DNA of 64,000 nucleotides from Bacteroidota bacterium (GTDB lineage: Bacteria; Bacteroidota; Bacteroidia; Chitinophagales; LD1). This document shows, in pieces, positions 1 through 64,000 of the stretch. The position numbers were made by a program, and so were the translations under genes. The DNA is taken from contig CANJZE010000003.1 in NCBI GenBank assembly GCA_947479455.1, forward strand, positions 146,956 to 210,955, read 5' to 3'. The notes under the pieces are model-generated. The model was given only the letters and a program-made list of their open reading frames with translations, did no database searches and had not been told where the DNA came from. Each line of letters begins with the position of its first letter. The stretch's first letter is position 1.

Positions 1-125
1 CGTTGCAGTTTGAAGAAGGTTTAGAAAAAACGGTTGACTGGTATTTAGCTAATGAAGTATGGCTGAGCCATGTTACATCCGGTAACTATCAAAAGTATTA
101 CGAAAGCCAGTATGTAAGCAGGTAA
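1..125 (+). CDS. rfbB: dTDP-glucose 4,6-dehydratase, C-terminal end (partial)
   Basis: Reading frame 3 is open from the window edge to TAA at 123-125 and encodes 40 residues. They contain EEGLEKTVDWY and TSGNYQKYY, which match the conserved tail of RfbB/RmlB, the SDR-family enzyme making dTDP-4-keto-6-deoxyglucose. Only the C-terminus is present, so no catalytic residue can be checked. rfbC and rfbD lie downstream on the same strand, which supports a dTDP-rhamnose pathway; rfbA is not in the window and may lie upstream. Confidence 0.8.
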   Translation, partial: LQFEEGLEKTVDWYLANEVWLSHVTSGNYQKYYESQYVSR

Positions 126-214
126 GCAGGAAAACAGGGAAACAGGCAATCAGTTGGAGCAAGTTTTCATTAACTGATTAACAGACTTCCTGATTTCCCG
201 ATTAACAAAACAAG

Positions 215-1198
215 ATGTACAACACAAAATACCACACCCTCGATTTGTCGCAACACAGTTTCCTTGTCACCGGAGGTGCAGGTTTTATTGGTTCTAATAT
301 TGTAGAGTATTTATTGAAGTATGGCGCTAAGAAAGTTCGTGTATTTGATAATCTGGCAACCGGACGTCTTTCGAACATTGAAGCTTTTAAATCGAATCCT
401 GCTTTTGAATTTATTGAAGGTGATTTGCGTAACTTGAATGATTGCCGAAAAGCTTGCGAAGGGATTCAATTTGTTTCTCATCAGGCAGCGCTTGGCTCTG
501 TGCCGCGTTCTATTAATGAACCCTGGAATACCAACGATGTAAATGTGGGTGGCTTTGTCAATATGATTTCTGCAGCTAAAGATGCGGGTGTAAAGAATTT
601 TGTTTACGCTTCTTCTTCTTCGGTGTATGGCGATGAACAAAGTTTGCCTAAGGTAGAAGAGAAAATTGGCAAACAGCTTTCGCCTTATGCGGTGAGCAAA
701 TACGCCAATGAAATTTATGCCGATGTTTTTAAGAAAGTGTATGGTATGAATGTGATTGGCTTGCGCTACTTCAACATCTTTGGACCCAAGCAGGATCCAG
801 CCGGACAATACGCTGCGGTTATTCCTTTGTTTGTTTCAAAGATTATGAAGCGCGAAGAAGTTTTTATTGATGGCGATGGCGAACAAACACGCGATTTTAC
901 TTTTGTAGAAAATGCAGTGCAGGCAAATGTGCGTGCAATGCTTTGCGAAAATAAAGATGCCTTCGGCTCTGTGTTTAATATTGCAGTAGGAGAAAACTTC
1001 TCGGTTAATCAACTCTATATTTCTATTCAACAGTTATTAAGCAGCAATCATGCTGCAACTTACCGTGCTACTCGTGCTGGTGATGTGCGCAATTCATTGG
1101 CAGATATTTCTAAGGCAAAAAATCTTTTGGGCTATAAACCCGAGTTCGATTTTAAATCGGGCATTGCACTTACGGTGGAATACTTCAAACATCTTTAG
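215..1198 (+). CDS. NAD-dependent nucleotide-sugar epimerase (SDR family, WbpP/Gne-like)
   Basis: A 327-residue extended short-chain dehydrogenase/reductase. The Rossmann motif TGGAGFIG is at residues 19-26, the SSSSVYG segment near 132, and the catalytic Y158xxxK162 (YAVSK) follows. The internal motif LRYFNIFGPKQDP is typical of UDP-sugar 4-epimerases of the WbpP/TviC type and of UDP-glucuronate epimerases, so the substrate cannot be settled by reading alone. It sits 90 nt after rfbB and before the CpsB phosphatase, which fits capsule or O-antigen sugar synthesis in the cytoplasm. Family is firm; substrate is inference. Confidence 0.85.
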   Translation: MYNTKYHTLDLSQHSFLVTGGAGFIGSNIVEYLLKYGAKKVRVFDNLATGRLSNIEAFKSNPAFEFIEGDLRNLNDCRKACEGIQFVSHQAALGSVPRSINEPWNTNDVNVGGFVNMISAAKDAGVKNFVYASSSSVYGDEQSLPKVEEKIGKQLSPYAVSKYANEIYADVFKKVYGMNVIGLRYFNIFGPKQDPAGQYAAVIPLFVSKIMKREEVFIDGDGEQTRDFTFVENAVQANVRAMLCENKDAFGSVFNIAVGENFSVNQLYISIQQLLSSNHAATYRATRAGDVRNSLADISKAKNLLGYKPEFDFKSGIALTVEYFKHL

Positions 1199-1233
1199 CA
1201 GAACTGAGTAAATTCGTTTGCAATAACTTTACA

Positions 1234-2007
1234 GTGTTCAATCAACTCAAACAATTTTTCGGTGGTAATAAGCAGGAAGAACCAACTTCTTCATTGACTG
1301 ACTTTAGTTTAATGGCGGTGGATATTCACTCGCATTTAATTCCGGGAATAGATGATGGGGTGAAAACATTGGAGGATTCCATTTCCATTTTACGCAAGTT
1401 TTCTGAATTGGGCTTTAAAAAAATTATCACTTCACCTCACGTAGTAAGCGATGGATACAATAACACTACCGAAATTATTTTAAGTGGCAGAGATAAAGTG
1501 CGCACTGCTATAAAGGAGAATAACATTCCTATTGAGTTTGATGCGGTGGCGGAGTACTATCTCGATGATTCGATGAATGAGAAGATCGAGAAAAAAGATT
1601 TGCTCACGCTAGGAAATAATTTTGTGTTGGTGGAGTTGTCTTATCTCACTAAAACAAACAACATCCGCGATTTGATTTATAAACTTCAGGTGGCAGGTTA
1701 CCGAGTTATTTTGGCGCATCCTGAACGCTATCCATATTTCTACGAAAAGGATTTTAAGGAATACACCGAGTTAAAAGACCGCAGCGTTTATTTTCAAATT
1801 AATTTAATGTCGCTGGTGGGTAAATATGGCAAAGGCGCAAAAGCAGTAGCCGAGAAAATGATTGATGAAAAAATGGTGAACTTTGTTGGCACTGATTTAC
1901 ACAATGAATCAAGTTTGGAAGTAATCAAATTGTGTTTGAAAGAAAAATATCTCGAAAAAATTCTGACTTACGACAAGTTGTTGAATAAAACTTTGGTGTC
2001 ACCCTGA
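1234..2007 (+). CDS. CpsB/CapC-family protein tyrosine phosphatase (PHP domain)
   Basis: A 257-residue protein of the YwqE/CpsB metal-dependent PHP phosphatase family, which dephosphorylates the tyrosine kinases that control capsule export. The metal motif DIHSHLIPGIDDG starts at residue 30 (H32, H34) and the later motif AHPERY is near residue 160. The start is GTG at 1234: the preceding short hydrophobic/charged stretch (FNQLKQFFGG) is typical of the family, and the next Met is only four residues before the metal site. The stop codon lies inside a REP-like palindrome (1997-2043), so the last residues (VSP) are repeat-encoded. Confidence 0.85.
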   Translation: MFNQLKQFFGGNKQEEPTSSLTDFSLMAVDIHSHLIPGIDDGVKTLEDSISILRKFSELGFKKIITSPHVVSDGYNNTTEIILSGRDKVRTAIKENNIPIEFDAVAEYYLDDSMNEKIEKKDLLTLGNNFVLVELSYLTKTNNIRDLIYKLQVAGYRVILAHPERYPYFYEKDFKEYTELKDRSVYFQINLMSLVGKYGKGAKAVAEKMIDEKMVNFVGTDLHNESSLEVIKLCLKEKYLEKILTYDKLLNKTLVSP

Positions 2008-2043
2008 GCCTGTCGAAGGGCTTCGACAAGCTCAGCCTGACAG
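1997..2043. repeat. REP-like palindrome overlapping a gene end
   Basis: An imperfect inverted repeat, CTGAGCCTGTCGAAG / CTTCGACAAGCTCAG with a GG centre, flanked by TGTCA and TGACA-like ends. The same core TTCGACAAGCTCAG recurs at 46030-46043 and 48599-48612. It overlaps the last codons and stop of the upstream phosphatase gene. Confidence 0.75.
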
Positions 2044-2123
2044 TTCTTATTAATCATTACATGATTGCGCAATTCTCTCAAAACTTTACATTCGTCCGCT
2101 GAATTTATAACTAACAACCCATC

Positions 2124-2678
2124 ATGCCTTTTATAGAAACTGGATTTGCAGGGCTCAAAGTTTTCGAACCTCGTGTGTTTGCCGATAGTCGTGGATATTT
2201 TTTCGAAAGTTTCAACAAAAATATTTTTAGCGAAGCTGGAATTGAGGTGGAATTTGTGCAGGATAATGAATCAAAATCGCAACGCGGTGTTATGCGTGGC
2301 TTGCATTATCAGTTAAACCCAATGGCTCAAGCAAAATTAGTGCGTGTAGTAGAAGGCGAAGTGCTCGATGTAGTGGTGGATATTCGAAAAGGTTCACCCA
2401 CTTACGGAAAGCATTTTGACATTCTGCTTTCTGCCGAAAACAAAAAGCAGCTTTTTATACCGAGAGGGTTTGCACATGGTTTCTCCGTGGTAAGTGAAAC
2501 TTGTATTTTTCAATACAAATGCGATAACTACTATTCAAAAGAAAGCGAAGGCGGAATTTTATTTAACGATGTCGATTTGAATATTGACTGGAAAATAAAA
2601 ACAGACGAAGCAATAGTTTCCGATAAAGACAAAACACTTCCTGCGTTTAAAAACTGCGTAAACAACTTCGAATTCTGA
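2124..2678 (+). CDS. rfbC: dTDP-4-dehydrorhamnose 3,5-epimerase
   Basis: A 184-residue cupin enzyme, the usual length for RfbC/RmlC. It epimerises C3 and C5 of dTDP-4-keto-6-deoxyglucose in dTDP-L-rhamnose synthesis. The N-terminal motif FADSRGYFFES and the catalytic-His motif MRGLHYQ (H61) are present, followed by VVDIRKGSPTYGK and FIPRGFAHGF, all family signatures. Its TGA overlaps the ATG of rfbD by one base (ATGATG-type junction at 2676-2680), so the two are translationally coupled. Confidence 0.95.
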   Translation: MPFIETGFAGLKVFEPRVFADSRGYFFESFNKNIFSEAGIEVEFVQDNESKSQRGVMRGLHYQLNPMAQAKLVRVVEGEVLDVVVDIRKGSPTYGKHFDILLSAENKKQLFIPRGFAHGFSVVSETCIFQYKCDNYYSKESEGGILFNDVDLNIDWKIKTDEAIVSDKDKTLPAFKNCVNNFEF

Positions 2679-3532
2679 TGCATAAAATTCTCGTAACCGG
2701 TGCACACGGACAAGTAGGAACAGAATTAAATTTCCTTTCTTCTCTTCTCGAAACTCATGCTTTTACTTTTGTTGACAAGGACGGTTTAGACATAACCGAT
2801 GAACATGCTGTGAATCAGTTTCTCTCTATCGGAAATTATTTTGCGCTTATCAATTGCGCGGCTTACACAGCGGTTGACAAGGCAGAATCTGAAAAAGAAT
2901 TAGCATTTAAAATAAATGCAGATGGTGCCGGTATTTTAGCAAAGGCAGCGAAAGCAAATAATTGCAGGTTCGTTCACATTAGCACCGATTTTATTTTTGA
3001 CGGAACAAAATCGGTTCCGATTTTTGAAGATGAAAAACCAAATCCGCTTTCAGTATACGGAGCAAGTAAATTAGAAGGAGAGAAACAGGTGTTGCAAAAT
3101 AATCTTGACACATTATTGATTCGAACCAGTTGGGTGTATTCTTCTTTCGGCAATAACTTTGTAAAAACCATTTTAAAATTGTGCAAAGAGCGTGAATCGC
3201 TCAATGTAATTTACGACCAGATAGGAACACCTACTTATGCGCGCGATTTAGCAGCGGCTATTTTGAACATTGTTCAGCTGGAAGAATGGAAATCGGGAGT
3301 TTATAATTACAGCAATGAAGGAGTAGCGAGTTGGTACGATTTTGCAATTGCCATTCGCGACATTGCAAAATTGAAAACAAAACTTTCTCCAATAGAAACA
3401 CATCAATATCCAACCCCTGCGGTGCGCCCTAAATACAGCGTGTTGAGCAAAAAGAAAATTAAGGAAACCTTTGGTTTAGAGATTCCTTATTGGAGAAAAA
3501 GCTTGGATGATTGCGTTCATCTCCTTAGTTAA
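2678..3532 (+). CDS. rfbD: dTDP-4-dehydrorhamnose reductase
   Basis: A 284-residue SDR-type reductase that performs the last step of dTDP-L-rhamnose synthesis. It has the N-terminal nucleotide motif TGAHGQVG (residues 7-14), the STDFIFDG signature and the catalytic YGASKLEGE (YxxxK). Length is normal. It starts at the A of the rfbC stop codon, so it is co-translated with rfbC. Confidence 0.95.
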   Translation: MHKILVTGAHGQVGTELNFLSSLLETHAFTFVDKDGLDITDEHAVNQFLSIGNYFALINCAAYTAVDKAESEKELAFKINADGAGILAKAAKANNCRFVHISTDFIFDGTKSVPIFEDEKPNPLSVYGASKLEGEKQVLQNNLDTLLIRTSWVYSSFGNNFVKTILKLCKERESLNVIYDQIGTPTYARDLAAAILNIVQLEEWKSGVYNYSNEGVASWYDFAIAIRDIAKLKTKLSPIETHQYPTPAVRPKYSVLSKKKIKETFGLEIPYWRKSLDDCVHLLS

Positions 3533-3533
3533 T

Positions 3534-3634
3534 GTCATCCAGAACGAAGGTTTCCCAAGTGAAGGAACTTATATTTCACTTGCACAAAAAATACAAGATG
3601 CTTCGCTTCGGAAACCAACACTCAGCATGACAAT
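3534..3634. repeat. Intergenic palindromic element, REP-like
   Basis: The gap between rfbD and cysQ is filled by nested inverted repeats. The outer ends GTCATCCAGAACGAAGG and the GGAAACC...CAGCATGAC arm can pair, with an inner AAGTGAA/TTTCACTT hairpin. It ends in the same CAGCATGACA terminus as the element at 46025. No coding potential is seen. Confidence 0.5.
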
Positions 3635-3671
3635 TACGCTTTAGGAAGTTTTAAAATAAATATTGCACAAA

Positions 3672-4451
3672 ATGAATTATAAAGAGATTGATGTTGACCA
3701 ACTAATTTCCATAGCGCAAAAAGCAGGCGATGCTATTATGGAAATTTATGCGCGCGATTTTGAAGTAGAAATTAAGGAAGATAAATCGCCATTAACCGAA
3801 GCCGATAAAAAATCGAACGCAGTTATTCTCGAAGGATTAAAAAATCTGTATCCCAATATTCCATTCATTTCGGAAGAGACAAAGCAAACTCGTTATGAGG
3901 AAAGAAAACACTGGAAACGTTTTTGGCTCATTGATCCCATTGACGGTACCAAAGAATTCATAAAGAAGAACGGAGAGTTCACGGTGAATATTGCTTTGAT
4001 TGAAGAAGGTATTCCTGTTGTTGGAATTGTTCATGTACCTGCTCAATCCAAAACTTATTATGGAGTAAAAGGCATTGGCTCGTTCAAATCTGAAACAGGA
4101 AATACGAAATACGAAATACGAAATGAAATTCACTTTTCTTCGAAAGAAAAAATATTTGTAGTTGGCAGCCGTTCGCACCTAAGTCCCGAAACACTTCAGT
4201 TTGTTGAAGATTTAAAAGCGCAGGGAAAAGAAGTGGAGTTTCGCTCTTCGGGCAGTTCATTAAAACTTTGTTTGGTAGCAGAAAGTGAAGCAGATGTTTA
4301 TCCACGTTTCGGACCAACGATGGAATGGGATACTGCTGCGGCACATGCAGTGGCTTTGTATGCCGGCAAGAATGTAATCAACTACGAAACCAAGCAACCA
4401 CTCGTTTACAATAAAGAGAATCTTCTCAACCCCTGGTTTATTGTAGAGTAG
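3672..4451 (+). CDS. cysQ: 3'(2'),5'-bisphosphate nucleotidase / inositol monophosphatase family
   Basis: A 259-residue CysQ-type phosphatase that removes the 3'-phosphate from PAP formed in sulfate assimilation. Metal-binding motifs of the inositol-phosphatase fold are present: the EADKKSN region, EE of ISEET, DPIDGTKEF, and the C-terminal WDTAAAHA. I chose ATG 3672 over a TTG three codons earlier. Odd feature: a 7-bp tandem repeat (ACGAAAT x3, 4104-4124) encodes the atypical loop KYEIRNE, and slippage there would shift the frame. Confidence 0.9.
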   Translation: MNYKEIDVDQLISIAQKAGDAIMEIYARDFEVEIKEDKSPLTEADKKSNAVILEGLKNLYPNIPFISEETKQTRYEERKHWKRFWLIDPIDGTKEFIKKNGEFTVNIALIEEGIPVVGIVHVPAQSKTYYGVKGIGSFKSETGNTKYEIRNEIHFSSKEKIFVVGSRSHLSPETLQFVEDLKAQGKEVEFRSSGSSLKLCLVAESEADVYPRFGPTMEWDTAAAHAVALYAGKNVINYETKQPLVYNKENLLNPWFIVE

Positions 4452-4537
4452 AAAATATTTCTTTTTTTTCTTCATCAACAATTCATAAAAAGATTCAAAT
4501 CGTTCATGTTTACCACGATAAATTATTTTTGACACAG

Positions 4538-5872
4538 ATGGAGAAGAATGAAAAGGAAATTACCGGTTTTTCGAAAATGGGCAAGCGCGAAAAGATTGCC
4601 TGGTTAGCGAAGAATTTTCTCTATGCAAGTCCGGTAGAAGTAGTTAAAGAATTTGCCGAATACTGGCACGATAATATTGAAGCGCAAAAATTATTAGATG
4701 GCTTCAGCGAGAACACACTCACTAATTTTCCTGTTCCTTTCGGCATTGCACCTAATTTTAAAATTAATGACCGTGTTTATGCGGTACCAATGGTTATTGA
4801 AGAAAGTTCGGTGGTGGCTGCTGCATCAAATGCTGCTAAATTTTGGTTAAGCCGCGGAGGCTTTAAAGCAGAAGTTATTTCTACGAGAAAAGTTGGTCAG
4901 GTGCATTTTACTTATCGTGGTGATACACAAAAACTGATTTCATTTTTCAATTCAATCAAAGAAGAATTAAAAGATGGAGTGAAACACATTACTTCAAACA
5001 TGGAAGAAAGGGGAGGAGGAGTGGCGAATATGGAGTTGATTGATTTCACCACTCTCGAACCCGATTACTTTCAACTGCGCGTACATTTTGAAACGGTTGA
5101 TTCAATGGGGGCAAATTTTATCAATTCCTGTTTGGAAGAATTTGGTTCGTTGTTACAAAGTAAAATTGCCTTGAGTCAAAATTTTACGGATGCTGAAAAG
5201 GAAATTGAAATTGTAATGTGTATTCTTTCGAATTACACACCCGAGTGTTTAGTGCATGCCGAGGTAAGTTGCCCAGTTAGTGAACTCGGTAGTTTTGATA
5301 ATGACACAGTAAGCGCGAAAGAATTTGCATCCAAGTTTGAACGAGCAGTAAATATTGCGCGCATTGACCCTTATCGTGCTACCACGCACAACAAAGGAAT
5401 AATGAATGGTATTGATGCTGTTGTTTTAGCTACAGGAAATGATTTTCGTGCAGTGGAAGCATGTGCCCATACATACGCTTGCCGCGATGGCGTTTATCGC
5501 AGTTTGAGTGAATGTAAAGTAGAGAATGGTGTGTTTCGTTTCTGGATGAATTTTCCAATTGCTATTGGAACTGTAGGTGGATTGACTTCATTGCATCCGC
5601 TTGCTAAGCGTTCACTTGAATTACTCGGCAATCCGAATGCAAAACAATTGATGGAAATAATTGTTTGCGTTGGCTTAGCTCAAAACTTTGGAGCACTTCG
5701 TTCGCTTACCACAGTGGGAATTCAAGCGGGGCATATGAAAATGCACCTCACCAATATTCTTGCATCCATGCAGGCGACAGATGAAGAAGTAGCAAAAGCG
5801 AAAATCTATTTCGAAGAAAAATTAGTGAGCGTATCGGCAGTGCGCGAATTTCTAGAAGAGTTACGGAGTTAA
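4538..5872 (+). CDS. mvaA: Hydroxymethylglutaryl-CoA reductase, class II
   Basis: About 444 residues, the size of class II (degradative-type) HMG-CoA reductases. Visible catalytic segments are the ENTLTNFPVPFGIAPN region near the N-terminus, the lysine in HNKGIMNGIDAV, the acid in TGNDFRAVEACAH, and the C-terminal histidine in AGHMKMHL. It interconverts HMG-CoA and mevalonate; in Bacteroidota it can feed a mevalonate route to isoprenoids, but no other mevalonate gene is in the window. ATG 4538 is preferred over an upstream TTG. The 3' end overlaps the convergent kinase gene by 4 bp. Confidence 0.9.
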   Translation: MEKNEKEITGFSKMGKREKIAWLAKNFLYASPVEVVKEFAEYWHDNIEAQKLLDGFSENTLTNFPVPFGIAPNFKINDRVYAVPMVIEESSVVAAASNAAKFWLSRGGFKAEVISTRKVGQVHFTYRGDTQKLISFFNSIKEELKDGVKHITSNMEERGGGVANMELIDFTTLEPDYFQLRVHFETVDSMGANFINSCLEEFGSLLQSKIALSQNFTDAEKEIEIVMCILSNYTPECLVHAEVSCPVSELGSFDNDTVSAKEFASKFERAVNIARIDPYRATTHNKGIMNGIDAVVLATGNDFRAVEACAHTYACRDGVYRSLSECKVENGVFRFWMNFPIAIGTVGGLTSLHPLAKRSLELLGNPNAKQLMEIIVCVGLAQNFGALRSLTTVGIQAGHMKMHLTNILASMQATDEEVAKAKIYFEEKLVSVSAVREFLEELRS

Positions 5873-8364
5873 CTCTTTTCTAAATTTTTACTTACCGTAA
5901 AACAAAAAGTAGTGCCTCCATCTGCATTGGTCTCAAACCAAATTCTGCCATTGTGCAGGTCAACAATTTTTTTGCAGATAGCCAAGCCAACACCTGTTCC
6001 CGGATATTCTGTTTCGGCATGTAATCGTTGAAAAATCTGAAATACTTTTTCTTTAAAGTCTTCACGAATACCAATTCCGTTATCTGCTACTTCAAATTTC
6101 CATTCAGTTGTTTTCTCAGTGCAACTAATGGTAATTACAGGTTTTTTATCTTTTACAAACTTGATAGCGTTGTCAATTAAATTTTGAAACAGCAAAAACA
6201 GTTGATTAGGTTCAGCAAGTAAAACAGGCAGCGTTAGTAATTTGATAGTTGCATTGCCGGTTTTAATGGAACTCTGCAATGTTTGAATCACACCCTCAAC
6301 AATTTCATTGGCGTTGGTTTTTACAAATGGTTTAGGGGCACTTGAAATGCGGGAATAGTTCAACAAATCAAGAATGAGCGTTTGCATACGTTTAGCTCCA
6401 TTCACCGAGAAGTTAATAAACTCAAGTGCCTCTGCATCTAAATTGTTTTTGTAACGCATTTCAAGCAGCTGCAAGTAGCTGGCAATAGTGCGAAGCGGCC
6501 CCTGCAAATCGTGCGATGCCACGTAGGCAAAACGTTCTAACTCATCATTTGAACGTTGCAATTGTGTAGCGCGTTTCTCTAACTCAACTTGAGTTTCTTT
6601 CAAATCAGAAATGTCGAACACCATCACCATGCCGTAAATAACTTCACCGGCATCGTTATAAATAGGAATGTGATATACTTTCAACTGTCTTCCGAAAAAA
6701 ACCTGTTCTCTCTCACTTGCTTTCCCCAATAAAATATCGCGGTAGATTTTTTCTACCCGTTCACGTTCCTTCTCATTAATGGTGTCAGTTACCGAACGAC
6801 CTTCAATTTCTGCTTTTGGTTTGCTTATAACGCCAATCAGTGGACCCTCTGCCAAAATGTATTGTAGTTGTTTGTCAAAAATAAACATGCCTGCTTTGGG
6901 CAGGTTGCGCGCTATTTCGCGATACAGTAATTCGGTTGTTTTTAAACTGTCCTTCGTTTGTTTAATGTCCGTTATATCGGTAGAAACCCCCAGCACATTT
7001 ATTTCATTTCCGCTGATAGAAGGAATTGGTTTCTTAATTGTTTGAAGCCACGTTACTTTCCCGTTCTTCTTGTTTACAAAACTCTGAATGGGGAAACTTA
7101 TTTCTTTTCCACCCGATAGAATTTCTTCATCCTGATTTTTGAAATCGGCAATTTCCTTTTCATCAAAATTATGGTCGGTATCATAATGTCCTTCCATTTC
7201 CTCGGTGGTCATGTTGTAAAAAGTAGCAGTCGATTTATTAGCCAATAAGAATTTTCCTTCCTGATCTTTTACAAAAATTAAAGTTGGTGTAGAATCTATA
7301 ATCAATCGCAAAAAATCTTTTTGCCGTAATAACTCTTTTTGAATCTTTTCGCGGGTGTAAATTTCGTTCCGCATACGAGCATTCACCTCTTCCAGTTCTC
7401 GTGTGCGTTCTTTAACTTTTTGTTCGAGCTCTGTATTTAACTCTTGCAATAATTGTTGATTTTGTTTGCGATCTGTAATATCGCGCACGTGCATAAGCAT
7501 TGCAGGGGCTCCATTAAAACTGATAGGCGCTACACTAATTTCAATGGGTATTATTCTTCCATTATTAGTTAAACACTCGCTTTCAAATTTTTTTATTTCT
7601 CCGCTAATTATTCCTGGCTGTCGTTTTCTTATTTCATCATGGTTCTTTACTGGCGACACATCAAAAATGCTTTTGCCCCGCAATTCTTCTTCACTAGATT
7701 CTTGAAGTTTACAAGAGGCTTCGTTCACATCCAATATTATGCCGTCATGGCTTTCAATGTAAATGGCATCCGGAGAATTGACAAAAATATCCCGAAAGCG
7801 TTTTTCACTATTCTTTGAAGAGATTTCAGCCAGTCGTCTTTCTTTTATTTGTTCATACAATTTCTGGTTGGCTTCAGATAATTGACGCGTGCGTGTAATT
7901 ACTTTTGATTCCAAATCCTCTTTCGCCTGTATTAACTCTTCTTCCAGTTTCAGTTGTTGATTTATATCTGTGCTAATTACTACAGAGCCTATAAACTCAC
8001 CACTATCACTCATAATTGGTTTGCCGTTCATACGCACCCAAATGGCTTCTCCGGTTTTGGTTTTGAGCTGTATGTTATAACTGTCAGATACTCCCCGCTT
8101 GCGCAATTGCAATTTTGCTCTTGCCAATCGAATATTGTCTTCATTGTAAATTCGTTCAAAAATATCGGCACCAACTATTTCGGAAGTAAGGTAACCTAGC
8201 CGATTACAAAATTGCTCATTCGCATAAACAATTATTCCGTTTCCGTCAACACAATAAATTCCTTCATTTATCCAATCTATCATTTCGCGAAAGCCAATAA
8301 GCGTTTCGGAACCTTCAGTGCCTAGAATTGAAATATGTTGCTCGGTAAAAGGATTTTTAGCCAT
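5869..8364 (-). CDS. Multi-PAS sensor histidine kinase
   Basis: About 831 residues from the preferred ATG (8364); the frame stays open to an ATG at 8475, but those extra 37 residues look unlike the family. Four PAS/PAC modules follow one another (each ending in an ITDRKQ- or DITDIKQ-like PAC tail), joined by coiled-coil helices such as EQKVKERTRELEEVNARM. Then come HisKA (phospho-acceptor His in YVASHDLQGPLR) and HATPase_c (NLIDNAIKF, DNGIGI, GTGVGLAICKK). No transmembrane segment or receiver domain is seen, so it is probably cytoplasmic, and no response regulator gene is adjacent. The signal is unknown. Confidence 0.9.
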   Translation of the reverse strand: MAKNPFTEQHISILGTEGSETLIGFREMIDWINEGIYCVDGNGIIVYANEQFCNRLGYLTSEIVGADIFERIYNEDNIRLARAKLQLRKRGVSDSYNIQLKTKTGEAIWVRMNGKPIMSDSGEFIGSVVISTDINQQLKLEEELIQAKEDLESKVITRTRQLSEANQKLYEQIKERRLAEISSKNSEKRFRDIFVNSPDAIYIESHDGIILDVNEASCKLQESSEEELRGKSIFDVSPVKNHDEIRKRQPGIISGEIKKFESECLTNNGRIIPIEISVAPISFNGAPAMLMHVRDITDRKQNQQLLQELNTELEQKVKERTRELEEVNARMRNEIYTREKIQKELLRQKDFLRLIIDSTPTLIFVKDQEGKFLLANKSTATFYNMTTEEMEGHYDTDHNFDEKEIADFKNQDEEILSGGKEISFPIQSFVNKKNGKVTWLQTIKKPIPSISGNEINVLGVSTDITDIKQTKDSLKTTELLYREIARNLPKAGMFIFDKQLQYILAEGPLIGVISKPKAEIEGRSVTDTINEKERERVEKIYRDILLGKASEREQVFFGRQLKVYHIPIYNDAGEVIYGMVMVFDISDLKETQVELEKRATQLQRSNDELERFAYVASHDLQGPLRTIASYLQLLEMRYKNNLDAEALEFINFSVNGAKRMQTLILDLLNYSRISSAPKPFVKTNANEIVEGVIQTLQSSIKTGNATIKLLTLPVLLAEPNQLFLLFQNLIDNAIKFVKDKKPVITISCTEKTTEWKFEVADNGIGIREDFKEKVFQIFQRLHAETEYPGTGVGLAICKKIVDLHNGRIWFETNADGGTTFCFTVSKNLEKS

Positions 8365-8594
8365 TTGCGTAGCGCTTGGAATATCTAAAATAACATTTTT
8401 CAAAATGTAATGCTTTAAACGAAGGGGATAATTTGACTGAATATGATTTAACCAATTCTGATACGTGCAATACAAGAAAAGGTTTGTGCGATGAGGTATA
8501 GCAGATTCCTGTTTACCTAAAAATAAATTGAAGAATAATTCCCAAAACTATTTTCAAATCAAATACTTTCACCCACTTTAAAAATAAATCTAGT

Positions 8595-10166
8595 ATGCAA
8601 TTTTCGGTTTTTATGAAATCATGTTTCATTGGGTATTTTATTTTTTGCTGTGTAGGTACCGGCAATGCAACAAACGACAACATTAGTTCACTGGTGGTGG
8701 AAACCAAACAGGGAAAGGTGAGAGGTGGAATGGATAAGAACATTTGCGTGTGGCGCGGAATTAAATATGCAGAAGCGGAACGATTTGGTGCACCGCGTTC
8801 GCTTCAGCATTGGGATGGGATAAAAGATGTTGTGGAATTTGGTGCTATAGCACCGCAAGCAAAAAGTTCTATAACACCAGATGGTAAGCAAGCCGAAGAT
8901 TGTTTGTTTTTAAATGTTTGGTCTCCTGCAGCCGATGGCAAAAAACGTCCGGTTATGTTCTGGATACATGGTGGTGGTTTTGTGATTGGTGCAGGTTCTG
9001 CTCCATTATACTACGGAGAAAACCTGGCTAAAAATGGCGATGTGGTGGTAGCAACGATCAACTATCGTTTAGGTCCATTAGGCTTTTTGTATTTTAAAGA
9101 GTCGATTCATGGAAAAGATACCGTTGAAAATAATCTCGGCATTCGCGATCAAATAGCGGCTTTGCAATGGGTAAAAGAAAATATTGCCGCTTTTGGTGGC
9201 GACCCTGATAACGTAACTATCTTTGGTGAATCGGCAGGAGGAACGAGTGTAGAAACACTTCTTTCCATCAACTCGGCTAAAGGATTGTTTCATCGGGCTA
9301 TTGCCGAAAGCGGACCACCGGCAATTATCTGGACTCCCGAAATTGCTGAAGGCATTACCAAAAAATTCTGTTCTATTCTCGGAATAAGTGCCGACAGTAT
9401 TCATTTGCTAAAAACAATTTCGCTGGATACATTAAATGCAGCCGAACAAACCTTATTGGAATACATGGTGAGAAAAACCAATCAAAAAGTTTTTTCACCT
9501 ACCATTGATGGCAAGGTACTTACCAGCGATATTTTCAAATGCATGAAACCCGATATGGCTAACAAGGTTGATTTAATGATTGGCACTAATCGAAATGAAG
9601 CTACGATGTTTGCCAGCAGAAAATTGAAAATGGTTCCGCGCACTTCGCAAGAGTTGAGTAAATATTTCAATGAAGTTACTACTCCACAAAGCAAAGAACA
9701 GGTGATTGCTGCTTATCAAAACTATCCGCATAAAAGTGGTGTGTTAGATATTTTAACCGATGCTGTTTTCAGAATTCCGGCAATCCGTTTAGCAGAATGC
9801 CGAAGCACTTATTCTTCGGTTTACATGTACCGTTTTGAATGGTCTTCTTTTTTGTTGAATATTTCAGGAATGAAATCGTTTCATGGCCTGGAGATTCCTT
9901 TTGTGTTTGGAAACAGCGAGGGCAGACAGGGAAGATTGCTGCATGTTATTGCAACGAAGAAACTGATAGCTCGTTTAACGGGACAAATGCAACAGGCTTG
10001 GCTCAACTTTGCGCGCTACGGAAATCCGAATGGCAATGGAACAGAAGCATGGAAAAAATATACCGCTGATGATCGCTCCACTATGATTTTCAGTAAGCAC
10101 TCGAAACTACTTCAAGACCCCGATGCAAAACAACGTTTGGCTTGGGAAGGTGTAAGTTATTATTGA
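8595..10166 (+). CDS. Secreted type-B carboxylesterase
   Basis: A 523-residue alpha/beta-hydrolase of the carboxylesterase/para-nitrobenzyl-esterase family. A hydrophobic N-terminus (MKSCFIGYFIFCC) suggests export. The oxyanion loop HGGGFVIG, the nucleophile elbow GESAGG (Ser near residue 212), an acidic partner in TNRNEATMF, and the histidine in SFHGLEIPFVFGN form the expected triad. It stands alone between two minus-strand genes, so the natural substrate cannot be inferred. Confidence 0.9.
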   Translation: MQFSVFMKSCFIGYFIFCCVGTGNATNDNISSLVVETKQGKVRGGMDKNICVWRGIKYAEAERFGAPRSLQHWDGIKDVVEFGAIAPQAKSSITPDGKQAEDCLFLNVWSPAADGKKRPVMFWIHGGGFVIGAGSAPLYYGENLAKNGDVVVATINYRLGPLGFLYFKESIHGKDTVENNLGIRDQIAALQWVKENIAAFGGDPDNVTIFGESAGGTSVETLLSINSAKGLFHRAIAESGPPAIIWTPEIAEGITKKFCSILGISADSIHLLKTISLDTLNAAEQTLLEYMVRKTNQKVFSPTIDGKVLTSDIFKCMKPDMANKVDLMIGTNRNEATMFASRKLKMVPRTSQELSKYFNEVTTPQSKEQVIAAYQNYPHKSGVLDILTDAVFRIPAIRLAECRSTYSSVYMYRFEWSSFLLNISGMKSFHGLEIPFVFGNSEGRQGRLLHVIATKKLIARLTGQMQQAWLNFARYGNPNGNGTEAWKKYTADDRSTMIFSKHSKLLQDPDAKQRLAWEGVSYY

Positions 10167-10184
10167 GAAAAGAAACGGGTGCAA

Positions 10185-11120
10185 TTAATACTGTGCGCTC
10201 GGAATCATTCCGCGAACACCCATATCTACAATCACTTCGCCTTTTGAAGGTTCCCATTTACCATCTTCGTGCCCACTGGCTTCAACCCATTCGAAACTTT
10301 TATTGGTAGAAAGTGAAACAGTAACCACAATATCTTTTGTTTCAGTTCCTGTGATTTTCAATTTGCTTGCACTACCAAACGTGCCCGTTACTAAACAAGA
10401 ACCGTTAGGAATTGGTGAAGTGGCTGCTATAGGATTAACCACCGTAGTAGCACCGGCCGGTGCCTGGCCTGAAGTAAGCAGGTTATAAGGTTGACCGTAA
10501 AAATCGGCTGACATTTCAAAACCCCAATAACCTTGTTTTTTGTTGTTGTTAACAGTTAAACTTTGGTTTTTCACCTTATAGTTTGTGAGGTAAGTATTAT
10601 ACCCAATAAAACTTGCTACCGTGCAAGGATACTCTGCTTGTATAGGAACGTTAACACCCAGGTAATTATAAATGGTATCGATATACAGATTCACATCATA
10701 ATTTTGGTAAGCCAATGAAACGCGCAGGTATTCATAATCTCCAGGTGCTACATCCTTCAAATTCATTTCATAAAATACTTCTCCGTCTTTAGCAAATTTT
10801 GATTGAGTAAAATCAATAGCTGTAGCGCCTCCGGTAGTTACTTCGGGAGCATGATATATAACAGTACCCGCACCTACTTGTACCAGTGCTCCTTTTGTCA
10901 ATTCAATGTAGTGTGCACTCATGGCATTAAAGGTTGGGCTTTGCCCTGCATGAGTTGCGGGTAATGAAGTTTGTAAATTTCCGAAGCTATCGTAACGCGC
11001 TTGAGTGGGGTCAAACTTAAATTTGAAAATTAGTTTAGGCGTATTCGTTTCGGTTTTTTTGCAACCGTTGAAACCCGTAAGTAAGAGCACCAGCACAAAG
11101 AAGTATGAAATGCGAGTCAT
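10185..11120 (-). CDS. Putative lipoprotein of unknown function
   Basis: A 311-residue protein with a lipoprotein signal: hydrophobic stretch then lipobox LTGFNGC, followed by KKTETNTP. The mature part is rich in Tyr, Thr and Gly and looks like a beta-sandwich surface protein, but I recognise no named family. A leader-like region with a small ORF and terminator-type hairpin lies upstream on the same strand (11190-11316). It is not in an operon with either neighbour. Confidence 0.75.
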   Translation of the reverse strand: MTRISYFFVLVLLLTGFNGCKKTETNTPKLIFKFKFDPTQARYDSFGNLQTSLPATHAGQSPTFNAMSAHYIELTKGALVQVGAGTVIYHAPEVTTGGATAIDFTQSKFAKDGEVFYEMNLKDVAPGDYEYLRVSLAYQNYDVNLYIDTIYNYLGVNVPIQAEYPCTVASFIGYNTYLTNYKVKNQSLTVNNNKKQGYWGFEMSADFYGQPYNLLTSGQAPAGATTVVNPIAATSPIPNGSCLVTGTFGSASKLKITGTETKDIVVTVSLSTNKSFEWVEASGHEDGKWEPSKGEVIVDMGVRGMIPSAQY

Positions 11121-11189
11121 GTTGTTTTATTTTTTGCAAAGATGAAAAAAGAAAGTTGGGACGGAGGGGATGGCAGGAAAATTAAAAAA

Positions 11190-11208
11190 CCCCCTGCACA
11201 GCAGGAGG
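11190..11208 (-). terminator. Terminator-type hairpin upstream of the lipoprotein gene
   Basis: Read on the minus strand: CCTCCTGC, loop TGT, GCAGGGGG, then TTTTTT. The stem has one mismatch and a U-tract, i.e. intrinsic-terminator form. No gene ends here on the minus strand, so it would act in the 5' leader of the lipoprotein gene. A 20-codon ORF (ATG at 11316, ends 11254, with adjacent Phe codons) precedes it. Confidence 0.45.
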
Positions 11209-11364
11209 CTTCTTAGCTTAACCCTTTAAAACTAAACTATGCTATAAAGACTTTTACTTTATAAAAAAGGTTGCTTGGGTTGTTGAAATATTTTGCGGCT
11301 CAATGGTTAAGTTCATTTATTATTGCGCCCTCAAATATTTCTAAACTTTTAAAAATTAAAAAAC

Positions 11365-11835
11365 ATGGCATTAGCAATAGGCACCCAAGCTCCCGATTTT
11401 AAATTACCAAACACCGACAAGAAAGAAATTTCGTTGGCTGATTTCGCGGGCAAAAACTTGATTATTCATTTTTTTCCGGCTGCATTCACAGGCGTATGCA
11501 CAGCACAAATGTGTAGTAACCGCGATGACCTCGCTTACTATGGCGGCTTAAACGCATCAGTAGTGGGGGTATCGGTTGATATGCTTTTTTCGTTAGGCGT
11601 TTTTAAAACACAGAATCAAATCAATTTTGATTTGTTATCGGATTTCAACAAAGATATGATTAAAGCATACGATATGGTACAAGCAAATTTTGCTGCTGGC
11701 TATCGCGATGTGGCTAAGAGGGGAGTAGTAGTGGTTGATAAAGCTGGCATGGTGCAGTACGTGGAAGTAACTGAAAACCCGGGCGTGCAGGTAAATTTCG
11801 AAGCCTTGAAAGCGGCAGTAGAAAAGTTGAAGTAA
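11365..11835 (+). CDS. Peroxiredoxin (AhpC/TSA family, AhpE-like)
   Basis: A 156-residue thiol peroxidase. The active-site motif P38xxxT42xxC45 (PAAFTGVC) gives peroxidatic Cys45; Cys50 is a possible resolving cysteine. The rest follows the thioredoxin fold (APDFKLPNTD, GVSVDMLFSLGVFKTQ, RGVVVVDKAG). Its role is cytoplasmic reduction of hydrogen peroxide or organic peroxides. It is a single gene with no reductase next to it. Confidence 0.9.
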   Translation: MALAIGTQAPDFKLPNTDKKEISLADFAGKNLIIHFFPAAFTGVCTAQMCSNRDDLAYYGGLNASVVGVSVDMLFSLGVFKTQNQINFDLLSDFNKDMIKAYDMVQANFAAGYRDVAKRGVVVVDKAGMVQYVEVTENPGVQVNFEALKAAVEKLK

Positions 11836-11847
11836 GAATACGTTGAA

Positions 11848-12044
11848 ATAAAAATCGAAACCCGGCACGAGTTAATCGCTGGGGTGAAAAAGTTTTTGAA
11901 TCGAACGATCATCATTTTAAATGGGATAAAACGTATGAAGTAGCGATGCAAAGTCCTGCGGTGTATGTGTGGGTTTTAAAACTTGCATTCATTGATGGCT
12001 ACAGCGAGGAAGTACGAAAGGGCTCAGTTACTTTGTTGCGATAA
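11848..12044 (+). pseudogene. Remnant of a T9SS type-B (gliding-motility) C-terminal domain
   Basis: A frame open only from just after a TGA (about 11844) to TAA at 12042-12044 encodes NRWGEKVFESNDHHFKWD, then YVWVLKLAFIDGYSE and KGSVTLLR. These are the signatures of the CHU_C / gliding-motility-associated C-terminal sorting domain found at the end of very large secreted proteins. No upstream protein body or plausible start exists; the peroxiredoxin gene ends just before it. It is best read as a leftover 3' end after a deletion or rearrangement. Confidence 0.75.
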
Positions 12045-12107
12045 TTGATTTTGAATTTCATCGCTGTCCCTTTACACTATCCCCAATAACTTTCTACTTT
12101 CGAGCAC

Positions 12108-13418
12108 GTGAAAAAAATCCTACTTATAAGTTTAGTCATGGGCTTTACTTTTGTCTGTATGGCTCAAAAAGCAAAGTTGATAACCGGACCAATTGTAGGT
12201 TCAGTGACAAAAAATTCGGCTAAAGTTTGGATTGCTTACCATGGACAAGGACAAAATGTGTTGATACTTGGCGATACAGCTGAAAAGCGAATTTACTATC
12301 CCACCAATCTCAGCTACATTACCAATAAAACTGGCGATGTAGCACTCACCATGGATTTTACTGGGTTAAAACCCGACCACAGCTACAACATTTTAGTTTC
12401 CATTGATGGTTGGGGAGCTAACGCTAAATCTTCATTTAAAACACAAGCCGATACAGCGGTTAAGGATTTTAGTTTTCTTCTCGGCTCGTGCGCATTGGCA
12501 TTGCCAGGTTTTGCTCGAATGGTATTTCCCGGTGCTGCCACCTGGATTTACAAACGCATGAAAAAACAGCAAAATGATTTTATGATTTGGCTAGGTGATG
12601 ATGTGTACTACTGGAAAAAAAGTTACAGTAGCTACGATGGCATGTTAAATTACAATTTACGCTTGCGCAAAACATTCAAAAAGTATCGCGAGTTTCTTTC
12701 TGCTACTCCACAATATGCCATTTGGGATGATCACGATTACGGTCCTAATGATTCCGGTAGAGAATATGCGCTTAAAGATTCTTCGCTTGAAGTATTCAAA
12801 GGGGTTTGGCCAAATACTTATCCGGAAGGAGAGCAATTCAAGGGAAATTATTTCAACTTTCGGTATTACGATGCCGAATTTTTTATGTGCGATGACCGGT
12901 ATTTTCGTGCACCTGATGGCGATTCAATTGGCGATTTTTTAGGTGAAACACAAATAGTTTGGCTCAAAAATAAATTGCTAATGAGCGATGCGGCCTTTAA
13001 ATTTATTGCGATAGGTTCACAGGTACTTAACGATAATCATTTTGGTGAATCGTATGCATTGTACACACGAGAGCGTAACAATTTGTTCGATTTCATTTCG
13101 AACAACAATATTCAAGGAGTTGTTTTTTTAACCGGAGATAAACACTACAGTGAGTTATGTAAGCGCGACTGGAAAGGTTATCCACTCTATGATTTTACAT
13201 GTTCGCCACTTACCACGCCTCCACTTCCACGCAGGTTGGTTGGTGCTTATCATAATCAGCATAGAGTTGCAGGGACCGATTATGCGAAACGCAATTTTGG
13301 TAAGATATCTTTCAGCGGAGAAAATGGAAACCGAAACTTGAAAATTGAAATTTATGGTAGAAGCGGGCACAAGAGGAGAGAAGTGGTGCTCAACCAAAAG
13401 GAGATGATGCGAAAATAA
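12108..13418 (+). CDS. PhoD-like alkaline phosphatase / metallophosphoesterase
   Basis: A 436-residue exported protein starting at GTG (signal-like ILLISLVMGFTFVCMAQ). The first part resembles the fibronectin-like N-domain of PhoD enzymes (TGPIVGSVTKNSAKVWI). The catalytic part has GSCA, the metal motifs WLGDDVYYW and IWDDHDYGPND, and FLTGDKHYSEL. These fit phosphodiesterase/phosphatase activity on phosphate esters outside the inner membrane. It ends 6 nt before the next gene, so the two probably form an operon. Confidence 0.85.
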   Translation: MKKILLISLVMGFTFVCMAQKAKLITGPIVGSVTKNSAKVWIAYHGQGQNVLILGDTAEKRIYYPTNLSYITNKTGDVALTMDFTGLKPDHSYNILVSIDGWGANAKSSFKTQADTAVKDFSFLLGSCALALPGFARMVFPGAATWIYKRMKKQQNDFMIWLGDDVYYWKKSYSSYDGMLNYNLRLRKTFKKYREFLSATPQYAIWDDHDYGPNDSGREYALKDSSLEVFKGVWPNTYPEGEQFKGNYFNFRYYDAEFFMCDDRYFRAPDGDSIGDFLGETQIVWLKNKLLMSDAAFKFIAIGSQVLNDNHFGESYALYTRERNNLFDFISNNNIQGVVFLTGDKHYSELCKRDWKGYPLYDFTCSPLTTPPLPRRLVGAYHNQHRVAGTDYAKRNFGKISFSGENGNRNLKIEIYGRSGHKRREVVLNQKEMMRK

Positions 13419-13423
13419 TTTCC

Positions 13424-14287
13424 ATGCTAAGTTATTATCTGCTTGCCCCTGTTTTACTTTTCTTTTCTTATTTACCATCGCGTGTTTTGTATGGCATGGC
13501 AGAAGTTATTGCCTGGGTGTTGGAACATCTGGTGCATTACCGCGAAAAAATAATTCGCGAAAATTTAGAGAGGTCTTTTCCCGAAAAAACAACAACGGAA
13601 CGAAAACAAATTGCAAAGCAAAGTTATCGCCACCTCGCCTACCGGATTGTAGAAACTATCAAGTGTTTTACCATTTCTGCCGATGAGGTACAAGCACGCG
13701 TTCAAATCTCCAACCCCGAAATGATAAGTGATTGTTACTCAGCAGGCAGACATGTAGTGCTTACTGTAGGGCATATTGCCTCGTGGGAGTATGGCGGCTA
13801 TAAGGCGAGTCTGTTTTATCCTTATAAAACTTGCGCAGTAGTTAGTTTGGTAAACAATCCTTATTTCAATCGCATGATTCAAAAGAGTCGAGGTAAGTTT
13901 GGTATGCATTTGATTATGCAGCGCGATAGCAAAGAGTTTTTTGCTATGCAGTTGAAAGAACTCACCATGAGCATTCTCATTAGCGATCAATCTCCTTCAA
14001 ATTTAAAAACCGCTTATTGGACTACTTTCTTAAATCAGGACAGTGCATTTTTTACAGGAGCTGAACGCTACGCACGCATTCACAATTGCGTGGTTATTTA
14101 CCCTAAAATTGTGCAAACTAAACCTGGCTGGTATAAAGCCGAGTTGATTAAAATTACGGATTCACCAAATGAACTTGCCGAAAATGAAGTGACAGAAAAA
14201 TACATTCGTGTGTTAGAGCAACACATTCGAGAGCATCCTGCTGACTGGCTGTGGAGCCATAGACGATGGAAGCATAAGAGTAGGTAG
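13424..14287 (+). CDS. LpxL/HtrB-family lipid acyltransferase
   Basis: A 287-residue protein with an N-terminal membrane segment (LLAPVLLFFSYLPSRVLYG) and the catalytic-type motif GHIASWEYG, the counterpart of the HxxxxD/E motif of lysophospholipid and lipid A late acyltransferases. RENLERSFPEK and the ISDQSP segment are also family-typical. It probably adds a secondary acyl chain to lipid A at the inner membrane. It is coupled to the phosphatase gene by a 5-nt gap. Confidence 0.85.
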   Translation: MLSYYLLAPVLLFFSYLPSRVLYGMAEVIAWVLEHLVHYREKIIRENLERSFPEKTTTERKQIAKQSYRHLAYRIVETIKCFTISADEVQARVQISNPEMISDCYSAGRHVVLTVGHIASWEYGGYKASLFYPYKTCAVVSLVNNPYFNRMIQKSRGKFGMHLIMQRDSKEFFAMQLKELTMSILISDQSPSNLKTAYWTTFLNQDSAFFTGAERYARIHNCVVIYPKIVQTKPGWYKAELIKITDSPNELAENEVTEKYIRVLEQHIREHPADWLWSHRRWKHKSR

Positions 14288-14384
14288 CAGAGCGTTCTCA
14301 GCATTAGAATTAAAGCCCTTGAAACTCTCCTAAAAAAGGCGTATTCAAATTTTTTTTAAAGGTAATGGTGCCAAAATTGGTTGG

Positions 14385-14520
14385 TAATTTTGGTGGATAA
14401 GAGATTATTTTTGCGTTGTAAATCTGAAGAGGACTCAGGCTTTGGTGGAGACCAACCTGATAGCAATAAGGTTTGCCGATATACGATAGAGGATGGTTGT
14501 TTATTCAGCCATCCTTTTTT
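14385..14520 (+). ncRNA. Candidate small RNA (promoter, stem-loop, terminator)
   Basis: The gap has no credible ORF but shows RNA-gene parts in order. TAATTTTG (14385-14392) fits the -7 box TAnnTTTG. CAGG-TTGGT pairs with ACCAA-CCTG around a GGAG loop (14436-14459, 2-nt bulge). An intrinsic terminator follows: GGATGGTTG / CAGCCATCC (14491-14514) plus a run of T. The predicted transcript is about 120 nt. I do not recognise it as 4.5S, tmRNA, RNase P or 6S RNA. Confidence 0.4.
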
Positions 14521-14689
14521 TATCCACCGTGATACGATGCAGGACGGAGAGTTTTTTTTTTGGTTGAGAAAGAGATAGTTTTCGGGATTGATGTAGGGAA
14601 CTTTTTTAGTTACCAAGTTCCAGATAATGACTGCACTTGCGCGTACCTGTTTGTCTATAAGGCTTCAATCATCTGGGATAAGCCCGCAA

Positions 14690-15058
14690 CAGTTTGTGAG
14701 AAGGAACTGACATTGGCTAACGATTTCTCAAAAGCTATGAGGTATTTTTCATTCAGGATTTAGGTAGTTAATGTATTGGGAACTGTATTTGGCATAACAA
14801 TAAATAAACGCAACAGCTGCTTTGCTTTCGGTGCAGATATCGCCTTTAAGCGTTAGTCCGGGTTCACGAAAAATGAACCTGTGCGTCCATAATGACAGGG
14901 AAGAGATGTTTGCCCCTTGCATTGATGGTGGTGTAATTTGAAGCTAAGGGAATGTTGCCGATACGAGAAATAATTTCGTCTTCAATTTAAACATCGGCAA
15001 CACGGTTTTTCCCTTCGTTGATTATGGTTGCATTCTTTATCAGGATTGGATTTTTCAT
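14690..15058 (-). pseudogene. pyrC: Decayed dihydroorotase gene
   Basis: From ATG 15058 (minus) the frame reads MKNPILIKNATIINEGK, then VADV-stop-IEDEIISRIGN, then GKHLFPVIMDAQVHF. After a one-base shift at about 14870 it continues as REPGLTLKGDICTESKAAVA, and after another shift MPNTVPNT appears. This is the DHOase N-terminus including the metal-site signature VHFREPG. The TAA at 14987-14989, the two frameshifts and the missing C-terminal two-thirds make it a pseudogene. Its ATG overlaps the TGA of the upstream DUF2490 gene (ATGA), so it once was the last gene of that operon. Confidence 0.85.
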
Positions 15059-15759
15059 TTTTTCTTTCTCAAATCAAGGTTGTAAAAAACGGCTGTTTGC
15101 AAGTAGTGTTTGGTTGTGGTGTTTACAGTTTGTGCAAGGTAGCCGAGTTGAATATTCAGGTTGGGTAAAAACTGGTAGCCGATTGCACCATACAAACGGT
15201 TTCGGTCAAACGGGGTGTTTGAAAAATGAATAAAGACTTCATCGTAAAAAGTCAAAAACAGGGTGTGTTTTTCAATTACTATTTTGTTCAGCGGAACTGT
15301 AACTCTTAAAAGGTATCGTATTCTGTTCAGGTATTTATCACCACTTGTAGTTTGTAGCCAGCGTTGTTCAAGGCGGTAACGGTGCTCAAAATTTACTCGC
15401 CCTAATATATTTTTCATTAAGAACTGCTGCCACATGCGGTTTTCAGAAACCTGAACGCCTTTCAAATTTTCTTTGTCAAAAGCGAAATTTGGAATGTAGG
15501 CATACCCAATGCTTGTTGAGTAATTATCGTTGATATGATAATTAACCCCCACACGCAACATAATTTGGTCTGTGTTTGGAGTCAGTTCAAAACTGCGGTA
15601 TTGCGCTTCGGTGTGTATGCTCCATTTTTCATGCAAACGGGTTTGATTAAAAAACATTAACCAACTGCCTGTTGTGCCTGATGGCGATTGTGAAAAGGAA
15701 TGAACGCTGCTAAAAAGCAGAAACAAAAGAATGACATTTACTTTTACTGCTTTACACAT
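15055..15759 (-). CDS. DUF2490 outer-membrane-type protein
   Basis: A 234-residue protein with a signal peptide (LLFLLFSSVHSFSQ) followed by alternating strands typical of a small beta-barrel: GSWLMFFNQTRLHEKWS, EAQYRSFEL, LRVGVNYHIND and FEHRYRLEQRW. It matches the DUF2490 family, whose function is unknown. It is the last intact gene of the SulP-carbonic anhydrase operon and its stop overlaps the start of the dihydroorotase pseudogene. Confidence 0.8.
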   Translation of the reverse strand: MCKAVKVNVILLFLLFSSVHSFSQSPSGTTGSWLMFFNQTRLHEKWSIHTEAQYRSFELTPNTDQIMLRVGVNYHINDNYSTSIGYAYIPNFAFDKENLKGVQVSENRMWQQFLMKNILGRVNFEHRYRLEQRWLQTTSGDKYLNRIRYLLRVTVPLNKIVIEKHTLFLTFYDEVFIHFSNTPFDRNRLYGAIGYQFLPNLNIQLGYLAQTVNTTTKHYLQTAVFYNLDLRKKK

Positions 15760-15808
15760 TTTCAGATTTCTGTTGTTGATTTTTGGGTGTAGTAATTCGC
15801 AATAAATT

Positions 15809-16147
15809 TTACCAAGTGTTATGTGTATTTACTTTTTCAATGCTTTTTCGAGTTGCTATTATTTTCGACTTCCTTTTTATTATTTGACTTTCTAAGGCAC
15901 CGGTTGTTTGTGCTATGGCTTCTTCAAAGGTTTTGCATTTGGCGCTTGCCAAAAAGTCGTTGCCGGGGATGAGCAATCGAATGCTGCAAAATTTATTCTC
16001 CCTTGTTTCTGAGCTATCCAGCTTAAGGCATACCTCTGTGCTGATTATTTCGTTGTATAGCCGCAAAAGGTGGTTTGCTTTTTCATGGACAAACATTGTA
16101 ATCTCTTTTTTAGGAGCAAAGCTTGGCGTTTGAATACTGATTGTCAT
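15809..16147 (-). CDS. Ribosome hibernation factor (HPF/RaiA family)
   Basis: A 112-residue protein with the HPF/RaiA layout: a beta-strand start (TISIQTPSF), a helix (FVHEKANHLLRLYNEII), a charged strand pair (SIRLLIPGNDFLASAKCKTFEEAIAQT) and a second helix with a basic C-terminus (IIKRKSKII). Such proteins bind the 30S decoding region and silence ribosomes. It lies in the SulP-carbonic anhydrase operon, so it may be co-induced with it. Family call is good; the physiological link is inference. Confidence 0.75.
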   Translation of the reverse strand: MTISIQTPSFAPKKEITMFVHEKANHLLRLYNEIISTEVCLKLDSSETRENKFCSIRLLIPGNDFLASAKCKTFEEAIAQTTGALESQIIKRKSKIIATRKSIEKVNTHNTW

Positions 16148-16187
16148 TTTATATGGTTTTTATTGGTTTATAAAATTGTCTTTACAG

Positions 16188-16811
16188 CTAATCCTGAATA
16201 ACTAAGTCTTTGGGCTCCCTGTTTTTGAGAGGCACAAAATTTTCTACAAAGGCAGTTACGGGATTTACATCGGGAAACGGTGCTTTGTAATAAAAAGGCA
16301 TTGCATTGAAATTAAAGGGCAAAATGGACACATGACCGTGATTATCGTTGGTGTATTTTTTCAAAAAAATGGCTTGAATGGGGTCGGTTGCTATGGCAAT
16401 GTTTTTAAAGCCCAAGCTGTGGGCAAGTTGAATACCATATGCAACATTTTCGGTTGAATGCATTGCTTTGTCTTCAATAAAAGTATGTTGTGTAGGAATG
16501 TCCATCGCTTGTGCCATTAATTTCATTATCACAGCTTCCACATAAGGGCTTTGGACAGCCGAACCCGAAAAAATAATGTGGCGGGTAATGCCCTTGTCAT
16601 ACAACTCTTTTGCCCAAAGCATTCTTGCTTTTAAAATCGGGTTAATGTTGGCAGTATCATAAGGCAAGCCGGGAATAATGACTACATCAAATGGAGCATT
16701 CTTTATGCTTTTGTTATAGGTGGCAGCAGTATCATGCTTAATAATTGAGCATGAACTGCTGCCTATAACTGCAAGTGCCATAATGAAATAAAAAGAAAAT
16801 TGCTTTTTCAT
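16188..16811 (-). CDS. YdcF/SanA-like (DUF218) lipoprotein
   Basis: About 207 residues from ATG 16811; a longer ORF to 16847 would overlap the carbonic anhydrase. The signal peptide ends in lipobox VIGSSSC, so it is probably a lipoprotein. The mature part has the DUF218 pattern: DVVIIPGLPYD, HIIFSGSAV, TENVAYGIQLAHSLGFKNIAIATDP. Members of this family are envelope proteins of uncertain enzymatic role. Confidence 0.75.
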   Translation of the reverse strand: MKKQFSFYFIMALAVIGSSSCSIIKHDTAATYNKSIKNAPFDVVIIPGLPYDTANINPILKARMLWAKELYDKGITRHIIFSGSAVQSPYVEAVIMKLMAQAMDIPTQHTFIEDKAMHSTENVAYGIQLAHSLGFKNIAIATDPIQAIFLKKYTNDNHGHVSILPFNFNAMPFYYKAPFPDVNPVTAFVENFVPLKNREPKDLVIQD

Positions 16812-16839
16812 TTGAACGCTATTATTGATTTCTCGGTTT

Positions 16840-17481
16840 CTATGCACCCATAACTGTTTCGGGAAAAAATGTTACCTGACCTGTTGTAATATCATGTGTG
16901 CCGCCAACAATTCCGATTTGCCCGCTTTCAATTAATTCTTTCAAAATAGGACTGCGTTCCATTATTGATTTTACAGTTCGTTTTACATTGATGGTGGCTA
17001 CTTTTTCTACAAATTCTCCGTTGCCGGAATTTCGATTCTCCGTTGTTGTAGTTTCATCATCTACGGCTGGTCTTATTTTGGAAAGCAGTGCTGTCAGGTT
17101 GCCCATTTCAACATGGTCGCAAGCTCCTTTTACTGCTCCGCATTTTGTGTGCCCTAACACAACTATAATTTTAGAACCAGCCACTTTACAGCCAAATTCC
17201 ATACTGCCTAAGATGTCTTCATTGATAATATTTCCCGCAATACGAACGCTGAAAACGTCACCAAGCCCCTGGTCAAAAATTAGCTCGGCAGAAGTTCTGC
17301 TGTCAATGCAACTTAGTATAACCGCAAAGGGGTGTTGTCCGTCTGATGTTTCGTTTGCCTGTTGTAAAAGGTTGCGATTAACTTTCAGGTTGTTTACAAA
17401 TCGTTTGTTCCCTTCTTTTAATAATTCTAATGCCATTGAAGGGGTTATGGCTGCTTGCATTTCTTTGGTTAATGTTTTCAT
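16840..17481 (-). CDS. Beta-class carbonic anhydrase
   Basis: A 213-residue beta-carbonic anhydrase. The zinc ligands C58, H111 and C114 are visible in CIDSR (C58-x-D60-x-R62) and HTKCGAVKGA, with the Asp/Arg dyad intact. It interconverts CO2 and bicarbonate. It lies 38 nt downstream of a SulP transporter gene on the same strand. SulP-carbonic anhydrase pairing is a known arrangement for bicarbonate uptake, so substrate channelling is likely. Confidence 0.95.
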   Translation of the reverse strand: MKTLTKEMQAAITPSMALELLKEGNKRFVNNLKVNRNLLQQANETSDGQHPFAVILSCIDSRTSAELIFDQGLGDVFSVRIAGNIINEDILGSMEFGCKVAGSKIIVVLGHTKCGAVKGACDHVEMGNLTALLSKIRPAVDDETTTTENRNSGNGEFVEKVATINVKRTVKSIMERSPILKELIESGQIGIVGGTHDITTGQVTFFPETVMGA

Positions 17482-17519
17482 TTTTTTGTTTTTTAATTGT
17501 TTATGAATGGTTTGATTGA

Positions 17520-19076
17520 TTAAGAATTAAGTGGTTCTATAAATTTTATTTTCTCAACGGTGATATTTTTTGACTTAGCATTACTCTCATAATCCTTTAT
17601 CAGTTCTATCACATCGTAGGCAATAGATTTCGAGTTAGAACAATCAATAATCACTTTTGAATTTTCGGGAATAGCATCCAATGCTTTTACAACACTTGCC
17701 TTATTGAAGAATGAAACTTCCTCGGCTAAAACGAGATGATGAATTTGGTGCCCGTTTTCAGAGATTACATCTTTCATGTGGTATGAGTTTCTGTAACTAT
17801 GATACAAAGCGAAGAAACCGCCAACGAACATTCCGGCAGTAATTCCTTTAAGTAAGTCGGTTGCCAAGATTGCTACAACGGTAACTGTGAAAGGAACGAA
17901 TTGCTCCCAACCTAATTTATACATCTGTTTGAAAAGTGAGGGCTTGGCTAATTTGTAACCCACCATTAAAAGAATGGCGGCTAAACTTGCTAAGGGTATC
18001 ATATTTAAAACGCTTGCTATTGTCAAAGCACTTAGTAATAAAAAAACACCGTGCAGAATGGCAGACATTTTTGTTTTACCGCCAAAGGAAATATTCGCAG
18101 TGCTTCGCACAATAACTTGTGTAACGGGCAAGCCGCCAATTAAACCTGAAATTATATTACCTAAACCCTGTGCTTTTAATTCTCTGTTTGTAGGTGTAAT
18201 TCTTTTGTCGGGGTCCATTTTGTCGGTGGCCTCTACACATAACAAGGTTTCTAAACTGGCGACAATGGCTAATACGATTGCAATTTTCCAAACTTCAAAA
18301 TTTGTAATTGCTGAAAAATCGGGGAAAGTGAACTGGCTGAAAAAAGCTGCCATTGAGGTTGGAACTGGTATGGCTACTACTTGTTTTGCATTTAAACTAA
18401 AGTCAAGTATTCCGTTTTGAAATAAATTAAACATTACAATACCGAAAGCAACTACCACGAGCGGTCCGTTTATCATCGCAAAAATCTTATGCTTTTTAGA
18501 CAGCACCATATCCCATAATATCAGTATGCCCAAAGAAATTGCTGCAATAAGCACTGCTCCCGGTGTGAGGAAGTCAAGTGCTTTGAAAATTTCAGAAAAA
18601 GTGTTTTGCCCATCTGCCTGGAAAAAGGCATCATCTCCAAAAGCATCTTTATCCCAACCTAATGCGTGAGGTATTTGTTTTAAGATTATTAAAAGACCGA
18701 TACCAGTAAGCATTCCTTTAATGACAGAGGAGGGAAAGAAGTAGGCAATGAAACCCGCTTTGGCATAGCCCAAAATGAGTTGAATAATTCCGGCTAACAC
18801 AACAGCCATTAAAAAGGCTTCCCATGAACCGCCAAGCGTTGCAATAGAAGTTAAAACTATGACGGCTAAACCTGCTGCGGGTCCGCTAACACCCAAAGGT
18901 GAACCACTGGCAACGCCTACCACAATGCCACCTACAATACCTGCAATAATACCTGCAAACAAGGGAGCACCCGATGCGAGAGCAATTCCTAAACATAAAG
19001 GGACTGCAACAAAAAACACGACAATACTTGCTGGTAGGTCGTGCTTTAATTCTTTGAACACATTTTTTAATTCCAT
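17520..19076 (-). CDS. SulP-family anion transporter with STAS domain (probable bicarbonate transporter)
   Basis: A 518-residue protein with 10 or more hydrophobic segments and the SulP signatures DLPASIVVFFVAVPLCLGIALASG and SPLGVSGPAAG near the N-terminus. The C-terminal cytoplasmic STAS domain is recognisable by EEVSFFNKASVVKALDAIP and VIIDCSNSKSI. The adjacent carbonic anhydrase argues for bicarbonate rather than sulfate as substrate; this is inference. It is the first gene of a minus-strand operon driven from the 19102-19109 promoter. Confidence 0.9.
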   Translation of the reverse strand: MELKNVFKELKHDLPASIVVFFVAVPLCLGIALASGAPLFAGIIAGIVGGIVVGVASGSPLGVSGPAAGLAVIVLTSIATLGGSWEAFLMAVVLAGIIQLILGYAKAGFIAYFFPSSVIKGMLTGIGLLIILKQIPHALGWDKDAFGDDAFFQADGQNTFSEIFKALDFLTPGAVLIAAISLGILILWDMVLSKKHKIFAMINGPLVVVAFGIVMFNLFQNGILDFSLNAKQVVAIPVPTSMAAFFSQFTFPDFSAITNFEVWKIAIVLAIVASLETLLCVEATDKMDPDKRITPTNRELKAQGLGNIISGLIGGLPVTQVIVRSTANISFGGKTKMSAILHGVFLLLSALTIASVLNMIPLASLAAILLMVGYKLAKPSLFKQMYKLGWEQFVPFTVTVVAILATDLLKGITAGMFVGGFFALYHSYRNSYHMKDVISENGHQIHHLVLAEEVSFFNKASVVKALDAIPENSKVIIDCSNSKSIAYDVIELIKDYESNAKSKNITVEKIKFIEPLNS

Positions 19077-19101
19077 GATTTTTGTTTTTTAGTTGATGGT
19101 G

Positions 19102-19109
19102 CAAAGATA
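19102..19109 (-). promoter_or_regulatory. -7 promoter element for the sulP operon
   Basis: Minus-strand TATCTTTG matches the Bacteroidota -7 consensus TAnnTTTG, 25 nt upstream of the sulP ATG (19076). Confidence 0.5.
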
Positions 19110-19126
19110 GGAATAGTTTTGATAAA

Positions 19127-19141
19127 GATAGTATTACTATC
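19127..19141. promoter_or_regulatory. Candidate TetR operator, perfect inverted repeat
   Basis: GATAGTA-T-TACTATC is a perfect 7+1+7 palindrome between the divergent sulP and tetR promoters. A second inverted repeat, AAATAAT/ATTATTT, lies next to it (19144-19163). Position and symmetry are as expected for autoregulatory TetR-family operators. Confidence 0.55.
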
Positions 19142-19167
19142 ACAAATAATTGTAAAATTATTTTGTG

Positions 19168-19175
19168 TAGCTTTG
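19168..19175 (+). promoter_or_regulatory. -7 promoter element for the tetR gene
   Basis: TAGCTTTG matches TAnnTTTG on the plus strand, 37 nt before the preferred tetR start at 19212; a TTG lies 15 nt upstream. Confidence 0.5.
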
Positions 19176-19211
19176 CCCCCTATTTCAGAAACAACTAAAA
19201 CAAAGACGGAA

Positions 19212-19889
19212 ATGAAGCTACAGTTACAGATAAAAATGAATGAGGCACTGTTCCTCCGCAACCCTGAAGGGTCGGAGTTGGGTAAAAATATTATCAAGCA
19301 CAGTATTCAACTGATTTACAAAAACGGTTTTGAGGCGTTTACTTTTAAAAAGTTGGCAGAAGATATTGGCACTACTGAGGCAGGTGTTTACCGTTACTTT
19401 GAAAACAAACACAAGCTGTTGATTTACTTAACCTCCTGGTATTGGGGTTGGGTTGAATTCCAGATTAGTTTTCATACGAATAATATTAAAGACCCCGTTG
19501 TCAAATTGAAAAGGGTAATAAAACTATTGGCTGCTACTATTGAGGATGATAAACAAACCAGCTATGTGAATGAAAGTTTACTGCATCAAATTGTAATTGC
19601 AGAAGGGTCAAAAGCATATTTGACCAAACAAGTAGGTGAGGATAACAAGCAACAATTTTTTAAGCCCTACAAAGACCTTTGTGCTGTCATTGGCAATATT
19701 ATTTTGGAGTGCAGTCCGAAATATAAATACCCTAAATCGTTAGCGTCCACCATTATTGAAATGGCTCATTATCAAAATTTCTTTATGTATAACCTTCCTT
19801 CACTTACTGATTTTGGAAAAACCAAAGAGGAAACAGAAATTATCGCCTTTCTGAATGATTTGGTTTTTTCCGGTATCAAGAAAAGTTAG
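19212..19889 (+). CDS. TetR/AcrR-family transcriptional regulator
   Basis: About 225 residues from ATG 19212; the frame is open from 19119, but the promoter element at 19168 lies inside that extension. The N-terminal helix-turn-helix is clear: KNIIKHSIQLIYKNGFEAFTFKKLAEDI followed by TEAGVYRYFENKHKLL. The remainder is a helical ligand-binding domain. It is divergent from the SulP-carbonic anhydrase operon with a palindromic operator candidate in between, so it probably represses that operon and itself. Confidence 0.9.
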   Translation: MKLQLQIKMNEALFLRNPEGSELGKNIIKHSIQLIYKNGFEAFTFKKLAEDIGTTEAGVYRYFENKHKLLIYLTSWYWGWVEFQISFHTNNIKDPVVKLKRVIKLLAATIEDDKQTSYVNESLLHQIVIAEGSKAYLTKQVGEDNKQQFFKPYKDLCAVIGNIILECSPKYKYPKSLASTIIEMAHYQNFFMYNLPSLTDFGKTKEETEIIAFLNDLVFSGIKKS

Positions 19890-19940
19890 TTGTCAAAACT
19901 TTTTAGAATACGCCTTTGTTCTACTTAGTGCTTTAAACTA

Positions 19941-21338
19941 TCAATCAAAATCTCCGTTCACTGTATCATCTTCAAACCAGTTTTTAAAATACGAAGTCAT
20001 GGTTTGTAGAAGGTTTTCCTTTTTTACCTCCTGTTTTATTGGTTCCGGTTCATTGGTCAAAACTTCGTCCATCTTTATCCCACCACCTGCAGGTACGGTT
20101 TCTAAAATTGGAACTGGCTCTACAAATAATTCAGGATAGAAATCGCGTTTAGTTTCTTCTTTCATTTCAAAATATTCACGATAGCCATCAAGCACCAAAC
20201 CAAGTCCTGTTGAAAACATGGGATGTTGCATTTCCGGTTTATTGTCTTTTGCAAGATAGGAAGTAGGTAATCCAATTCGAGCCGAAAGTCCTGTAGTATA
20301 TTCAATCAGTTGTTTTAAATGTTTCAATTGCGATCCACCACCGGTTACTACAATACCAGCGTTTAGGTGATTAGCAAAACCCGAACTTTTTATCTCGAAA
20401 TACACCTGCGAAAAAATTTCTTCCATCCGGGCATTAATGATATGAGCTAAGGTACGCATCGAAATTTCTTTTCTATCGCGCCCTGCAATGCCGGGAATAG
20501 AAATGATTTCGTTTTCGTGTGTTTCACCGGGTAAGGCACTACCAAAACTTGTTTTAAGTTTTTCTGCCTGCGGTTTAAGCAATTTACAACCTTCCATTAT
20601 GTCATCGGTTATAATATTTCCGGCAAATGGAATTACTGCAGTATGACGAATGATTTTATTTTTAAAAATAGCGATGTCGGTTGTTCCTCCACCAATATCT
20701 ACCAACACTACACCTGCCTCCAATTCATCAACCTGCAGTACTGCAGAAGAAGAAGCTAATGGTTCTAAAAACAAACCAGCCATTTTTAACCCTGCCTTTT
20801 CAACACACTTTTTAATGTTTTGCGCTGCACTAACTCGTCCTGTTATAATATGAAAGTTAGCCTCCAGTCTGCTGCCGCACATACCCACAGGGTCAATAAT
20901 ATTGTGGTAACTATCTACCGTAAATTCTTGTGGCATTACGGTTATAATTCTTTCTCCTGGTTGCAAAGCTACGCGGTGCATGTTCGCCACCATTTGACGA
21001 ATATCATCGCGTGTAATTTCATCTTCAGGATTACCAAGGGTATAAATGTCACGGCTTTGCTTACTCGAAATGTGTTGCCCTGCAATACCAACATAAACCG
21101 ATGTTATTTTATGCCCCGATTGACGTTCGGCCTCCGCTACTGAAGCAAGAATGGCATCGGTAGTAAGTTTAATATTTGAAACTTCACCGCGGGTAACGCC
21201 ATACGAAGGCGTTTTTCCCAAACCAAGAATTTTTAGTTTCCCATATTGATCGCGCTGTGCAACAATGCAGGCAATCTTGGTAGTTCCAATGTCGAGCCCA
21301 ACAATGATTGGATTTTCTTTAGTGTGTTTTAGAGCCAT
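19941..21338 (-). CDS. ftsA: Cell division protein FtsA
   Basis: A 465-residue actin-like ATPase that tethers FtsZ to the membrane. Phosphate-1 motif GLDIGTTKIACIVA and phosphate-2 motif VVLVDIGGGTTDIAIF are present. A C-terminal amphipathic helix (LLQTMTSYFKNWFEDD) is the expected membrane anchor. It is the last gene of the dcw cluster here. Normally ftsZ follows ftsA, but here the convergent tetR gene follows instead. Confidence 0.95.
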   Translation of the reverse strand: MALKHTKENPIIVGLDIGTTKIACIVAQRDQYGKLKILGLGKTPSYGVTRGEVSNIKLTTDAILASVAEAERQSGHKITSVYVGIAGQHISSKQSRDIYTLGNPEDEITRDDIRQMVANMHRVALQPGERIITVMPQEFTVDSYHNIIDPVGMCGSRLEANFHIITGRVSAAQNIKKCVEKAGLKMAGLFLEPLASSSAVLQVDELEAGVVLVDIGGGTTDIAIFKNKIIRHTAVIPFAGNIITDDIMEGCKLLKPQAEKLKTSFGSALPGETHENEIISIPGIAGRDRKEISMRTLAHIINARMEEIFSQVYFEIKSSGFANHLNAGIVVTGGGSQLKHLKQLIEYTTGLSARIGLPTSYLAKDNKPEMQHPMFSTGLGLVLDGYREYFEMKEETKRDFYPELFVEPVPILETVPAGGGIKMDEVLTNEPEPIKQEVKKENLLQTMTSYFKNWFEDDTVNGDFD

Positions 21339-21377
21339 AGTTAAAGGTTGATGTTTGGTGTTTATAAACTTTGTTGA

Positions 21378-22196
21378 TTAATCGTTTTGTGTTTCAGCTA
21401 ATGAAGTTTCTAATGAATCGCGCTTTTCGCAAACTACTTGCCCGTCAAATTTTAGATTGATACTTTTGTATTTGAACCAACCGGTTTTAGTTAGTCCATC
21501 ACGGTAAAATGTTTTGAGGCGTTTAAACTTATCAGCCATATTTTCATTTGCATTACCGAAATGAATATTGTGATTGCCTGTTTTAGGAATTAGATCAAAC
21601 TCCGAATTTTCATACACATAAACTTGGTCAATAAGTGCGTGCAGAAAAACATCGTGCTCTATAAAATTAGCAAGCACGTAAAGATTGCATTCGACCAAAC
21701 TATCGCGCAAAGGGTTTATGTTTGTGTTGACAAACCCAGTAGCTACCGGTAAACGTACATTGAAATTATCGTTAAGTGGCATGTGATCGTTCTTTTCACT
21801 TATGTAATAACTTACAGCATCGCTGTTGATTACTCGTAAAATAGGCCGTTTCTGTATAATGCTTATAACGATATTTTGTTGGTGATCAACAAAAATTTCT
21901 GCATCGCATACGTATGGATTTTTTTCAATTTCTTTTTCCAACGTATGGAAGTCAATTTTCGAAAGCAGTCGCCCTATAATATTTTCACCGCTTAAAAAAT
22001 TTATGCGTTCAGATACTTCGTCTTCATTCAAAAAGGCTAATCCGGAGTCATAATCAATTTTTACCTGAAGTGTTTTGCAAGTAAGTTCATCCTGCTTTTT
22101 TACTGCAGATGTAAGCACCACTATAAACAGCGCAGCACAGGATAACGTGAATGTCACCGTCAGTATTTTTTTGAGTATATGCCAAAACTTTTTCAT
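21378..22196 (-). CDS. ftsQ: Cell division protein FtsQ/DivIB
   Basis: A 272-residue protein with a short cytoplasmic N-terminus, one membrane segment (TVTFTLSCAALFIVVLTSAV) and a periplasmic part with a POTRA-like segment (EKNPYVCDAEIFVDHQQNIVISIIQKRPILRV). It lies between murC and ftsA as in standard dcw order. Sequence conservation in this family is low, so the call rests on architecture and position. Confidence 0.85.
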   Translation of the reverse strand: MKKFWHILKKILTVTFTLSCAALFIVVLTSAVKKQDELTCKTLQVKIDYDSGLAFLNEDEVSERINFLSGENIIGRLLSKIDFHTLEKEIEKNPYVCDAEIFVDHQQNIVISIIQKRPILRVINSDAVSYYISEKNDHMPLNDNFNVRLPVATGFVNTNINPLRDSLVECNLYVLANFIEHDVFLHALIDQVYVYENSEFDLIPKTGNHNIHFGNANENMADKFKRLKTFYRDGLTKTGWFKYKSINLKFDGQVVCEKRDSLETSLAETQND

Positions 22197-22309
22197 TGCT
22201 TAAATGATTGTGCCGAAGGTGAAGCACTTTACTAAAATTTAAACGCTGAGTTGTAGACAGAAATTGTGGAGACGAGGAAAAGTGAATATTGGAAAAGACA
22301 GCCGCGGAA

Positions 22310-23737
22310 TTAACGCGAAGTAAGAATCTCTTTTATGGGAACGAGATACTTATCAATATCTCCCGCGCCTATGGTCAACAGCACTTCAAAGCTTTTGTTC
22401 TTTACGAAGTCAATCAACTCTTCTTTCTTAACAAGTGATTTCTCTGCGCAAGTAAGTTGATTGAAAATTAAATCAGAAGTCACTCCTTCCATTGGCAGTT
22501 CACGAGCAGGATAAATATCGAGTAGAATAACTTCATCGGCTTTGCTTAATTGCTCTGCAAACTCTTTTGCCAAATCTTTTGTGCGTGAAAAAAGATGCGG
22601 TTGAAATACTGCAGTGATTTTTTTCTTCGGATAAATTTCACGAATGCTTTCCACAAACACGCGAATTTCTTCGGGATGATGTGCGTAATCGTCAATGAAA
22701 ATTACGTTATCATTTTCAAACACCTTTTCGAATCTTCTTTTAATTCCTTTAAAAGAAGCCAAGGCAGATTTAATATCCTCGTTCGAAATTTTCAACTCTT
22801 TGGCAATAGTAATTGCCGCAATGGCATTTTCAATATTGTGAAAGCCGCCAATGTTCAAACGCAAGTTTTTAATTTCTGTTCCAAAATAATTTACATGAAA
22901 AAGATAACCGCCATGCGTAACCCAATACTGTGGACAGTAAACATCGCTGGTTGTATCGTGCAAAGAATAAAACGCTTTGTCGAGCACAGGGAGTTTGTCT
23001 TCTATACTCTGTTGCGATTTAATAGCGAGAAAACCTTCTTCGGCAATTTTATTTGTGAACTCAACAAACGCTTCGTCAATTTTTTCTTTGGTGCCGTAAA
23101 TATCTAAGTGGTCGGTATCTACTGCTGTAATCACAGCCATATCGGGAGACAAACGATGAAACGAACGGTCGAACTCATCGGCTTCAATAACGACAATCCC
23201 AGCCCCCTGCCCCCCGAAGGGGGAACTGCCACCCAAAAAATCATAATGACTTTTTGTATTTGTATTTAAGCCCCCTTCGGGGGTTTGGGGGCTTGTGATG
23301 TAGTTTGAATTGTAATTATTACAGATGCCTCCAAGAAATGCGGTGGTTTTAAATCCAGATTGAATTAAAATATGCGCAATCATTGAACTGACGGTTGTCT
23401 TTCCATGTGAACCAGCTACAGCAATCGTAAATCTGTCGGCAGAAATTATTCCGAGCACTTCGCTGCGTTTGCGCAACTCATAATTATTGTCTTTATAGAA
23501 TTTAAAACCTTTATGGTCTTTCGGAATGGCAGGAGTGTAAACGACTAAATCAATTTCCTTAGGATACAAATTCAAATCGTCTTCAAAAACCACATGAATG
23601 CCTTCACGCTCTAATTCATCGGTTAGTGTAGTTTGTGTTTTATCGTAACCGCTAACTTCTGCACCCAGCGATTTAAAATAACGCGCTAATGCACTCATTC
23701 CGATTCCGCCAATACCGAGGAAAAACAACTTCTTCAT
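22310..23737 (-). CDS. murC: UDP-N-acetylmuramate--L-alanine ligase
   Basis: About 475 residues from ATG 23737 (MKKLFFLGIGGIGMSA). It adds L-Ala to UDP-MurNAc. The ATP loop GSHGKTTVSSM, the EADEFDRSF segment and DDYAHHPEEI are intact. Oddity: between NNYNSNY and IVVIEADEFD there is an extra stretch (SPQTPEGGLNTNTKSHYDF onward) encoded by a GC-rich palindromic element at about 23200-23294. The frame remains open, so the gene is presumably functional. Confidence 0.93.
   Translation of the reverse strand: MKKLFFLGIGGIGMSALARYFKSLGAEVSGYDKTQTTLTDELEREGIHVVFEDDLNLYPKEIDLVVYTPAIPKDHKGFKFYKDNNYELRKRSEVLGIISADRFTIAVAGSHGKTTVSSMIAHILIQSGFKTTAFLGGICNNYNSNYITSPQTPEGGLNTNTKSHYDFLGGSSPFGGQGAGIVVIEADEFDRSFHRLSPDMAVITAVDTDHLDIYGTKEKIDEAFVEFTNKIAEEGFLAIKSQQSIEDKLPVLDKAFYSLHDTTSDVYCPQYWVTHGGYLFHVNYFGTEIKNLRLNIGGFHNIENAIAAITIAKELKISNEDIKSALASFKGIKRRFEKVFENDNVIFIDDYAHHPEEIRVFVESIREIYPKKKITAVFQPHLFSRTKDLAKEFAEQLSKADEVILLDIYPARELPMEGVTSDLIFNQLTCAEKSLVKKEELIDFVKNKSFEVLLTIGAGDIDKYLVPIKEILTSR
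23200..23294. repeat. Palindromic element inserted in frame within murC
   Basis: Two hairpin-forming C/G-rich blocks, AGCCCCCTGCCCCCCGAAGG at 23201-23220 and AAGCCCCCTTCGGGGG running to 23293, frame a short spacer. They are unlike the surrounding moderately AT-rich coding sequence and encode a Pro/Gly-rich loop absent from ordinary MurC. Confidence 0.65.
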
Positions 23738-23755
23738 TTCATTAATATGCATACT

Positions 23756-24127
23756 TCAGGAAGATTTTATAGGTAAGCTGCGAATACGAATCTGGTCTTC
23801 TTCTACTACTACAAATGCACCGTTCAACAAATCAGATTCAATGGATTTTAAATTTTCTGTAAGCACATTTTTCATAAACTCGATAGTGAGCGGTTCTACA
23901 CGAAACAAAATTACAGATGGTTTCTGTTTTCCGCTTAGTGCATGAATTCGACTAAAATCAAGAACGTGAGTAATTAGGATGTAGTCATTGTCAATCGCGA
24001 AATTGAAAATTGTTTCATCTGGCGTGCTTAGTAGCTTCACATCCCGTGCATGAAAACATTTATAACCCAGTTTAGCAATTATAGTTACAAGCGATGGAGC
24101 AATGTTTTCGTCCAACAAAAAAATCAT
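23756..24127 (-). CDS. DUF5615 PIN-like protein, probable toxin
   Basis: A 123-residue protein of the DUF5615 (Mut7-C/PIN-like) family: start FLLDENIAPSLV, then GYKCFHARDV and DETIFNFAIDNDYILITHVLDFS. Family members usually read ILTxDxDF at the last acidic site; here V replaces the first Asp (THVLDF), so nuclease activity may be weakened. It overlaps the DUF433 gene by 4 nt (ATGA), the usual antitoxin-toxin layout. The pair is inserted between murG and murC. Confidence 0.8.
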   Translation of the reverse strand: MIFLLDENIAPSLVTIIAKLGYKCFHARDVKLLSTPDETIFNFAIDNDYILITHVLDFSRIHALSGKQKPSVILFRVEPLTIEFMKNVLTENLKSIESDLLNGAFVVVEEDQIRIRSLPIKSS

Positions 24128-24369
24128 GATGCTTTCTTGAGAGGAATAATTCGGTGTTCAATCATACCTGCTGCAAATGCCATTGCTTCCAAAACATCCT
24201 CACGGGTAAGCCAATTAAATTCTTTAAGAAAATCATCCATTGTCATTCCACCCGAGAGATAAGAAAGAATAGACGCCACGGGCATACGGGTTTTTCTGAT
24301 GCACGGTTGCCCGAAACAAATTTCAGAGTCAACTGTTATGCGTGCAAAATTGGTGTAAGTGTAAGTCAT
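24124..24369 (-). CDS. DUF433 protein, probable antitoxin
   Basis: An 81-residue DUF433 (VapB45-like) protein with the hallmark GQPCIRKTRMPVASILSYL and LTREDVLEAMAFA, a small winged-helix fold. DUF433-DUF5615 pairs are a recognised toxin-antitoxin type. A TATCTTTG -7 element (24374-24381, minus) lies only 4 nt before the ATG, which suggests a very short or absent leader. Confidence 0.85.
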   Translation of the reverse strand: MTYTYTNFARITVDSEICFGQPCIRKTRMPVASILSYLSGGMTMDDFLKEFNWLTREDVLEAMAFAAGMIEHRIIPLKKAS

Positions 24370-24392
24370 AGCTCAAAGATAAGGATTGAATT

Positions 24393-25496
24393 CTAAATTG
24401 CTTTATCTACTACTTTCAAAATTTCTTCCACAATTCTTTCTGCGGCATTGGGAATTGCCATCAGTTTAATGTTTGCGCTCAATTCTTTTTGCATCGGTTC
24501 GTTTTTCAATAAATCGAAAGCCGCACCAATCAAATTCAGTTTTGCTTCATCATCTTTAATCAGGAGTGCCGCTTTCTTATTTACCAAGGCAAGTGCATTA
24601 TGCGTTTGATGGTCTTCGGCAACGTTAGGAGAAGGAACAAGAATAATGGGCTTGCCTACCAACTGCAATTCAGAAATAGAGAGCGCTCCTGCACGCGAAA
24701 TAATTACATCGGCACAAGTATATGCGTAATCCATTTTATCAATAAACATTCTTGCATGAAGGTTTGGAACGCCTTCTGCAATCTTTGCGCACTCATCAAA
24801 ATAAGTTTTGCCTGTTTGCCAAAGGATTTGCGATTCACTTCCTTTAATTTTTTCAAGAGCAGCTTCAACACTTTGATTTAATGTTCTGGCTCCCAAACTT
24901 CCACCGATGATTAGAATTGTTTTTTTGTTTTCATCTAAACCAAAATATTTTTTTGATTCTAACTGGTTGCAATTCATTTTCACTATTTCATCACGAACAG
25001 GATTGCCTGTTGATACAATTTTCTCTTTTGGAAATGCTTTGTCCATTCCTTCATAAGCGGTGCAAATGACTTCCGCATTTTTCGAAAGAATTTTATTTGT
25101 TATTCCTGCAAAAGAGTTCTGTTCCTGTATCACCGTAGGCACACCTGCAAAACTTGCCGCACGAAGCAAAGGCGCACTCGCATATCCTCCAACACCAATA
25201 GCTACATGTGGTTTAAATGTTCTTATGATGTTGTAAGCTGAGATCAAACTACCCACAAGTTTGAATGGAAGAGTAAGGTTCTTTATAATGGAACCTCTTT
25301 GAAAACCTGCAATGTTCAATCCTTTAATTTTATACCCTGCCTGCGGCACTTTTTCCATTTCCATTCTTCCGTTGGCACCAACAAAAAGAATTTCGGCAGC
25401 AGGATTTCTTTTCTTAATCGCATTGGCAATGGCAATTGCAGGAAAAATATGTCCGCCTGTACCACCGCCCGAAATGATTACACGTAATTCACTCAT
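24393..25496 (-). CDS. murG: UDP-GlcNAc:undecaprenyl-pyrophosphoryl-MurNAc-pentapeptide transferase
   Basis: A 367-residue GT-B glycosyltransferase forming lipid II from lipid I at the inner face of the membrane. The donor loop SGGGTGGHIFPAIAIA, the GVGGYASAPLL and QEQNSFAGITNK segments, GGSLGART, and the C-terminal SRAGALSISEL are all present. Its start overlaps the end of ftsW by 4 nt. Confidence 0.97.
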   Translation of the reverse strand: MSELRVIISGGGTGGHIFPAIAIANAIKKRNPAAEILFVGANGRMEMEKVPQAGYKIKGLNIAGFQRGSIIKNLTLPFKLVGSLISAYNIIRTFKPHVAIGVGGYASAPLLRAASFAGVPTVIQEQNSFAGITNKILSKNAEVICTAYEGMDKAFPKEKIVSTGNPVRDEIVKMNCNQLESKKYFGLDENKKTILIIGGSLGARTLNQSVEAALEKIKGSESQILWQTGKTYFDECAKIAEGVPNLHARMFIDKMDYAYTCADVIISRAGALSISELQLVGKPIILVPSPNVAEDHQTHNALALVNKKAALLIKDDEAKLNLIGAAFDLLKNEPMQKELSANIKLMAIPNAAERIVEEILKVVDKAI

Positions 25497-26680
25497 GCAG
25501 TTTCTAACGATTTTTCTTCTTCAATATTTCTTGAAACAGAAAGAATAATTCCAAACGCAATGGAAGTAAAGATGACTGAACTTCCTCCCATACTCACAAG
25601 CGGAAGTGTAACACCCGTTACGGGAAGAAGATTTACCGCCACCGCCATGTTTATCATGGCTTGTGTAACAAGTGCAATTCCTAAACCTACTGCCAGTAGC
25701 GCGCCAAATGCTTTTGGCGCATTGATAACAATTCGAATGCAGCGATAGAGAAAGAATAGATAGAGAAATACAATTGACGCACCACCGAGCAAACCATATT
25801 CTTCAATTATGATAACGTAAATAAAATCGTTGTATGCCTGCGGCAAAAAGTTGCGTTGGTCGCTACCGCCCGGGTTGAGTTGAAATAAACCACCTTTTGC
25901 AATTGCAATTTTTGCCTGAAGAACTTGGTAGTCTTCGTCTTCATTCGTTTTACCCGAGGTAATAGTTTGCGCAAAATCATCTATTCTGTTTTTCCAGGTT
26001 ACTGTTCGCTTGTTAATGCTATACAAAGTTTTTTCAGGTACAACATGTAGCAGTAAAACAAACAAGGAGAATACAACAGTTGCTATTCCCATCAATGCGG
26101 CAATGTGTTTAATTGCAATTCTTCCAATGAACATTACAAAAACCGAAGTGCAAAACAAAATCATTGAGGTAGAAAGATTTTCTGGTGCAATTAAAAGACA
26201 AGTAATAATTATTGGTAACAAAATAGGAAGGAACGCTTCTTTAAAGTCGGTTATCTGGTCTTGCTTTTGCGAAAGCTGTCTCGCTAAAAACATGATGAGT
26301 GCGAGTTTGGCTAAGTCAGAAGTTTGAAACGTTAAGCCAACTACCGGAAGTGTAATCCAACGGTTCGCATCGTTCAAAGATTTGGTGAAGAACATGGTAT
26401 AAATCAATAACGGAATAGAAATGAACCAAAGGATTTGCGCAATGCGCGAATAGTATTTGTAATTAATCATGTGTGTGCCGAACATCAGCAACATACCGAA
26501 GATGGTGAGGGAAATCTGTTTTATGAGGTAGTAACTGCTGTCAACTTCTTTTGCGTAAGCGAGAGTGCCTGTGGCACTGTAGACGGCAAGCATTGAAATG
26601 CCGAAGAGCATCAGCACTACGAGCCAAATGCTTTTATCTCCTTTTAAATATTCCCACGCGTTTTGAATTGCTTTGTTCAT
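25493..26680 (-). CDS. ftsW: Lipid II polymerase / division protein FtsW
   Basis: A 395-residue SEDS-family membrane protein with about ten hydrophobic segments. Signatures include ARQLSQKQDQI, the loop NPGGSDQRNFLPQAYNDFIYVIIIEEYG, and the C-terminal PVTGVTLPLVSMGGSS. It polymerises glycan strands during septation. It lies 11 nt after murE; in standard dcw order mraY and murD separate these two genes. Confidence 0.97.
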   Translation of the reverse strand: MNKAIQNAWEYLKGDKSIWLVVLMLFGISMLAVYSATGTLAYAKEVDSSYYLIKQISLTIFGMLLMFGTHMINYKYYSRIAQILWFISIPLLIYTMFFTKSLNDANRWITLPVVGLTFQTSDLAKLALIMFLARQLSQKQDQITDFKEAFLPILLPIIITCLLIAPENLSTSMILFCTSVFVMFIGRIAIKHIAALMGIATVVFSLFVLLLHVVPEKTLYSINKRTVTWKNRIDDFAQTITSGKTNEDEDYQVLQAKIAIAKGGLFQLNPGGSDQRNFLPQAYNDFIYVIIIEEYGLLGGASIVFLYLFFLYRCIRIVINAPKAFGALLAVGLGIALVTQAMINMAVAVNLLPVTGVTLPLVSMGGSSVIFTSIAFGIILSVSRNIEEEKSLETA

Positions 26681-26691
26681 AGTCCCGATTT

Positions 26692-28158
26692 TTATTTTCT
26701 CATTTCTTCAAAAATATTTTTCAATTCTTCCTTATCATCAAAATGATTTTTTACTCCTTTTACTTCTTGATATTTTTCGTGTCCCTTTCCTGCTAAAAGA
26801 ATAATGTCGGTATTGTTAGCGAGCGTAACTGCAGTTTTAATCGCTTCTCTTCTGTCGCTTATCGTCAGCACTTTTCGTTTATCAGTCACCGGAACGCCTG
26901 CATACATTTGTTTCAGAATTTCATTCGGGTCTTCGCTGCGCGGGTTATCGGAAGTAAGAATTATCTGATTAGAAAACTTGCATGCAATCTCTGCCATGAT
27001 AGGTCGCTTCGTAGCATCTCTGTCTCCACCGCAACCAACTACCGTAATCACTTTTTCATTTCCGTTGCGCACTGCCTGAATAGTTTGTAAAACATTTTTG
27101 AGAGCATCAGGTGTGTGCGCATAATCCACTATACCCACAATTTTTTCATTGGCAGAAATGATTTGGTCGAAGCGCCCTTCTGGTGGTGTGAGCGATGAAA
27201 GAATAGTCAGCGCTTCTAATTTTTCTACATCGAGCAAACGCGCCACTGCATAAACTGCGGTAAGGTTATACGCATTGAATTCACCAATCAAACGCGTATG
27301 CATTTCAATATTGTCAATGTCTAATTGAAGACCCGCAACACCATTCTCGATAATTTTTGTTTTGAAATCGCTGGGCGTTTTGAGCGCGTAACTGCGCTTA
27401 GCTGCTTTGGTATTTTGCAACATCACGTTTCCGTTTCTGTCATCCACATTGGTTAATGCAAAAGCCATTGGAGGTAACCCATCGAAAAAACGCTTCTTTG
27501 CCTTCAAATAGTTTTCGAATGTTTTGTGGTAGTCGAGATGGTCATGAGTGATATTGGTAAACACAGCGCCAGCAAATTTCAATCCTTCAATTCTATTTTG
27601 GTCAACAGCGTGAGAACTCACTTCCATGAAACAGTATTCGCAACCGGCATCAACCATTTGTTTCAATAGCGCATTGAGTGCAATAGCATCGGGAGTAGTA
27701 TGTGTGCTCGGAATAATTTCTTCGTTGATTTGATTTTGCACTGTAGAAAGCAAACCCACATTTTTATTCAAAGCGCGAAACAATCGGAATAGGAGAGTAG
27801 CTACCGAGGTTTTTCCGTTGGTGCCTGTTACGCCAACCACTTTCATTTTAGAAGAAGGTTGCTCGTAAAAATTACTAGCCATTGCACCAAGCGCTTTCGA
27901 AGAATCTTTCACGTGTATGTAAGTTACGTGGGCAACAATTTTTTCGGGAAGAGTCTCGCATACAATAGCATTTGCTCCCAGCTCAATACATTTTGAGATA
28001 AACTGGTGTCCGTCACTTGTAGTTCCTTTGATTGCAATAAAACAATCTCCGCTTTTTATTTTTCGGCTATCCATTTGCAATGACGAAACAGGAACATCAA
28101 TTGAACCCACTGATTCAAGAACCGTAATACCATCGAGTATGTCGCAAAGTTTTTTCAT
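26692..28158 (-). CDS. murE: UDP-MurNAc-tripeptide synthetase
   Basis: About 488 residues from ATG 28158; the open frame extends to 28212 but those residues lack family resemblance. VTGTNGKTSVATLLF (ATP loop), HTTPDA, EVSSHAVDQNRI, ITHDHLDYHKTF and TSDNPRSEDPN are present. The DNPR motif is the one associated with meso-diaminopimelate specificity. It is the first dcw gene on this strand here, with no ftsI upstream. Confidence 0.95.
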   Translation of the reverse strand: MKKLCDILDGITVLESVGSIDVPVSSLQMDSRKIKSGDCFIAIKGTTSDGHQFISKCIELGANAIVCETLPEKIVAHVTYIHVKDSSKALGAMASNFYEQPSSKMKVVGVTGTNGKTSVATLLFRLFRALNKNVGLLSTVQNQINEEIIPSTHTTPDAIALNALLKQMVDAGCEYCFMEVSSHAVDQNRIEGLKFAGAVFTNITHDHLDYHKTFENYLKAKKRFFDGLPPMAFALTNVDDRNGNVMLQNTKAAKRSYALKTPSDFKTKIIENGVAGLQLDIDNIEMHTRLIGEFNAYNLTAVYAVARLLDVEKLEALTILSSLTPPEGRFDQIISANEKIVGIVDYAHTPDALKNVLQTIQAVRNGNEKVITVVGCGGDRDATKRPIMAEIACKFSNQIILTSDNPRSEDPNEILKQMYAGVPVTDKRKVLTISDRREAIKTAVTLANNTDIILLAGKGHEKYQEVKGVKNHFDDKEELKNIFEEMRK

Positions 28159-28435
28159 TAAGTTCTCAAATGTAAGTGTAACACCTCTTGATAGAAACGT
28201 AGTTGTTCCCAATATTAAGTGGAGAAAACAAAAAGGTGTGTGGTGAATTAAGCAGACGCAAAATGACTAAGCGTGGTTCAGTCTTTTCACAAGTATCTTC
28301 GAACGATTCCTCAGCTACTGATAAATAATTGCGAATTTAGTTTCTGAAAAAAATCGTGAACCTAAGCTAATCGTTAAGTTTTCTTAATCAGTTTACGTTT
28401 TGAAAGTTCCCTTCATCTACTATAAAAAACAAAAA

Positions 28436-29242
28436 ATGAAAAACTTCATCCTTACTCAATTCCTCGTTCTGCTTTTTGCTATTACATTTTCTCAAAACGG
28501 TAAATTCGAAATACCTAAGAGAACCAATCCTACGATTCTAAAAGAAATGCTGAGCCGTGCAGGAAACATCAACGACCTGAGTCCCTTGTTATGGAGTAGC
28601 ATGCAACTGCAACTGAGTCAGGATTTTTGGCTGGGAAAACGCAGACCCTATAATTTTAGCCAACCTCAAACGGAGAACTTTCTTTATCCTCAGGATGATT
28701 ACAAACAAATTCTAGAGGTGGTGTTCACCGAAATTTCGGTGGCTGTAAATGGTAAAACTACTGTGGCTCAAAGCACCAGCGATAAACTTACGGTGCATCA
28801 AAAAAATATTTTAAACAACGCAGATTTAGGAAGCGATATCAGCGTAACTATTAAGTATAAATACAAGAATCAAACTAACGATGTATGGGGAAGTAGAAAC
28901 AAAATTATTTCCGGCTCAACTGTGGTTACAATAGTTCCTACCATTCAAGCGGAGTTTCCGGACGGATGGAAAAAATTGTCAGCTTATTTTTCTGGAAATG
29001 TTTTCAGTAAAGTAAGTGCAAAAAATATTTCTGATAAAGTTCCACTGGCTACTATAAAATTCACAGTGAATGAAGAAGGGAAAATTCTTAATACACAATT
29101 AGTTCGCACTTCTACCGATAAAACAATTGACAAACTATTGGTAGAAGCTGTGAACAAAATGCCGAATTGGAAACCTGCCGTAAATTCAAATGGAGAAAGA
29201 GTAAAACAAGAAATAAGTATTCCGTTTGGTGGGGGGTGCTAA
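28436..29242 (+). CDS. Exported protein with TonB-like C-terminal domain
   Basis: About 268 residues with a signal peptide ([18 protein letters not shown]). The last 80 residues ([14 protein letters not shown], then [28 protein letters not shown]) match the TonB C-terminal fold common in Bacteroidota periplasmic proteins. The long N-terminal part has no recognised domain and no transmembrane anchor beyond the signal, so it is probably not a classical energy transducer. Confidence 0.7.
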
Positions 29243-30108
29243 GCCTTAGCGGCTTTCAAGGTATTCAAGAGCAACGAAACAACTGTCATAGGTCCAACGC
29301 CACCGGGCACTGGAGTTATGGCTGAACACTTTGGAGCTACTTCATCGAACAACACATCGCCTTTTAAACGCCAGCCGGCTTTAGCAGTTGTATCGGTTAC
29401 ACGTGTAGTGCCTACATCAATTACTACCGCGCCTACTTTTACCATTTCACCAGTAAGAAAACCGGGCTTGCCGAGTGCAGCAATAATAATATCGGCTTGC
29501 AGTGTAATCTCCTTGAGGTTTTTTGTTTTACTGTGGCAAACAGTAACGGTGCAGTTTCCTGTTTTGCTTTGCGCGCTCATCAATATACTCATCGGTCTAC
29601 CTACAATATTACTTCTGCCTATCACCACACAATATTTTCCTTCGGTAGAAATATTATAGCGCTCAAGTATTTTAGTAATCCCCAGAGGAGTAGCAGAAAT
29701 ATAAGCATCCATACCCAAGGTAACTTTGCCCACATTTACAGGATGAAATCCATCCACATCTTTTCGCGGGTCAATAGCCATAATAATCTTATCGGCACTA
29801 ATATGTTTAGGCAAAGGAAGTTGAACGATAAAGCCATCTATTTCATTATTGGAATTCAACTTCGAAACTTCGTTCAACAAAAATTCTTCGATAATGGAAT
29901 CATCAAATTGCAACAGGGTTGATTTAAAACCTACCTGCTCACACGCTTTTACTTTGTGACCAACGTAAGTGAGACTACCGCCATCGTTACCAACAAGAAT
30001 TGCCGCCAGGTGAGGAGCGCGTTTACCGCTTTGTGTAATCTTATCTACCTCCGTTTTAATTTCAGCTTTTAGTTCGTCAGCTAATTTTTTTCCATCAAGA
30101 AGAAGCAT
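29239..30108 (-). CDS. folD: Methylenetetrahydrofolate dehydrogenase / cyclohydrolase
   Basis: A 289-residue bifunctional enzyme of one-carbon metabolism. The catalytic Y48xxxK52 (YVGHK), the [10 protein letters not shown] signature, the NADP loop [12 protein letters not shown] and the C-terminal [11 protein letters not shown] are present. It converges on the TonB-like gene with a 4-nt overlap and lies 27 nt downstream of proS on the same strand. Confidence 0.97.
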
Positions 30109-30135
30109 GCTCTAATTTGTTTTGTCTTTAAATAG

Positions 30136-31608
30136 TTAATACGCTCTTGCAAATACCACGCGCTCTTTGCTTGGGTTTCCGGTAAACACACATTTGCCGT
30201 CTTCCTGTTTATTGTTTAAAGGAATGCAGCGAATAGTTGCTTTCGTCAACTCTTTAATTTTTTCTTCAGTAGCAGGAGTTCCATCCCAGTGTGCCGAAAT
30301 AAATCCCGGCTCTTCAATAGCTTTTAAAAATTCATCCCAGGTATTCACTTCGCGAATATGACTATCGCGGAAAGTTTTTGCGCGGTTGAAAATGTTTGCC
30401 TGAATATCTTCCAACAGTTTCTCAATATAATTTCCAATTCCTTCAAACTGCTGAACCGATTTTTCTTTTGTATCGCGTCTTGCTACTTCAATTGTTCCTG
30501 CCTCGTAATCGCGCATGCCCATAGCTAAACGAACAGGCACACCTTTCAATTCATACTCGGCAAATTTAAATCCGGGACGTTTGGTGTCATCCTTATCAAA
30601 CTTCACCGAAATGTTTTTTGCTTTCAATTCCAGAAGGAGAGGAGCAAACTTCTCTTCAATCTTTTTCAAATCTTCTTCACCTTTAAATATAGGCACTATA
30701 GCCACCTGAATAGGAGCGAGCATTGGAGGCAGCACTAATCCTTCATCATCGCTGTGCGCCATAATCAATGCACCAATCAATCGTGTTGAAACTCCCCATG
30801 AACTAGCCCACACAAATTCTTCTTTGCCTTCTTTGTTCGCAAACTTTACATCAAATGCTTTTGCAAAATTTTGACCCAGGAAATGCGAAGTGCCTGCTTG
30901 CAAAGCCTGCCCGTCCTGCATCATGGCTTCAATACAATAAGTATCCAATGCACCGGCAAATCTTTCGTTAGGACTTTTCTTTCCTTTCAACACCGGCATT
31001 GCCATCCACTTCTCTGCAAACTCGGCATATACATCGAGCATGCGTTCAGTTTCTTCAATGGCTTCCTGTGAAGTAGAGTGAGCGGTGTGCCCTTCTTGCC
31101 AAAGAAATTCGGCAGTGCGCAAAAACAAACGCGTGCGCATTTCCCAACGCACCACATTTGCCCATTGATTAATCAACAATGGCAAATCGCGATATGACTG
31201 AATCCAGTTTTTGTAAGTGTTCCAGATGATAGTTTCAGAAGTAGGGCGAATAATTAATTCCTCTTCGAGTTTCGCATCGGGGTCAACAATCACTCCTTTT
31301 CCGTTGGGGTCGTTGATTAAACGGTAGTGCGTAACCACGGCACATTCCTTGGCAAAACCTTCTACATGCGATGCTTCTTTACTCAAAAAACTTTTTGGAA
31401 TAAGCAAAGGGAAATAGGCGTTCACATGCCCGGTGTCTTTAAACATTTTATCGAGTGCCGCCTGCATCTTTTCCCAAATAGCAAAGCCGTAAGGTTTTAT
31501 AACCATGCAACCGCGCACACTGCTGTGGTCGGCTAATCCGCTTTTAACAACAAGGTCGTTATACCACTGTGAATAATCGTTAACTCTTGAAGTGATTTCT
31601 TTTGCCAT
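30136..31608 (-). CDS. proS: Prolyl-tRNA synthetase (short, archaeal/eukaryote-like type)
   Basis: A 490-residue class II synthetase of the ProS type lacking the bacterial editing insertion. Motif 2 ([27 protein letters not shown]) and the TSETIIW segment are clear. The C-terminal anticodon-binding and zinc-like domain ends in the expected Tyr (VVFARAY). This type is normal for Bacteroidota. Confidence 0.97.
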
Positions 31609-31690
31609 AACAAATATTGGTACGATGTTTAAGTGTATGTTAATCGTGCGCGAAAATATTAAAAACGTTCACGCTTAAACTGAATTGAAA

Positions 31691-31698
31691 TAAATTTG
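31691..31698 (+). promoter_or_regulatory. -7 promoter element upstream of the Tyr/Asn-rich protein
   Basis: TAAATTTG exactly matches TAnnTTTG and lies 20 nt before the ATG at 31719. Confidence 0.4.
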
Positions 31699-31718
31699 TC
31701 GTAATAAAAACAAAAACC

Positions 31719-33275
31719 ATGAACCGCTTCCTCATTCTTCTTTCCACCACTCTGTTATTGGTAACAGGAATTTCGCAAAACTCTTTTGCACAAAGCGATG
31801 ATGTTTACTACGACCCTGCAAAAGATAAAGGGAAGGAAAATAATTCGGAGCAGAATAACGAAAGTAGTAATGCACCAGCTGAATCGGCTGATAAAACTGA
31901 TGGATACAGCAACGATAATTCAGCTTATAAATATGACCTACGTGATAATTATTCTTCGAACAATTCCGATTATTACGGAAGCGATGTTTCTTACGATGAG
32001 GACTACGAATCGTATTATTACACTACGAACTTACATCGATACTATGGCGCAAACTATGGAGTGAGTTATTACAATTACAGCTTCACCCCTTCTTATTATT
32101 ACGGATACAGCAATTGGAATTCGCGCGTAGTTGTTTCTGTAAACCCTTGGTATAATGATACCTGGTGGAGATGGAACCGTCATCACCGCAATACCATTTA
32201 TGTTTACGACCCTTACTACGACCCATACTGGAATTGGAACATGGGCTGGAATAGTGCTTACTATACTAACTCATGGGGAAATTCGAACTGGGGTTATTAC
32301 TCCTGCAACTATTATGGCTGGGATTATAACAGTTGGGCTTATAACTGGGGAAGCGGTTGCGGCTATGGGCAATATAACAATGGCTACAACAACGGATATT
32401 GGAACGGCTATAATAACGGATATAATGATGGTTGGAACACCGCCAGCGGATATAATCCTTACTATTATTATGGACATCATCATAAAGATCTTGATGCTCC
32501 CGGCAAGACCGGAACAGGTTCTACAAAGCCAATTATTACCAGCGGAACTTCGATCAACAGAACACCTGTTGACATGCATACAGTAAATATTCCAAAAGCA
32601 GGAATTCAAAAACCAATTTATCAAAACACAGGTGTAGTGAAACCAAGAGAGGGGGTAATTGTAAATGCAAATACTGCTTCGCCATACAATGAAAATAAAC
32701 CCGATGTAGTGGTTAAGCCAAGCGAACCAATCACGCAAGCACCTAAGGGATGGCAGAATAATAATGAGCAACAGCGCGATAACAACTTAAACGTTACCTC
32801 ACAACAAGAACCTAAAGCATGGCAGCCGAGTAACAGCCATGCGCCTGTTGAAAGAACAGAGTCAAAACAAAATAACGGTTGGACTTCAACGCCACCGCAA
32901 AACTGGGGTAATCACCCAGCACAACGCGACAATAGTATTAACGAAATATCACGAGAAAATAATTTGGAAGGTCGCGCGCAACAACAACCAAAAGAAAACA
33001 GATGGAATGAACCATCAAGACCAGTGGAGCAATCGCGCAATATTGAGCAACCAAGGAACTACCAACAACAACGCCCTGGGGTGCAGCCTCGTCAAATTGA
33101 ACAACCGCGACAAGTGGAGCAACGCAGAGAAGTTCCCCAACAGCGTAATTTTGAACAGCGACCAATGGAGCAACGCGCTCAACCGCGAAACGAGCAACCA
33201 CACAGTAATTCTCAACCAACCCCACAAAGAAATCCGGCTCCTTCAAATAACGGAGGAAGTTTAAAAAGACATTAA
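31719..33275 (+). CDS. Secreted low-complexity Tyr/Asn- and Gln-rich protein
   Basis: A 518-residue exported protein (signal ILLSTTLLLVTGISQNSFAQ). Residues about 60-255 are extremely rich in Tyr, Asn, Trp and Gly (e.g. NGYNNGYWNGYNNGYND), and the C-terminal third is rich in Gln, Arg, Pro and Glu with short repeats of the QPRQIEQ type. No catalytic motif or T9SS tail is seen. Such composition is common among Bacteroidota surface or matrix proteins; function is unknown. Confidence 0.7.
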   Translation: MNRFLILLSTTLLLVTGISQNSFAQSDDVYYDPAKDKGKENNSEQNNESSNAPAESADKTDGYSNDNSAYKYDLRDNYSSNNSDYYGSDVSYDEDYESYYYTTNLHRYYGANYGVSYYNYSFTPSYYYGYSNWNSRVVVSVNPWYNDTWWRWNRHHRNTIYVYDPYYDPYWNWNMGWNSAYYTNSWGNSNWGYYSCNYYGWDYNSWAYNWGSGCGYGQYNNGYNNGYWNGYNNGYNDGWNTASGYNPYYYYGHHHKDLDAPGKTGTGSTKPIITSGTSINRTPVDMHTVNIPKAGIQKPIYQNTGVVKPREGVIVNANTASPYNENKPDVVVKPSEPITQAPKGWQNNNEQQRDNNLNVTSQQEPKAWQPSNSHAPVERTESKQNNGWTSTPPQNWGNHPAQRDNSINEISRENNLEGRAQQQPKENRWNEPSRPVEQSRNIEQPRNYQQQRPGVQPRQIEQPRQVEQRREVPQQRNFEQRPMEQRAQPRNEQPHSNSQPTPQRNPAPSNNGGSLKRH

Positions 33276-33300
33276 TCTCTTGTTTGGTGTTTAATGGTTA

Positions 33301-33330
33301 AACGGAATCAGCAATGGTTCCGTTTTTTTA
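33301..33330 (+). terminator. Intrinsic terminator after the Tyr/Asn-rich gene
   Basis: AACGGAA / TTCCGTT stem (33301-33307, 33318-33324) followed by a T-run, 25 nt after the stop codon. Confidence 0.75.
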
Positions 33331-33345
33331 TTTTCAACTCTTCGT

Positions 33346-34053
33346 ATGAGCCAAAACACTTTTCGTTTCAAGCAGTTTTCAATCAATCAGGGTAACTGTG
33401 CTATGAAAGTAAATACCGATGGCGTGCTATTAGGGGCCTGGGCAAACGGGAGAGGAGCGAGTCGCATTTTAGATATAGGCACCGGAACAGGAGTAATTGC
33501 CCTGATGCTCGCACAGCAGAACCACGAAGCAAAAATTATAGCCATTGATATTGATGAGAATGCTTACCAGCAGGCAAGGGAAAACTTTGCAGCAAGTTTG
33601 TGGAACAAAAATCTTGAAGCTCAGCATTGCGGGCTGCAAAACTTTTCAACTGAAACCAAATTCGATTTAATCATTTCGAACCCACCTTATTTTATTCAGG
33701 ATTACAAAACAGAAGACGAAGCAAAGAACATTGCAAAACACAGCACAGCCTTAACTTACGATGAACTACTTGAAGAAATAAATGTTTTGCTTTCAAGTGA
33801 TGGCAAAGCATTCCTGATTGTTCCAATATTCAATTTGCCCTTACTGCAAACTAAAGCTGAGAGTTTAGAACTCTACACAACTCAGCTTACCGAAGTAACA
33901 GCCATTGAAGGTAAACTGCCTTACGTTGTATTAATCAAGTTGGAAAGAGAAAGAAGGGAAGTGGTGAAAAGCCAACTGCTTATTCAAAAATTAAACGCTG
34001 AATTTACCCAAGAGTATAAGGAACTGACGAAGAAGTATTACCTGAAGTTCTGA
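33346..34053 (+). CDS. trmN6: tRNA1(Val) A37 N6-methyltransferase
   Basis: A 235-residue class I SAM methyltransferase. Motif I is ILDIGTGTGVIALMLA and the catalytic NPPYF motif is in LIISNPPYFI, as in YfiC/TrmN6, which methylates A37 of tRNA-Val. The opening FRFKQFSINQGNCAMKVNTDGVLLGAW is highly typical. It starts just after a terminator, so it probably has its own promoter. Confidence 0.92.
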   Translation: MSQNTFRFKQFSINQGNCAMKVNTDGVLLGAWANGRGASRILDIGTGTGVIALMLAQQNHEAKIIAIDIDENAYQQARENFAASLWNKNLEAQHCGLQNFSTETKFDLIISNPPYFIQDYKTEDEAKNIAKHSTALTYDELLEEINVLLSSDGKAFLIVPIFNLPLLQTKAESLELYTTQLTEVTAIEGKLPYVVLIKLERERREVVKSQLLIQKLNAEFTQEYKELTKKYYLKF

Positions 34054-34100
34054 GCAACCAAGTCTGTAACTTCAAATAATACTACTTTACATAACGTCAA

Positions 34101-35036
34101 TTATAAACTTAAAGTAGCAAGAACACTGTTCATGCTACGAACTGCCTCAGCGCTTTTGTCAAAAGCTTCTTGTTCGCTGGTATTCAACTTGTAATCTACT
34201 ATTTGTTCCCAACCACCTTTACCAATAACTACAGGAACGCCTAAGCATATATCGTTCTGTCCGTATTCACCATTTAAAGAAACACAGCAAGGGAAAACTT
34301 TCTTTTGGTCGCGCACAATGCTCTCTACTAAAGCAGCTCCGGCAGCACCCGGTGCATACCATGCCGAGGTTCCAATCAGCTTAGTTAAAGTAGCTCCGCC
34401 AACCATCGTATCGGCTGCCACTTTGCTTAAAGCTTCTGCACTTAATAAATTCGAAACAGGGTTTCCGTTTAAGGTAGCTAAGCGAGTTAAAGGAATCATC
34501 GTAGTATCACCATGTCCGCCAACAACCACCGCATGTAAATCGCTTGGTGAGCAATTGAGCGATTGGCTCAAATAATATTTAAAGCGGGCACTGTCGAGAA
34601 TTCCGCCCATGCCTATAATTCTGTTCTTAGGAAGTCCGCTTGATTTTAAAGCCAGGTAAGTCATCGTATCCATTGGATTGCTGATAACAACAATAATGGC
34701 GTTAGGCGAATGCTTCAAAATATTTTCGGTAACCCCTTTTACAATGGATGCATTAGTGCCAATTAATTCTTCGCGGGTCATGCCGGGTTTGCGTGGAATG
34801 CCTGATGTAATTACCGCCACATCAGTTCCTGCTGTTTTGGTGTAATCGTTGGTTGAACCTGTAACACGGGTATCAAAACCGAGCAACGAAGCGGTTTGGT
34901 TCATATCCATGGCTTTGCCCTCAGCAATGCCTTCTTTAATGTCAACTAAAACGAGTTCGTGGCAAAGTTCTCTGCGTGCAATGTTATCGGCAACTGTAGC
35001 TCCTACTGCTCCTGCTCCTACTACGGTAATTTTCAT
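34101..35036 (-). CDS. mdh: Malate dehydrogenase
   Basis: A 311-residue LDH-like malate dehydrogenase. NAD loop GAGAVGATVA, substrate loop PRKPGMTREEL with the malate-specific arginine, GGILDSARF, and catalytic His in VGGHGDTTMIPL are all present. It works in the TCA cycle. The promoter element TAAGTTTG (35072-35079, minus) lies upstream. Confidence 0.97.
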   Translation of the reverse strand: MKITVVGAGAVGATVADNIARRELCHELVLVDIKEGIAEGKAMDMNQTASLLGFDTRVTGSTNDYTKTAGTDVAVITSGIPRKPGMTREELIGTNASIVKGVTENILKHSPNAIIVVISNPMDTMTYLALKSSGLPKNRIIGMGGILDSARFKYYLSQSLNCSPSDLHAVVVGGHGDTTMIPLTRLATLNGNPVSNLLSAEALSKVAADTMVGGATLTKLIGTSAWYAPGAAGAALVESIVRDQKKVFPCCVSLNGEYGQNDICLGVPVVIGKGGWEQIVDYKLNTSEQEAFDKSAEAVRSMNSVLATLSL

Positions 35037-35071
35037 GAAGTATTTTTTTTATTGGTTTGAAAAAAGCGGTG

Positions 35072-35079
35072 CAAACTTA
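35072..35079 (-). promoter_or_regulatory. -7 promoter element for mdh
   Basis: Minus-strand TAAGTTTG fits TAnnTTTG, 35 nt before the mdh ATG, with a TTG about 19 nt further upstream (35099-35101) in -33 position. Confidence 0.5.
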
Positions 35080-35129
35080 AACGAAAAGAGATAATGCGCA
35101 ACTGGAAAAGATCAACTAACCAGTTTGCT

Positions 35130-36971
35130 TTACTCTGGCGAAAGTATGGTTGGTTCAAACAAATTATCTTGTTCTATCGATCTCCGGTTTTTAAAATCAC
35201 TCAAAATACTATAAGGCTTTACACCCGGAATGCGTAACTTAGGATAATAGGCAAAGGAGAGTTCAAAAAAGCCAATTCCAAATTTAAGATTACGCAAACG
35301 CACACCTGCACCATAAGCTTGACTCAATGTGGTTCCTGAACCTACACCTTGCACCAATGCAATGTCGGCAAACATAAAAGCACATGAAGAAAAACCGAGT
35401 ATTTTAAAAGTTGGATACACAACAGTTTCGAAATTGAAAACGTAACTGCGCGTGCCCCTGATGTAGTTGACAAACACGCCTCGTAAACCATTTTGGTTGT
35501 TCACTACCAACTCACGTCCTATTGGTCGGTTGAAACCAAGATTGATATCGGCTGAAATAATATGACGCATGATAAACTTGTTTCCTAATTTAATAGGTGC
35601 AGAATAGAATTTCTCGCTAATCTTAAACAGAATTTGCTGGTAAGAATCTTTTTTTGTAAATCCTCCATAGCTCAATCGTGAGTTGAGGTAGCCACATTTA
35701 GGAATAAATTTTCCATAATTTATTTGCACCCCACTGTAAAAACGTTTACTTAACTCTTCATCGTAATCAAAACCAAGAATTAATGCACCATTCAAACCTT
35801 TATTAAAATACTCTGCCTGGCCCAAGTAATACACTGAATGATCAACATAATAATCCCAATTAGCAAATCCTAAACTACCCAAAAAGTAAGTACGGTCAAT
35901 AAAGGTTTGTGTGCCATCGGCACTGCGCAAATAAGGGCGTGTGATGTAATCCAACCTTTTCATACGAGCTGAGAGAATCATGCGCACTAAATCGTAACGA
36001 GCACTTTTCAAACTCGGCATTTTAACCGAAGTAGCCAACCAAACATCTTGTGTGTTATAAAACGTGTTGGTGGGTATGGAAGAAGAAAATTGATTAGGAA
36101 CATTAGCGCTTTCACGATAAAGGGAAGTCTTAATGTGGCCGGCCCATTTGCTATTGGCTGAAAAAAAATCGCGGGAGATTCTCAAACTTCCGCCTTTATC
36201 TAAAGGACTATAATCACCTGCAATTTTTATATCAATATGCGAGCTTCTTATATTATCATACTTGTAAATACCGTAAACACTATAAAAGTTATCCTTGCGA
36301 TAGTTAAGCGAAGCTCCCACAGCAATAGATTGAGGCAAACCCATAAAATTTTGGAACGTAATACCTCCCGTAACCTTATTAAACTGTACGCTAAAGTTCA
36401 AACTCCAACTCCACTTATCTTGCACCATAATTAGAACGTCCACCAAATTATCGGAGCCATCAACAGGTACCAAAAACATTTTTACGTCCTTAAAGGTTTG
36501 TCGTTCCCATAAATTTTTCTCGGTATCAGCAAATAATATAGGATCAACTGCATCGCCACTTTTAAAAAGCAAATCGTTTCGCACCACCCAGTCTTTCGTT
36601 TTTATCTGAATGCCATTTGCAAATTTTTGAAACCGATTAAAATGATCTGCTTCCGGTTTTTCGATAGTTACACCGTATGGTGCTATTACTTTTATTTCAA
36701 TGTTGCGAATGTATTTTCCGCGATGTTGTTCAAACTCTTCTTTGCCAGTGAGCACTCGGTCAACAGTGCGGTCGCTATAATTTAGATATGAAGCGAACAT
36801 TAGCGTTTTGTTCAATCCTTGTGCCGCTTTAATTTTCTCTTCTTCCTTTCTTAACTGCTTAACGGTTTTATCTAAACATACTTCATCGTCATAAGGCGAC
36901 TGTGCCTGCAAAAGAATAGTGCAGCACATATTTAGCATAACAAACAAAAAAAGCAGGTAACGCTTTCTCAT
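35130..36971 (-). CDS. Predicted outer-membrane beta-barrel protein with POTRA-like region
   Basis: About 613 residues from ATG 36971 (signal YLLFLFVMLNMCCTILLQAQ). The N-terminal part has a POTRA-like segment (KYIRNIEIKVIAPYGVTI, then VVRNDLLFKSGDAVDP). The remainder is beta-strand pairs consistent with a 16-strand Omp85/BamA-type barrel (VRLRNLKFGIGFFELSFAYYP at the end). It could belong to the surface-antigen/Omp85 superfamily, but the substrate is unknown. The frame is open further up to 37046. Confidence 0.7.
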   Translation of the reverse strand: MRKRYLLFLFVMLNMCCTILLQAQSPYDDEVCLDKTVKQLRKEEEKIKAAQGLNKTLMFASYLNYSDRTVDRVLTGKEEFEQHRGKYIRNIEIKVIAPYGVTIEKPEADHFNRFQKFANGIQIKTKDWVVRNDLLFKSGDAVDPILFADTEKNLWERQTFKDVKMFLVPVDGSDNLVDVLIMVQDKWSWSLNFSVQFNKVTGGITFQNFMGLPQSIAVGASLNYRKDNFYSVYGIYKYDNIRSSHIDIKIAGDYSPLDKGGSLRISRDFFSANSKWAGHIKTSLYRESANVPNQFSSSIPTNTFYNTQDVWLATSVKMPSLKSARYDLVRMILSARMKRLDYITRPYLRSADGTQTFIDRTYFLGSLGFANWDYYVDHSVYYLGQAEYFNKGLNGALILGFDYDEELSKRFYSGVQINYGKFIPKCGYLNSRLSYGGFTKKDSYQQILFKISEKFYSAPIKLGNKFIMRHIISADINLGFNRPIGRELVVNNQNGLRGVFVNYIRGTRSYVFNFETVVYPTFKILGFSSCAFMFADIALVQGVGSGTTLSQAYGAGVRLRNLKFGIGFFELSFAYYPKLRIPGVKPYSILSDFKNRRSIEQDNLFEPTILSPE

Positions 36972-37144
36972 CAACTCATTTGGTTTAAAACAGAACGCGG
37001 AAAGTAAAAAAGAATGGTGTAATGATTTTGAAATAAAATTTGACATAAACTTTAAAACCTACTATTTTGTCCTTCTTAATGTTTCCTGTTTATTATCACG
37101 CTGGTTTAACCATTTTGTTACATGAAAATAAAACCGAAATACGT

Positions 37145-38011
37145 ATGAAACAGTTTTTGTCTTGCTTTACGTTAATTGTTTGGTTTTTTACCATCACATC
37201 TTGTAAAAAAGATACCGGTGTCAAAGAGTTTAGTGCAGAAGATAATACGGCCATTGAAACCGAATACGCGCAACTATTTGATGTAGTGGCAGATTTTCTA
37301 AGCAACGATACCTTAACCCACAAAACCGAAAACAATATTTTACCTGAAGGTGTGATCATTTCCTTTATTGACAGAACTTATGCTGATTCAGATGGGGTTG
37401 TTTGTTTAGTTGATTATGGACCGCTTGATCATAGTGCTGCCTATAAAGGAATCCCCTGCCGCGATGGTCGATATCGCGCTGGTAAAATTGGAGTAGCCAT
37501 GAGTAAACATTGGACCGATGTTGGCACGGTCGCAATAGTTACTATCAATTCTTCAGATGAATATTATGTTGGAGACGGAACCAAAATGTATAAACTATCG
37601 GGTTGGGAAACGATTACCCGAGTAAGCGATTCTACATTTACTATAGAAATTGAAAACGCTAATCTACAACGCGAAAATGGCAACATGACTTGGAGCGCGA
37701 ACCAAACTTTGCGATTACTCAATGGTAATACCTATGGATTGTGGGATACCGCGTATGAGCTCAGCGGATCTTCTCAAGGTACGAATAAAAATGGAGATGC
37801 TTTTACTGCCGAAATATTTTCACCGGCATTTTCGCTTACGAAAGAAGTAAGCGTTGGTTGTTTGGGAACGTTTGTTTCTGGCGTTACCAGAGTAATCAAT
37901 ACCGAAAACAGCGCAGATAATAAATTTACGATTGATTATGGCGAAGGAGCGTGTGACAATTCAGTGTCTTTAGTTTCTAAAAATGGAACCCGAACTTCTC
38001 AGGTTTGGTAA
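37145..38011 (+). CDS. Putative lipoprotein of unknown function
   Basis: About 288 residues from ATG 37145; the upstream in-frame extension (from 37067) precedes the signal peptide. The lipobox is TITSC, followed by KKD. The mature part has regular beta-strand patterns (TWSANQTLRLLNGNTYGLWD). I recognise no family. Confidence 0.7.
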   Translation: MKQFLSCFTLIVWFFTITSCKKDTGVKEFSAEDNTAIETEYAQLFDVVADFLSNDTLTHKTENNILPEGVIISFIDRTYADSDGVVCLVDYGPLDHSAAYKGIPCRDGRYRAGKIGVAMSKHWTDVGTVAIVTINSSDEYYVGDGTKMYKLSGWETITRVSDSTFTIEIENANLQRENGNMTWSANQTLRLLNGNTYGLWDTAYELSGSSQGTNKNGDAFTAEIFSPAFSLTKEVSVGCLGTFVSGVTRVINTENSADNKFTIDYGEGACDNSVSLVSKNGTRTSQVW

Positions 38012-38023
38012 GTTGTAAAAAGC

Positions 38024-38058
38024 GAAAATCCTCCCCGCAAGAGCGAAGAGGAATTTTC
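38024..38058 (+). terminator. Hairpin after the lipoprotein gene
   Basis: GAAAATCCTC / GAGGAATTTTC can pair with one bulge; this is a plausible terminator between two convergent genes, without a long T-run. Confidence 0.4.
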
Positions 38059-38175
38059 ATTGGAACCGAGATTGAAGGACTCTTTAGTGAACGTTACCGT
38101 TCCCTTTTTTAGTTCCAGGACTTTTTACGATGGTGATTCAATAAAAAGTAGCCTGGTATAAGTTGTTTTGAATTT

Positions 38176-39042
38176 CTATTCTATATAAGCTCTCAATAAA
38201 CTCGGACTCGTACTTTCTTTTAACTGCCGAATACATTTTTCCTTTATCTGTCGAACGCGTTCTCGGGTTAAGCCATATATATCGCCAATTTCTTCTAAGG
38301 TCATTGGGTCTTTTCCGTTCAATCCAAAATAACACGATATGATTTCCGATTCGCGCTCACTTAAATTAGCAAGAGCTGCATTGAGTTGTGTTTCTACATT
38401 CTTCTGCATCATTATATCTTCTACAGAAGCTTCATCATGATCATACAGAATATCTTTAAGTGAACTTCCGCCAAGGTCGTCCCCTCCTATTTTAATTTCG
38501 GTAGAAACGGTAATTGTATTAGCTCTGAAATACTCGTCAATTTCTTCTTTCGTCATGCCTAACATTTCCATCAACTCTTCCACATCAGGTTCACGCTGAA
38601 ACTCCTGTTCGAAACTTTGAAATGCTTTGGTAATTTTTGTATACGCGCCTACTTTACTTACGGGCAGTCGAATTATTCTTGATTGCTCAACTATAGACTG
38701 CATAATTGCTTGACGAATCCACCAAACCGCATACGATATAAATTTGAACCCACGCGTTTCATCGAATTTGTAAGTAGCCCTTATAAGTCCTAAGTTTCCT
38801 TCATTTATTAAATCACTAAGTGGCAAACCTTGGTTTTGATATTGTTTAGCCACGCTTACCACAAATCTCAAATTTGCTTTCACCATGTGGTCTAAGGCAT
38901 CGGTGTCACCCATTCGAATGCGTTTAGCCAACTCTCCCTCTTGTTCGGCTGTCAACAATTCAGTTTTCGCAATTTCATTTAGGTACTTATCCACCTGCTT
39001 GTCGCGCTGAGAAATGTTATGTGTAATTTTTAGATGCCTCAT
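38176..39042 (-). CDS. RpoD/SigA-type RNA polymerase sigma factor
   Basis: A 288-residue sigma-70 of the short Bacteroidota type. Region 2 (ANLRFVVSVAKQYQNQGLPLSDLINEGNLGLIRA and FKFISYAVWWIRQAI), region 3 and region 4 (TLEEIGDIYGLTRERVRQI) are intact. The N-terminus (MRHLKITHNISQRDKQVDKYLNEIAKTEL) is close to, but more diverged than, the primary sigma start MRQLKIT...ESxSLDKYL. It may be the housekeeping factor or a paralogue; one window cannot decide. Confidence 0.88.
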   Translation of the reverse strand: MRHLKITHNISQRDKQVDKYLNEIAKTELLTAEQEGELAKRIRMGDTDALDHMVKANLRFVVSVAKQYQNQGLPLSDLINEGNLGLIRATYKFDETRGFKFISYAVWWIRQAIMQSIVEQSRIIRLPVSKVGAYTKITKAFQSFEQEFQREPDVEELMEMLGMTKEEIDEYFRANTITVSTEIKIGGDDLGGSSLKDILYDHDEASVEDIMMQKNVETQLNAALANLSERESEIISCYFGLNGKDPMTLEEIGDIYGLTRERVRQIKEKCIRQLKESTSPSLLRAYIE

Positions 39043-39544
39043 AGGCTTTGGTTTCTAGGTTGTGTAACCTTTACGTGGTGTTTGGTAAAATGTTACAAAC
39101 GTTGGAAGAACCATGCAGTTGCATAAGGATTAGAAAAATGCGCAATAAACCTTTGCACGCTGTCCTCCATTTGATGCGAGAGCACTAGAAGCGGGTGTAT
39201 CCTTTTTGTACTTTGCAACCTCTTGAACCCAATTTCGAATAACCTTGCAGAAAGGTTAATGATTCTTAGTTCGTTAAGAACCAATTCAAACCCACTTCAA
39301 CTATATAACAGTTCGCCTTTCCTAATCAGGAAAGCAAAATCGCACAAAATTTTTCTTTCGAAAAAAACCGGCAAGGGCATGTATTTTTTAAATACGTTCA
39401 TCTTTTAGATATCTTTTTATTTTCCAACAATAAATTGCTGTAAATAGTTGATAATCTGTTGATTATTATACATCTCTTAGTTTTCAATCTAAGTTGTAAT
39501 TGCTTTTGTTTAATCCATTATTAACCAAAACAAAAAAAACAACT
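39043..39544. other. Non-coding stretch with no recognised gene
   Basis: This 500-bp gap upstream of the tiny ORFs has no ORF with family resemblance, no tRNA-like fold and no clear terminator that I can see. The 3' half is AT-rich (39410-39500) and could hold the promoter of the tiny-ORF transcript. Confidence 0.5.
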
Positions 39545-39727
39545 ATGGAATTAATCCTCGCTCTCGCAACCCTTTGGGCAACTTCGTTCGGCATTTCTAA
39601 TCTTGATGGTAAAGTTCAAGTTAAGAACTCAAAACCAACCACGTTAAGATCTTTATCGAACGGCAATATCGGAACTCCGGTTCATGCGCCTGCCATCAGC
39701 GTTACCATTATTGAAAAGAAACCGTAA
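39545..39727 (+). CDS. Small hypothetical protein (60 aa)
   Basis: ATG 39545 to TAA 39727 encodes MELILALATLWATSFG, then ISNLDGKVQVKNSKP and a Pro/Ile-rich tail. The start is mildly hydrophobic, so it may be exported or membrane-associated. It is followed after 31 nt by another tiny ORF and then a strong terminator, consistent with a short dedicated transcript. No family recognised. Confidence 0.5.
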   Translation: MELILALATLWATSFGISNLDGKVQVKNSKPTTLRSLSNGNIGTPVHAPAISVTIIEKKP

Positions 39728-39758
39728 TCAAATTTTTAAATACTAAAAACTAAATTTT

Positions 39759-39818
39759 ATGCCAGCAATTAATGTAAAAATCGAAAACGGACAGATTGTT
39801 ATAGGTGCTTCTAAGTAA
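39759..39818 (+). CDS. Tiny ORF (19 aa)
   Basis: ATG 39759 encodes MPAINVKIENGQIVIGASK and a TAA at 39816-39818. It is preceded by an A/T-rich leader like that of the 60-aa ORF and followed 50 nt later by an intrinsic terminator. It may be a real micropeptide or chance. Confidence 0.35.
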   Translation: MPAINVKIENGQIVIGASK

Positions 39819-39869
39819 GCGCCTTTGAATAAACAACCCAGTTGTTTATCCACTTTTTTCCTAAAATAA

Positions 39870-39906
39870 AAACCGCAAGCGTGCTAAACACTTGCGGTTT
39901 TTTTTA
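39870..39906 (+). terminator. Strong intrinsic terminator
   Basis: Perfect AAACCGCAAG / CTTGCGGTTT stem with an 11-nt loop and a T-run, after the two tiny ORFs and before the GH3-like gene. Confidence 0.85.
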
Positions 39907-39919
39907 TGTAATTCGTTAA

Positions 39920-41410
39920 ATGGGTTATAAATCGGGTATTGCTAAACTGGCGGCAGATGTTATTTCTTCAGTTGTTTACAAGGAGCAACAGAATGCACTT
40001 ACAATTCAGCAGAATATCTTAAAGCGACTGGTTAGTTCTGCTGTGCAAACCGACTTCGGAAAAGCACACAACTTCAATTTGGTTAAAACTTACAACGACT
40101 TTAAAGTTGCGGTGAGCGTTCGAGATTATGAACAGATTAAAGATTATATCGAATTGATTGCCGATGGAAAAGAGAATGTGCTATGGAAAGGCAAGCCGTT
40201 ATATTTCTGTAAATCGTCAGGCACTACTTCGGGCACAAAATATATTCCGGTTACACAGGAGCAGATAAACAAAATGATTCGCGCAGCGAGAAACTCTCTG
40301 ATGCTTTATGTTCACGAAACTGGCAAGGCAGATTTCTTTGACCATAAAATGATTTTTTTGCAAGGTTCTCCTGAGTTGGATATGCATGGTAAAATTCCTT
40401 CAGGACGGTTGAGCGGCATTGTGCACCATCATGTTCCTTTTTATGCCCGCAAAAACAGAATGCCAAGTTACGAAACCAATTGTATTGACGACTGGGAAGA
40501 AAAAGTAACTGCCATTGCCCGCGAAACAGTAAAAGAGAAAATGAGTTTAATCAGCGGCATTCCGCCCTGGGTGGTGATGTATTTTGAAAAGCTGAAAGAA
40601 CTAAGCGGCAAAGAATTTATCAAAGATATTTTTCCGCAGTTTCAGGTGTTTGCTTATGGAGGGGTAAACTACGAGCCATACCGGCAAAAGATTGAATCGT
40701 TGATTGGTTTTAAAATTGATTCGGTAGAAACGTATCCGGCAAGCGAAGGATTTATTGCTTATCAGGATAGGCAAAACACCGAAGGTCTTTTGCTCAACAT
40801 AAACGGGGGTATATTTTATGAGTTTGTAAAAGCCGATGAAGTATTTGCTGAAAACCCGAAACGGATTTGGCTTGGAGAAATTGAGTTGAATGTAAACTAT
40901 GCGCTTATCTTAAACACCAATGCGGGTCTATGGGGTTATAGTATTGGCGACACCCTGAAATTCGTTTCTAAAAATCCTTATCGCATTGTGGTGACCGGAA
41001 GGGTGAAACATTTTATTTCGGCTTTTGGTGAGCATGTGATTGCTGAGGAAGTTGAACTGGCTATGATGAATGCCATGCGCGAAATGGATTCGGGAGTTAG
41101 TGAATTTACGGTGGCACCACAAGTAAATCCTGTGGAGGGTTTGCCTTATCATGAATGGTTGGTGGAGTTTAGTAAAGAACCGCGAAGCATTCCTGATTTT
41201 GCGCAGCATGTTGATTTAGTGCTTCAACAAAAAAATTCGTACTACAAAGATTTGCGTGCAGGAAATATTCTTCAGCAACTCAAAATTACTTCTTTACAAA
41301 AAGGAAGTTTTATTGAATACATGAAAACCCAAGGCAAATTAGGCGGACAGAATAAAGTGCCTCGCCTGACAAACGACCGTGAAATTGCTGATGTGTTGAG
41401 GAGAATATAA
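39920..41410 (+). CDS. GH3 (auxin-responsive) family acyl-adenylating synthetase
   Basis: A 496-residue protein of the GH3/JAR1 adenylate-forming family, common in Bacteroidota. The ATP motif CKSSGTTSGTKYIPVT near residue 100, the YPASEGF segment and GYSIGDTLKFVSKNPYRIVVTGRVKHFIS are family signatures. Plant members conjugate amino acids to acyl groups; the bacterial substrate is unknown. It ends 6 nt before the convergent collagen-like gene. Confidence 0.88.
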   Translation: MGYKSGIAKLAADVISSVVYKEQQNALTIQQNILKRLVSSAVQTDFGKAHNFNLVKTYNDFKVAVSVRDYEQIKDYIELIADGKENVLWKGKPLYFCKSSGTTSGTKYIPVTQEQINKMIRAARNSLMLYVHETGKADFFDHKMIFLQGSPELDMHGKIPSGRLSGIVHHHVPFYARKNRMPSYETNCIDDWEEKVTAIARETVKEKMSLISGIPPWVVMYFEKLKELSGKEFIKDIFPQFQVFAYGGVNYEPYRQKIESLIGFKIDSVETYPASEGFIAYQDRQNTEGLLLNINGGIFYEFVKADEVFAENPKRIWLGEIELNVNYALILNTNAGLWGYSIGDTLKFVSKNPYRIVVTGRVKHFISAFGEHVIAEEVELAMMNAMREMDSGVSEFTVAPQVNPVEGLPYHEWLVEFSKEPRSIPDFAQHVDLVLQQKNSYYKDLRAGNILQQLKITSLQKGSFIEYMKTQGKLGGQNKVPRLTNDREIADVLRRI

Positions 41411-41416
41411 TTTGGA

Positions 41417-44095
41417 CTAATGCTTCTCTCCTTCCAGCTTTCTTCTGTCGGCAGGAATTGAATTGCCGTATTTGCCATCAGCCAGTTTCACCTGACCCAT
41501 GTGTGGTCCGCCAATAACTACATCACCAATGCCGGTGAGTTCTTCAGGATTGTAGTGGTAAACATCCCAATCATTTGCCCAATGGAAAATTGATTTGCCC
41601 GTTACCTGATTAGCTGCTTTAGCTGCGGCCGGTTCCTTATCGGCTTTTATAGCGGCAGGTCCGGGTGCCTGAGGAAATCTTCCTTCGCCATAATTGGTCT
41701 TAGGTTTTGCAATTATTTCATAATCCAAAGTTCCTGAATGTTTGCCACCGTTTAATTCCATCAAATCAAAACCTTTCACGTTTCTGTTTTTTACCACTAC
41801 ACCATTGAATTCATACATATCAGTTGGAGTGCAGAAAACACGTAGCGGATTTTCGGTATTTACAAAAATAATATCGCTAAGTATAGGGTCTAAGTCAACA
41901 TGAGCAAAACCATTTTCAAGTTTCACGGTGCCATAATCGGTATACCAATATTCTGGTGATTCAGGCGCGGTGAGTGTAATACGACCATGATTTTCGGTAG
42001 GTATTATCTCACTTACGGAACCTGTGCCTATAATTTTTCGGTTTGTAGCTCCGTTCATTGCTACATAAGCCCATTGCGCATTTCCTTGAAAATATCCTCC
42101 GGCAGTAACGTTAAACGAAGTATTATAACCTCCTGCAGGGTCAAGACCAGTTCCAGGTCCAGTCGCAAAAGCCATTACCCCATTGGCATCTTCGGCATTA
42201 CCTGCAGCACCGGCATCAAATCTTCCGCCAGCGCACCAGCCTGGGTTTCCTCCAACTGCACGTGTATTATAGCCACGAAGTGCTACGTTAATTCCACCTA
42301 AAGTGGTACTAGTTACATTTAATTGATTGTAAGAAGTAGAAGGATTAAACACACCTGAATTATTATCTACATATGCATAGTTTGCCATCCACACGGTAGA
42401 GTAATCAATCAATGCTGCTACCGTTGCCGCACCGGTCGATTGGCCATAGAGACTCGCATAACCAGCGGCAGGGTTAGTAGAGTAAATTCCTGCACCTTGT
42501 AAAGTTTGAACCGGTGTGCCTAAAGTAATATTGACTTCGTAGCCCACATAAGCACCTACGTTAGTACTATGTCCCCAAATTGCATTTGCCAGTGGCCCGC
42601 TATTAACTTCAAGCGGAAGACTTGGTGCAGCGGTTCCAATACCAACATAACCATTGGTTTGCTTCACTCTCATTCTTTCAAGCTGATTAGTTCCAATGGT
42701 AAAATCTCGAGCATCTGTTGTGCCTATCCAGTTTTCGGCAGCGCCAATAACTGAAGTGCCGTATGTTGCAGGCACTGCAGGATTAGTGATAGCAGTATTA
42801 CCTTTAGTAAGCCATGCACCAATGGTTGTATTTAAATTTTGTGGAGCAGTGGTAGTTATGTTTAATGTGCCTGCATTATTAAACTCGAAATTGGTAATTG
42901 TCCAGTTAGGTCCGGTAACTCCAGTTACACCTGTAATTCCGGTTATTCCTTGCGCTCCGGCAATACCTGTAACCCCTGTAACTCCCTGAATGCCTTGCGC
43001 ACCAGTAGTTCCGGTTATTCCTTGAATGCCTTGTGCGCCTGTAAGGCCAATGGCTCCGGTAATACCTTGAATGCCGGTTACTCCTGTAACACCCTGTATA
43101 CCTTGCGCGCCTGTAACACCCTGTATGCCTTGTGCGCCTGTAGTTCCTGTTATTCCTTGAATGCCCTGCGCACCCGTTGCGCCCATAGTACCTGTAATAC
43201 CTTGAATACCTTGTGCCCCTGTTATACCTTGAATACCCTGCGCTCCAGTAATGCCTTGTATTCCTTGTATCCCCTGAATACCCTGTGCACCGGTATCACC
43301 GGTAACTCCCTGAATACCCTGCGCGCCTACAGCACCGGTATTTCCCTGCGCGCCTGTAGTTCCCGTAACCCCTTGTATTCCTTGCGCGCCTGTAACTCCT
43401 GCAATTCCCTGTATCCCCTGAATGCCTTGAATACCTTGTGCGCCTGTGGCTCCAGTATCGCCTGTAACTCCTTGAAGTCCGTTGGTACCATTCGTTCCGT
43501 TCGTGCCCGGAAGACCGTTTGTGCCGTTAGTGCCATTCGTTCCGTTTGTACCGGGAAGTCCATTAGTTCCTGGTACACCGGTAGCACCATCAATACCGTT
43601 CGTACCATTTGTACCATTGGTTCCGTTCGTACCGTTTGAACCCGGAAGTCCATTTGTCCCATTAGTTCCGGGTGCGCCTGTAGCTCCGTCTATACCATTG
43701 GTGCCATTCGTTCCATTGGTGCCGTTTGTACCATTAGCACCTGCCGCACCAGTAACTCCTTGCAATCCTGTAGGGCCTTGTGCTCCTGCTGCACCTGTAT
43801 TTCCTGTAGGTCCTATTGCCTGACAAAGCGAAGTCCATCCGTTAGTAGTAGTGAAATAGAAAAGACATTCCAGCGTAACATCGTAAACCAATAACCCATT
43901 TGCCGGTGAAGAAATAGCCATTCGCTGTGTAGTGGTCATTCGTGGTGCAATAAATCCTTTTGAAGTAGATTCCAATTGAAGAATGGAACTTGCATCGGGA
44001 TTAGTAATTCCGATACCTACATTGTTTTGTGCGGTTACTTTTTGTGTAAAGAATAAAACCGCAAATAAAGTTACGAGCGTAGAAATTTTCTTCAT
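41417..44095 (-). CDS. Collagen-like repeat surface protein
   Basis: An 892-residue exported protein. After the signal peptide (TLFAVLFFTQKVTAQ) comes a segment common in Bacteroidota cell-surface proteins (NVGIGITNPDASSILQLES, then GFIAPRMTTTQR). Residues about 95-396 are an essentially uninterrupted Gly-X-Y collagen-type tract, about 100 triplets, mostly GTN and GIQ/GVT/GAQ units. The C-terminal part resembles tail-fibre-like stalk domains with no T9SS tail. It should form trimeric stalks; the 9-nt repeat DNA makes length variation likely. Confidence 0.88.
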   Translation of the reverse strand: MKKISTLVTLFAVLFFTQKVTAQNNVGIGITNPDASSILQLESTSKGFIAPRMTTTQRMAISSPANGLLVYDVTLECLFYFTTTNGWTSLCQAIGPTGNTGAAGAQGPTGLQGVTGAAGANGTNGTNGTNGTNGIDGATGAPGTNGTNGLPGSNGTNGTNGTNGTNGIDGATGVPGTNGLPGTNGTNGTNGTNGLPGTNGTNGTNGLQGVTGDTGATGAQGIQGIQGIQGIAGVTGAQGIQGVTGTTGAQGNTGAVGAQGIQGVTGDTGAQGIQGIQGIQGITGAQGIQGITGAQGIQGITGTMGATGAQGIQGITGTTGAQGIQGVTGAQGIQGVTGVTGIQGITGAIGLTGAQGIQGITGTTGAQGIQGVTGVTGIAGAQGITGITGVTGVTGPNWTITNFEFNNAGTLNITTTAPQNLNTTIGAWLTKGNTAITNPAVPATYGTSVIGAAENWIGTTDARDFTIGTNQLERMRVKQTNGYVGIGTAAPSLPLEVNSGPLANAIWGHSTNVGAYVGYEVNITLGTPVQTLQGAGIYSTNPAAGYASLYGQSTGAATVAALIDYSTVWMANYAYVDNNSGVFNPSTSYNQLNVTSTTLGGINVALRGYNTRAVGGNPGWCAGGRFDAGAAGNAEDANGVMAFATGPGTGLDPAGGYNTSFNVTAGGYFQGNAQWAYVAMNGATNRKIIGTGSVSEIIPTENHGRITLTAPESPEYWYTDYGTVKLENGFAHVDLDPILSDIIFVNTENPLRVFCTPTDMYEFNGVVVKNRNVKGFDLMELNGGKHSGTLDYEIIAKPKTNYGEGRFPQAPGPAAIKADKEPAAAKAANQVTGKSIFHWANDWDVYHYNPEELTGIGDVVIGGPHMGQVKLADGKYGNSIPADRRKLEGEKH
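42905..43812. repeat. Tandem-repeat DNA of the collagen-like tract
   Basis: Degenerate 9-nt and 18-nt units encode Gly-X-Y triplets. The repeat is a coding microsatellite, not a CRISPR: there are no unique spacers. Confidence 0.85.
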
Positions 44096-44302
44096 GGGTG
44101 TTGCGTTAATGTCTAAAAAAAGTAGGGTATGATAACGTGGTGAATTTAGTTTAAACTTTTAGTGCTGCAAAAATACTTTCTTACTTATTAAGTTGATGGA
44201 AACAAATACATGGTTGCACTCTGTGTGTTCATAATATTTTAGTACACAAAAAAGATTCGCCCTTTCTATTTCCATTATAATTGCCGTTACAAAATTTTGA
44301 AC

Positions 44303-45964
44303 ATGAAACTTCTTTCTAAAATTTTATTTCTCTCTGCTATTTGTATAAATGCAATTGTTGCTACTGCACAAAATAAAACAACAACTACTCCTACCTCTCC
44401 ATCAAAACCAAAGTTAGTTATTGGAATTGTAGTGGACCAAATGCGTTGGGATTATCTGTATCGTTATTCCGAAAAATATTCTGCTGGCGGATTTAAACGT
44501 TTGCTGAAAGACGGTTACAGTTGTGAGAATACTCACATCAACTACTCTCCCACTTACACCGCCTGCGGTCACGCATGCATTTACACAGGCAGTGTTCCTA
44601 CAGTGCATGGCATTACAGGAAACGATTGGTATTCATACACTGAAGATTCAGCGGTGTATTGTGTACGCGATAACCGATATAACACCGTTGGCAGCACAAG
44701 TTTTATAACGGGGAAAGTTTCTCCGCGTAATTTATTGACGACTACAATCACCGATGAGTTAAAACTTGCTACAAACTTCAAATCAAAAACTATTGGCATT
44801 GCTTTAAAAGACAGAAGCTCGGTTTTACCTGCCGGGCATAAAGCCGATGCTGCTTATTTTTATGATGGCAGCTCAGGCAATTGGGTAACGAGTTCCTATT
44901 ACATGAATCAATTGCCCGCTTGGGTATTTCAATACAACGCAAAAAAATATGCCGATAGTTTATTGGCAAAAGCGTGGTCGCCTTTGCTGTCTCCTTTAAG
45001 TGCTTACACCGAAAGCGAAGAAGATTTTCAGGTGTATGAAGATGTTTTAGAAAAGGAAAAATCACCGGTGTTCATTCATCGAGTTGATACCTTGACCAAA
45101 CCTGTTTCAAAAATTCTTCCCTACACACCTTTTGGCAATACACTTACACTGGATTTTGCAAAAGCGGCTATCAGCAACGAAAACTTAGGAACAAAAGATG
45201 TGACCGATTTTTTAGCGGTGAGCCTTTCATCAACCGATATTGTAGGACATAAATTTGGGCCCAACAGTATTGAAGTGGAAGATTGCTATATGCGATTGGA
45301 TAAAGACCTCGAAAAGTTTTTCACTTTTCTTGATACGCGTTTAGGCAAAGGAAATTATCTGTTGTTCTTAACTGCCGACCACGGTGCTGCGCACATTCCC
45401 GATTTTATGAAGAAGAATAAAATGCCTGCCGGTGTTTTTCCTTTAGACCAAATAGATTCGCTATTGGAAGCAGCTATTGAAACAAAATTTTCTGCAGATA
45501 GTCTGATTCTCGGTTTTGAAAACATGCAAATGTATTTAGACAACGAACGCATTGCTAAGAAAAATATCAATCGGGCAGAATTGAAAACGTTTATCAAAAA
45601 TTTCTCGATGCAGTTTGACGGTGTTGCAAAAGTACTGGACATGGAAAACCTTTCGAACGAATTGATGGATGCAGAAATGAAACAGGCAATTGCGAATGGT
45701 TATTATCCTGAACGTTCAGGTGATTTATACTTACTGCTTGAGCCAAGTTGGTTTGAGCAAATGAAAAAAGGAACTACACATGGAACAATCTATCCTTACG
45801 ACACGCATATTCCTTTAGTATGGATGGGCTGGAATATTAAACATGCCGAAGACCATGCCGACATTCACATGACCGACATTGCTCCTACGCTTGCCGCGCT
45901 CTTGCACATTCAGGAGCCAAGCGGTTGTACAGGAAAAGTGATTGAGGGAATTTTTAAGAAGTAG
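44303..45964 (+). CDS. PafA-type alkaline phosphatase
   Basis: About 553 residues from ATG 44303 (signal ILFLSAICINAIVATAQ). The metal and nucleophile region VIGIVVDQMRWDY, then SPTYTACGHACIYTGSVPTVHGI contains the nucleophilic Thr typical of PafA. DIVGHKFGP, TADHGAAHIP and GTTHGTIYPYDTHIPL supply the other metal ligands. It is a calcium-dependent-type periplasmic phosphomonoesterase family, widespread in Bacteroidota. It is a single gene. Confidence 0.9.
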   Translation: MKLLSKILFLSAICINAIVATAQNKTTTTPTSPSKPKLVIGIVVDQMRWDYLYRYSEKYSAGGFKRLLKDGYSCENTHINYSPTYTACGHACIYTGSVPTVHGITGNDWYSYTEDSAVYCVRDNRYNTVGSTSFITGKVSPRNLLTTTITDELKLATNFKSKTIGIALKDRSSVLPAGHKADAAYFYDGSSGNWVTSSYYMNQLPAWVFQYNAKKYADSLLAKAWSPLLSPLSAYTESEEDFQVYEDVLEKEKSPVFIHRVDTLTKPVSKILPYTPFGNTLTLDFAKAAISNENLGTKDVTDFLAVSLSSTDIVGHKFGPNSIEVEDCYMRLDKDLEKFFTFLDTRLGKGNYLLFLTADHGAAHIPDFMKKNKMPAGVFPLDQIDSLLEAAIETKFSADSLILGFENMQMYLDNERIAKKNINRAELKTFIKNFSMQFDGVAKVLDMENLSNELMDAEMKQAIANGYYPERSGDLYLLLEPSWFEQMKKGTTHGTIYPYDTHIPLVWMGWNIKHAEDHADIHMTDIAPTLAALLHIQEPSGCTGKVIEGIFKK

Positions 45965-45968
45965 AAGT

Positions 45969-46050
45969 AATGGAATATTGGAATGATGGAATGATGGAAT
46001 GATGGATGGTTGCATAAAATACAAGATGCTTCGACAAGCTCAGCATGACA
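45969..46050. repeat. 9-bp tandem repeat followed by a REP-like half-element
   Basis: GGAATGATG is repeated three times around 45980-46006. Then GATGCTTCGACAAGCTCAGC ATGACA (46025-46050) repeats the TTCGACAAGCTCAG core seen at 1997 and 48558. Confidence 0.6.
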
Positions 46051-46096
46051 TTTTTCTTTTGGTAGCGCAAAGCCACTTCTCTTTTTACTACGTAAT

Positions 46097-47002
46097 ATGC
46101 TAAAGACCTACCACAACAAATCTGACAACACCAAAGCATATATTCAGATGCACCTTTCCATTATTTTGTGGGGAGCCACAGGTGTTTTAGGAAGAGGAAT
46201 TGCGCTGAGCGAAGGCATGTTGGTTTGGTATCGTTTAATTATTGCCACCGCTTCACTCGGTTTTTATATTCTGCTGACTAAAAAAAGTTTTAGCGTTTCG
46301 AAACAAAACTTTTGGAAACTGTTTGGTATTGGTGCGCTGCTCATGTTACACTGGTTATTCTTTTATGGCGCTATAAAATATTCAAACGTGAGCATTACGC
46401 TAAGTTTGTTTGCCAGCACTACACTTTTTACTGCGCTCATTGAACCCGTAATTACCAAAAAGAAATTCAACAAGGCAGAACTGCTTTACAGTTTAATGGC
46501 GATGTGCGGCATAGCTTTGATTTTTTACAGCGATGAAAATTCCTATTCAATTGGAATTGTGCTGGCATTGTTCGCTGCTTTTGTAGGAGCGTTCTTCAAT
46601 ATTTTAAATAAAGATGTGGTGAAAGAAGTAAGCAGTGATCTAGTTTCGTTTTACGAAATAGGTGCGGGTTTATTAGTGCTTACTTTATTACTTCCACTTT
46701 ATATTCAGGTGCTTCAACCCGCCCAATTGTTTCCTACCAACACCGATTGGGTTTTACTTTTTGTACTGGCAATTGTTTGTACGCACATCACATTGATACT
46801 ATCACTTAATGCATTAAAACATCTTTCGGCATTCACACTAAATCTCTCCATCAATCTTGAACCGGTTTATGGAATTGCGCTGGCGTTTTTAATTTTTCAT
46901 GAAAACAAAAACCTGAATGCAGGTTTTTTTGCAGGCACTTTTATCATTATGCTTTCGGTGTTGCTCCACTCCTACTTTGAGGAAAGAAACACTGGAAAAT
47001 AA
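46097..47002 (+). CDS. EamA/DMT-family transporter
   Basis: A 301-residue protein with ten predicted hydrophobic helices in two EamA repeats (HLSIILWGATGVLGRGIAL and later VLALFAAFVGAFFNILNKDVV). The substrate of drug/metabolite-superfamily exporters of this kind cannot be told from sequence. It is followed by a disrupted AHSA1 gene. Confidence 0.85.
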   Translation: MLKTYHNKSDNTKAYIQMHLSIILWGATGVLGRGIALSEGMLVWYRLIIATASLGFYILLTKKSFSVSKQNFWKLFGIGALLMLHWLFFYGAIKYSNVSITLSLFASTTLFTALIEPVITKKKFNKAELLYSLMAMCGIALIFYSDENSYSIGIVLALFAAFVGAFFNILNKDVVKEVSSDLVSFYEIGAGLLVLTLLLPLYIQVLQPAQLFPTNTDWVLLFVLAIVCTHITLILSLNALKHLSAFTLNLSINLEPVYGIALAFLIFHENKNLNAGFFAGTFIIMLSVLLHSYFEERNTGK

Positions 47003-47045
47003 TTTAAGCAGGTTTTATGTTGTTTGTAGACTAAAAACAAGAGCA

Positions 47046-47471
47046 ATGGAAACTACAAACAAAACTAAAGTTACAGTAGAAGTTACGGTAACCGCACCTG
47101 TAGAAAAAGTATGGAAATAATGGACTACACCTGATCATATCTGCCGATGGAACACCGCATCACCTGACTGGCACACACCTCGTGCTGAAAATGATTTACG
47201 AGTTGGTGGCAAATTTACTTCGCGCATGGAAGCCAAAGACGGAAGCATGGGCTTTGACTTCTGCGGTGTTTACGATGAAGTTAAACCTAATGAACTGATT
47301 GCTTCAACTATGGGTGACGGGAGAAAGCTATCCGTTAGTTTTACCGCAGAAGGCAAATCAACAAAAGTGACCGAAACCTTCGAAGCAGAAAAAGAAAATC
47401 CGGTTGAAATGCAACGGATAGGATGGCAGGCTATTCTCAATAATTTCAAAAAATATACAGAGGAGAATTAG
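47046..47471 (+). pseudogene. AHSA1/SRPBCC-domain gene with an in-frame stop
   Basis: The frame from ATG 47046 reads KVTVEVTVTAPVEKVWK, stop, then WTTPDHICRWNTASPDWHTP and on to TAG 47471. The upstream and downstream parts belong to one AHSA1-type START-fold protein of about 140 residues. The TAA at 47118-47120 sits where relatives have Tyr (WKYWT), i.e. one base change TAT to TAA. The rest of the frame is intact, so the mutation is recent, or a sequencing error. Confidence 0.85.
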
Positions 47472-47489
47472 TAGGGAAAAGCATTTCGC

Positions 47490-48530
47490 TTACAAATTCA
47501 AATACTCGGCATCATCACTCACCGGATAACGCATCAGCATTTTAACGGCACGCTCCATAGTAAGGTCTTCGAAGAGTACTTTATAAATGGTTTGGAGTAA
47601 CGGAGCATTTATTCCTTCGTGGTCTACAATTAGTTTTGCAATTTTTACTGTGCGCACTCCTTCGGCTACTTCACCAAGTGAAGCAAGAATATCGTTGAGC
47701 TTCTCGCCTTTTGCAATGCGGTAACCCACCGTAAAGTTTCTCGATTTGGGTGATGAACAAGTAGCAATTAAATCGCCAATACCTGCCATACCAAGGAAGG
47801 AACGTTTATCTGCACCCAATGCGTGACCAATGTAAATCATCTCTGCCATGCCGCGGGTAACTAAAAGAGCTTTTGCATTTTCACCATAACCTAAACCACT
47901 CATAGCTCCTGCTGCAAGGGCAACGTAATTTTTTAAAACACCAGTGAGTTCAATACCGAGAATATCGCGCGTGCCGTATACTTGCAAGCGGTCGCTCTTT
48001 AAGGCAGCAACACCTTCTCTTATCACTTCATCAAAGCGACTTGCCACTACTGTTGCCGCGGGTTGTTTCTCCATCAATTCTAAAGCAAGGTTAGGTCCTG
48101 CAATACTTCCCACGCGCACAATTCCTGTTTCCTGTAAAATCAATTCGCTCATGGTTTTAATATCTTTCAAGCGAAGCGTTTTAGCATCGGCAGTTTCGAT
48201 ATCAAAATCGCAATGCAAACCTTTGGTGGTATGAATCATGATATGATCAGCACGTAGATAAGGCGAGAAATCACCAATCATGCTTTTAAAATACTGCGAA
48301 GGCACAGCAGGAAAAATCAAATAACACAACGAAGCCACCTGCTCCATTGATTCTGCTATTTGAATATTAGCATGTAAATCAAAGCCACGCACTTTTCTAT
48401 CGCGCGTCATTTGTGCTGCTATTTCTTTGTTGCGTTCATACAATAACACAGGTCCATTTTCGGCAAGCAAATTTGCTATTGCCGCACCAAAACTTCCTGC
48501 ACCTATAACGCCTACCGGTCTTGTTTCCAT
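47490..48530 (-). CDS. gpsA: Glycerol-3-phosphate dehydrogenase [NAD(P)+]
   Basis: A 346-residue enzyme supplying glycerol-3-phosphate for phospholipids. NAD motif VIGAGSFGAAIANLL, substrate segment SIAGPNLALEL, ELTGVLKNYVALAAGAMSGLGYG with the catalytic Lys, and GIGDLIATCSSPKSRN are present. It is next to a PlsB-like acyltransferase gene on the same strand, consistent with phospholipid synthesis. Confidence 0.95.
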   Translation of the reverse strand: METRPVGVIGAGSFGAAIANLLAENGPVLLYERNKEIAAQMTRDRKVRGFDLHANIQIAESMEQVASLCYLIFPAVPSQYFKSMIGDFSPYLRADHIMIHTTKGLHCDFDIETADAKTLRLKDIKTMSELILQETGIVRVGSIAGPNLALELMEKQPAATVVASRFDEVIREGVAALKSDRLQVYGTRDILGIELTGVLKNYVALAAGAMSGLGYGENAKALLVTRGMAEMIYIGHALGADKRSFLGMAGIGDLIATCSSPKSRNFTVGYRIAKGEKLNDILASLGEVAEGVRTVKIAKLIVDHEGINAPLLQTIYKVLFEDLTMERAVKMLMRYPVSDDAEYLNL

Positions 48531-48557
48531 TTTATAATTCTATCTTTTAAAACGAAA

Positions 48558-48620
48558 TGTCATGCTGAGCTTGTCGAAGCATTTTGCCTGATAAACCCTT
48601 CGACAAGCTCAGGGTGACAA
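48558..48620. repeat. REP-like palindrome
   Basis: TGTCATGCTGAGCTTGTCGA AG and CTTCGACAAGCTCAGGGTGA CA form a long hairpin around a 15-nt loop, between gpsA and the acyltransferase gene. It shares its core with 1997 and 46025. Confidence 0.75.
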
Positions 48621-48634
48621 TCTTTTTCTTTTTA

Positions 48635-50323
48635 TCAAATCAATTTCTCCAATCCATAACCTTCCAATCGATTATGATAATAGTAGAGCAATTTCAAATC
48701 TTCTGTTCCTATAAAATCTCCTTCTTTTGTCAATGGTGAAGCGGTGTGATACAAATTAATATTGCGCATACCGTGGTCAATAATTTTATCTACGTTCCAT
48801 CTTAACTCGGGCGAAATTTGAACTTCCTTTTGTTCGTTCAACACTTTCAATCGCTCTTTCAATTCGTTGACTTTTTCTGTAACCTCTGCATAAGGAAGCG
48901 AAATTTCATTGGCCGGTGTACGCAACAGCGTAAATAAATCGTAGCCTGTATATTTCTTTTTTAGCAATTCAAACACGGTGAAACAAACCAAATGGCTAGT
49001 GAGCACCACATTGTAACGATGGTAATTTTCTACAATTCTTTCACCCAATATTTTAGTGTATTCCGCATCGCGCTGCTCATCATCTTTCAATTCGCCATTA
49101 GTCATGAAATAATTCTTGACGTGAATCTTTTGACCAAGATGATTATGGCTTTCTCCTTCCGCATCAACTTTGTTTCCGAGTACGTCCATTACATCGCCAA
49201 ACGAAACAGAGAGCGATGACGAAGCCGAAAGAAACTTATAAATAAACCGAACGAGTTTAAACGAAGTAGAGTATTCATCATTCTCTCTAAAAAATTTTTC
49301 CTTTCCTGTTTCTGCTAAATAATCATTAATCAATCCTTGCGCTTCAAGAACGAAATGATAATTGATAACACAAGGCACCACAAAAAGTTTAGGCGCAGTT
49401 TCCTCAGGAAAGTTTTTGTAGTGAAGTTTCTGTGCTTCAATAGCCGTTCCCAGCAATCCCAATTTTAATTTGGATTCTAATTGACCCGAACGCGAACGTG
49501 TGCCACCGGGAAAAAAAATACTATGCGCTCCGCGCTGCAAGGCAACTGTGGAATAAAGTTTCAGTGTTTCAAGATAGACGGTATTCTTTTTTCTGCGGTC
49601 GAGTTTGTAAGCACCTAAACGGCTCATAAAAAACGAAAGCAAGCCGATACTAAAAAGATTGAGACCCGCGCCATAAGTAAAAGCAGGCAAACCCATTTCA
49701 TTCAACAACCAACCCACCATAATAGAATCCATATTGCTGAAGTGTGTAGGCACAACCACCACTGTTCCTTTAGTAGAAAGGTGACGTATCTTTTCTACAT
49801 CACCTGTAATAGGAATCTTTTCATGAATCGTTCTTACGTTTCCTGCAAAGGTCTTAAACCATTTTCCGGGTGCTGCTGCCAACACTCTTCCGAAAAATTG
49901 CGGAAGAATAGCACGCGCAAATCCAAACGCCCGTGGACTAAAGTCCCCTACAATTTCGTTCGCGTAGCGGTCAATTATTTCTTCAAGTAATTCAGTTTCA
50001 GTAATAGTAGAGTTGCTGTCGAGCTGTTCAATCTTAATCAGTTTGCTCTTAATACTGCTCCAGAATTTAGCTTCATCAGGCGGGTCGGCTTTCCAGGGTT
50101 TGCCTGTTAAGCGAATGCGTTCCTGATAAAGCACTTTAGCTAATTCTTCGCGCAAAGCTTTTGAAGTATTGAAGCGTGCGGTAATTTTTTCGCGCACCCT
50201 TGCTTTTACTTCTTCTACGAAACTTTCCTTATCGGTACTAAGCCGCGCAATAGGCCAGTCGTTTACATTTTCAATTACGTAAGGCAGGGGATAGTCGGAA
50301 CTCTTGTATTCTCTTCGGCTCAT
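48635..50323 (-). CDS. PlsB-like glycerol-3-phosphate acyltransferase
   Basis: A 562-residue acyltransferase. The catalytic HxxxxD motif is in VVPTHFSNMDSIMVG and the phosphate-binding motif in FFPGGTRSRSGQLESKLKLG, with PCVINYHFVLEA further on. The length and N-terminal helical domain resemble PlsB-type enzymes acylating glycerol-3-phosphate. The neighbouring gpsA makes the substrate. Confidence 0.85.
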   Translation of the reverse strand: MSRREYKSSDYPLPYVIENVNDWPIARLSTDKESFVEEVKARVREKITARFNTSKALREELAKVLYQERIRLTGKPWKADPPDEAKFWSSIKSKLIKIEQLDSNSTITETELLEEIIDRYANEIVGDFSPRAFGFARAILPQFFGRVLAAAPGKWFKTFAGNVRTIHEKIPITGDVEKIRHLSTKGTVVVVPTHFSNMDSIMVGWLLNEMGLPAFTYGAGLNLFSIGLLSFFMSRLGAYKLDRRKKNTVYLETLKLYSTVALQRGAHSIFFPGGTRSRSGQLESKLKLGLLGTAIEAQKLHYKNFPEETAPKLFVVPCVINYHFVLEAQGLINDYLAETGKEKFFRENDEYSTSFKLVRFIYKFLSASSSLSVSFGDVMDVLGNKVDAEGESHNHLGQKIHVKNYFMTNGELKDDEQRDAEYTKILGERIVENYHRYNVVLTSHLVCFTVFELLKKKYTGYDLFTLLRTPANEISLPYAEVTEKVNELKERLKVLNEQKEVQISPELRWNVDKIIDHGMRNINLYHTASPLTKEGDFIGTEDLKLLYYYHNRLEGYGLEKLI

Positions 50324-50450
50324 ATCAATTTCATTTCAATCGGTTTAAAAGTAAAATAATTAGCCAATCTGATAATCTGCAAATGAAGAACTGCAATATT
50401 AAATCTTCAATCTTAATTCTTGATTATACTTGCGCCTTCAAAAAATAACC

Positions 50451-51599
50451 ATGGAAAGAACGATTTACAACGAAGAGCAAAAACTGTTTCAGCAAAGTGT
50501 GCGCGACTTTGTAGCCAAAGAAGTTACTCCCAATAATGCTAAATGGGAAAAAGCACAAATGGTAAGTCGCGAAAGCTGGCTGAAGTTTGGTGAAGCAGGT
50601 TTCTTATGTATGCAAATTGATGAAGAATATGGCGGCTTGGGCATAAAAGATTTTCGTTACAACGCTATCATCACCGAAGAATTGGGAAGAACAGGTGCTG
50701 CGGGTCCTGCGGTGGGGTATCCTTTGCATTCAGATATTGTAGCGCCCTACATTGACCATTACGGAACCGATGCCACAAAGAAAAAATATTTGCCCAAGCT
50801 GATTAGCGGAGAATGGATTGCCGCTATTGCTATGACAGAACCCGGTGCAGGAAGCGATTTACAAAACATTCGCACCACTGCCGTTGATAAAGGAGATTAT
50901 TATTTAGTTAACGGTTCAAAAACATTTATCACCAACGGTTACCTGAGCGATGTAGTAGTTACCGCTGTAAAAACAGACCCTACCAAAGGAGCAAAAGGAA
51001 CTTCGTTACTTCTTCTAGATACCAGCATGAAAGGTTTTACCAAAGGAAAACCATTTGAGAAAATAGGATTACACGCGCAGGATACCTGTGAATTATTTTT
51101 TGAAAATGTAGAAGTGCCTAAAGCTAATTTGCTGGGCAAAGAAGGCGAAGGATTTAAATACATGATGACCGAACTTTCGCAAGAGCGTTTAGTGGTTGGT
51201 CTTTCGGCCATTGCTGCAGCCGAAGGTGTGCTCGAAAAAACAGTGCAATACACAAAAGAAAGAATGGCATTTGGAAAACCAATTTCTGAATTGCAAAACA
51301 CCCGTTTCAAACTAGCTGAAGTAGCCACCGAAGTTACTATTGGCAGAAGCTTTGCCGACCGCTGTGTTGAACTGCACACTGAAAAAAAACTCGACCAGTC
51401 AACCGCTTCAATGTGCAAATACTGGTTGACAGAATTGCAAGGCAAAGCAGCCGATGAATGTTTGCAACTGCATGGCGGTTACGGATACATTTGGGAGTAT
51501 GCAGTAGCACGTGCCTGGGCCGATGCCCGTGTGCAACGCATTTATGCAGGCACCAACGAAATAATGAAAGAGTTGATTGCACGGAATGTGTTGAAGTAA
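50451..51599 (+). CDS. Acyl-CoA dehydrogenase
   Basis: About 382 residues from ATG 50451, the normal length for the family. FAD/substrate signature AMTEPGAGSDLQNIRT, the QERLVVGLSAIAAAEG segment, and QLHGGYGYIWEYAVARAWADARVQRIYAGTNEIMKELI carry the C-terminal family signature. It oxidises acyl-CoA in beta-oxidation or amino-acid breakdown; chain length is not readable. A hairpin terminator follows. Confidence 0.95.
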   Translation: MERTIYNEEQKLFQQSVRDFVAKEVTPNNAKWEKAQMVSRESWLKFGEAGFLCMQIDEEYGGLGIKDFRYNAIITEELGRTGAAGPAVGYPLHSDIVAPYIDHYGTDATKKKYLPKLISGEWIAAIAMTEPGAGSDLQNIRTTAVDKGDYYLVNGSKTFITNGYLSDVVVTAVKTDPTKGAKGTSLLLLDTSMKGFTKGKPFEKIGLHAQDTCELFFENVEVPKANLLGKEGEGFKYMMTELSQERLVVGLSAIAAAEGVLEKTVQYTKERMAFGKPISELQNTRFKLAEVATEVTIGRSFADRCVELHTEKKLDQSTASMCKYWLTELQGKAADECLQLHGGYGYIWEYAVARAWADARVQRIYAGTNEIMKELIARNVLK

Positions 51600-51642
51600 A
51601 TAAATAGACAATAGACTTTAGACACGAGACATTAGACAAAAC

Positions 51643-51678
51643 AAAAATGCCGTTACGAAAATTCGTAACGGCATTTTT
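51643..51678. terminator. Bidirectional intrinsic terminator
   Basis: AAAAATGCCGTTACGAA and its exact reverse complement TTCGTAACGGCATTTTT around a 2-nt centre; a perfect 17-bp stem between two convergent genes. Confidence 0.9.
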
Positions 51679-51700
51679 GTTTTTATTCCCCAATAGATTC

Positions 51701-52147
51701 TTACAGTTTTTTTACACGCACAGCATTCATGCCTTTAGGTCCACGCTCCACTTCAAAACTAACGGCATCGTTTTCTTTAATGTTTTCGAGAAAACTGTTT
51801 ACATGCACAAAAAACTCTGCTCCTGTATTTTGCTCTGCAATAAACCCAAAGCCTTTATCGGTATTGAAAAATTTTACCCTCCCGCTTCTTATGGCGTCAA
51901 CGGTTTCTTTTTCTCTTTTAGGCACTCCAATTTCAATAGTGCTGGCATCTATCACTTTTTTCTTGCGCGGGTCAGGCGGAGTATTAGTAATGTTTCCGTA
52001 TTCATCTACATAGGCAAGCATACTTTCAAAACTGGTGTCTTGCGGATTGGCTTTACGCGCCTCCATCTTCTCCTGTTTTTCTTGTCGTTTCTTTAACCGG
52101 TTTTTTTCTAAATCTTTTTTACCGAAAGTTTGCTGCGATTTTGCCAT
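51701..52147 (-). CDS. Cold-shock domain protein with basic N-terminal extension
   Basis: About 148 residues from ATG 52147. The C-terminal 65 residues are a cold-shock domain with RNP1 (GFGFIAEQ) and RNP2-like (EFFVHVNSF) motifs. The N-terminal 80 residues are highly charged (KKDLEKNRLKKRQEKQEKMEARK), probably an unstructured or helical RNA-binding extension. The layout is common in Bacteroidota. Confidence 0.88.
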   Translation of the reverse strand: MAKSQQTFGKKDLEKNRLKKRQEKQEKMEARKANPQDTSFESMLAYVDEYGNITNTPPDPRKKKVIDASTIEIGVPKREKETVDAIRSGRVKFFNTDKGFGFIAEQNTGAEFFVHVNSFLENIKENDAVSFEVERGPKGMNAVRVKKL

Positions 52148-52318
52148 ACTATTTTTTTCTTGAAGGTGCAATAAAACGTTTTAATTGTTTATTACCATAC
52201 TCAAGTTTTAAAACCTATTGGTTTGGTACAATTTTTTACCGGTATTCATAGGAACAAGAAATTGCGGTTATCCGCACAGGATGATATTTGTAATAGCAAA
52301 ATTTTTATTTTTAGAACG

Positions 52319-53458
52319 ATGAAATGGACAGCCCAACCTATTATTCACAAAAACGAATCACGCATAGCTTTGCATTTTGAGTTTAGCAAAGATGCGAATA
52401 TGCGGGTGCGGAATTTGGCCGGTGTCAAGTGGAGCAACTCATTAAAAGCTTGGCACCTCCCGGATAACGAGGAGTATAGAAAACGGTTTAAACTAACACC
52501 TACTACTTTATTACCTGCGGTTAGCGGAATGATACAAAACCAAGAACCGCATCGCGTTCTTAAACCAGTTGAAAAAAAAATTGACCGAGGTCAACTTACG
52601 ACAGTTAGTATAAACAAAGTAGAAGAATTTAAACGCTGGTTGCGAAGTAGAAGGTACAGCGAAAACACCATAAAAACATATACCGAAGCGCTACTAACAT
52701 TTCTAAAATTTCACTATCAAAAACCAATTGCAGAAATCAACAATGACGATGTAATTGCCTTTAACAACGAATTTGTTGTGAAACATAATTTATCTGCCTC
52801 CTATCAAAATCAGGTTGTAAATGCCATTAAACTTTTTTTCAAAAAAATAGAAAACAGTGTGCTGAATATTGAATTGGTTCATCGGCCTAAAAAATACAAT
52901 CCTTTGCCTAAGGTACTAGCGCTAGAGGAAGTTGCCATGATTTTAAACGCTTTGGAAAACATTAAACACAAATGTATGCTCAGCCTGATTTATTCAGCCG
53001 GATTGCGCAGAAGTGAGTTACTTAGTATGAAAATAGGAAGCGTAAACAGTAAGCGAATGGAATTGTTTATTACGCATTCCAAAGGCAGAAAAGATAGAGT
53101 AGTGCCGTTGAGTGAAACGGTTTTAAAGTTGCTGCGCGAATATTATAAAACCTACAAACCCAAAGATTATCTTTTTGAAGGGCAGACAGGCGACCAATAC
53201 AACGAAAGAAGCCTTGCGCTAGTATTGAAGAATGCTTGCGATAAAGCAGGCATTAAGAAAGCGGTGAACTTGCATATGCTTCGACATAGTTACGCTACTC
53301 ACTTGTTAGAAACGGGTACAGATTTGCGTTATATACAAGAGTTACTCGGTCACAAAAGCAGTAGAACTACAGAAATTTATACGCACGTAAGTAATCGCTC
53401 AATTAATAAAATCAAGAGCCCTCTAGATAAACTGGACATAAAAATTAAAGGAGATTGA
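52319..53458 (+). CDS. Tyrosine recombinase, putative integrase of the cassette array
   Basis: A 379-residue site-specific recombinase from ATG 52319. Catalytic residues are visible: R230 (SAGLRRSE), K255/K258 (SKGRKDR), H319-x-x-R322 (HMLRHS), H345 (LLGH) and Y354 (EIYTHV). A SAM-like core-binding domain is at about 98-180. The extra N-terminal domain (1-75; FEFSKDANMRVRNLAGVKWS then LKAWHLP) recalls a HARP-like fold. The IntI-specific insert between boxes I and II is absent, so it is XerC/D-like. It is followed on the same strand, 82 nt after the stop, by the first cassette boundary. Function as the array integrase is inferred. Confidence 0.88.
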   Translation: MKWTAQPIIHKNESRIALHFEFSKDANMRVRNLAGVKWSNSLKAWHLPDNEEYRKRFKLTPTTLLPAVSGMIQNQEPHRVLKPVEKKIDRGQLTTVSINKVEEFKRWLRSRRYSENTIKTYTEALLTFLKFHYQKPIAEINNDDVIAFNNEFVVKHNLSASYQNQVVNAIKLFFKKIENSVLNIELVHRPKKYNPLPKVLALEEVAMILNALENIKHKCMLSLIYSAGLRRSELLSMKIGSVNSKRMELFITHSKGRKDRVVPLSETVLKLLREYYKTYKPKDYLFEGQTGDQYNERSLALVLKNACDKAGIKKAVNLHMLRHSYATHLLETGTDLRYIQELLGHKSSRTTEIYTHVSNRSINKIKSPLDKLDIKIKGD

Positions 53459-53472
53459 AAAACGGAAAAAGT

Positions 53473-53511
53473 TCCTCCTATATTCGTTTTGCTATAAATA
53501 GGAGGAGTTTT
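53473..53511 (+). terminator. Hairpin between the recombinase and attI-like point
   Basis: TCCTCCTAT / ATAGGAGGA stem followed by a run of T. An almost perfect palindrome, AGGAGGTTTAAACTTCCT, follows (53513-53530). Either may terminate the recombinase transcript or serve as a recombinase-binding arm next to the integration point. Confidence 0.55.
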
Positions 53512-53540
53512 TAGGAGGTTTAAACTTCCTCTATAAGTAA

Positions 53541-53549
53541 GTTAGCGGT
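53541..53549 (+). other. attI-like recombination point
   Basis: GTTAGCGGT is the exact reverse complement of R'' of the first attC-like site (ACCGCTAAC, 54283-54291). It lacks the left half of an attC site. This is what an integron attachment site looks like after a cassette has inserted at G^TT. Confidence 0.75.
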
Positions 53550-53575
53550 CATTGTAAATTAAACATCACCTTAAA

Positions 53576-54274
53576 ATGAAAAGCAAAAAAACAATTGAAA
53601 TCTTAGTTATAGTAAATGCAGTAATATTTTGCTTAGCAAGTTGTAATAATAATGTAAAGACTAACGTAGTCAATTCTAAAAATGAAATGAATATTATGAC
53701 AGATGAAAACCTTTCAGAAATTACTATTGGAAAACAAATATGGTTGGGTAATAACTTAAATGTTATTGTATTTAAAAATGGAGACACAATCCCAGAGGCA
53801 AGGACAAATGAAGAGTGGCAAAAAGCTGGGAAGGAAGGGAAACCTGCTTGGTGTTTTTATAATAATGAAAAAGAAACCGCTAAACAATATGGTAAACATT
53901 ATAATTGGTTTGCAGTTAATGACCCAAGAGGTTTAGCACCGGATGGATGGTTAATTCCCTCAGATGAAGATTGGTCAACCTTAGAAGAATTTTTGGGAGG
54001 AGAAAAGATTGCTGGCACTAAAATTAAAAGTTCAAGCAATTGGGTTGAAAATAGAAATGGAACGAACGAAACAAAATTTACTGCTAATCCAAGCGGAGGA
54101 AGAAGTTATGATGGATTATTTGACGGTATTGGTTGGGGTGCTGGTTGGTGGTGCTCTTCAACCTACGATAATGAAAATGCACTATTACGTAGTGTAAGAT
54201 TTGACGACAATGAGATACACCGTGGTATAGTGAGTAAACAATCTGGAATGCCTGTAAGATGTATAAAAAAATAG
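53576..54274 (+). CDS. Cassette 1: FISUMP-domain lipoprotein
   Basis: A 232-residue lipoprotein (lipobox CLASC). The mature part is a Fibrobacter succinogenes major-paralogous domain: GKQIWLGNNLN, GKHYNWFAVNDPRGLAPDGWLIPSDEDW, WWCSSTYDN and SGMPVRCIK. Such domains occur in many secreted Bacteroidota proteins; their role is unclear. The gene starts 35 nt after the attI-like point and ends 9 nt before attC-like site 1, filling the cassette. Confidence 0.85.
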   Translation: MKSKKTIEILVIVNAVIFCLASCNNNVKTNVVNSKNEMNIMTDENLSEITIGKQIWLGNNLNVIVFKNGDTIPEARTNEEWQKAGKEGKPAWCFYNNEKETAKQYGKHYNWFAVNDPRGLAPDGWLIPSDEDWSTLEEFLGGEKIAGTKIKSSSNWVENRNGTNETKFTANPSGGRSYDGLFDGIGWGAGWWCSSTYDNENALLRSVRFDDNEIHRGIVSKQSGMPVRCIKK

Positions 54275-54282
54275 AACAACGA

Positions 54283-54418
54283 ACCGCTAACACGGGTTTG
54301 GCAAAAGTGGCGGTTCAGTTCTCCGCAGACACATTTGTGATTAATCAAAGCTTTGTTCTCCGCATCAACATTTGTGGTGGAAATCGCCACCTTCGCCAAG
54401 CCCGAAACCGTTAGCGGC
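54283..54418 (+). repeat. attC-like site 1
   Basis: 136 nt. R'' ACCGCTAAC, R' GTTAGCGGC at 54410. Inner stem CGGGTTTGGCAAAAGTGGCG pairs with the arm ending at 54404, with A facing AAACC as an asymmetric bulge. Loop motifs TTTGTG, TTTGTT and TTTGTG have their first G at 54337, 54355 and 54374. Confidence 0.85.
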
Positions 54419-54448
54419 AAATTTATAAACACTTCAAACAACAATAAA

Positions 54449-55228
54449 ATGATTGAGAAATTAATCAACCTACCGAGCCCTCTTCAAATTTTGATGGACC
54501 CAGCATCCATAATTGTGATAAGTATCTTTATCGTTCTTATGATTGCCGAAGAGTTATTTCCAGGCAGACCTTTACCAAAAATCAAACACTGGAAAATAAA
54601 AGGGATATTAGCATTTGTAATTTATTTTTTTCTTTCAACCTACCTGCCGATGTTTTGGAATGACACACTTGCGCAATACCAACTCATTGATATGTCATTC
54701 TTGGGTGATTTTGGAGGAGCATTTGTCGCATTATTGATTTATGAATTTGGGGTATACATCTGGCATCGATCAATGCATAAAAGTAATTTTCTATGGCGGA
54801 TATTTCATCAAATGCATCACAGTGCCGAACGTGTAGATACTTATGGTGCTTTCTTTTTTAGCCCAATGGACATGATAGGTTTCACACTCTTAACAAGCCT
54901 TGCATTGGTCGTAGCAGGCGGATTTACTGTTCAAGCAACAATTTATGCGATTTACGGAGCAACATTTCTGGCAGTAATTCAACATGCAAATATTAAGACA
55001 CCGCAATGGATGGGATATATATTTCAAAGACCCGAATCGCATTCTGTTCATCATGCAAAAGGTGTTCATGCATTCAACTATTCCGATCTTCCTCTTTTTG
55101 ATATTATTCTAGGAACTTTCAATAACCCAAAAGAATTTGCAAGTGAAACAGGCTTTTATAAGGGAGCATCTACACGAATTGTGGAAATGATGATGTTTAA
55201 AGATATAAATAATGATAGTAAAACATAG
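54449..55228 (+). CDS. Cassette 2: fatty acid hydroxylase / sterol desaturase family membrane enzyme
   Basis: A 259-residue membrane protein with the three di-iron histidine clusters H106xxxH110 (HRSMH), H120xxH123H124 (HQMHH) and H198xxH201H202 (HSVHH). Several hydrophobic helices surround them. The family hydroxylates or desaturates lipids using O2. The frame is open from 54353, but those 32 extra codons lie inside attC-like site 1, so ATG 54449 (MIEKLINLPS) is the start. Confidence 0.9.
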   Translation: MIEKLINLPSPLQILMDPASIIVISIFIVLMIAEELFPGRPLPKIKHWKIKGILAFVIYFFLSTYLPMFWNDTLAQYQLIDMSFLGDFGGAFVALLIYEFGVYIWHRSMHKSNFLWRIFHQMHHSAERVDTYGAFFFSPMDMIGFTLLTSLALVVAGGFTVQATIYAIYGATFLAVIQHANIKTPQWMGYIFQRPESHSVHHAKGVHAFNYSDLPLFDIILGTFNNPKEFASETGFYKGASTRIVEMMMFKDINNDSKT

Positions 55229-55247
55229 CAGGGAAACAAGTAAATCA

Positions 55248-55383
55248 GCCGCTAACACGGGTTTGGCAAAAGTGGCGGTTCAGTGCCCCGCAGACACATT
55301 TGTGATTGATCAAAGTTTGGTTATCCGCATCAACATTTGTAGTGAAAATCGCCACCTTCGCCAAGCCCGAAACCGTTAGCTGC
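55248..55383 (+). repeat. attC-like site 2
   Basis: 136 nt. R'' GCCGCTAAC, R' GTTAGCTGC at 55375. Nearly identical to site 1 in both arms and loop. R' is a mismatch to its own R'' but an exact complement of R'' of site 3. Confidence 0.85.
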
Positions 55384-55404
55384 AACCTTGACAGACAACA
55401 TATA

Positions 55405-56889
55405 ATGAAAGAAACAATGAGAAAAAGACCAGTATTTAGACCGACAAGAAATCTACTAATAATATTGGGCTTTCTAATTTCAGTAAATAATACCCAAGCA
55501 CAAGCCATTTGGGACAACACATCATTTGTTCATCGCAACGGACAAGAAATACATAATGGACAAAACAATGCCATCAATCTTGATGGAGTAAATATTGGTT
55601 CATGGTTGATGTGGGAAGGTTTGATGTGGGGCGGTGGATTAATTTCTGAAAAGGATATTACCAATAAAATGACATCAGTTATAGGTCCTGTTGCATTCAA
55701 TAATTTCAGAGATTCAGTTTACAAAAACTACATTACTCGAGCAGACATTCAAAGAATTTCAGACGAATGTTATAATGTTGTTCGCATTCCTTTTAATCAT
55801 AATTTATTAGAAGATGATGCAAATCCTTTTGTTTACAAACCTGAAGGATGGGTAATTCTTGACAGCGCTTTGAAATGGTGCGAGGATTATAATGTTTATG
55901 CGGTTTTAGATATGCATGCTGCACCGGGTGGTCAGGCAACACATTTTATAGCAGACCCGGATTCAATTGATTTATGGAACTCACCCGTGAATAAAAACAG
56001 AACGATTCAACTCTGGAAGGCAATTGCAAGCAGATATCAAAACAGAGGAATTGTTGCCGCTTACGATTTATTAAACGAACCAAATATTTGGTGGTGGCCC
56101 GATTTAGTTAATTTATATGATAATATAATTGACACCATTCGAACGGTTGACAACAACCATATGATAATGCTTGAAGGAAATAATTACGCTCAGGACTTCT
56201 CAATGTTTACATCTTTACCTGATCCAAACATCTGTTTCCAATTTCATTATTACACCTTCTTTTTCAGTGCTCCTAATATTCCTGCCTGGACTGCACTTTC
56301 CAACACTTTAAATGTTCCAATTTGGTGTGGCGAATGGGGTGAAGATACGTTAGGTGGAATGCAGAATAAATTAACTAACATTATAAGGAATCCTGCCTAT
56401 AAAATTAGTGGACAAGCATTCTGGACATGGAAAACTGTAACAGTAGGCTTTCAGAATCCTCATAGTCTTAACGTAAACAATCCTACCGACTGGAACAATA
56501 CAATGTTGTGGGTAACTTATAATTCACCGATAGTAACTGCCTTGGAAATGCAAAACGGCATTGATAGTTTTATTGTCAACATGAAATTGCAAAATTGTGT
56601 TGTAGACACTGGTGTTTTTAATATGTTAAACTTGTGTTCAGTTACAGGCATTCAGAACATCGAAGAATTAAAATATTTAAATGTTTATCCAAACCCATTT
56701 ACTTCCTCAATCAACATAGAGGGCAAATTCGAAAACGAATATTATGAACTATTAAATTCAACAGGACAAATTATTTGGACAGGCCAACAAATCAACAATC
56801 AAGATTTTTCTTCACTGATAGACGGTTTGTATTTTTTGAGAATATATAATGGTAATTCTACACAGACGACAAAACTTATTAAGAATTAA
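55405..56889 (+). CDS. Cassette 3: secreted GH5-type glycoside hydrolase with T9SS tail
   Basis: A 494-residue secreted protein (signal LLIILGFLISVNNTQAQA). The catalytic domain is GH5/cellulase-like: GVNIGSWLMWEG, VVRIPFNHNLLED, LDMHAAPGGQATH, the acid/base Glu in YDLLNEPN and the nucleophile Glu in WCGEWGED. The C-terminal 80 residues (YLNVYPNPFTSSINIEG to TTKLIKN) are a type-A T9SS sorting domain. The frame opens inside attC-like site 2, so ATG 55405 is chosen over upstream Met. Likely a cell-surface beta-glucan-type hydrolase. Confidence 0.9.
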   Translation: MKETMRKRPVFRPTRNLLIILGFLISVNNTQAQAIWDNTSFVHRNGQEIHNGQNNAINLDGVNIGSWLMWEGLMWGGGLISEKDITNKMTSVIGPVAFNNFRDSVYKNYITRADIQRISDECYNVVRIPFNHNLLEDDANPFVYKPEGWVILDSALKWCEDYNVYAVLDMHAAPGGQATHFIADPDSIDLWNSPVNKNRTIQLWKAIASRYQNRGIVAAYDLLNEPNIWWWPDLVNLYDNIIDTIRTVDNNHMIMLEGNNYAQDFSMFTSLPDPNICFQFHYYTFFFSAPNIPAWTALSNTLNVPIWCGEWGEDTLGGMQNKLTNIIRNPAYKISGQAFWTWKTVTVGFQNPHSLNVNNPTDWNNTMLWVTYNSPIVTALEMQNGIDSFIVNMKLQNCVVDTGVFNMLNLCSVTGIQNIEELKYLNVYPNPFTSSINIEGKFENEYYELLNSTGQIIWTGQQINNQDFSSLIDGLYFLRIYNGNSTQTTKLIKN

Positions 56890-56912
56890 AATCAATGACC
56901 GAAAGAAAGGCA

Positions 56913-57048
56913 GCAGCTAACAGCACCTACAAGAAATTGGCGGTTCAGTGGTTAAATGAAGCTTTGTGCTTCGTATCAAGTTCAGTGGTGGCAGACAGTT
57001 TAGTGCTTCGTTATCGCCAACTTCTTGTAGCTGCAAACCGTTAGCGGC
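56913..57048 (+). repeat. attC-like site 3
   Basis: 136 nt. R'' GCAGCTAAC, R' GTTAGCGGC at 57040. The inner stem GCACCTACAAGAAATTGGCG has a sequence different from sites 1-2 but is paired in the same positions, i.e. compensatory change. Confidence 0.85.
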
Positions 57049-57311
57049 AACCTTTGACGCAAATTTTTGACAAGGTTGTGTAGGGTAGTCGCTTAAAGAC
57101 AAAAGACAAATACAAGGGCGAAGCCCATTGGCTATGCTTCAGCAAAATAAAAGAGATGATGCTCGTCTATTTTTAAACTTGAATCATCCCTTTTATTTTG
57201 CGCTGACGCACAAACAGCCGAACAGCCAGTGCAGCAACTATTAAATTTGAATTGTTACTTTGTTTTCGTCTTTATATTCACTTAAAAAATAAATCACTTT
57301 AAAAACAAAGC
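57049..57311 (+). other. Non-coding start of cassette 4 with a long hairpin
   Basis: No ORF seen. AGCAAAATAAAAGAGATGAT (57141-57160) pairs with ATCATCCCTTTTATTTTGCGCT (57183-57204) with one mismatch and one bulge. It may be a terminator for upstream cassettes or part of the nuclease leader. Confidence 0.5.
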
Positions 57312-58358
57312 ATGAAGTATTATAAGGAAGGTAAAAACTGGTGGAGAGATAATCGTTATCATTTTATGAGCAAAATGAATTTGGAAAGTGGCATTACTGA
57401 ATTTGGTAGTGCCAACTCAAAAGGAAGTCCATATTATCATATCCTTTCACCAGCTGACCAGAAGAATAAGTTGCACAACTTTATTGGCGAGCAAGAAATT
57501 TATAATCATGTAATAGAACGCTTCAAAACAAAAGCAGGTGATTTAAAAAGAGTGCTCACCAACACAGTAGCTTCACAACCGTGTTGCTTTAATTTATTTA
57601 CACCGCTTAGAAATAGATTGCCTTTAGCAAGCAAACTATTTAGCCATCTTCTTCAAAAAGAAATTACGGTGTCAGAATTGATAATAGAGTTTACACCAGG
57701 ACAGTATAACGGTTCTGACGAAACTATTGGCGACCAATCCGCACAAGGTGGGACAGATTCTGATGTTGCAGTCTTCTATACTACTGCTGACAGTAAGAAA
57801 GGTGTTTTGCTTATAGAGTTCAAGTATATCGAGTATGAATTTTCAGTTTGCAGTTCATACAAAAACAAAAATATTTCAGACATTTGTGACACTCCTGACT
57901 TCTATAAGAAACTTATAGCTCCTAATATTAACTCGTCAGCAAAACAATTTGATTGCGGTTACTTAAAGTATCAGAATTGGCGGCTTCTTGAAGACAGTGC
58001 AGCTTTCAATGCCGACAAAATCAAGACAGCAAATAGATGTCCGTTCAGATTTTCTCTTAATCAATTATGGCGAAACATGCTGCTTGCTGAGAAGGTTGCA
58101 AAAGCAAGACACCTTGACGAGTTTGGTTTTTGGGTAATTAACCCCAAAGAAAATTCATTCGCATTGCAAAATTCAGGTGAGAATGTGAAAGATGAGTTTC
58201 TTAATATCCTGTCAGACAAAGGCAAATCTTTATTCAAGGTCTTAGAGTTAGACAATGATGTTGTAAAACCATTAGAGCAACTTTCAACTGAAGAATGGAC
58301 AGATGAATGGCTCCGCAAATTTCGTCAACGATACTTAACCAATACAGATTTTCATTGA
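57312..58358 (+). CDS. Cassette 4: putative PD-(D/E)XK nuclease (PGN_0703-like)
   Basis: A 348-residue cytoplasmic protein. The core GGTDSDVAVF (D149/D151), then LLIEFKYIEYEF (E169-x-K171), fits a PD-(D/E)XK active site; IGEQEIYNHV could supply the upstream Glu. Overall it resembles restriction-endonuclease-like PGN_0703 proteins known from Bacteroidota. No methyltransferase is adjacent, so a standard restriction-modification role is unproven; defence is inference. Confidence 0.6.
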   Translation: MKYYKEGKNWWRDNRYHFMSKMNLESGITEFGSANSKGSPYYHILSPADQKNKLHNFIGEQEIYNHVIERFKTKAGDLKRVLTNTVASQPCCFNLFTPLRNRLPLASKLFSHLLQKEITVSELIIEFTPGQYNGSDETIGDQSAQGGTDSDVAVFYTTADSKKGVLLIEFKYIEYEFSVCSSYKNKNISDICDTPDFYKKLIAPNINSSAKQFDCGYLKYQNWRLLEDSAAFNADKIKTANRCPFRFSLNQLWRNMLLAEKVAKARHLDEFGFWVINPKENSFALQNSGENVKDEFLNILSDKGKSLFKVLELDNDVVKPLEQLSTEEWTDEWLRKFRQRYLTNTDFH

Positions 58359-58365
58359 CTCTGCA

Positions 58366-58417
58366 AAATACATTTATGCAAATGCACTTCCGTTGTGTTT
58401 TGCTGTATTTATCTTTC
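58366..58417 (+). repeat. 52-nt dispersed repeat, copy A (inside cassette 4)
   Basis: AAATACATTTATGCAAATGC through TTTATCTTTC matches copy B (60430-60481) at about 42 of 52 positions by eye. It lies between the nuclease and nfeD genes. Confidence 0.55.
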
Positions 58418-58475
58418 GTAAGAAAATTATTAGAACCATTTTATATCTTGGCTACATAAAAAAGAAGTAAAAAAT

Positions 58476-58925
58476 ATGGACTTTTCAGTTTGGCATTTTT
58501 GGATTATTGCTGCGGTTCTTCTTTTTATTGTAGAAATTTTCACACCTACATTTTTAACTGCCTCACTTGCTATCGGATGTATTGCTTCGGGAATTGTTTC
58601 CTATTTCGGTTTCGATATAAAAATACAGCTAATCGCATTTTCCATTGGAACTCTTACAAGCTTTTTTGGCGTAAGACCTTTTATGTTAAAGTTTGCTCAC
58701 AAAAAAAGTGGCAACGTAAAAACTAATGTTGATGCTTTAGTTGGCAAAGTTGGTAGGGTGGACGTTACAATAGACCACTCTCAAAATCAAGGTAGAGTAA
58801 TAGTTGAAGGGGACGACTGGAAAGCGGAAACTGAAAACAATGAAGTGATTCGCGCAGGAGAAAAGGTTGAAGTATTAAAAGTAAATAGCACAACTTTAAT
58901 TGTAAAACCAATAACTAAAAATTAA
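58476..58925 (+). CDS. Cassette 4: NfeD-like membrane protein
   Basis: A 149-residue protein with two or three hydrophobic segments (HFWIIAAVLLFIVEIFTPTF and ALAIGCIASGIVSYF) and a C-terminal OB-fold-like domain (ALVGKVGRVDVTID, then GRVIVEGDDWKAET), the NfeDC architecture. It ends 4 nt before an SPFH gene; the NfeD-SPFH pair is a classic operon involved in membrane microdomains. Confidence 0.9.
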   Translation: MDFSVWHFWIIAAVLLFIVEIFTPTFLTASLAIGCIASGIVSYFGFDIKIQLIAFSIGTLTSFFGVRPFMLKFAHKKSGNVKTNVDALVGKVGRVDVTIDHSQNQGRVIVEGDDWKAETENNEVIRAGEKVEVLKVNSTTLIVKPITKN

Positions 58926-58929
58926 AAAT

Positions 58930-59985
58930 ATGGGCTTCTTAATCGTCTTAGGACTAATTGCAATTTTTGTAATTGTCTTTGCTGCATTTGGATTTCAGAT
59001 TGTTCAACAATCAGAAACAATCGTAATTGAACGGCTCGGCAAATACAGTCGCACGTTGCCAACCGGTATAAATATTATCTGGCCCATTGTTGATAGACCG
59101 AGAGAAATAATTTGGCGATTTGTTAAGCAAGACATTAACCTTGATGGAAGAAGTTCTATTTCTTTTAGGGCAGTGACAAAAATAGATTTAAGAGAAACTG
59201 TTTATGAGTTTCCTAAACAGGATGTTATTACAAAAGATAATGTTGGAACAGAAATTAACGCAATTATTTATTTCCAAATTACTGACCCAGTTAAAGCGGT
59301 ATATGAAATTTCAAATCTTCCCGATGCGATTGAAAAGCTAACTCAAACGACATTGAGAAATGTGATTGGCGAGTTGGATTTAGACCAAACTCTTACATCA
59401 AGGGATACAATTAACGGTAAGCTAAGGATAGTTTTAGATGAAGCAGGACACAAGTGGGGCGTTAAGGTAAATAGAGTTGAATTGCAGGATATAAATCCTC
59501 CCCAAGAAATCAGAGCTGCGATGGAAAAACAAATGAAAGCAGAAAGAGATAAACGAGCAAAAATTTTAGAGGCAGAAGGAGACAAGCAATCTCAAATTTT
59601 ACAATCAGAAGGATTGAGGCAAGCTAAAATAAATAGTGCCGAAGGGGAAAAGCAATATCAAATTTTGCAATCAGAAGCTTTAAGGCAATCTAAAATAAAT
59701 AATGCCGAAGGGGATAAACAATCACAAATATTAAAAGCAGAGGGGGAAGCACAAGCAAGGATAAGAACATCAGAGGGGGAAGCGGAAGCAATCCAAAAAA
59801 TTACTCAAGCAATTTCAGCAACCAAAAGCGACCCTGTAAATTACCTTGTTGCAATCCGCTACATTGATAAGTTAGGAGAAATGGTAAGCGGTAAAGACAA
59901 CAAAGTTATTTATATGCCTTATGAAGCCACTGGGATTTTAAGTTCAATAGGTGGCATTAAGGACTTACTTACTGCACAAAAATAA
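58930..59985 (+). CDS. Cassette 4: SPFH/stomatin-type protein
   Basis: A 351-residue membrane-anchored protein (LGLIAIFVIVFAAFGF). The SPFH domain is clear: VQQSETIVIERLGKYSRTLP, GINIIWPIVD, FPKQDVITKDNV, VELQDINPP and EIRAAMEKQMKAERDKRA. The following coiled coil holds three 22-residue repeats (residues 216-281; AEGDKQSQILQSEGLRQAKI type), i.e. 66-nt tandem DNA repeats at 59575-59772. Related to QmcA/YbbK; a partner of NfeD. Confidence 0.93.
   Translation: MGFLIVLGLIAIFVIVFAAFGFQIVQQSETIVIERLGKYSRTLPTGINIIWPIVDRPREIIWRFVKQDINLDGRSSISFRAVTKIDLRETVYEFPKQDVITKDNVGTEINAIIYFQITDPVKAVYEISNLPDAIEKLTQTTLRNVIGELDLDQTLTSRDTINGKLRIVLDEAGHKWGVKVNRVELQDINPPQEIRAAMEKQMKAERDKRAKILEAEGDKQSQILQSEGLRQAKINSAEGEKQYQILQSEALRQSKINNAEGDKQSQILKAEGEAQARIRTSEGEAEAIQKITQAISATKSDPVNYLVAIRYIDKLGEMVSGKDNKVIYMPYEATGILSSIGGIKDLLTAQK
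59575..59772 (+). repeat. Three 66-bp tandem repeats in the SPFH coiled coil
   Basis: Units 59575-59640, 59641-59706 and 59707-59772 all start GAAGG(A/G)GA(C/A/T)AA and encode 22-residue heptad-like units. They are in frame, so unit gain or loss changes coiled-coil length only. Confidence 0.85.
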
Positions 59986-60022
59986 ATCCCATAAACAGCA
60001 TCCGTTTACAGGACTTTCTTGC

Positions 60023-60355
60023 TTAGAATCTTCCACGAGTTTCAAATTCATCAACTTCTTTTTTGATTCGCTCAAACTCTTGCTCTTTCTGGTAAACAAA
60101 ATGTTTGATCCGTAGCAATAACTCATCCTCAGGCAATGCTTCAAAATCCTGTATGAACAATAACCTATTCCGAAAAAGCCAATATACATTCGGGCCTTCA
60201 GGGTTATGTATCGAAGAAGGTGTAGGTTTTTTCTTTTGCTGTTCAAATTCATCACATTCCAGTGCAATTGCTACAGACCTTGCATTGCTTCCACTATCAA
60301 TTCTAATCTCTATTGACCCTTCATCTGAAATCCTTCCATCTTCTTTTATTTTCAT
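60023..60355 (-). CDS. Cassette 4: antisense hypothetical protein
   Basis: A 110-residue acidic protein on the strand opposite to all other cassette genes. It has VYWLFRNRLLFIQDFEALPEDELLLRIKHFV followed by a charged helix (EQEFERIKKEVDEF). Codon use and helix pattern look real, not a shadow. No family recognised. It ends 38 nt from the SPFH stop (convergent). Confidence 0.6.
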   Translation of the reverse strand: MKIKEDGRISDEGSIEIRIDSGSNARSVAIALECDEFEQQKKKPTPSSIHNPEGPNVYWLFRNRLLFIQDFEALPEDELLLRIKHFVYQKEQEFERIKKEVDEFETRGRF

Positions 60356-60429
60356 AGCAAATATTTAGTCACTAAGTTTTTCTTTAAAATGAAAATACAT
60401 TTTATTTTCTGTTACAGACAACTCCAGCC

Positions 60430-60540
60430 AAATACATCCACGCAAATGCGCTCCCATTTTGTTTTGCTCTTTTTATTTTTCAATTGGATTTAAAACAAAA
60501 AGAGAGCGCATTGCCACGCAGGGGTTTCGCCTTTCATTTG
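60430..60540 (+). repeat. Dispersed repeat copy B with hairpin
   Basis: Copy B of the 52-nt repeat is at 60430-60481. Its ATGCGCTC/TTTTGTTTT part can pair with AAAACAAAA/GAGCGCAT at about 60493-60511. The remaining gap to attC-like site 4 has no ORF. Confidence 0.5.
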
Positions 60541-60592
60541 ACAGTTACGCGCTTCACTGACAAACAAGAAAGTTTCTCTTTTATTTTTTGCG

Positions 60593-60614
60593 TGATGTCC
60601 ACTGGTGGACATCA
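60593..60614. promoter_or_regulatory. Perfect 10-bp inverted repeat before attC-like site 4
   Basis: TGATGTCCAC-TG-GTGGACATCA, a perfect palindrome with a 2-nt centre, ends 8 nt before R'' of site 4. An operator or stem-loop is possible; function unknown. Confidence 0.45.
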
Positions 60615-60622
60615 GTAAGGCA

Positions 60623-60758
60623 GCCGCTAACAAGGCGTTTGCGTAATGCGGGGCGAAGTCTTTAAGCGTAGTTTTGTTTTTCTTTTTTAGTTTAGTTTTC
60701 GGTGGACAAGTAGTGCTTCTTAAACCCGCACTACGCAAACCCCCGAAACGTTACCTGC
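60623..60758 (+). repeat. attC-like site 4
   Basis: 136 nt. R'' GCCGCTAAC, R' GTTACCTGC at 60750. Inner stem GTTTGCGTAATGCGGG pairs with CCCGCACTACGCAAAC. The loop sequence is unrelated to sites 1-3 yet the total length is identical. Confidence 0.82.
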
Positions 60759-60830
60759 AAGCGTAGTAGACGACTCGACAACAATTAAACCTATGAAGAT
60801 TTGGAGCATCATACATTAAAATTAGAAAAC

Positions 60831-62201
60831 ATGATGAAAAATAAAATACTTACTACGATTTCGTTATTGCTTTTTGGAATAACGATTTATGCTCAACAAG
60901 AAAACCAATCTTGCGGAACTTCAGTACCTAGTGAAATGTGGGAAAATGAGTTTCAAAAATTAATTTCGGAATACAAAACTAACCCAAAAAGCCAAAAGCA
61001 ATCTTCAACAGTTTATACTATTCCAATTATATTTCATGTAATACATAGCGGACAGCCTATTGGTAATTTTCCTAATATTTCACAAGGTCAAATAAATTCT
61101 CAAATAACTGTTTTAAATCAAGACTTTAGTGGAAATGGATTTAATTCTTCCAATTATCCTTCTAATGCTTTTGTAAATTGGGTAATCACGCAATCATTAC
61201 CGTCTGCTAATACTGATAGTAACGGTAGGGTAAAAATAGCGGACGTTGGAATTCAATTTTGTTTAGCAACAAAAGATACTAACGGTAATTTATTACCCGA
61301 ACCAGGAATCAATAGAATTAATTACCTGTCTTTGAATTTGCCAAATCCGAGTAGTTATTCTACTCAAGCTACCATGAAGTCCTATCTTGACAATATTCTT
61401 AAGCCTCAGACCATTTGGGACGTAACTAAATATCTCAATGTTTGGATTACAGATAAAAACAGTGCTCTAAACTATACCGGAGTATCATCGGTCCCTCCTT
61501 TAAGTGGCTTATTGGGCGTGCCTAATAATTCGACCGATACAACCGATGGTATTTGGTGTTTTGCGAAAGTAATTGGTTCTAACAATTTATTTCCTACTGG
61601 TATTTATGGTTCCCCATTGGTTGAGGGCAGAACCCTTACACACGAAGTTGGTCATTATTTAGGACTCAGGCATATTTGGGGTGATGGGTCTTGTGCTACT
61701 GACTATTGTGATGATACGCCACCAGCAGCATCAGAAAATACTGGGGTACCATCATCTTATCCATTAAATGTTGGTTCGTGTAGTAGTCCGTCAAACTCGC
61801 CAGATGGAGAAATGTTTATGAATTTTATGGATTATCCTCATGACCCTTACAAGTATATGTTTACTGCTGACCAAGCTACAAGAATGCAGACTGCCATGCT
61901 AAACAGTCCATACAGAAATCAATTAGGAACTCATGGTTTGTGTTCGGCTCCTCTTGGACTAAATAATTTAAATTTAAATGATAATATTTCAATTTATCCA
62001 AATCCAGCTAAGACAGAACTAAATATAAATGTTTCCCAAAACGACATAAATGAACTTTCAATAAGCAACTTATTTGGACAAGTTCTAATCATATCACAAA
62101 ATCAAAACCGTATTGACATTTCTAATTTAACCAATGGCATATATATTTTAGCAATTACACAAGGACAAAATAAATACACGAAAAAATTCATCAAAGAATG
62201 A
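60831..62201 (+). CDS. Cassette 5: secreted M43 (cytophagalysin/pappalysin) metalloprotease with T9SS tail
   Basis: A 456-residue secreted protease from ATG 60831 (signal ILTTISLLLFGITIYAQ). The zinc motif HEVGHYLGLRHIWGD (HExxHxxGxxHxxGD) and Met-turn-like MNFMDYPHD define family M43. YTIPIIFHVIHSG and QITVLNQDFSG near the start are typical. The last 75 residues (ISIYPNPAKTELNINVS to YTKKFIKE) are a type-A T9SS sorting domain, so it is exported across the outer membrane. Confidence 0.93.
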   Translation: MMKNKILTTISLLLFGITIYAQQENQSCGTSVPSEMWENEFQKLISEYKTNPKSQKQSSTVYTIPIIFHVIHSGQPIGNFPNISQGQINSQITVLNQDFSGNGFNSSNYPSNAFVNWVITQSLPSANTDSNGRVKIADVGIQFCLATKDTNGNLLPEPGINRINYLSLNLPNPSSYSTQATMKSYLDNILKPQTIWDVTKYLNVWITDKNSALNYTGVSSVPPLSGLLGVPNNSTDTTDGIWCFAKVIGSNNLFPTGIYGSPLVEGRTLTHEVGHYLGLRHIWGDGSCATDYCDDTPPAASENTGVPSSYPLNVGSCSSPSNSPDGEMFMNFMDYPHDPYKYMFTADQATRMQTAMLNSPYRNQLGTHGLCSAPLGLNNLNLNDNISIYPNPAKTELNINVSQNDINELSISNLFGQVLIISQNQNRIDISNLTNGIYILAITQGQNKYTKKFIKE

Positions 62202-62221
62202 TAACAACGGAGAAAACGCCA

Positions 62222-62357
62222 GCAGGTAACAGCACATTGGCAATAGGCGGGGTTTCGTCTCCGCTTGACAGTTTTGTGGTAACCGAAAGTTTTGTGCTCC
62301 GAATAAAAATTTGTGGTGAAAAGCCCGCCCATCGCCAATCTGAAAAACGTTATAGCC
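62222..62357 (+). repeat. attC-like site 5
   Basis: 136 nt. R'' GCAGGTAAC, R' GTTATAGCC at 62349: the two do not pair beyond AAC/GTT. R'' instead pairs perfectly with R' of site 4, and R' with R'' of site 6. Inner stem ATTGGCAATAGGCGGG. Loop TTTGTG motifs have their first G at 62276, 62294 and 62313. Confidence 0.85.
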
Positions 62358-62395
62358 AATGATAAAAAGACGACAACGAACAAAATAAATTGACA

Positions 62396-62896
62396 ATGGA
62401 AGAAAGACCAACAATAAAATTAGAATTCACAACAGCCGACAAAACATTTGAAATAATTGGTTGGCTTTTAATTATTTCTGTTTGGGGCTTAACAATTACA
62501 AACTATGCAAACCTGCCTGAAACTATTCCGACACATTATAATGGAGCAGGACAAGCGGACGGATTTGGCGGAAAGGCGACTATTTTGACTTTGCCACTAA
62601 TAGCAACAGTTCTATTTGTTGGACTGACAATCCTAAATAAGTTTCCTCACATTTTTAATTATCCGACCAACATAACACAAGACAACGCATTAAGGCAATA
62701 TACAAATGCAACAAGAATGATTAGATATTTGAAACTCATTATTGTTGTCATTTTCGGACTAATTGCATTCAAGACAATTCAAAATGCAAACGGACAAGCG
62801 GACGGACTTGGAATTTGGTTTTTACCAATGACATTAGGACTAATTTTCATTCCTTTGATATATTTTGTAGTAAAATCATTTAAAGCGACAAAATAA
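62396..62896 (+). CDS. Cassette 6: DUF1648 membrane protein
   Basis: A 166-residue protein from ATG 62396 with four hydrophobic helices. The DUF1648 signature LPETIPTHYNGAGQADGFGGK lies between helices 1 and 2, as in SdpI-related immunity-type membrane proteins. The family suggests a role in resistance to a membrane-acting peptide, but this is inference. The gene fills the cassette between sites 5 and 6. Confidence 0.8.
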   Translation: MEERPTIKLEFTTADKTFEIIGWLLIISVWGLTITNYANLPETIPTHYNGAGQADGFGGKATILTLPLIATVLFVGLTILNKFPHIFNYPTNITQDNALRQYTNATRMIRYLKLIIVVIFGLIAFKTIQNANGQADGLGIWFLPMTLGLIFIPLIYFVVKSFKATK

Positions 62897-62916
62897 TGAC
62901 GAAGAAAGAAAGCACT

Positions 62917-63052
62917 GGCTATAACAGCCGTTTTGCAAAAGCGGGGGTTTCGTGCTTCTATGAAAGTGAAGTGCAAAATTCAAGCTTTGTGCATCTAATG
63001 AAGTTTAGTGCTAAAAATCCCCGCCTTCGCAAAGCGGCAAACCGTTAGCGGC
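62917..63052 (+). repeat. attC-like site 6
   Basis: 136 nt. R'' GGCTATAAC, R' GTTAGCGGC at 63044. Inner stem GCCGTTTTGCAAAAGCGGGG pairs with the arm starting at 63019 (CCCCGCCTTCGC). Predicts that R'' of the next site, beyond the window, is GCCGCTAAC. Confidence 0.85.
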
Positions 63053-63105
63053 AACCCGTGGGGACAGTGCTAACTTTGAACTGACTGCATAAAACGAACT
63101 GACAA

Positions 63106-64000
63106 ATGAGTTTAACATCAACACTATCTGACAAGAACAATCAACCACTTCGGGACAAATTCAAAACAGAATTTTTGCGACCAGAGTTTAAGTTGCAAGC
63201 AGAGTTAAAAGCCCCACCGCTGACAACAAACTATACGATTGTCGGGACAGCGTTTGATTATCTAATGCGTTTTTATTTGCAACGACTCAACAAAGACACT
63301 TTTGAAGATAGAGGCAATTGGGTTGCTGACAATGCTTATGAAAGTTTGACAGAGCATACTTTGAAAAGACAAGGGAAAGAAACGGCAACAGGTTTTCGCA
63401 AAGACAAAATATATAAAACGAAAGACCTTCTAAAAATTATTACCGACCAATATTCACAGACCAAGAAAAATTATTCTAAGTTTTTAGCAGACGGCATCAT
63501 TACAGACGAACTTGTAGCCAACACACTTTACTTAGCGAAACTTGATGTTTATTCAAGAGCAGGAATCATTGACCAAAACTTTGACTTTCATAATCCAGAC
63601 GACATTACTGACATTAAAGCAATGCTATCATTAGTGGACAACGAAAAGTTTACTGCAAAAAGTAAATGCTACTTCAATCCAACTTTCGGTGGAGGTTCTG
63701 CAATCGTTAACGGTGCAGATGCTGACTTAATTATTGACAATATTTTAATTGACATCAAGGCGACAAAGAATTTAAAACTTGAAAGAGACCACATAAATCA
63801 AACTTTAGGTTACTACATTTTATCTCTTATCGGTGGAGTAAATCTCAAACCATTTGCAAGACCGATTGAACACATCGGAATTTATTTCGCAAGGCACGGT
63901 GAACTTTGGACAGTTCCTATTTCATCGTTTGGCGACAGTAAAAAGTTTTCTGACTTTAAAGATTGGTTCATATCGTATGTAAAGCCAAAAGAAAAAACTT
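63106..64000 (+). CDS. Cassette 7: putative RecB-like PD-(D/E)XK nuclease (partial)
   Basis: Open from ATG 63106 to the window end (298 codons, no stop yet). The segment GADADLIIDNILIDIKATKN gives D207, D216-x-K218, and INQTLGYY gives Q232xxxY236. Together these form the RecB-type PD-(D/E)XK active site seen in Cas4/RecB/AddB-like nucleases. The N-terminal half is helical with no recognised domain. A defence or DNA-processing role is inference. Confidence 0.6.
   Translation, partial: MSLTSTLSDKNNQPLRDKFKTEFLRPEFKLQAELKAPPLTTNYTIVGTAFDYLMRFYLQRLNKDTFEDRGNWVADNAYESLTEHTLKRQGKETATGFRKDKIYKTKDLLKIITDQYSQTKKNYSKFLADGIITDELVANTLYLAKLDVYSRAGIIDQNFDFHNPDDITDIKAMLSLVDNEKFTAKSKCYFNPTFGGGSAIVNGADADLIIDNILIDIKATKNLKLERDHINQTLGYYILSLIGGVNLKPFARPIEHIGIYFARHGELWTVPISSFGDSKKFSDFKDWFISYVKPKEKT

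Follow-up and report, generated by a model that had tools for sequence, protein, structure and literature searches.

Integron-like gene cassettes following a tyrosine recombinase other than IntI in Bacteroidota

A stretch of 64,000 nucleotides from a Bacteroidota bacterium (Chitinophagales, LD1; assembly GCA_947479455.1, contig CANJZE010000003.1, positions 146,956 to 210,955, forward strand; hereafter the window) was analyzed. Toward its end lies a tyrosine recombinase gene followed, on its strand, by an attI-like region and a row of gene cassettes, each with a hairpin site of about 136 nt. The features, in window coordinates, are as follows.

52319..53458 (+), tyrosine recombinase of the cassette system (379 aa; PF00589, PF13495), without the IntI patch-III insert
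52319..52519 (+), N-terminal domain of the recombinase (about 67 aa, beta-beta-alpha-beta-beta-alpha), HARP-like by weak evidence
53472..53481 (+), attI-like region, inverted repeat arm 1 (TTCCTCCTAT)
53498..53506 (-), attI-like region, inverted repeat arm 2 (ATAGGAGGA)
53525..53543 (+), attI-like core, a partial third copy of the repeat (CTTCCTCTATAAGTAA) ending in GTT, with G at 53541
53542..54410 (+), cassette 1 (FISUMP-domain protein, 53576-54274)
54283..54418 (+), site s1
54411..55375 (+), cassette 2 (fatty acid hydroxylase family, ORF to 55228)
55248..55383 (+), site s2
55376..57040 (+), cassette 3 (GH5 glycosidase with type IX secretion tail, ORF to 56889)
56913..57048 (+), site s3
57041..60750 (+), cassette 4, composite: leader 57040-57227, PD-(D/E)XK nuclease 57312-58358, NfeD 58476-58925, SPFH/band 7 58930-59985, ORF 60023-60355 (-), tail 60416-60750
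60623..60758 (+), site s4
60751..62349 (+), cassette 5 (M43 metalloprotease with type IX secretion tail, ORF to 62201)
62222..62357 (+), site s5
62350..63044 (+), cassette 6 (DUF1648 membrane protein, 62390-62896)
62916..63052 (+), site s6
63045..64000 (+), cassette 7 (ORF from 63106 to beyond the window; PADLOC PDC-S61 1.3e-13, RTasPDDEXK 5.5e-7), continuing to window-equivalent 64403

The original prediction of an integron-like array, made from the sequence alone, was confirmed and extended. The G of GTT was found at 53541, 54410, 55375, 57040, 60750, 62349 and 63044, so that the cassette limits it had placed at G^TT are exact, and the array continues past the window with three more sites to the end of the contig (hereafter C3; window-equivalent 66372). 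By contrast, its claim that one gene usually almost fills each interval is not general, since cassette 4 holds at least three genes plus a minus-strand ORF. Of eight proteins analyzed with PADLOC, seven from the C3 array and one from contig C20 of this genome, only that of cassette 7 matched. An Rfam search gave no family at gathering scores in the window, and three weak hits, two to eukaryotic RNAs and one to a plasmid antisense RNA, were taken as chance.

To test whether the hairpins could be due to chance, 34 sites were aligned. In these, 17 of 17 stem pairs showed changes on both sides, and 93.9% of cells paired, against 61.1% in shuffled and 30.5-40.3% in slid alignments. By our count, 13 of about 526 paired cells are G-T, as for pairing at DNA level. 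In the wider set of 136 sites, 130 folded, and all 130 had more unpaired bases on the GTT side. The cores depart from the integron consensus RYYYAAC/GTTRRRY, as originally predicted: 0 of the 10 right cores of the C3 array fit GTTRRRY, and in the wider set 11 of 136 right and 6 of 136 left cores fit.

The first bases of each cassette (GTTR...) were found to be complementary to the left arm of the site at its own far end, a rule that was not part of the original prediction. This was observed in 9 of 9 cassettes of the C3 array, an outcome that 24 of 362,880 orderings of the nine starts would also give; five of the nine have their own start as the single best match, and the other four carry the commonest core. 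Over 27 loci, excluding pairs in which an AAC or GTT could not be read, the rule held in 91 of 100 pairs, with 9 breaking it, against 15 of 100 for the adjacent core and a shuffled mean of 9.4 (maximum 21 of 5,000). The same rule held 3/3 in locus L123, a canonical IntI array. This positive control is small, because a pattern-and-fold scan for canonical attC sites in 13 loci with IntI-like recombinases found a row of several only in L123. The matching entry core was found by exact 9-mer within 400 bp of the recombinase in 24 of 28 loci (shuffled mean 1.5, maximum 7 of 5,000), loci with divergent or broken recombinases (L026, L041, L044, L045, L069, L084) having been set aside, and in two loci added later, that is, in 26 of 30. 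A layout of the attI-like region similar to that of the window was seen in loci L027, L030, L048 and L159.

Homology breaks were then examined in related loci. Homology begins at the G of GTT in L155, L160, L162, L159 and L033. Two Chryseobacterium plasmids recorded as circular and complete (L192 and L193) share the platform at 90% identity and part at the last T of its GTT, with different cassettes at the same entry site. In one of them, a near-identical 172-nt unit without an annotated gene of its own sits at the GTT of attI and of three sites; the first-cassette pair of L192 matches exactly once the 172-nt unit at attI is passed. This unit could, however, be an element that merely targets GTT. 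In L154 and L155 the gene is shared up to the left arm only and the site body differs, which plain G^TT crossover does not explain.

The recombinase lacks the IntI insert. Between the Arg I region and HxLRH there are 90 residues in the window's protein and 89-95 in 53 of 53 Bacteroidota rows, against 132-137 in 12 of 12 IntI rows. It scored 204 bits, in two stretches, to TIGR02249, for which the cut-off is 265 bits. In phylogenetic trees the 12 IntI rows formed a clade at 100 without it, although a sister relation of IntI with the window's clade is not rejected (p-AU 0.057). L039 (same contig as L069), L044, L048, L057, L087, L094, L099, L103, L106, L126, L128 and one host recombinase (L133) were dropped from the first tree.

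The distribution of the sites was investigated with covariance model R2, which found them in 147 of 296 genomes sampled over the phylum. How often R2 fires in unrelated phyla rests only on the non-Bacteroidota loci among 90 sources searched, where L104, an IntI locus, gave one hit at E 0.0028 and L074 (Spirochaetota) one at 0.096; R2 found nothing in L123. Of the 107 hits in these sources, 83 were outside the window's own genome at E 0.0097 or better, and 76 of the 83 lie downstream on the recombinase's strand. A blastn search of site s1 against plasmids and phages gave no match, but R2 found sites on three plasmids, so blastn with one site is too weak a test. In 14 finished genomes, 114 of 150 sites (of 287 found) have a same-strand neighbour within 10 kb, 87 of 87 neighbouring pairs within 10 kb share a strand, and in genome G171 the recombinase is followed by 16 sites on its strand. 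By contrast, 10 of 17 sites in genome G332 (of 88 found) and 5 of 5 in genome G073 (of 18 found) stand alone. Of two observations that the original prediction had named as speaking against it, a lack of indels at the boundaries was not what was seen, whereas singly scattered sites were seen in part. Furthermore, by our count of 119 genomes, 33 with sites have no recombinase at the threshold used and 11 with it have no detected sites, and true IntI co-occurs in 3 of the 14 finished genomes, so IntI could act on some sites there.

Combined, these results are best explained by a chromosomal integron-like cassette platform of Bacteroidota (probability about 0.87), although no recombination was observed. 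It is inferred that this recombinase captures circular cassettes by joining a folded cassette site to the attI-like site just downstream of its own gene, cutting G^TT, and excises cassettes by recombining two sites. Each cassette carries one hairpin site whose outer arms pair fully only in the circle, because after insertion the GTTR half stays at the cassette's front. It is likewise inferred that new cassettes enter next to the recombinase, that the site acts as a single-stranded hairpin whose one-sided bulge marks the strand, and that the N-terminal domain takes the role of the I2 helix in IntI.

An ordinary integron with a diverged IntI and odd-looking attC sites is unlikely, even though the best solved match of the recombinase model in Foldseek is IntI4 (2a3v) and the trees do not reject a grouping with IntI. 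The spacing from the Arg I region to HxLRH, the TIGR02249 score, the separate IntI clade and the noncanonical cores speak against it, as does the finding of IntI over the cut-off in only 1 of 119 relatives, one that has no such sites at E 1e-6. Still less likely are transposon-like units, in which each gene is flanked by its own short terminal inverted repeats (GTTRNNNN...NNNNYAAC) moved by a transposase and the recombinase is a neighbour. Own-start complementarity by itself is also an inverted repeat at the unit's ends, and the match up to the left arm only in L154 and L155 fits this view. However, the repeats differ from unit to unit, which a transposase that reads its ends would hardly allow, a conserved covarying hairpin separates the units, the first unit starts next to the recombinase in 26 of 30 loci, and none of the nine cassette proteins put to Pfam matched a transposase family.

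Movement of cassettes by the host XerC/XerD pair, as in pdif modules, is similarly improbable. The recombinase passes the NCBIfam XerA model by a small margin (222.6 against 220 bits), but host Xer-type genes lie elsewhere and branch apart, the array starts at this recombinase's gene, and pdif modules probably lack a 136-nt hairpin, although dif-like sites were not searched for. Dispersed structured repeats (REP-like or terminator hairpins) without a mobile role would account for the solitary sites of G332 and G073, but are very doubtful in view of the shared strand of neighbouring pairs, the own-start and entry-site rules and the exact homology breaks.

No description of this system was found in the open-licence literature searched, which did not include preprints. 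IntegronFinder work reports for Bacteroidetes proper only In0 elements at first and later one complete integron, in Salinibacter (PMC9024848). If the sites work as inferred, a large gene-sharing pool in the phylum has been missed by IntI-based counting. I2 has been stated to be necessary for cassette capture and to be found in no other protein, direct proof of its role in single-strand recombination being missing because its deletion kills the enzyme (PMC7790495); a natural cassette system without that insert makes the question directly testable. It is as likely as not that this is a second, phylum-wide kind of integron, in which capture at folded single-stranded sites works without the I2 helix by means of an N-terminal structure-binding (HARP-like) domain; hairpin-cassette capture would then either have arisen twice or have preceded I2.

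The N-terminal domain may resemble the HARP domain (PF07443; SMARCAL1, 4o66) in motif and size. PF07443 hits 3 of 21 homologues (best 6.8e-7), and L074 is over the gathering score, but the window's own domain does not match PF07443, and comparison with 4o66 gave E 0.37 by profile and E 3.3 by Foldseek; the relationship is suggestive in sequence, not significant in structure, and unproven. With XerA/XerH-type single tyrosine recombinases and the 'integron-like' subgroup of tyrosine recombinases (PMC8138268), the recombinase shares a catalytic core without the insert, which that paper notes is not fully conserved in its subgroup; here, however, the recombinase is tied to cassette arrays and an attI-like site and carries an extra N-terminal domain. 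With integrons (IntI, attI, attC cassettes), including sedentary chromosomal integrons, the system shares an array beside a fixed entry site next to the integrase gene, one hairpin per cassette, the G^TT break point, arms that pair fully only in the circle, diverse cargo, arrays without integrase and plasmid-borne copies. It differs from them in a recombinase outside the IntI clade and without the patch-III insert, in cores of GTTR plus largely free complementary bases rather than GTTRRRY, in a one-sided spacer bulge AAA(A/C)C before GTT, in sites mostly near 136 nt, in an attI with an inverted repeat plus a third copy at the core, and in an integrase mostly co-directional with the array.

The DNA under study lies at positions 146956-210955 of contig C3, in a 3.76 Mb draft genome of an uncultured Bacteroidota assembled in 70 contigs, where C3 ends at window-equivalent 66372. 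The recombinase gene and the six structured repeats near 136 nt that follow it were found as described in the original prediction, and the G of GTT falls exactly one base before each of the cassette limits that it had cut at G^TT. Three more sites follow on C3. The features of this array referred to below are as follows.

52319-53458, recombinase
52319-52519, N-terminal domain of the recombinase
57040-57227, leader of cassette 4
60416-60750, tail of cassette 4
55306-56889, cassette protein with a type IX secretion tail
60801-62201, cassette protein with a type IX secretion tail
64245, 64961 and 66076 (window-equivalent), three further sites on C3

The two proteins with type IX secretion tails indicate that the cassettes include enzymes likely to be secreted. 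Covariance model R1 found 18 matches with E below 1e-7 in the genome. Six of the seven contigs holding them have one within 1.2 kb of an end, as expected if a repeat-rich array broke the assembly. On contig C30 (locus L048, 7932-8372), a degraded recombinase, with 52% identity and five stops, is followed by an attI-like stretch 82% like that of the window and by four sites, representing a decayed second copy of the platform. On contig C29 (locus L011, 37274-37404), only the right half of a site is well matched and it is joined to unrelated DNA, pointing to an old rearrangement or an assembly error.

The structure of the sites was analyzed in an alignment of 34 sites from this and related genomes. 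All 17 stem pairs showed changes on both sides and 93.9% of cells were paired, as compared to 61.1% in shuffled and 30.5-40.3% in slid alignments, and none of 500 shuffles reached the covariation score, although the alignment was fitted to the structure, which in turn was derived from 11 sites of the genome itself. G-T pairs were few, 13 of about 526 by our count, which fits pairing at the DNA level better than an RNA. Around the stem, an A follows the left AAC in 136 of 136 sites, and mostly AAA(A/C)C precedes GTT. Of the 136 sites, 130 folded with a readable outer pair using RNA parameters, and all 130 have more unpaired bases on the GTT side, most often 5 against 1. This one-sided bulge could mark the strand, as extrahelical bases probably do in attC. 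When the six sites of the window, s1 to s6, were folded as DNA, the - strand was matched by 0, 5, 0, 11, 23 and 1 of 200 shuffles, respectively, and the + strand by 1, 19, 8, 59, 38 and 3.

In an integron, the outer arms of attC would be expected to pair fully only in the free circle, because the GTT half ends up at the front of the cassette, and this was observed in 3 of 3 cases in a canonical IntI array (locus L123). Here, all nine cassettes on C3 have a start that matches their own far-end arm over 9-10 bases, while the core next to that arm matches over 4-9. Five of the nine have their own start as the single best match, whereas the other four carry the commonest core; 24 of 362,880 orderings would do as well. 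Over 27 loci, 91 of 100 consecutive site pairs matched at 5 or 6 of 6 free positions. By contrast, the adjacent core did so in 15, and 5,000 shuffles gave a mean of 9.4 and a maximum of 21. Nine pairs failed, in one of which (L048) a weak site lies between. The longest gap between two matching sites was 9 kb, in locus L165.

The entry site was sought as the exact 9-mer complementary to the left arm of the first site. It was found within 400 bp of the end of the recombinase match in 24 of 28 loci, 19 of them at 47-146 bp, whereas shuffling gave 1.5 on average and 7 at most. Two loci tested later also have it, at 276 and 279 bp. Upstream of it, in loci L009, L027, L030, L048 and L159, we read an inverted repeat and a third copy that runs into the core, for example TGGCACAT...ATGTGCCA...TGGCACATATAAACAAGTTA in L027, with other letters in other genomes. 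Of 83 sites counted outside the genome of the window, 76 lie downstream on the strand of the recombinase, six lie upstream on the other strand, one of them at an IntI locus, and one is a half-site at a contig end.

Blast matches of the array to other genomes begin exactly at the G of GTT at 57040 in loci L033, L159 and L162, at 60750 in L160 and at 62349 in L155. In L033 that shared start is the first core after the recombinase, and in L159, L160 and L162 it follows an attI-like sequence. The leader and tail of cassette 4 recur with different spacing between them, hence probably with other cargo, in contig C30 of the same genome (L048) and in genomes G007 (L159) and G001 (L033), as if cargo were swapped inside a fixed frame. 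Genes of cassettes 5 and 6 are shared with other genomes (L154 5018-5545; L155 3428-4128) up to the left arm of the site, but the site body is of another type, so that site bodies seem to be exchanged apart from genes.

The clearest case is that of plasmids NZ_CP041688.1 (Chryseobacterium sp. SNU WT5; locus L192) and NZ_CP094530.1 (C. oryzae ADR-1), both recorded as circular and complete, which carry recombinases 51% and 49% like that of the window. Their platforms are 89.7% identical over 3.2 kb and the alignment ends at the last T of the attI GTT, after which the genes differ. The first plasmid has six sites at E below 1e-9 and a weak one, all downstream on the same strand, and the second has one site. 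Interestingly, in the first plasmid a near-identical, hairpin-rich unit of 172 nt starts at the GTT of the attI and of three sites (15149, 17244, 19625 and 22694). Behind it, the start of the first cassette matches its own arm exactly, and the other readable starts match at 5 of 6 or, apart from the first base, fully. Repeated insertion of one unit at G^TT speaks for recent activity, though an element that targets GTT is not excluded. An IS110 transposase and a group II intron also lie in this array. In a Flagellimonas plasmid (L194 7908-8753), two sites flank a dihydrofolate reductase family gene upstream of and opposite to a recombinase, with erm(F) between them and it.

Probable catalytic positions of the recombinase are kept in the aligned homologues. 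The IntI model TIGR02249 matched at 204 bits, under its cut-off of 265, in two stretches, while the XerA model was passed narrowly, at 222.6 against 220. Between two anchors on either side of the IntI insert there are 90 residues in the recombinase of the window, 89-95 in 53 of 53 Bacteroidota rows of the alignment and 132-137 in 12 of 12 IntI rows. In trees of 94 and 66 recombinases, IntI is a clade at 100 that excludes the group of the window; a common clade of the two is 24 log units worse but not rejected (p-AU 0.057). The predicted structure (mean pLDDT 83.9, with the stretch containing the tyrosine under 50) is closest by Foldseek to IntI4 2a3v and then to XerA. The extra N-terminal domain may resemble HARP: PF07443 was detected in 3 of 21 homologues, with a best value of 6.8e-7, and over the gathering score in L074, a Spirochaetota MAG, whereas 4o66 topped the profile search at E 0.37 and appeared at E 3.3 by fold. 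However, none of this is significant for the domain of the window itself. HARP domains are described as important for fork reversal (PMC4666394). Recombinases of genomes G017 and G001 (L031 and L033) have an N-terminal domain very like that of the window but branch in another clade, and hence this domain looks swapped.

Sites at E 1e-6 or better were found in 77 of 119 genomes of a set of relatives, and in 147 of 296 genomes drawn over the phylum, corresponding to 85 of 140 genera. IntI over the cut-off was present in 1 of the 119, and that genome has no such sites at that threshold. By our count, 44 of 55 genomes with the recombinase have sites, against 33 of 64 without it at the threshold used. 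In 14 finished genomes, chosen because they have sites, 114 of 150 listed sites (of 287 found) have a same-strand neighbour within 10 kb, and 87 of 87 neighbouring pairs share a strand. Finished genome G171 has 16 listed sites downstream of its recombinase over about 37 kb, and G173 has six, plus two arrays without a recombinase. By contrast, 10 of 17 listed sites in G332, out of 88 found, and 5 of 5 in G073 stand alone, the nearest listed site in G332 being 40 kb from the recombinase. Four of the 14 have no recombinase at E 1e-60, and three hold true IntI.

No description of such a system was found in the literature searched (including PMC9024848, PMC9668308, PMC8618304, PMC8138268, PMC4666394, PMC8352920 and PMC7790495), which was restricted to open-licence papers without preprints and left out most subscription papers, so that an earlier description cannot be excluded. 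Clade-specific attC models in PMC8352920 cover 11 taxa, and its main text never names Bacteroidetes. On the features that could be tested in sequence, the system works like an integron, and it fails the features that define IntI integrons. We therefore regard it as an integron-like system without IntI, in which the recombination reaction itself is inferred, and not as a member of the IntI integrons.

Follow-up and report, generated by a model that had tools for sequence, protein, structure and literature searches.

A tyrosine recombinase without the I2 helix and with a HARP-like N-terminal module is the probable integrase of an integron-like array in Bacteroidota

We analyzed a 64,000-nucleotide stretch of DNA (the window; positions 146956-210955 of contig C3 in source genome G000) and conclude that its tyrosine recombinase, P0001, is probably the integrase of an integron-like array, recombining a folded strand of its sites, with a HARP-like N-terminal module as the part that most likely reads the fold. 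The layout itself is plain in the DNA: an attI-like site, long imperfect hairpins that all share an AAC/GTT core, a rule by which each cassette pairs with an arm of its own site, and recurrence of this arrangement across Bacteroidota. On balance, we expect the P0001 system to work like an integron while standing outside the IntI family. In IntI, the I2 helix is reported to be necessary for cassette capture, to confer single-strand recombination, and to occur in no other protein (PMC7790495), and also to dock extrahelical bases (PMC7790495, PMC4792948). Integrons may therefore be possible without this supposedly essential part.

The recombinase is encoded by an open reading frame with an ATG start, and the following parts can be distinguished.

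52319..53458, + strand: tyrosine recombinase P0001, 379 aa, the putative I2-less integrase of the array (ORF, domain, and structure searches)
52319..52492, + strand: HARP-like N-terminal module, residues 1-58, predicted bbabba (profile, Foldseek, structure prediction)
52622..52855, + strand: core-binding SAM-like domain (Phage_int_SAM_4), residues 102-179 (domain search)
52913..53392, + strand: catalytic domain (Phage_integrase), residues 199-358 (domain search and alignment)
53147..53197, + strand: short link, residues 277-293, at the place of the IntI additional domain with the I2 helix (phmmer and alignment)

Translation likely begins at the ATG at 52319, given that homologues begin at M-K-W; an alternative upstream TTG start would give a protein of 411 aa. 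The full tyrosine-recombinase set of catalytic residues (R230, K255, H319, R322, H345, and Y354) is present and is invariant across 39 homologues, and the alignment confirms the catalytic assignments that had been made from the sequence for K255, H319, and R322. The absence of the IntI patch, which had likewise been proposed from the sequence, is confirmed by two comparisons. In a phmmer match, chain residues 182-241 of the Vibrio cholerae IntI structure (2a3v) face only residues 277-293 of P0001, and in a common alignment, the stretch between P0001 positions 262 and 296 holds 77-78 residues in five true IntI proteins but 34-36 in P0001 and its module-bearing family (40 in one member alone, L061). 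As aligned, P0001 is without the ~42-residue IntI insert that contains I2. Its match to the IntI model TIGR02249 is broken at the insert and reaches 204 bits, under the NCBIfam cut-off of 265, and the XerA-type/integron integrase-like model NF040815 is matched with 222.6 bits over residues 102-364 (cut-off 220). XerA-type enzymes share the core-binding and catalytic domains and the same insert length, but they have no module, and no arrays of the present type were found around the relatives sampled. An SPLD tail, considered as an IntI-like trait, was dropped because it is common to XerA-type enzymes too. A query of P0001 against viral contigs returned no relatives.

The array follows the recombinase gene on the same strand.

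53525..53550, + strand: attI-like core, CGnATATAnAnnA followed by GTT, with the crossover deduced to lie inside GTT 53541-53543
53542..54410, + strand: cassette 1, with a Fib_succ_major ORF at 53576-54274
54283..54418, + strand: attC-like site 1, 136 nt
54411..55375, + strand: cassette 2, fatty acid hydroxylase-like ORF
55248..55383, + strand: attC-like site 2, 136 nt
55376..57040, + strand: cassette 3, GH5 cellulase-like protein with a secretion tail
56913..57048, + strand: attC-like site 3, 136 nt
57041..60750, + strand: cassette 4, or a fused cassette, with PD-(D/E)XK nuclease, NfeD, SPFH, and an antisense ORF
60623..60758, + strand: attC-like site 4, 136 nt
60751..62349, + strand: cassette 5, M43 peptidase with a secretion tail
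62222..62357, + strand: attC-like site 5, 136 nt
62350..63044, + strand: cassette 6, DUF1648 protein
62917..63052, + strand: attC-like site 6

Nine sites follow P0001, six of them in the window and three beyond it (L007), and the contig ends within the array. Most sites are 134-138 nt long (136 nt being typical), and one is 167 nt. The bottom strand folds into an outer arm of 5-9 bp, a one-sided 4-nt T-rich bulge, a stem of 16-19 bp in which a G mismatch is conserved, and a ~70-nt loop. In a set of 56 sites drawn from 20 loci, AAC-G and TGTT vary little or not at all, and strong covariation (values below) supports the hairpins as real. An Rfam search returned no relevant family. Cassette 4 carries two 55-nt repeats that are 80% alike (window 58363-58417 and 60427-60481). 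This large cassette may have arisen by fusion of two cassettes with loss of a site.

To compare each cassette with its own site, we took the cassette's first bases, which lie immediately after the break between G and TT in the previous site, and examined their pairing with the left arm of the site that the cassette carries. All nine cassettes of the window array pair in this manner over 6-7 nt (permutation p 9e-5). Among 52 cassettes from the arrays tested, own pairing amounts to 5.7 nt, compared with 1.25 nt for same-site pairing and 1.5 nt for other sites (p 1e-9). Movement as one-site circles requires that the 5′ end of a cassette pair with its own left arm and not with the arm it faces; the complementarity found therefore indicates that each cassette was once a one-site circle, joined between G and TT. 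The first cassette has the GTT at 53541 as its partner, which places the attI-like point there, 83 nt past the P0001 stop. This predicted pairing is an integron signature and shows, at the level of sequence, exchange at a single point in the R arm, as in attC recombination.

Judged by its architecture, the array has the parts of an integron, namely a putative attI entry point, cassettes ended by AAC/GTT palindromes, and a cassette 5′ end that completes the cassette's own site. As in canonical integrons (IntI, attI, attC), the attI lies beside the integrase gene, the sites form a folded array with an AAC/GTT exchange point, and each cassette carries its own site. Unlike IntI, P0001 lacks I2, scores under the IntI cut-off, and has an extra N-terminal module. 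Its gene is co-directional with the cassettes, which differs from most integrons, although two loci of the family (L029 and L081) have the divergent layout. The present sites also have an almost constant length and show much stronger sequence conservation than those of canonical integrons.

The N terminus had been described as a separate module, and structure prediction supports this description: AlphaFold gives residues 1-56 as a separate bbabba domain (pLDDT ~88-94), after which residues 65-87 form a linker predicted with low confidence. A resemblance to the HARP motif of SMARCAL1-like proteins had also been noted for this region, which contains GVKWSNSLKAWHLP at residues 35-48, and here the outcome depends on whether P0001 or its family is examined. 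Neither the full-length protein nor residues 1-94 alone matched HARP, or anything convincing in the N-terminal part, in Pfam, and the link emerged only with the modules of the family. Among 38 family modules searched against Pfam, 15 weakly match DUF5710 and four match HARP. One member (L070) reaches 29.5 bits against HARP (PF07443; gathering cut-off 25), and most members score under that cut-off. A HARP profile run through the phylum recovered a module recombinase (L122), a recombinase carrying the motif as three tandem repeats (L126), and a helicase in which HARP precedes SNF2 (L123); in the reverse search, the module profile found this same helicase (E 3.5e-4 per genome). The SMARCAL1 HARP structure (4o66) is the second-ranked PDB match by profile, in register (E 0.86), and the third by Foldseek against the whole PDB (E 1.4), each weak alone. 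A second look with VIA-align listed only unrelated folds with low Z values and did not list 4o66. Taking the reciprocal profile matches and the PDB hits together, we consider it quite likely that the module family is kin to HARP. The modules resemble HARP and DUF5710 (PF18974) in the motif GxxWsxxxKxWxxP and in the order of strands and helices, but here the module is fused to a recombinase.

The module also shows far lower conservation than the core, with a mean identity of 25% compared with 46%. The recombinase genes of L025 (7379-8452) and L026 (2078-3151) depart from this pattern, in that their modules are 67-82% identical to those of P0001, L021, and L022, their cores are 41-46% identical, and the site type is unchanged. 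Here a module has been exchanged between distant cores within the genus of the window, a single event that is suggestive for the mechanism proposed below. Elsewhere in the family, the recombinase L126 (G093:C4) has three HARP-like repeats in front, and four others (L078, L080, L082, and L084) have very long N-terminal parts.

HARP is established as a domain for structure-specific DNA binding. Because P0001 has no I2 helix, its module is the likeliest extra fold-reading part, and the retention of bulge and mismatch in arrays without I2 is a reason for suspecting that such a part exists. In the mechanism that we propose, P0001 would recombine one folded strand of its sites with attI, or site with site, and the module would read the folded hairpin by recognizing its one-sided T-rich bulge, its conserved G mismatch, or the junction of stem and loop. 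By reading or stabilizing the fold, the module may also position the protomers and select the strand. Several observations weigh against this proposal. The HARP structure match is weak (E 1.4) and P0001 itself has no HARP match, the link between module and sites is indirect, and recombinases of the rAID systems considered below, with a degenerate module that has no Pfam match, still obey the cassette rule on short sites. In addition, no site was found in the flanking sequence examined at six module loci (L027, L028, L030, L031, L049, and L162), and sites occur in 66 genomes that lack both a module match and IntI.

The main rival is that the module acts at attI as an arm-type domain, binding a double-stranded accessory sequence (a TATA-rich core and an upstream inverted repeat) and setting direction or regulation, so that reading of the folded sites is left to the core-binding and catalytic domains. 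N-terminal arm-binding domains occur in many tyrosine recombinases. The attI core is conserved: candidates at other loci mostly lie ~35-150 nt past the recombinase stop and share the core CGnATATAnAnnA followed by GTT. At a subset of loci, an inverted repeat is centred 16-19 nt upstream of the crossover, with a mean pairing of 7.0 of 9 positions compared with 5.96 in random windows (0 of 400 as high). However, the repeat is missing at some loci, Pfam detects no known arm-binding domain in the module, and kinship with HARP indicates binding of structured DNA. We therefore regard this role as a real but rather unlikely alternative to reading of the fold.

A smaller chance attaches to the possibility that the module, like the HARP of SMARCAL1, is an annealing aid that promotes extrusion of the hairpin (~24 bp stem and ~70-nt loop) from duplex or single-stranded DNA and does not read the fold. 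Besides the HARP kinship itself, this would fit the shorter sites of rAID arrays, in which the module of the recombinase is degenerate. Nevertheless, the HARP of SMARCAL1 acts with an ATPase motor, which is absent from P0001.

Comparably improbable is that the sites are recombined as double-stranded palindromes in the manner of Xer, with no single-strand step and hence no need for I2 at any time. P0001 is indeed nearest to XerA-type enzymes (NF040815, 222.6 bits against 220) and lacks I2. Over 24 pairs, 95% of the cells in the 56 sites are paired, and covariation is 0.61 compared with 0.16 in shuffles, values that fit a folded strand and a double-stranded palindrome equally, since compensatory changes are expected for duplex inverted repeats too. 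What argues against the palindrome is that the 24 pairs persist despite sequence drift, as do a T-rich bulge of 4 nt on one side and a conserved mismatch, and that under the own-arm rule exchange is confined to one point in the R arm, as in attC recombination.

Recombinases with the module occur throughout Bacteroidota. A model built from the 56 sites matches 151 of 296 Bacteroidota genomes sampled, and the module profile matches 61 genomes, 58 of which have sites (Fisher p 1e-16). Of the 35 module loci whose flanks are informative, we count about 29 with arrays. An ordinary arm domain present in many recombinases without arrays, the finding that would have counted against the original prediction, is thus mostly not what these counts reveal. 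In a model-free hairpin scan, the module family and its nearest relatives gave 51 hits in 281 kb downstream and five in 459 kb upstream. The same scan gave no hits in 409 kb around remoter relatives, nearly all from outside Bacteroidota; because it was also blank around five true IntI genes, this zero is a control for the present site type and not for attC generally. Canonical IntI scores over its cut-off in 84 of the 296 genomes (phylum as defined by GTDB), so a recombinase that is a mere bystander while IntI moves the cassettes in trans was entertained, but this is very improbable and was rejected as largely refuted, since no IntI in the window's own genome exceeds the cut-off and IntI presence has no association with sites (odds 0.63, p 0.09). 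The sites track the module recombinase and not IntI, and therefore belong to the module recombinases. Note that 84 genomes with IntI, in the GTDB sense of the phylum, is more than the literature on Bacteroidetes suggests; IntegronFinder 2.0 found integrons nearly absent from Bacteroidetes proper (PMC9024848).

The closest known systems are the rAIDs of gut Bacteroidales, whose defining parts are a tyrosine recombinase, immunity genes that share one orientation, and intergenic motifs (PMC12247911). The rAID recombinase is 46% identical to P0001 over residues 108-368, lacks the I2 insert, and, in the alignment used for the tree, was not one of the proteins that have a long insert of the IntI type. 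Both systems have a co-oriented cassette array after the recombinase gene with a conserved intergenic motif, and Bacteroides ovatus cassettes also pair with the arm of their own site (5.2 versus 1.6 nt, p 5e-5). On plasmid NZ_CP081918.1 of B. ovatus (L161, 8810-16400), the first bases of each immunity cassette are complementary to the left arm of the short intergenic hairpin that it carries, as in integron cassettes. In contrast to the present array, rAID sites are short (intergenic gaps of ~40-80 nt) and are not matched by the 136-nt model, the cassettes are short immunity genes whereas those of the window are varied (enzymes, membrane proteins, and a nuclease), and the N-terminal module is degenerate where that of P0001 is full. 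Our literature search, which covered papers available without subscription, found no account of the present array system.

The original prediction held that the module, if it senses folded single-stranded sites, would be an independent solution to attC recognition, and this part is not supported. IntI forms one clade in our tree and the module recombinases group elsewhere, but an AU test does not reject a single clade of the two (p 0.58). We therefore dropped the claim of phylogenetic independence from IntI. Only tentatively, then, do we suggest a second class of integron in which a HARP-like domain does the job of I2, with capture of folded single strands having evolved more than once.

If I2-less enzymes run such arrays across the phylum, the integron lifestyle can dispense with I2, and the arrays would serve as a natural point of comparison for asking how single-strand recombination originated. 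They would also constitute a large cassette reservoir, with sites in about half of the Bacteroidota genomes sampled, that lies beyond detection tools based on IntI, and would bring the rAID immunity arrays of gut bacteria under the same principle as integrons.

Several further observations were made. The window's genome has a second, decayed copy of the system (L008; G000:C30, 86-7352 and 8028-8372), in which four same-strand sites adjoin a recombinase relative that is broken and shows 52% identity over residues 263-378. Further sites of the same family lie at C5:103686, C20:85556, C20:88212, C22:65439, and C28:39071, on contigs where no recombinase relative was found. Site length varies at two other loci, with ~71-nt sites beside one 135-nt site in Rufibacter (L064, 11812-13738) and a class of 168-171 nt at L057. 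In the window itself, 42919-43814 is a long tract of 9-nt periodic repeats whose minus strand encodes a probable collagen-like Gly-X-Y protein. Finally, the Chryseobacterium plasmid NZ_CP041688.1 carries the array system (L160, 15001-30389), so that arrays can reside on plasmids, and this array also contains a group II intron and insertion sequences.
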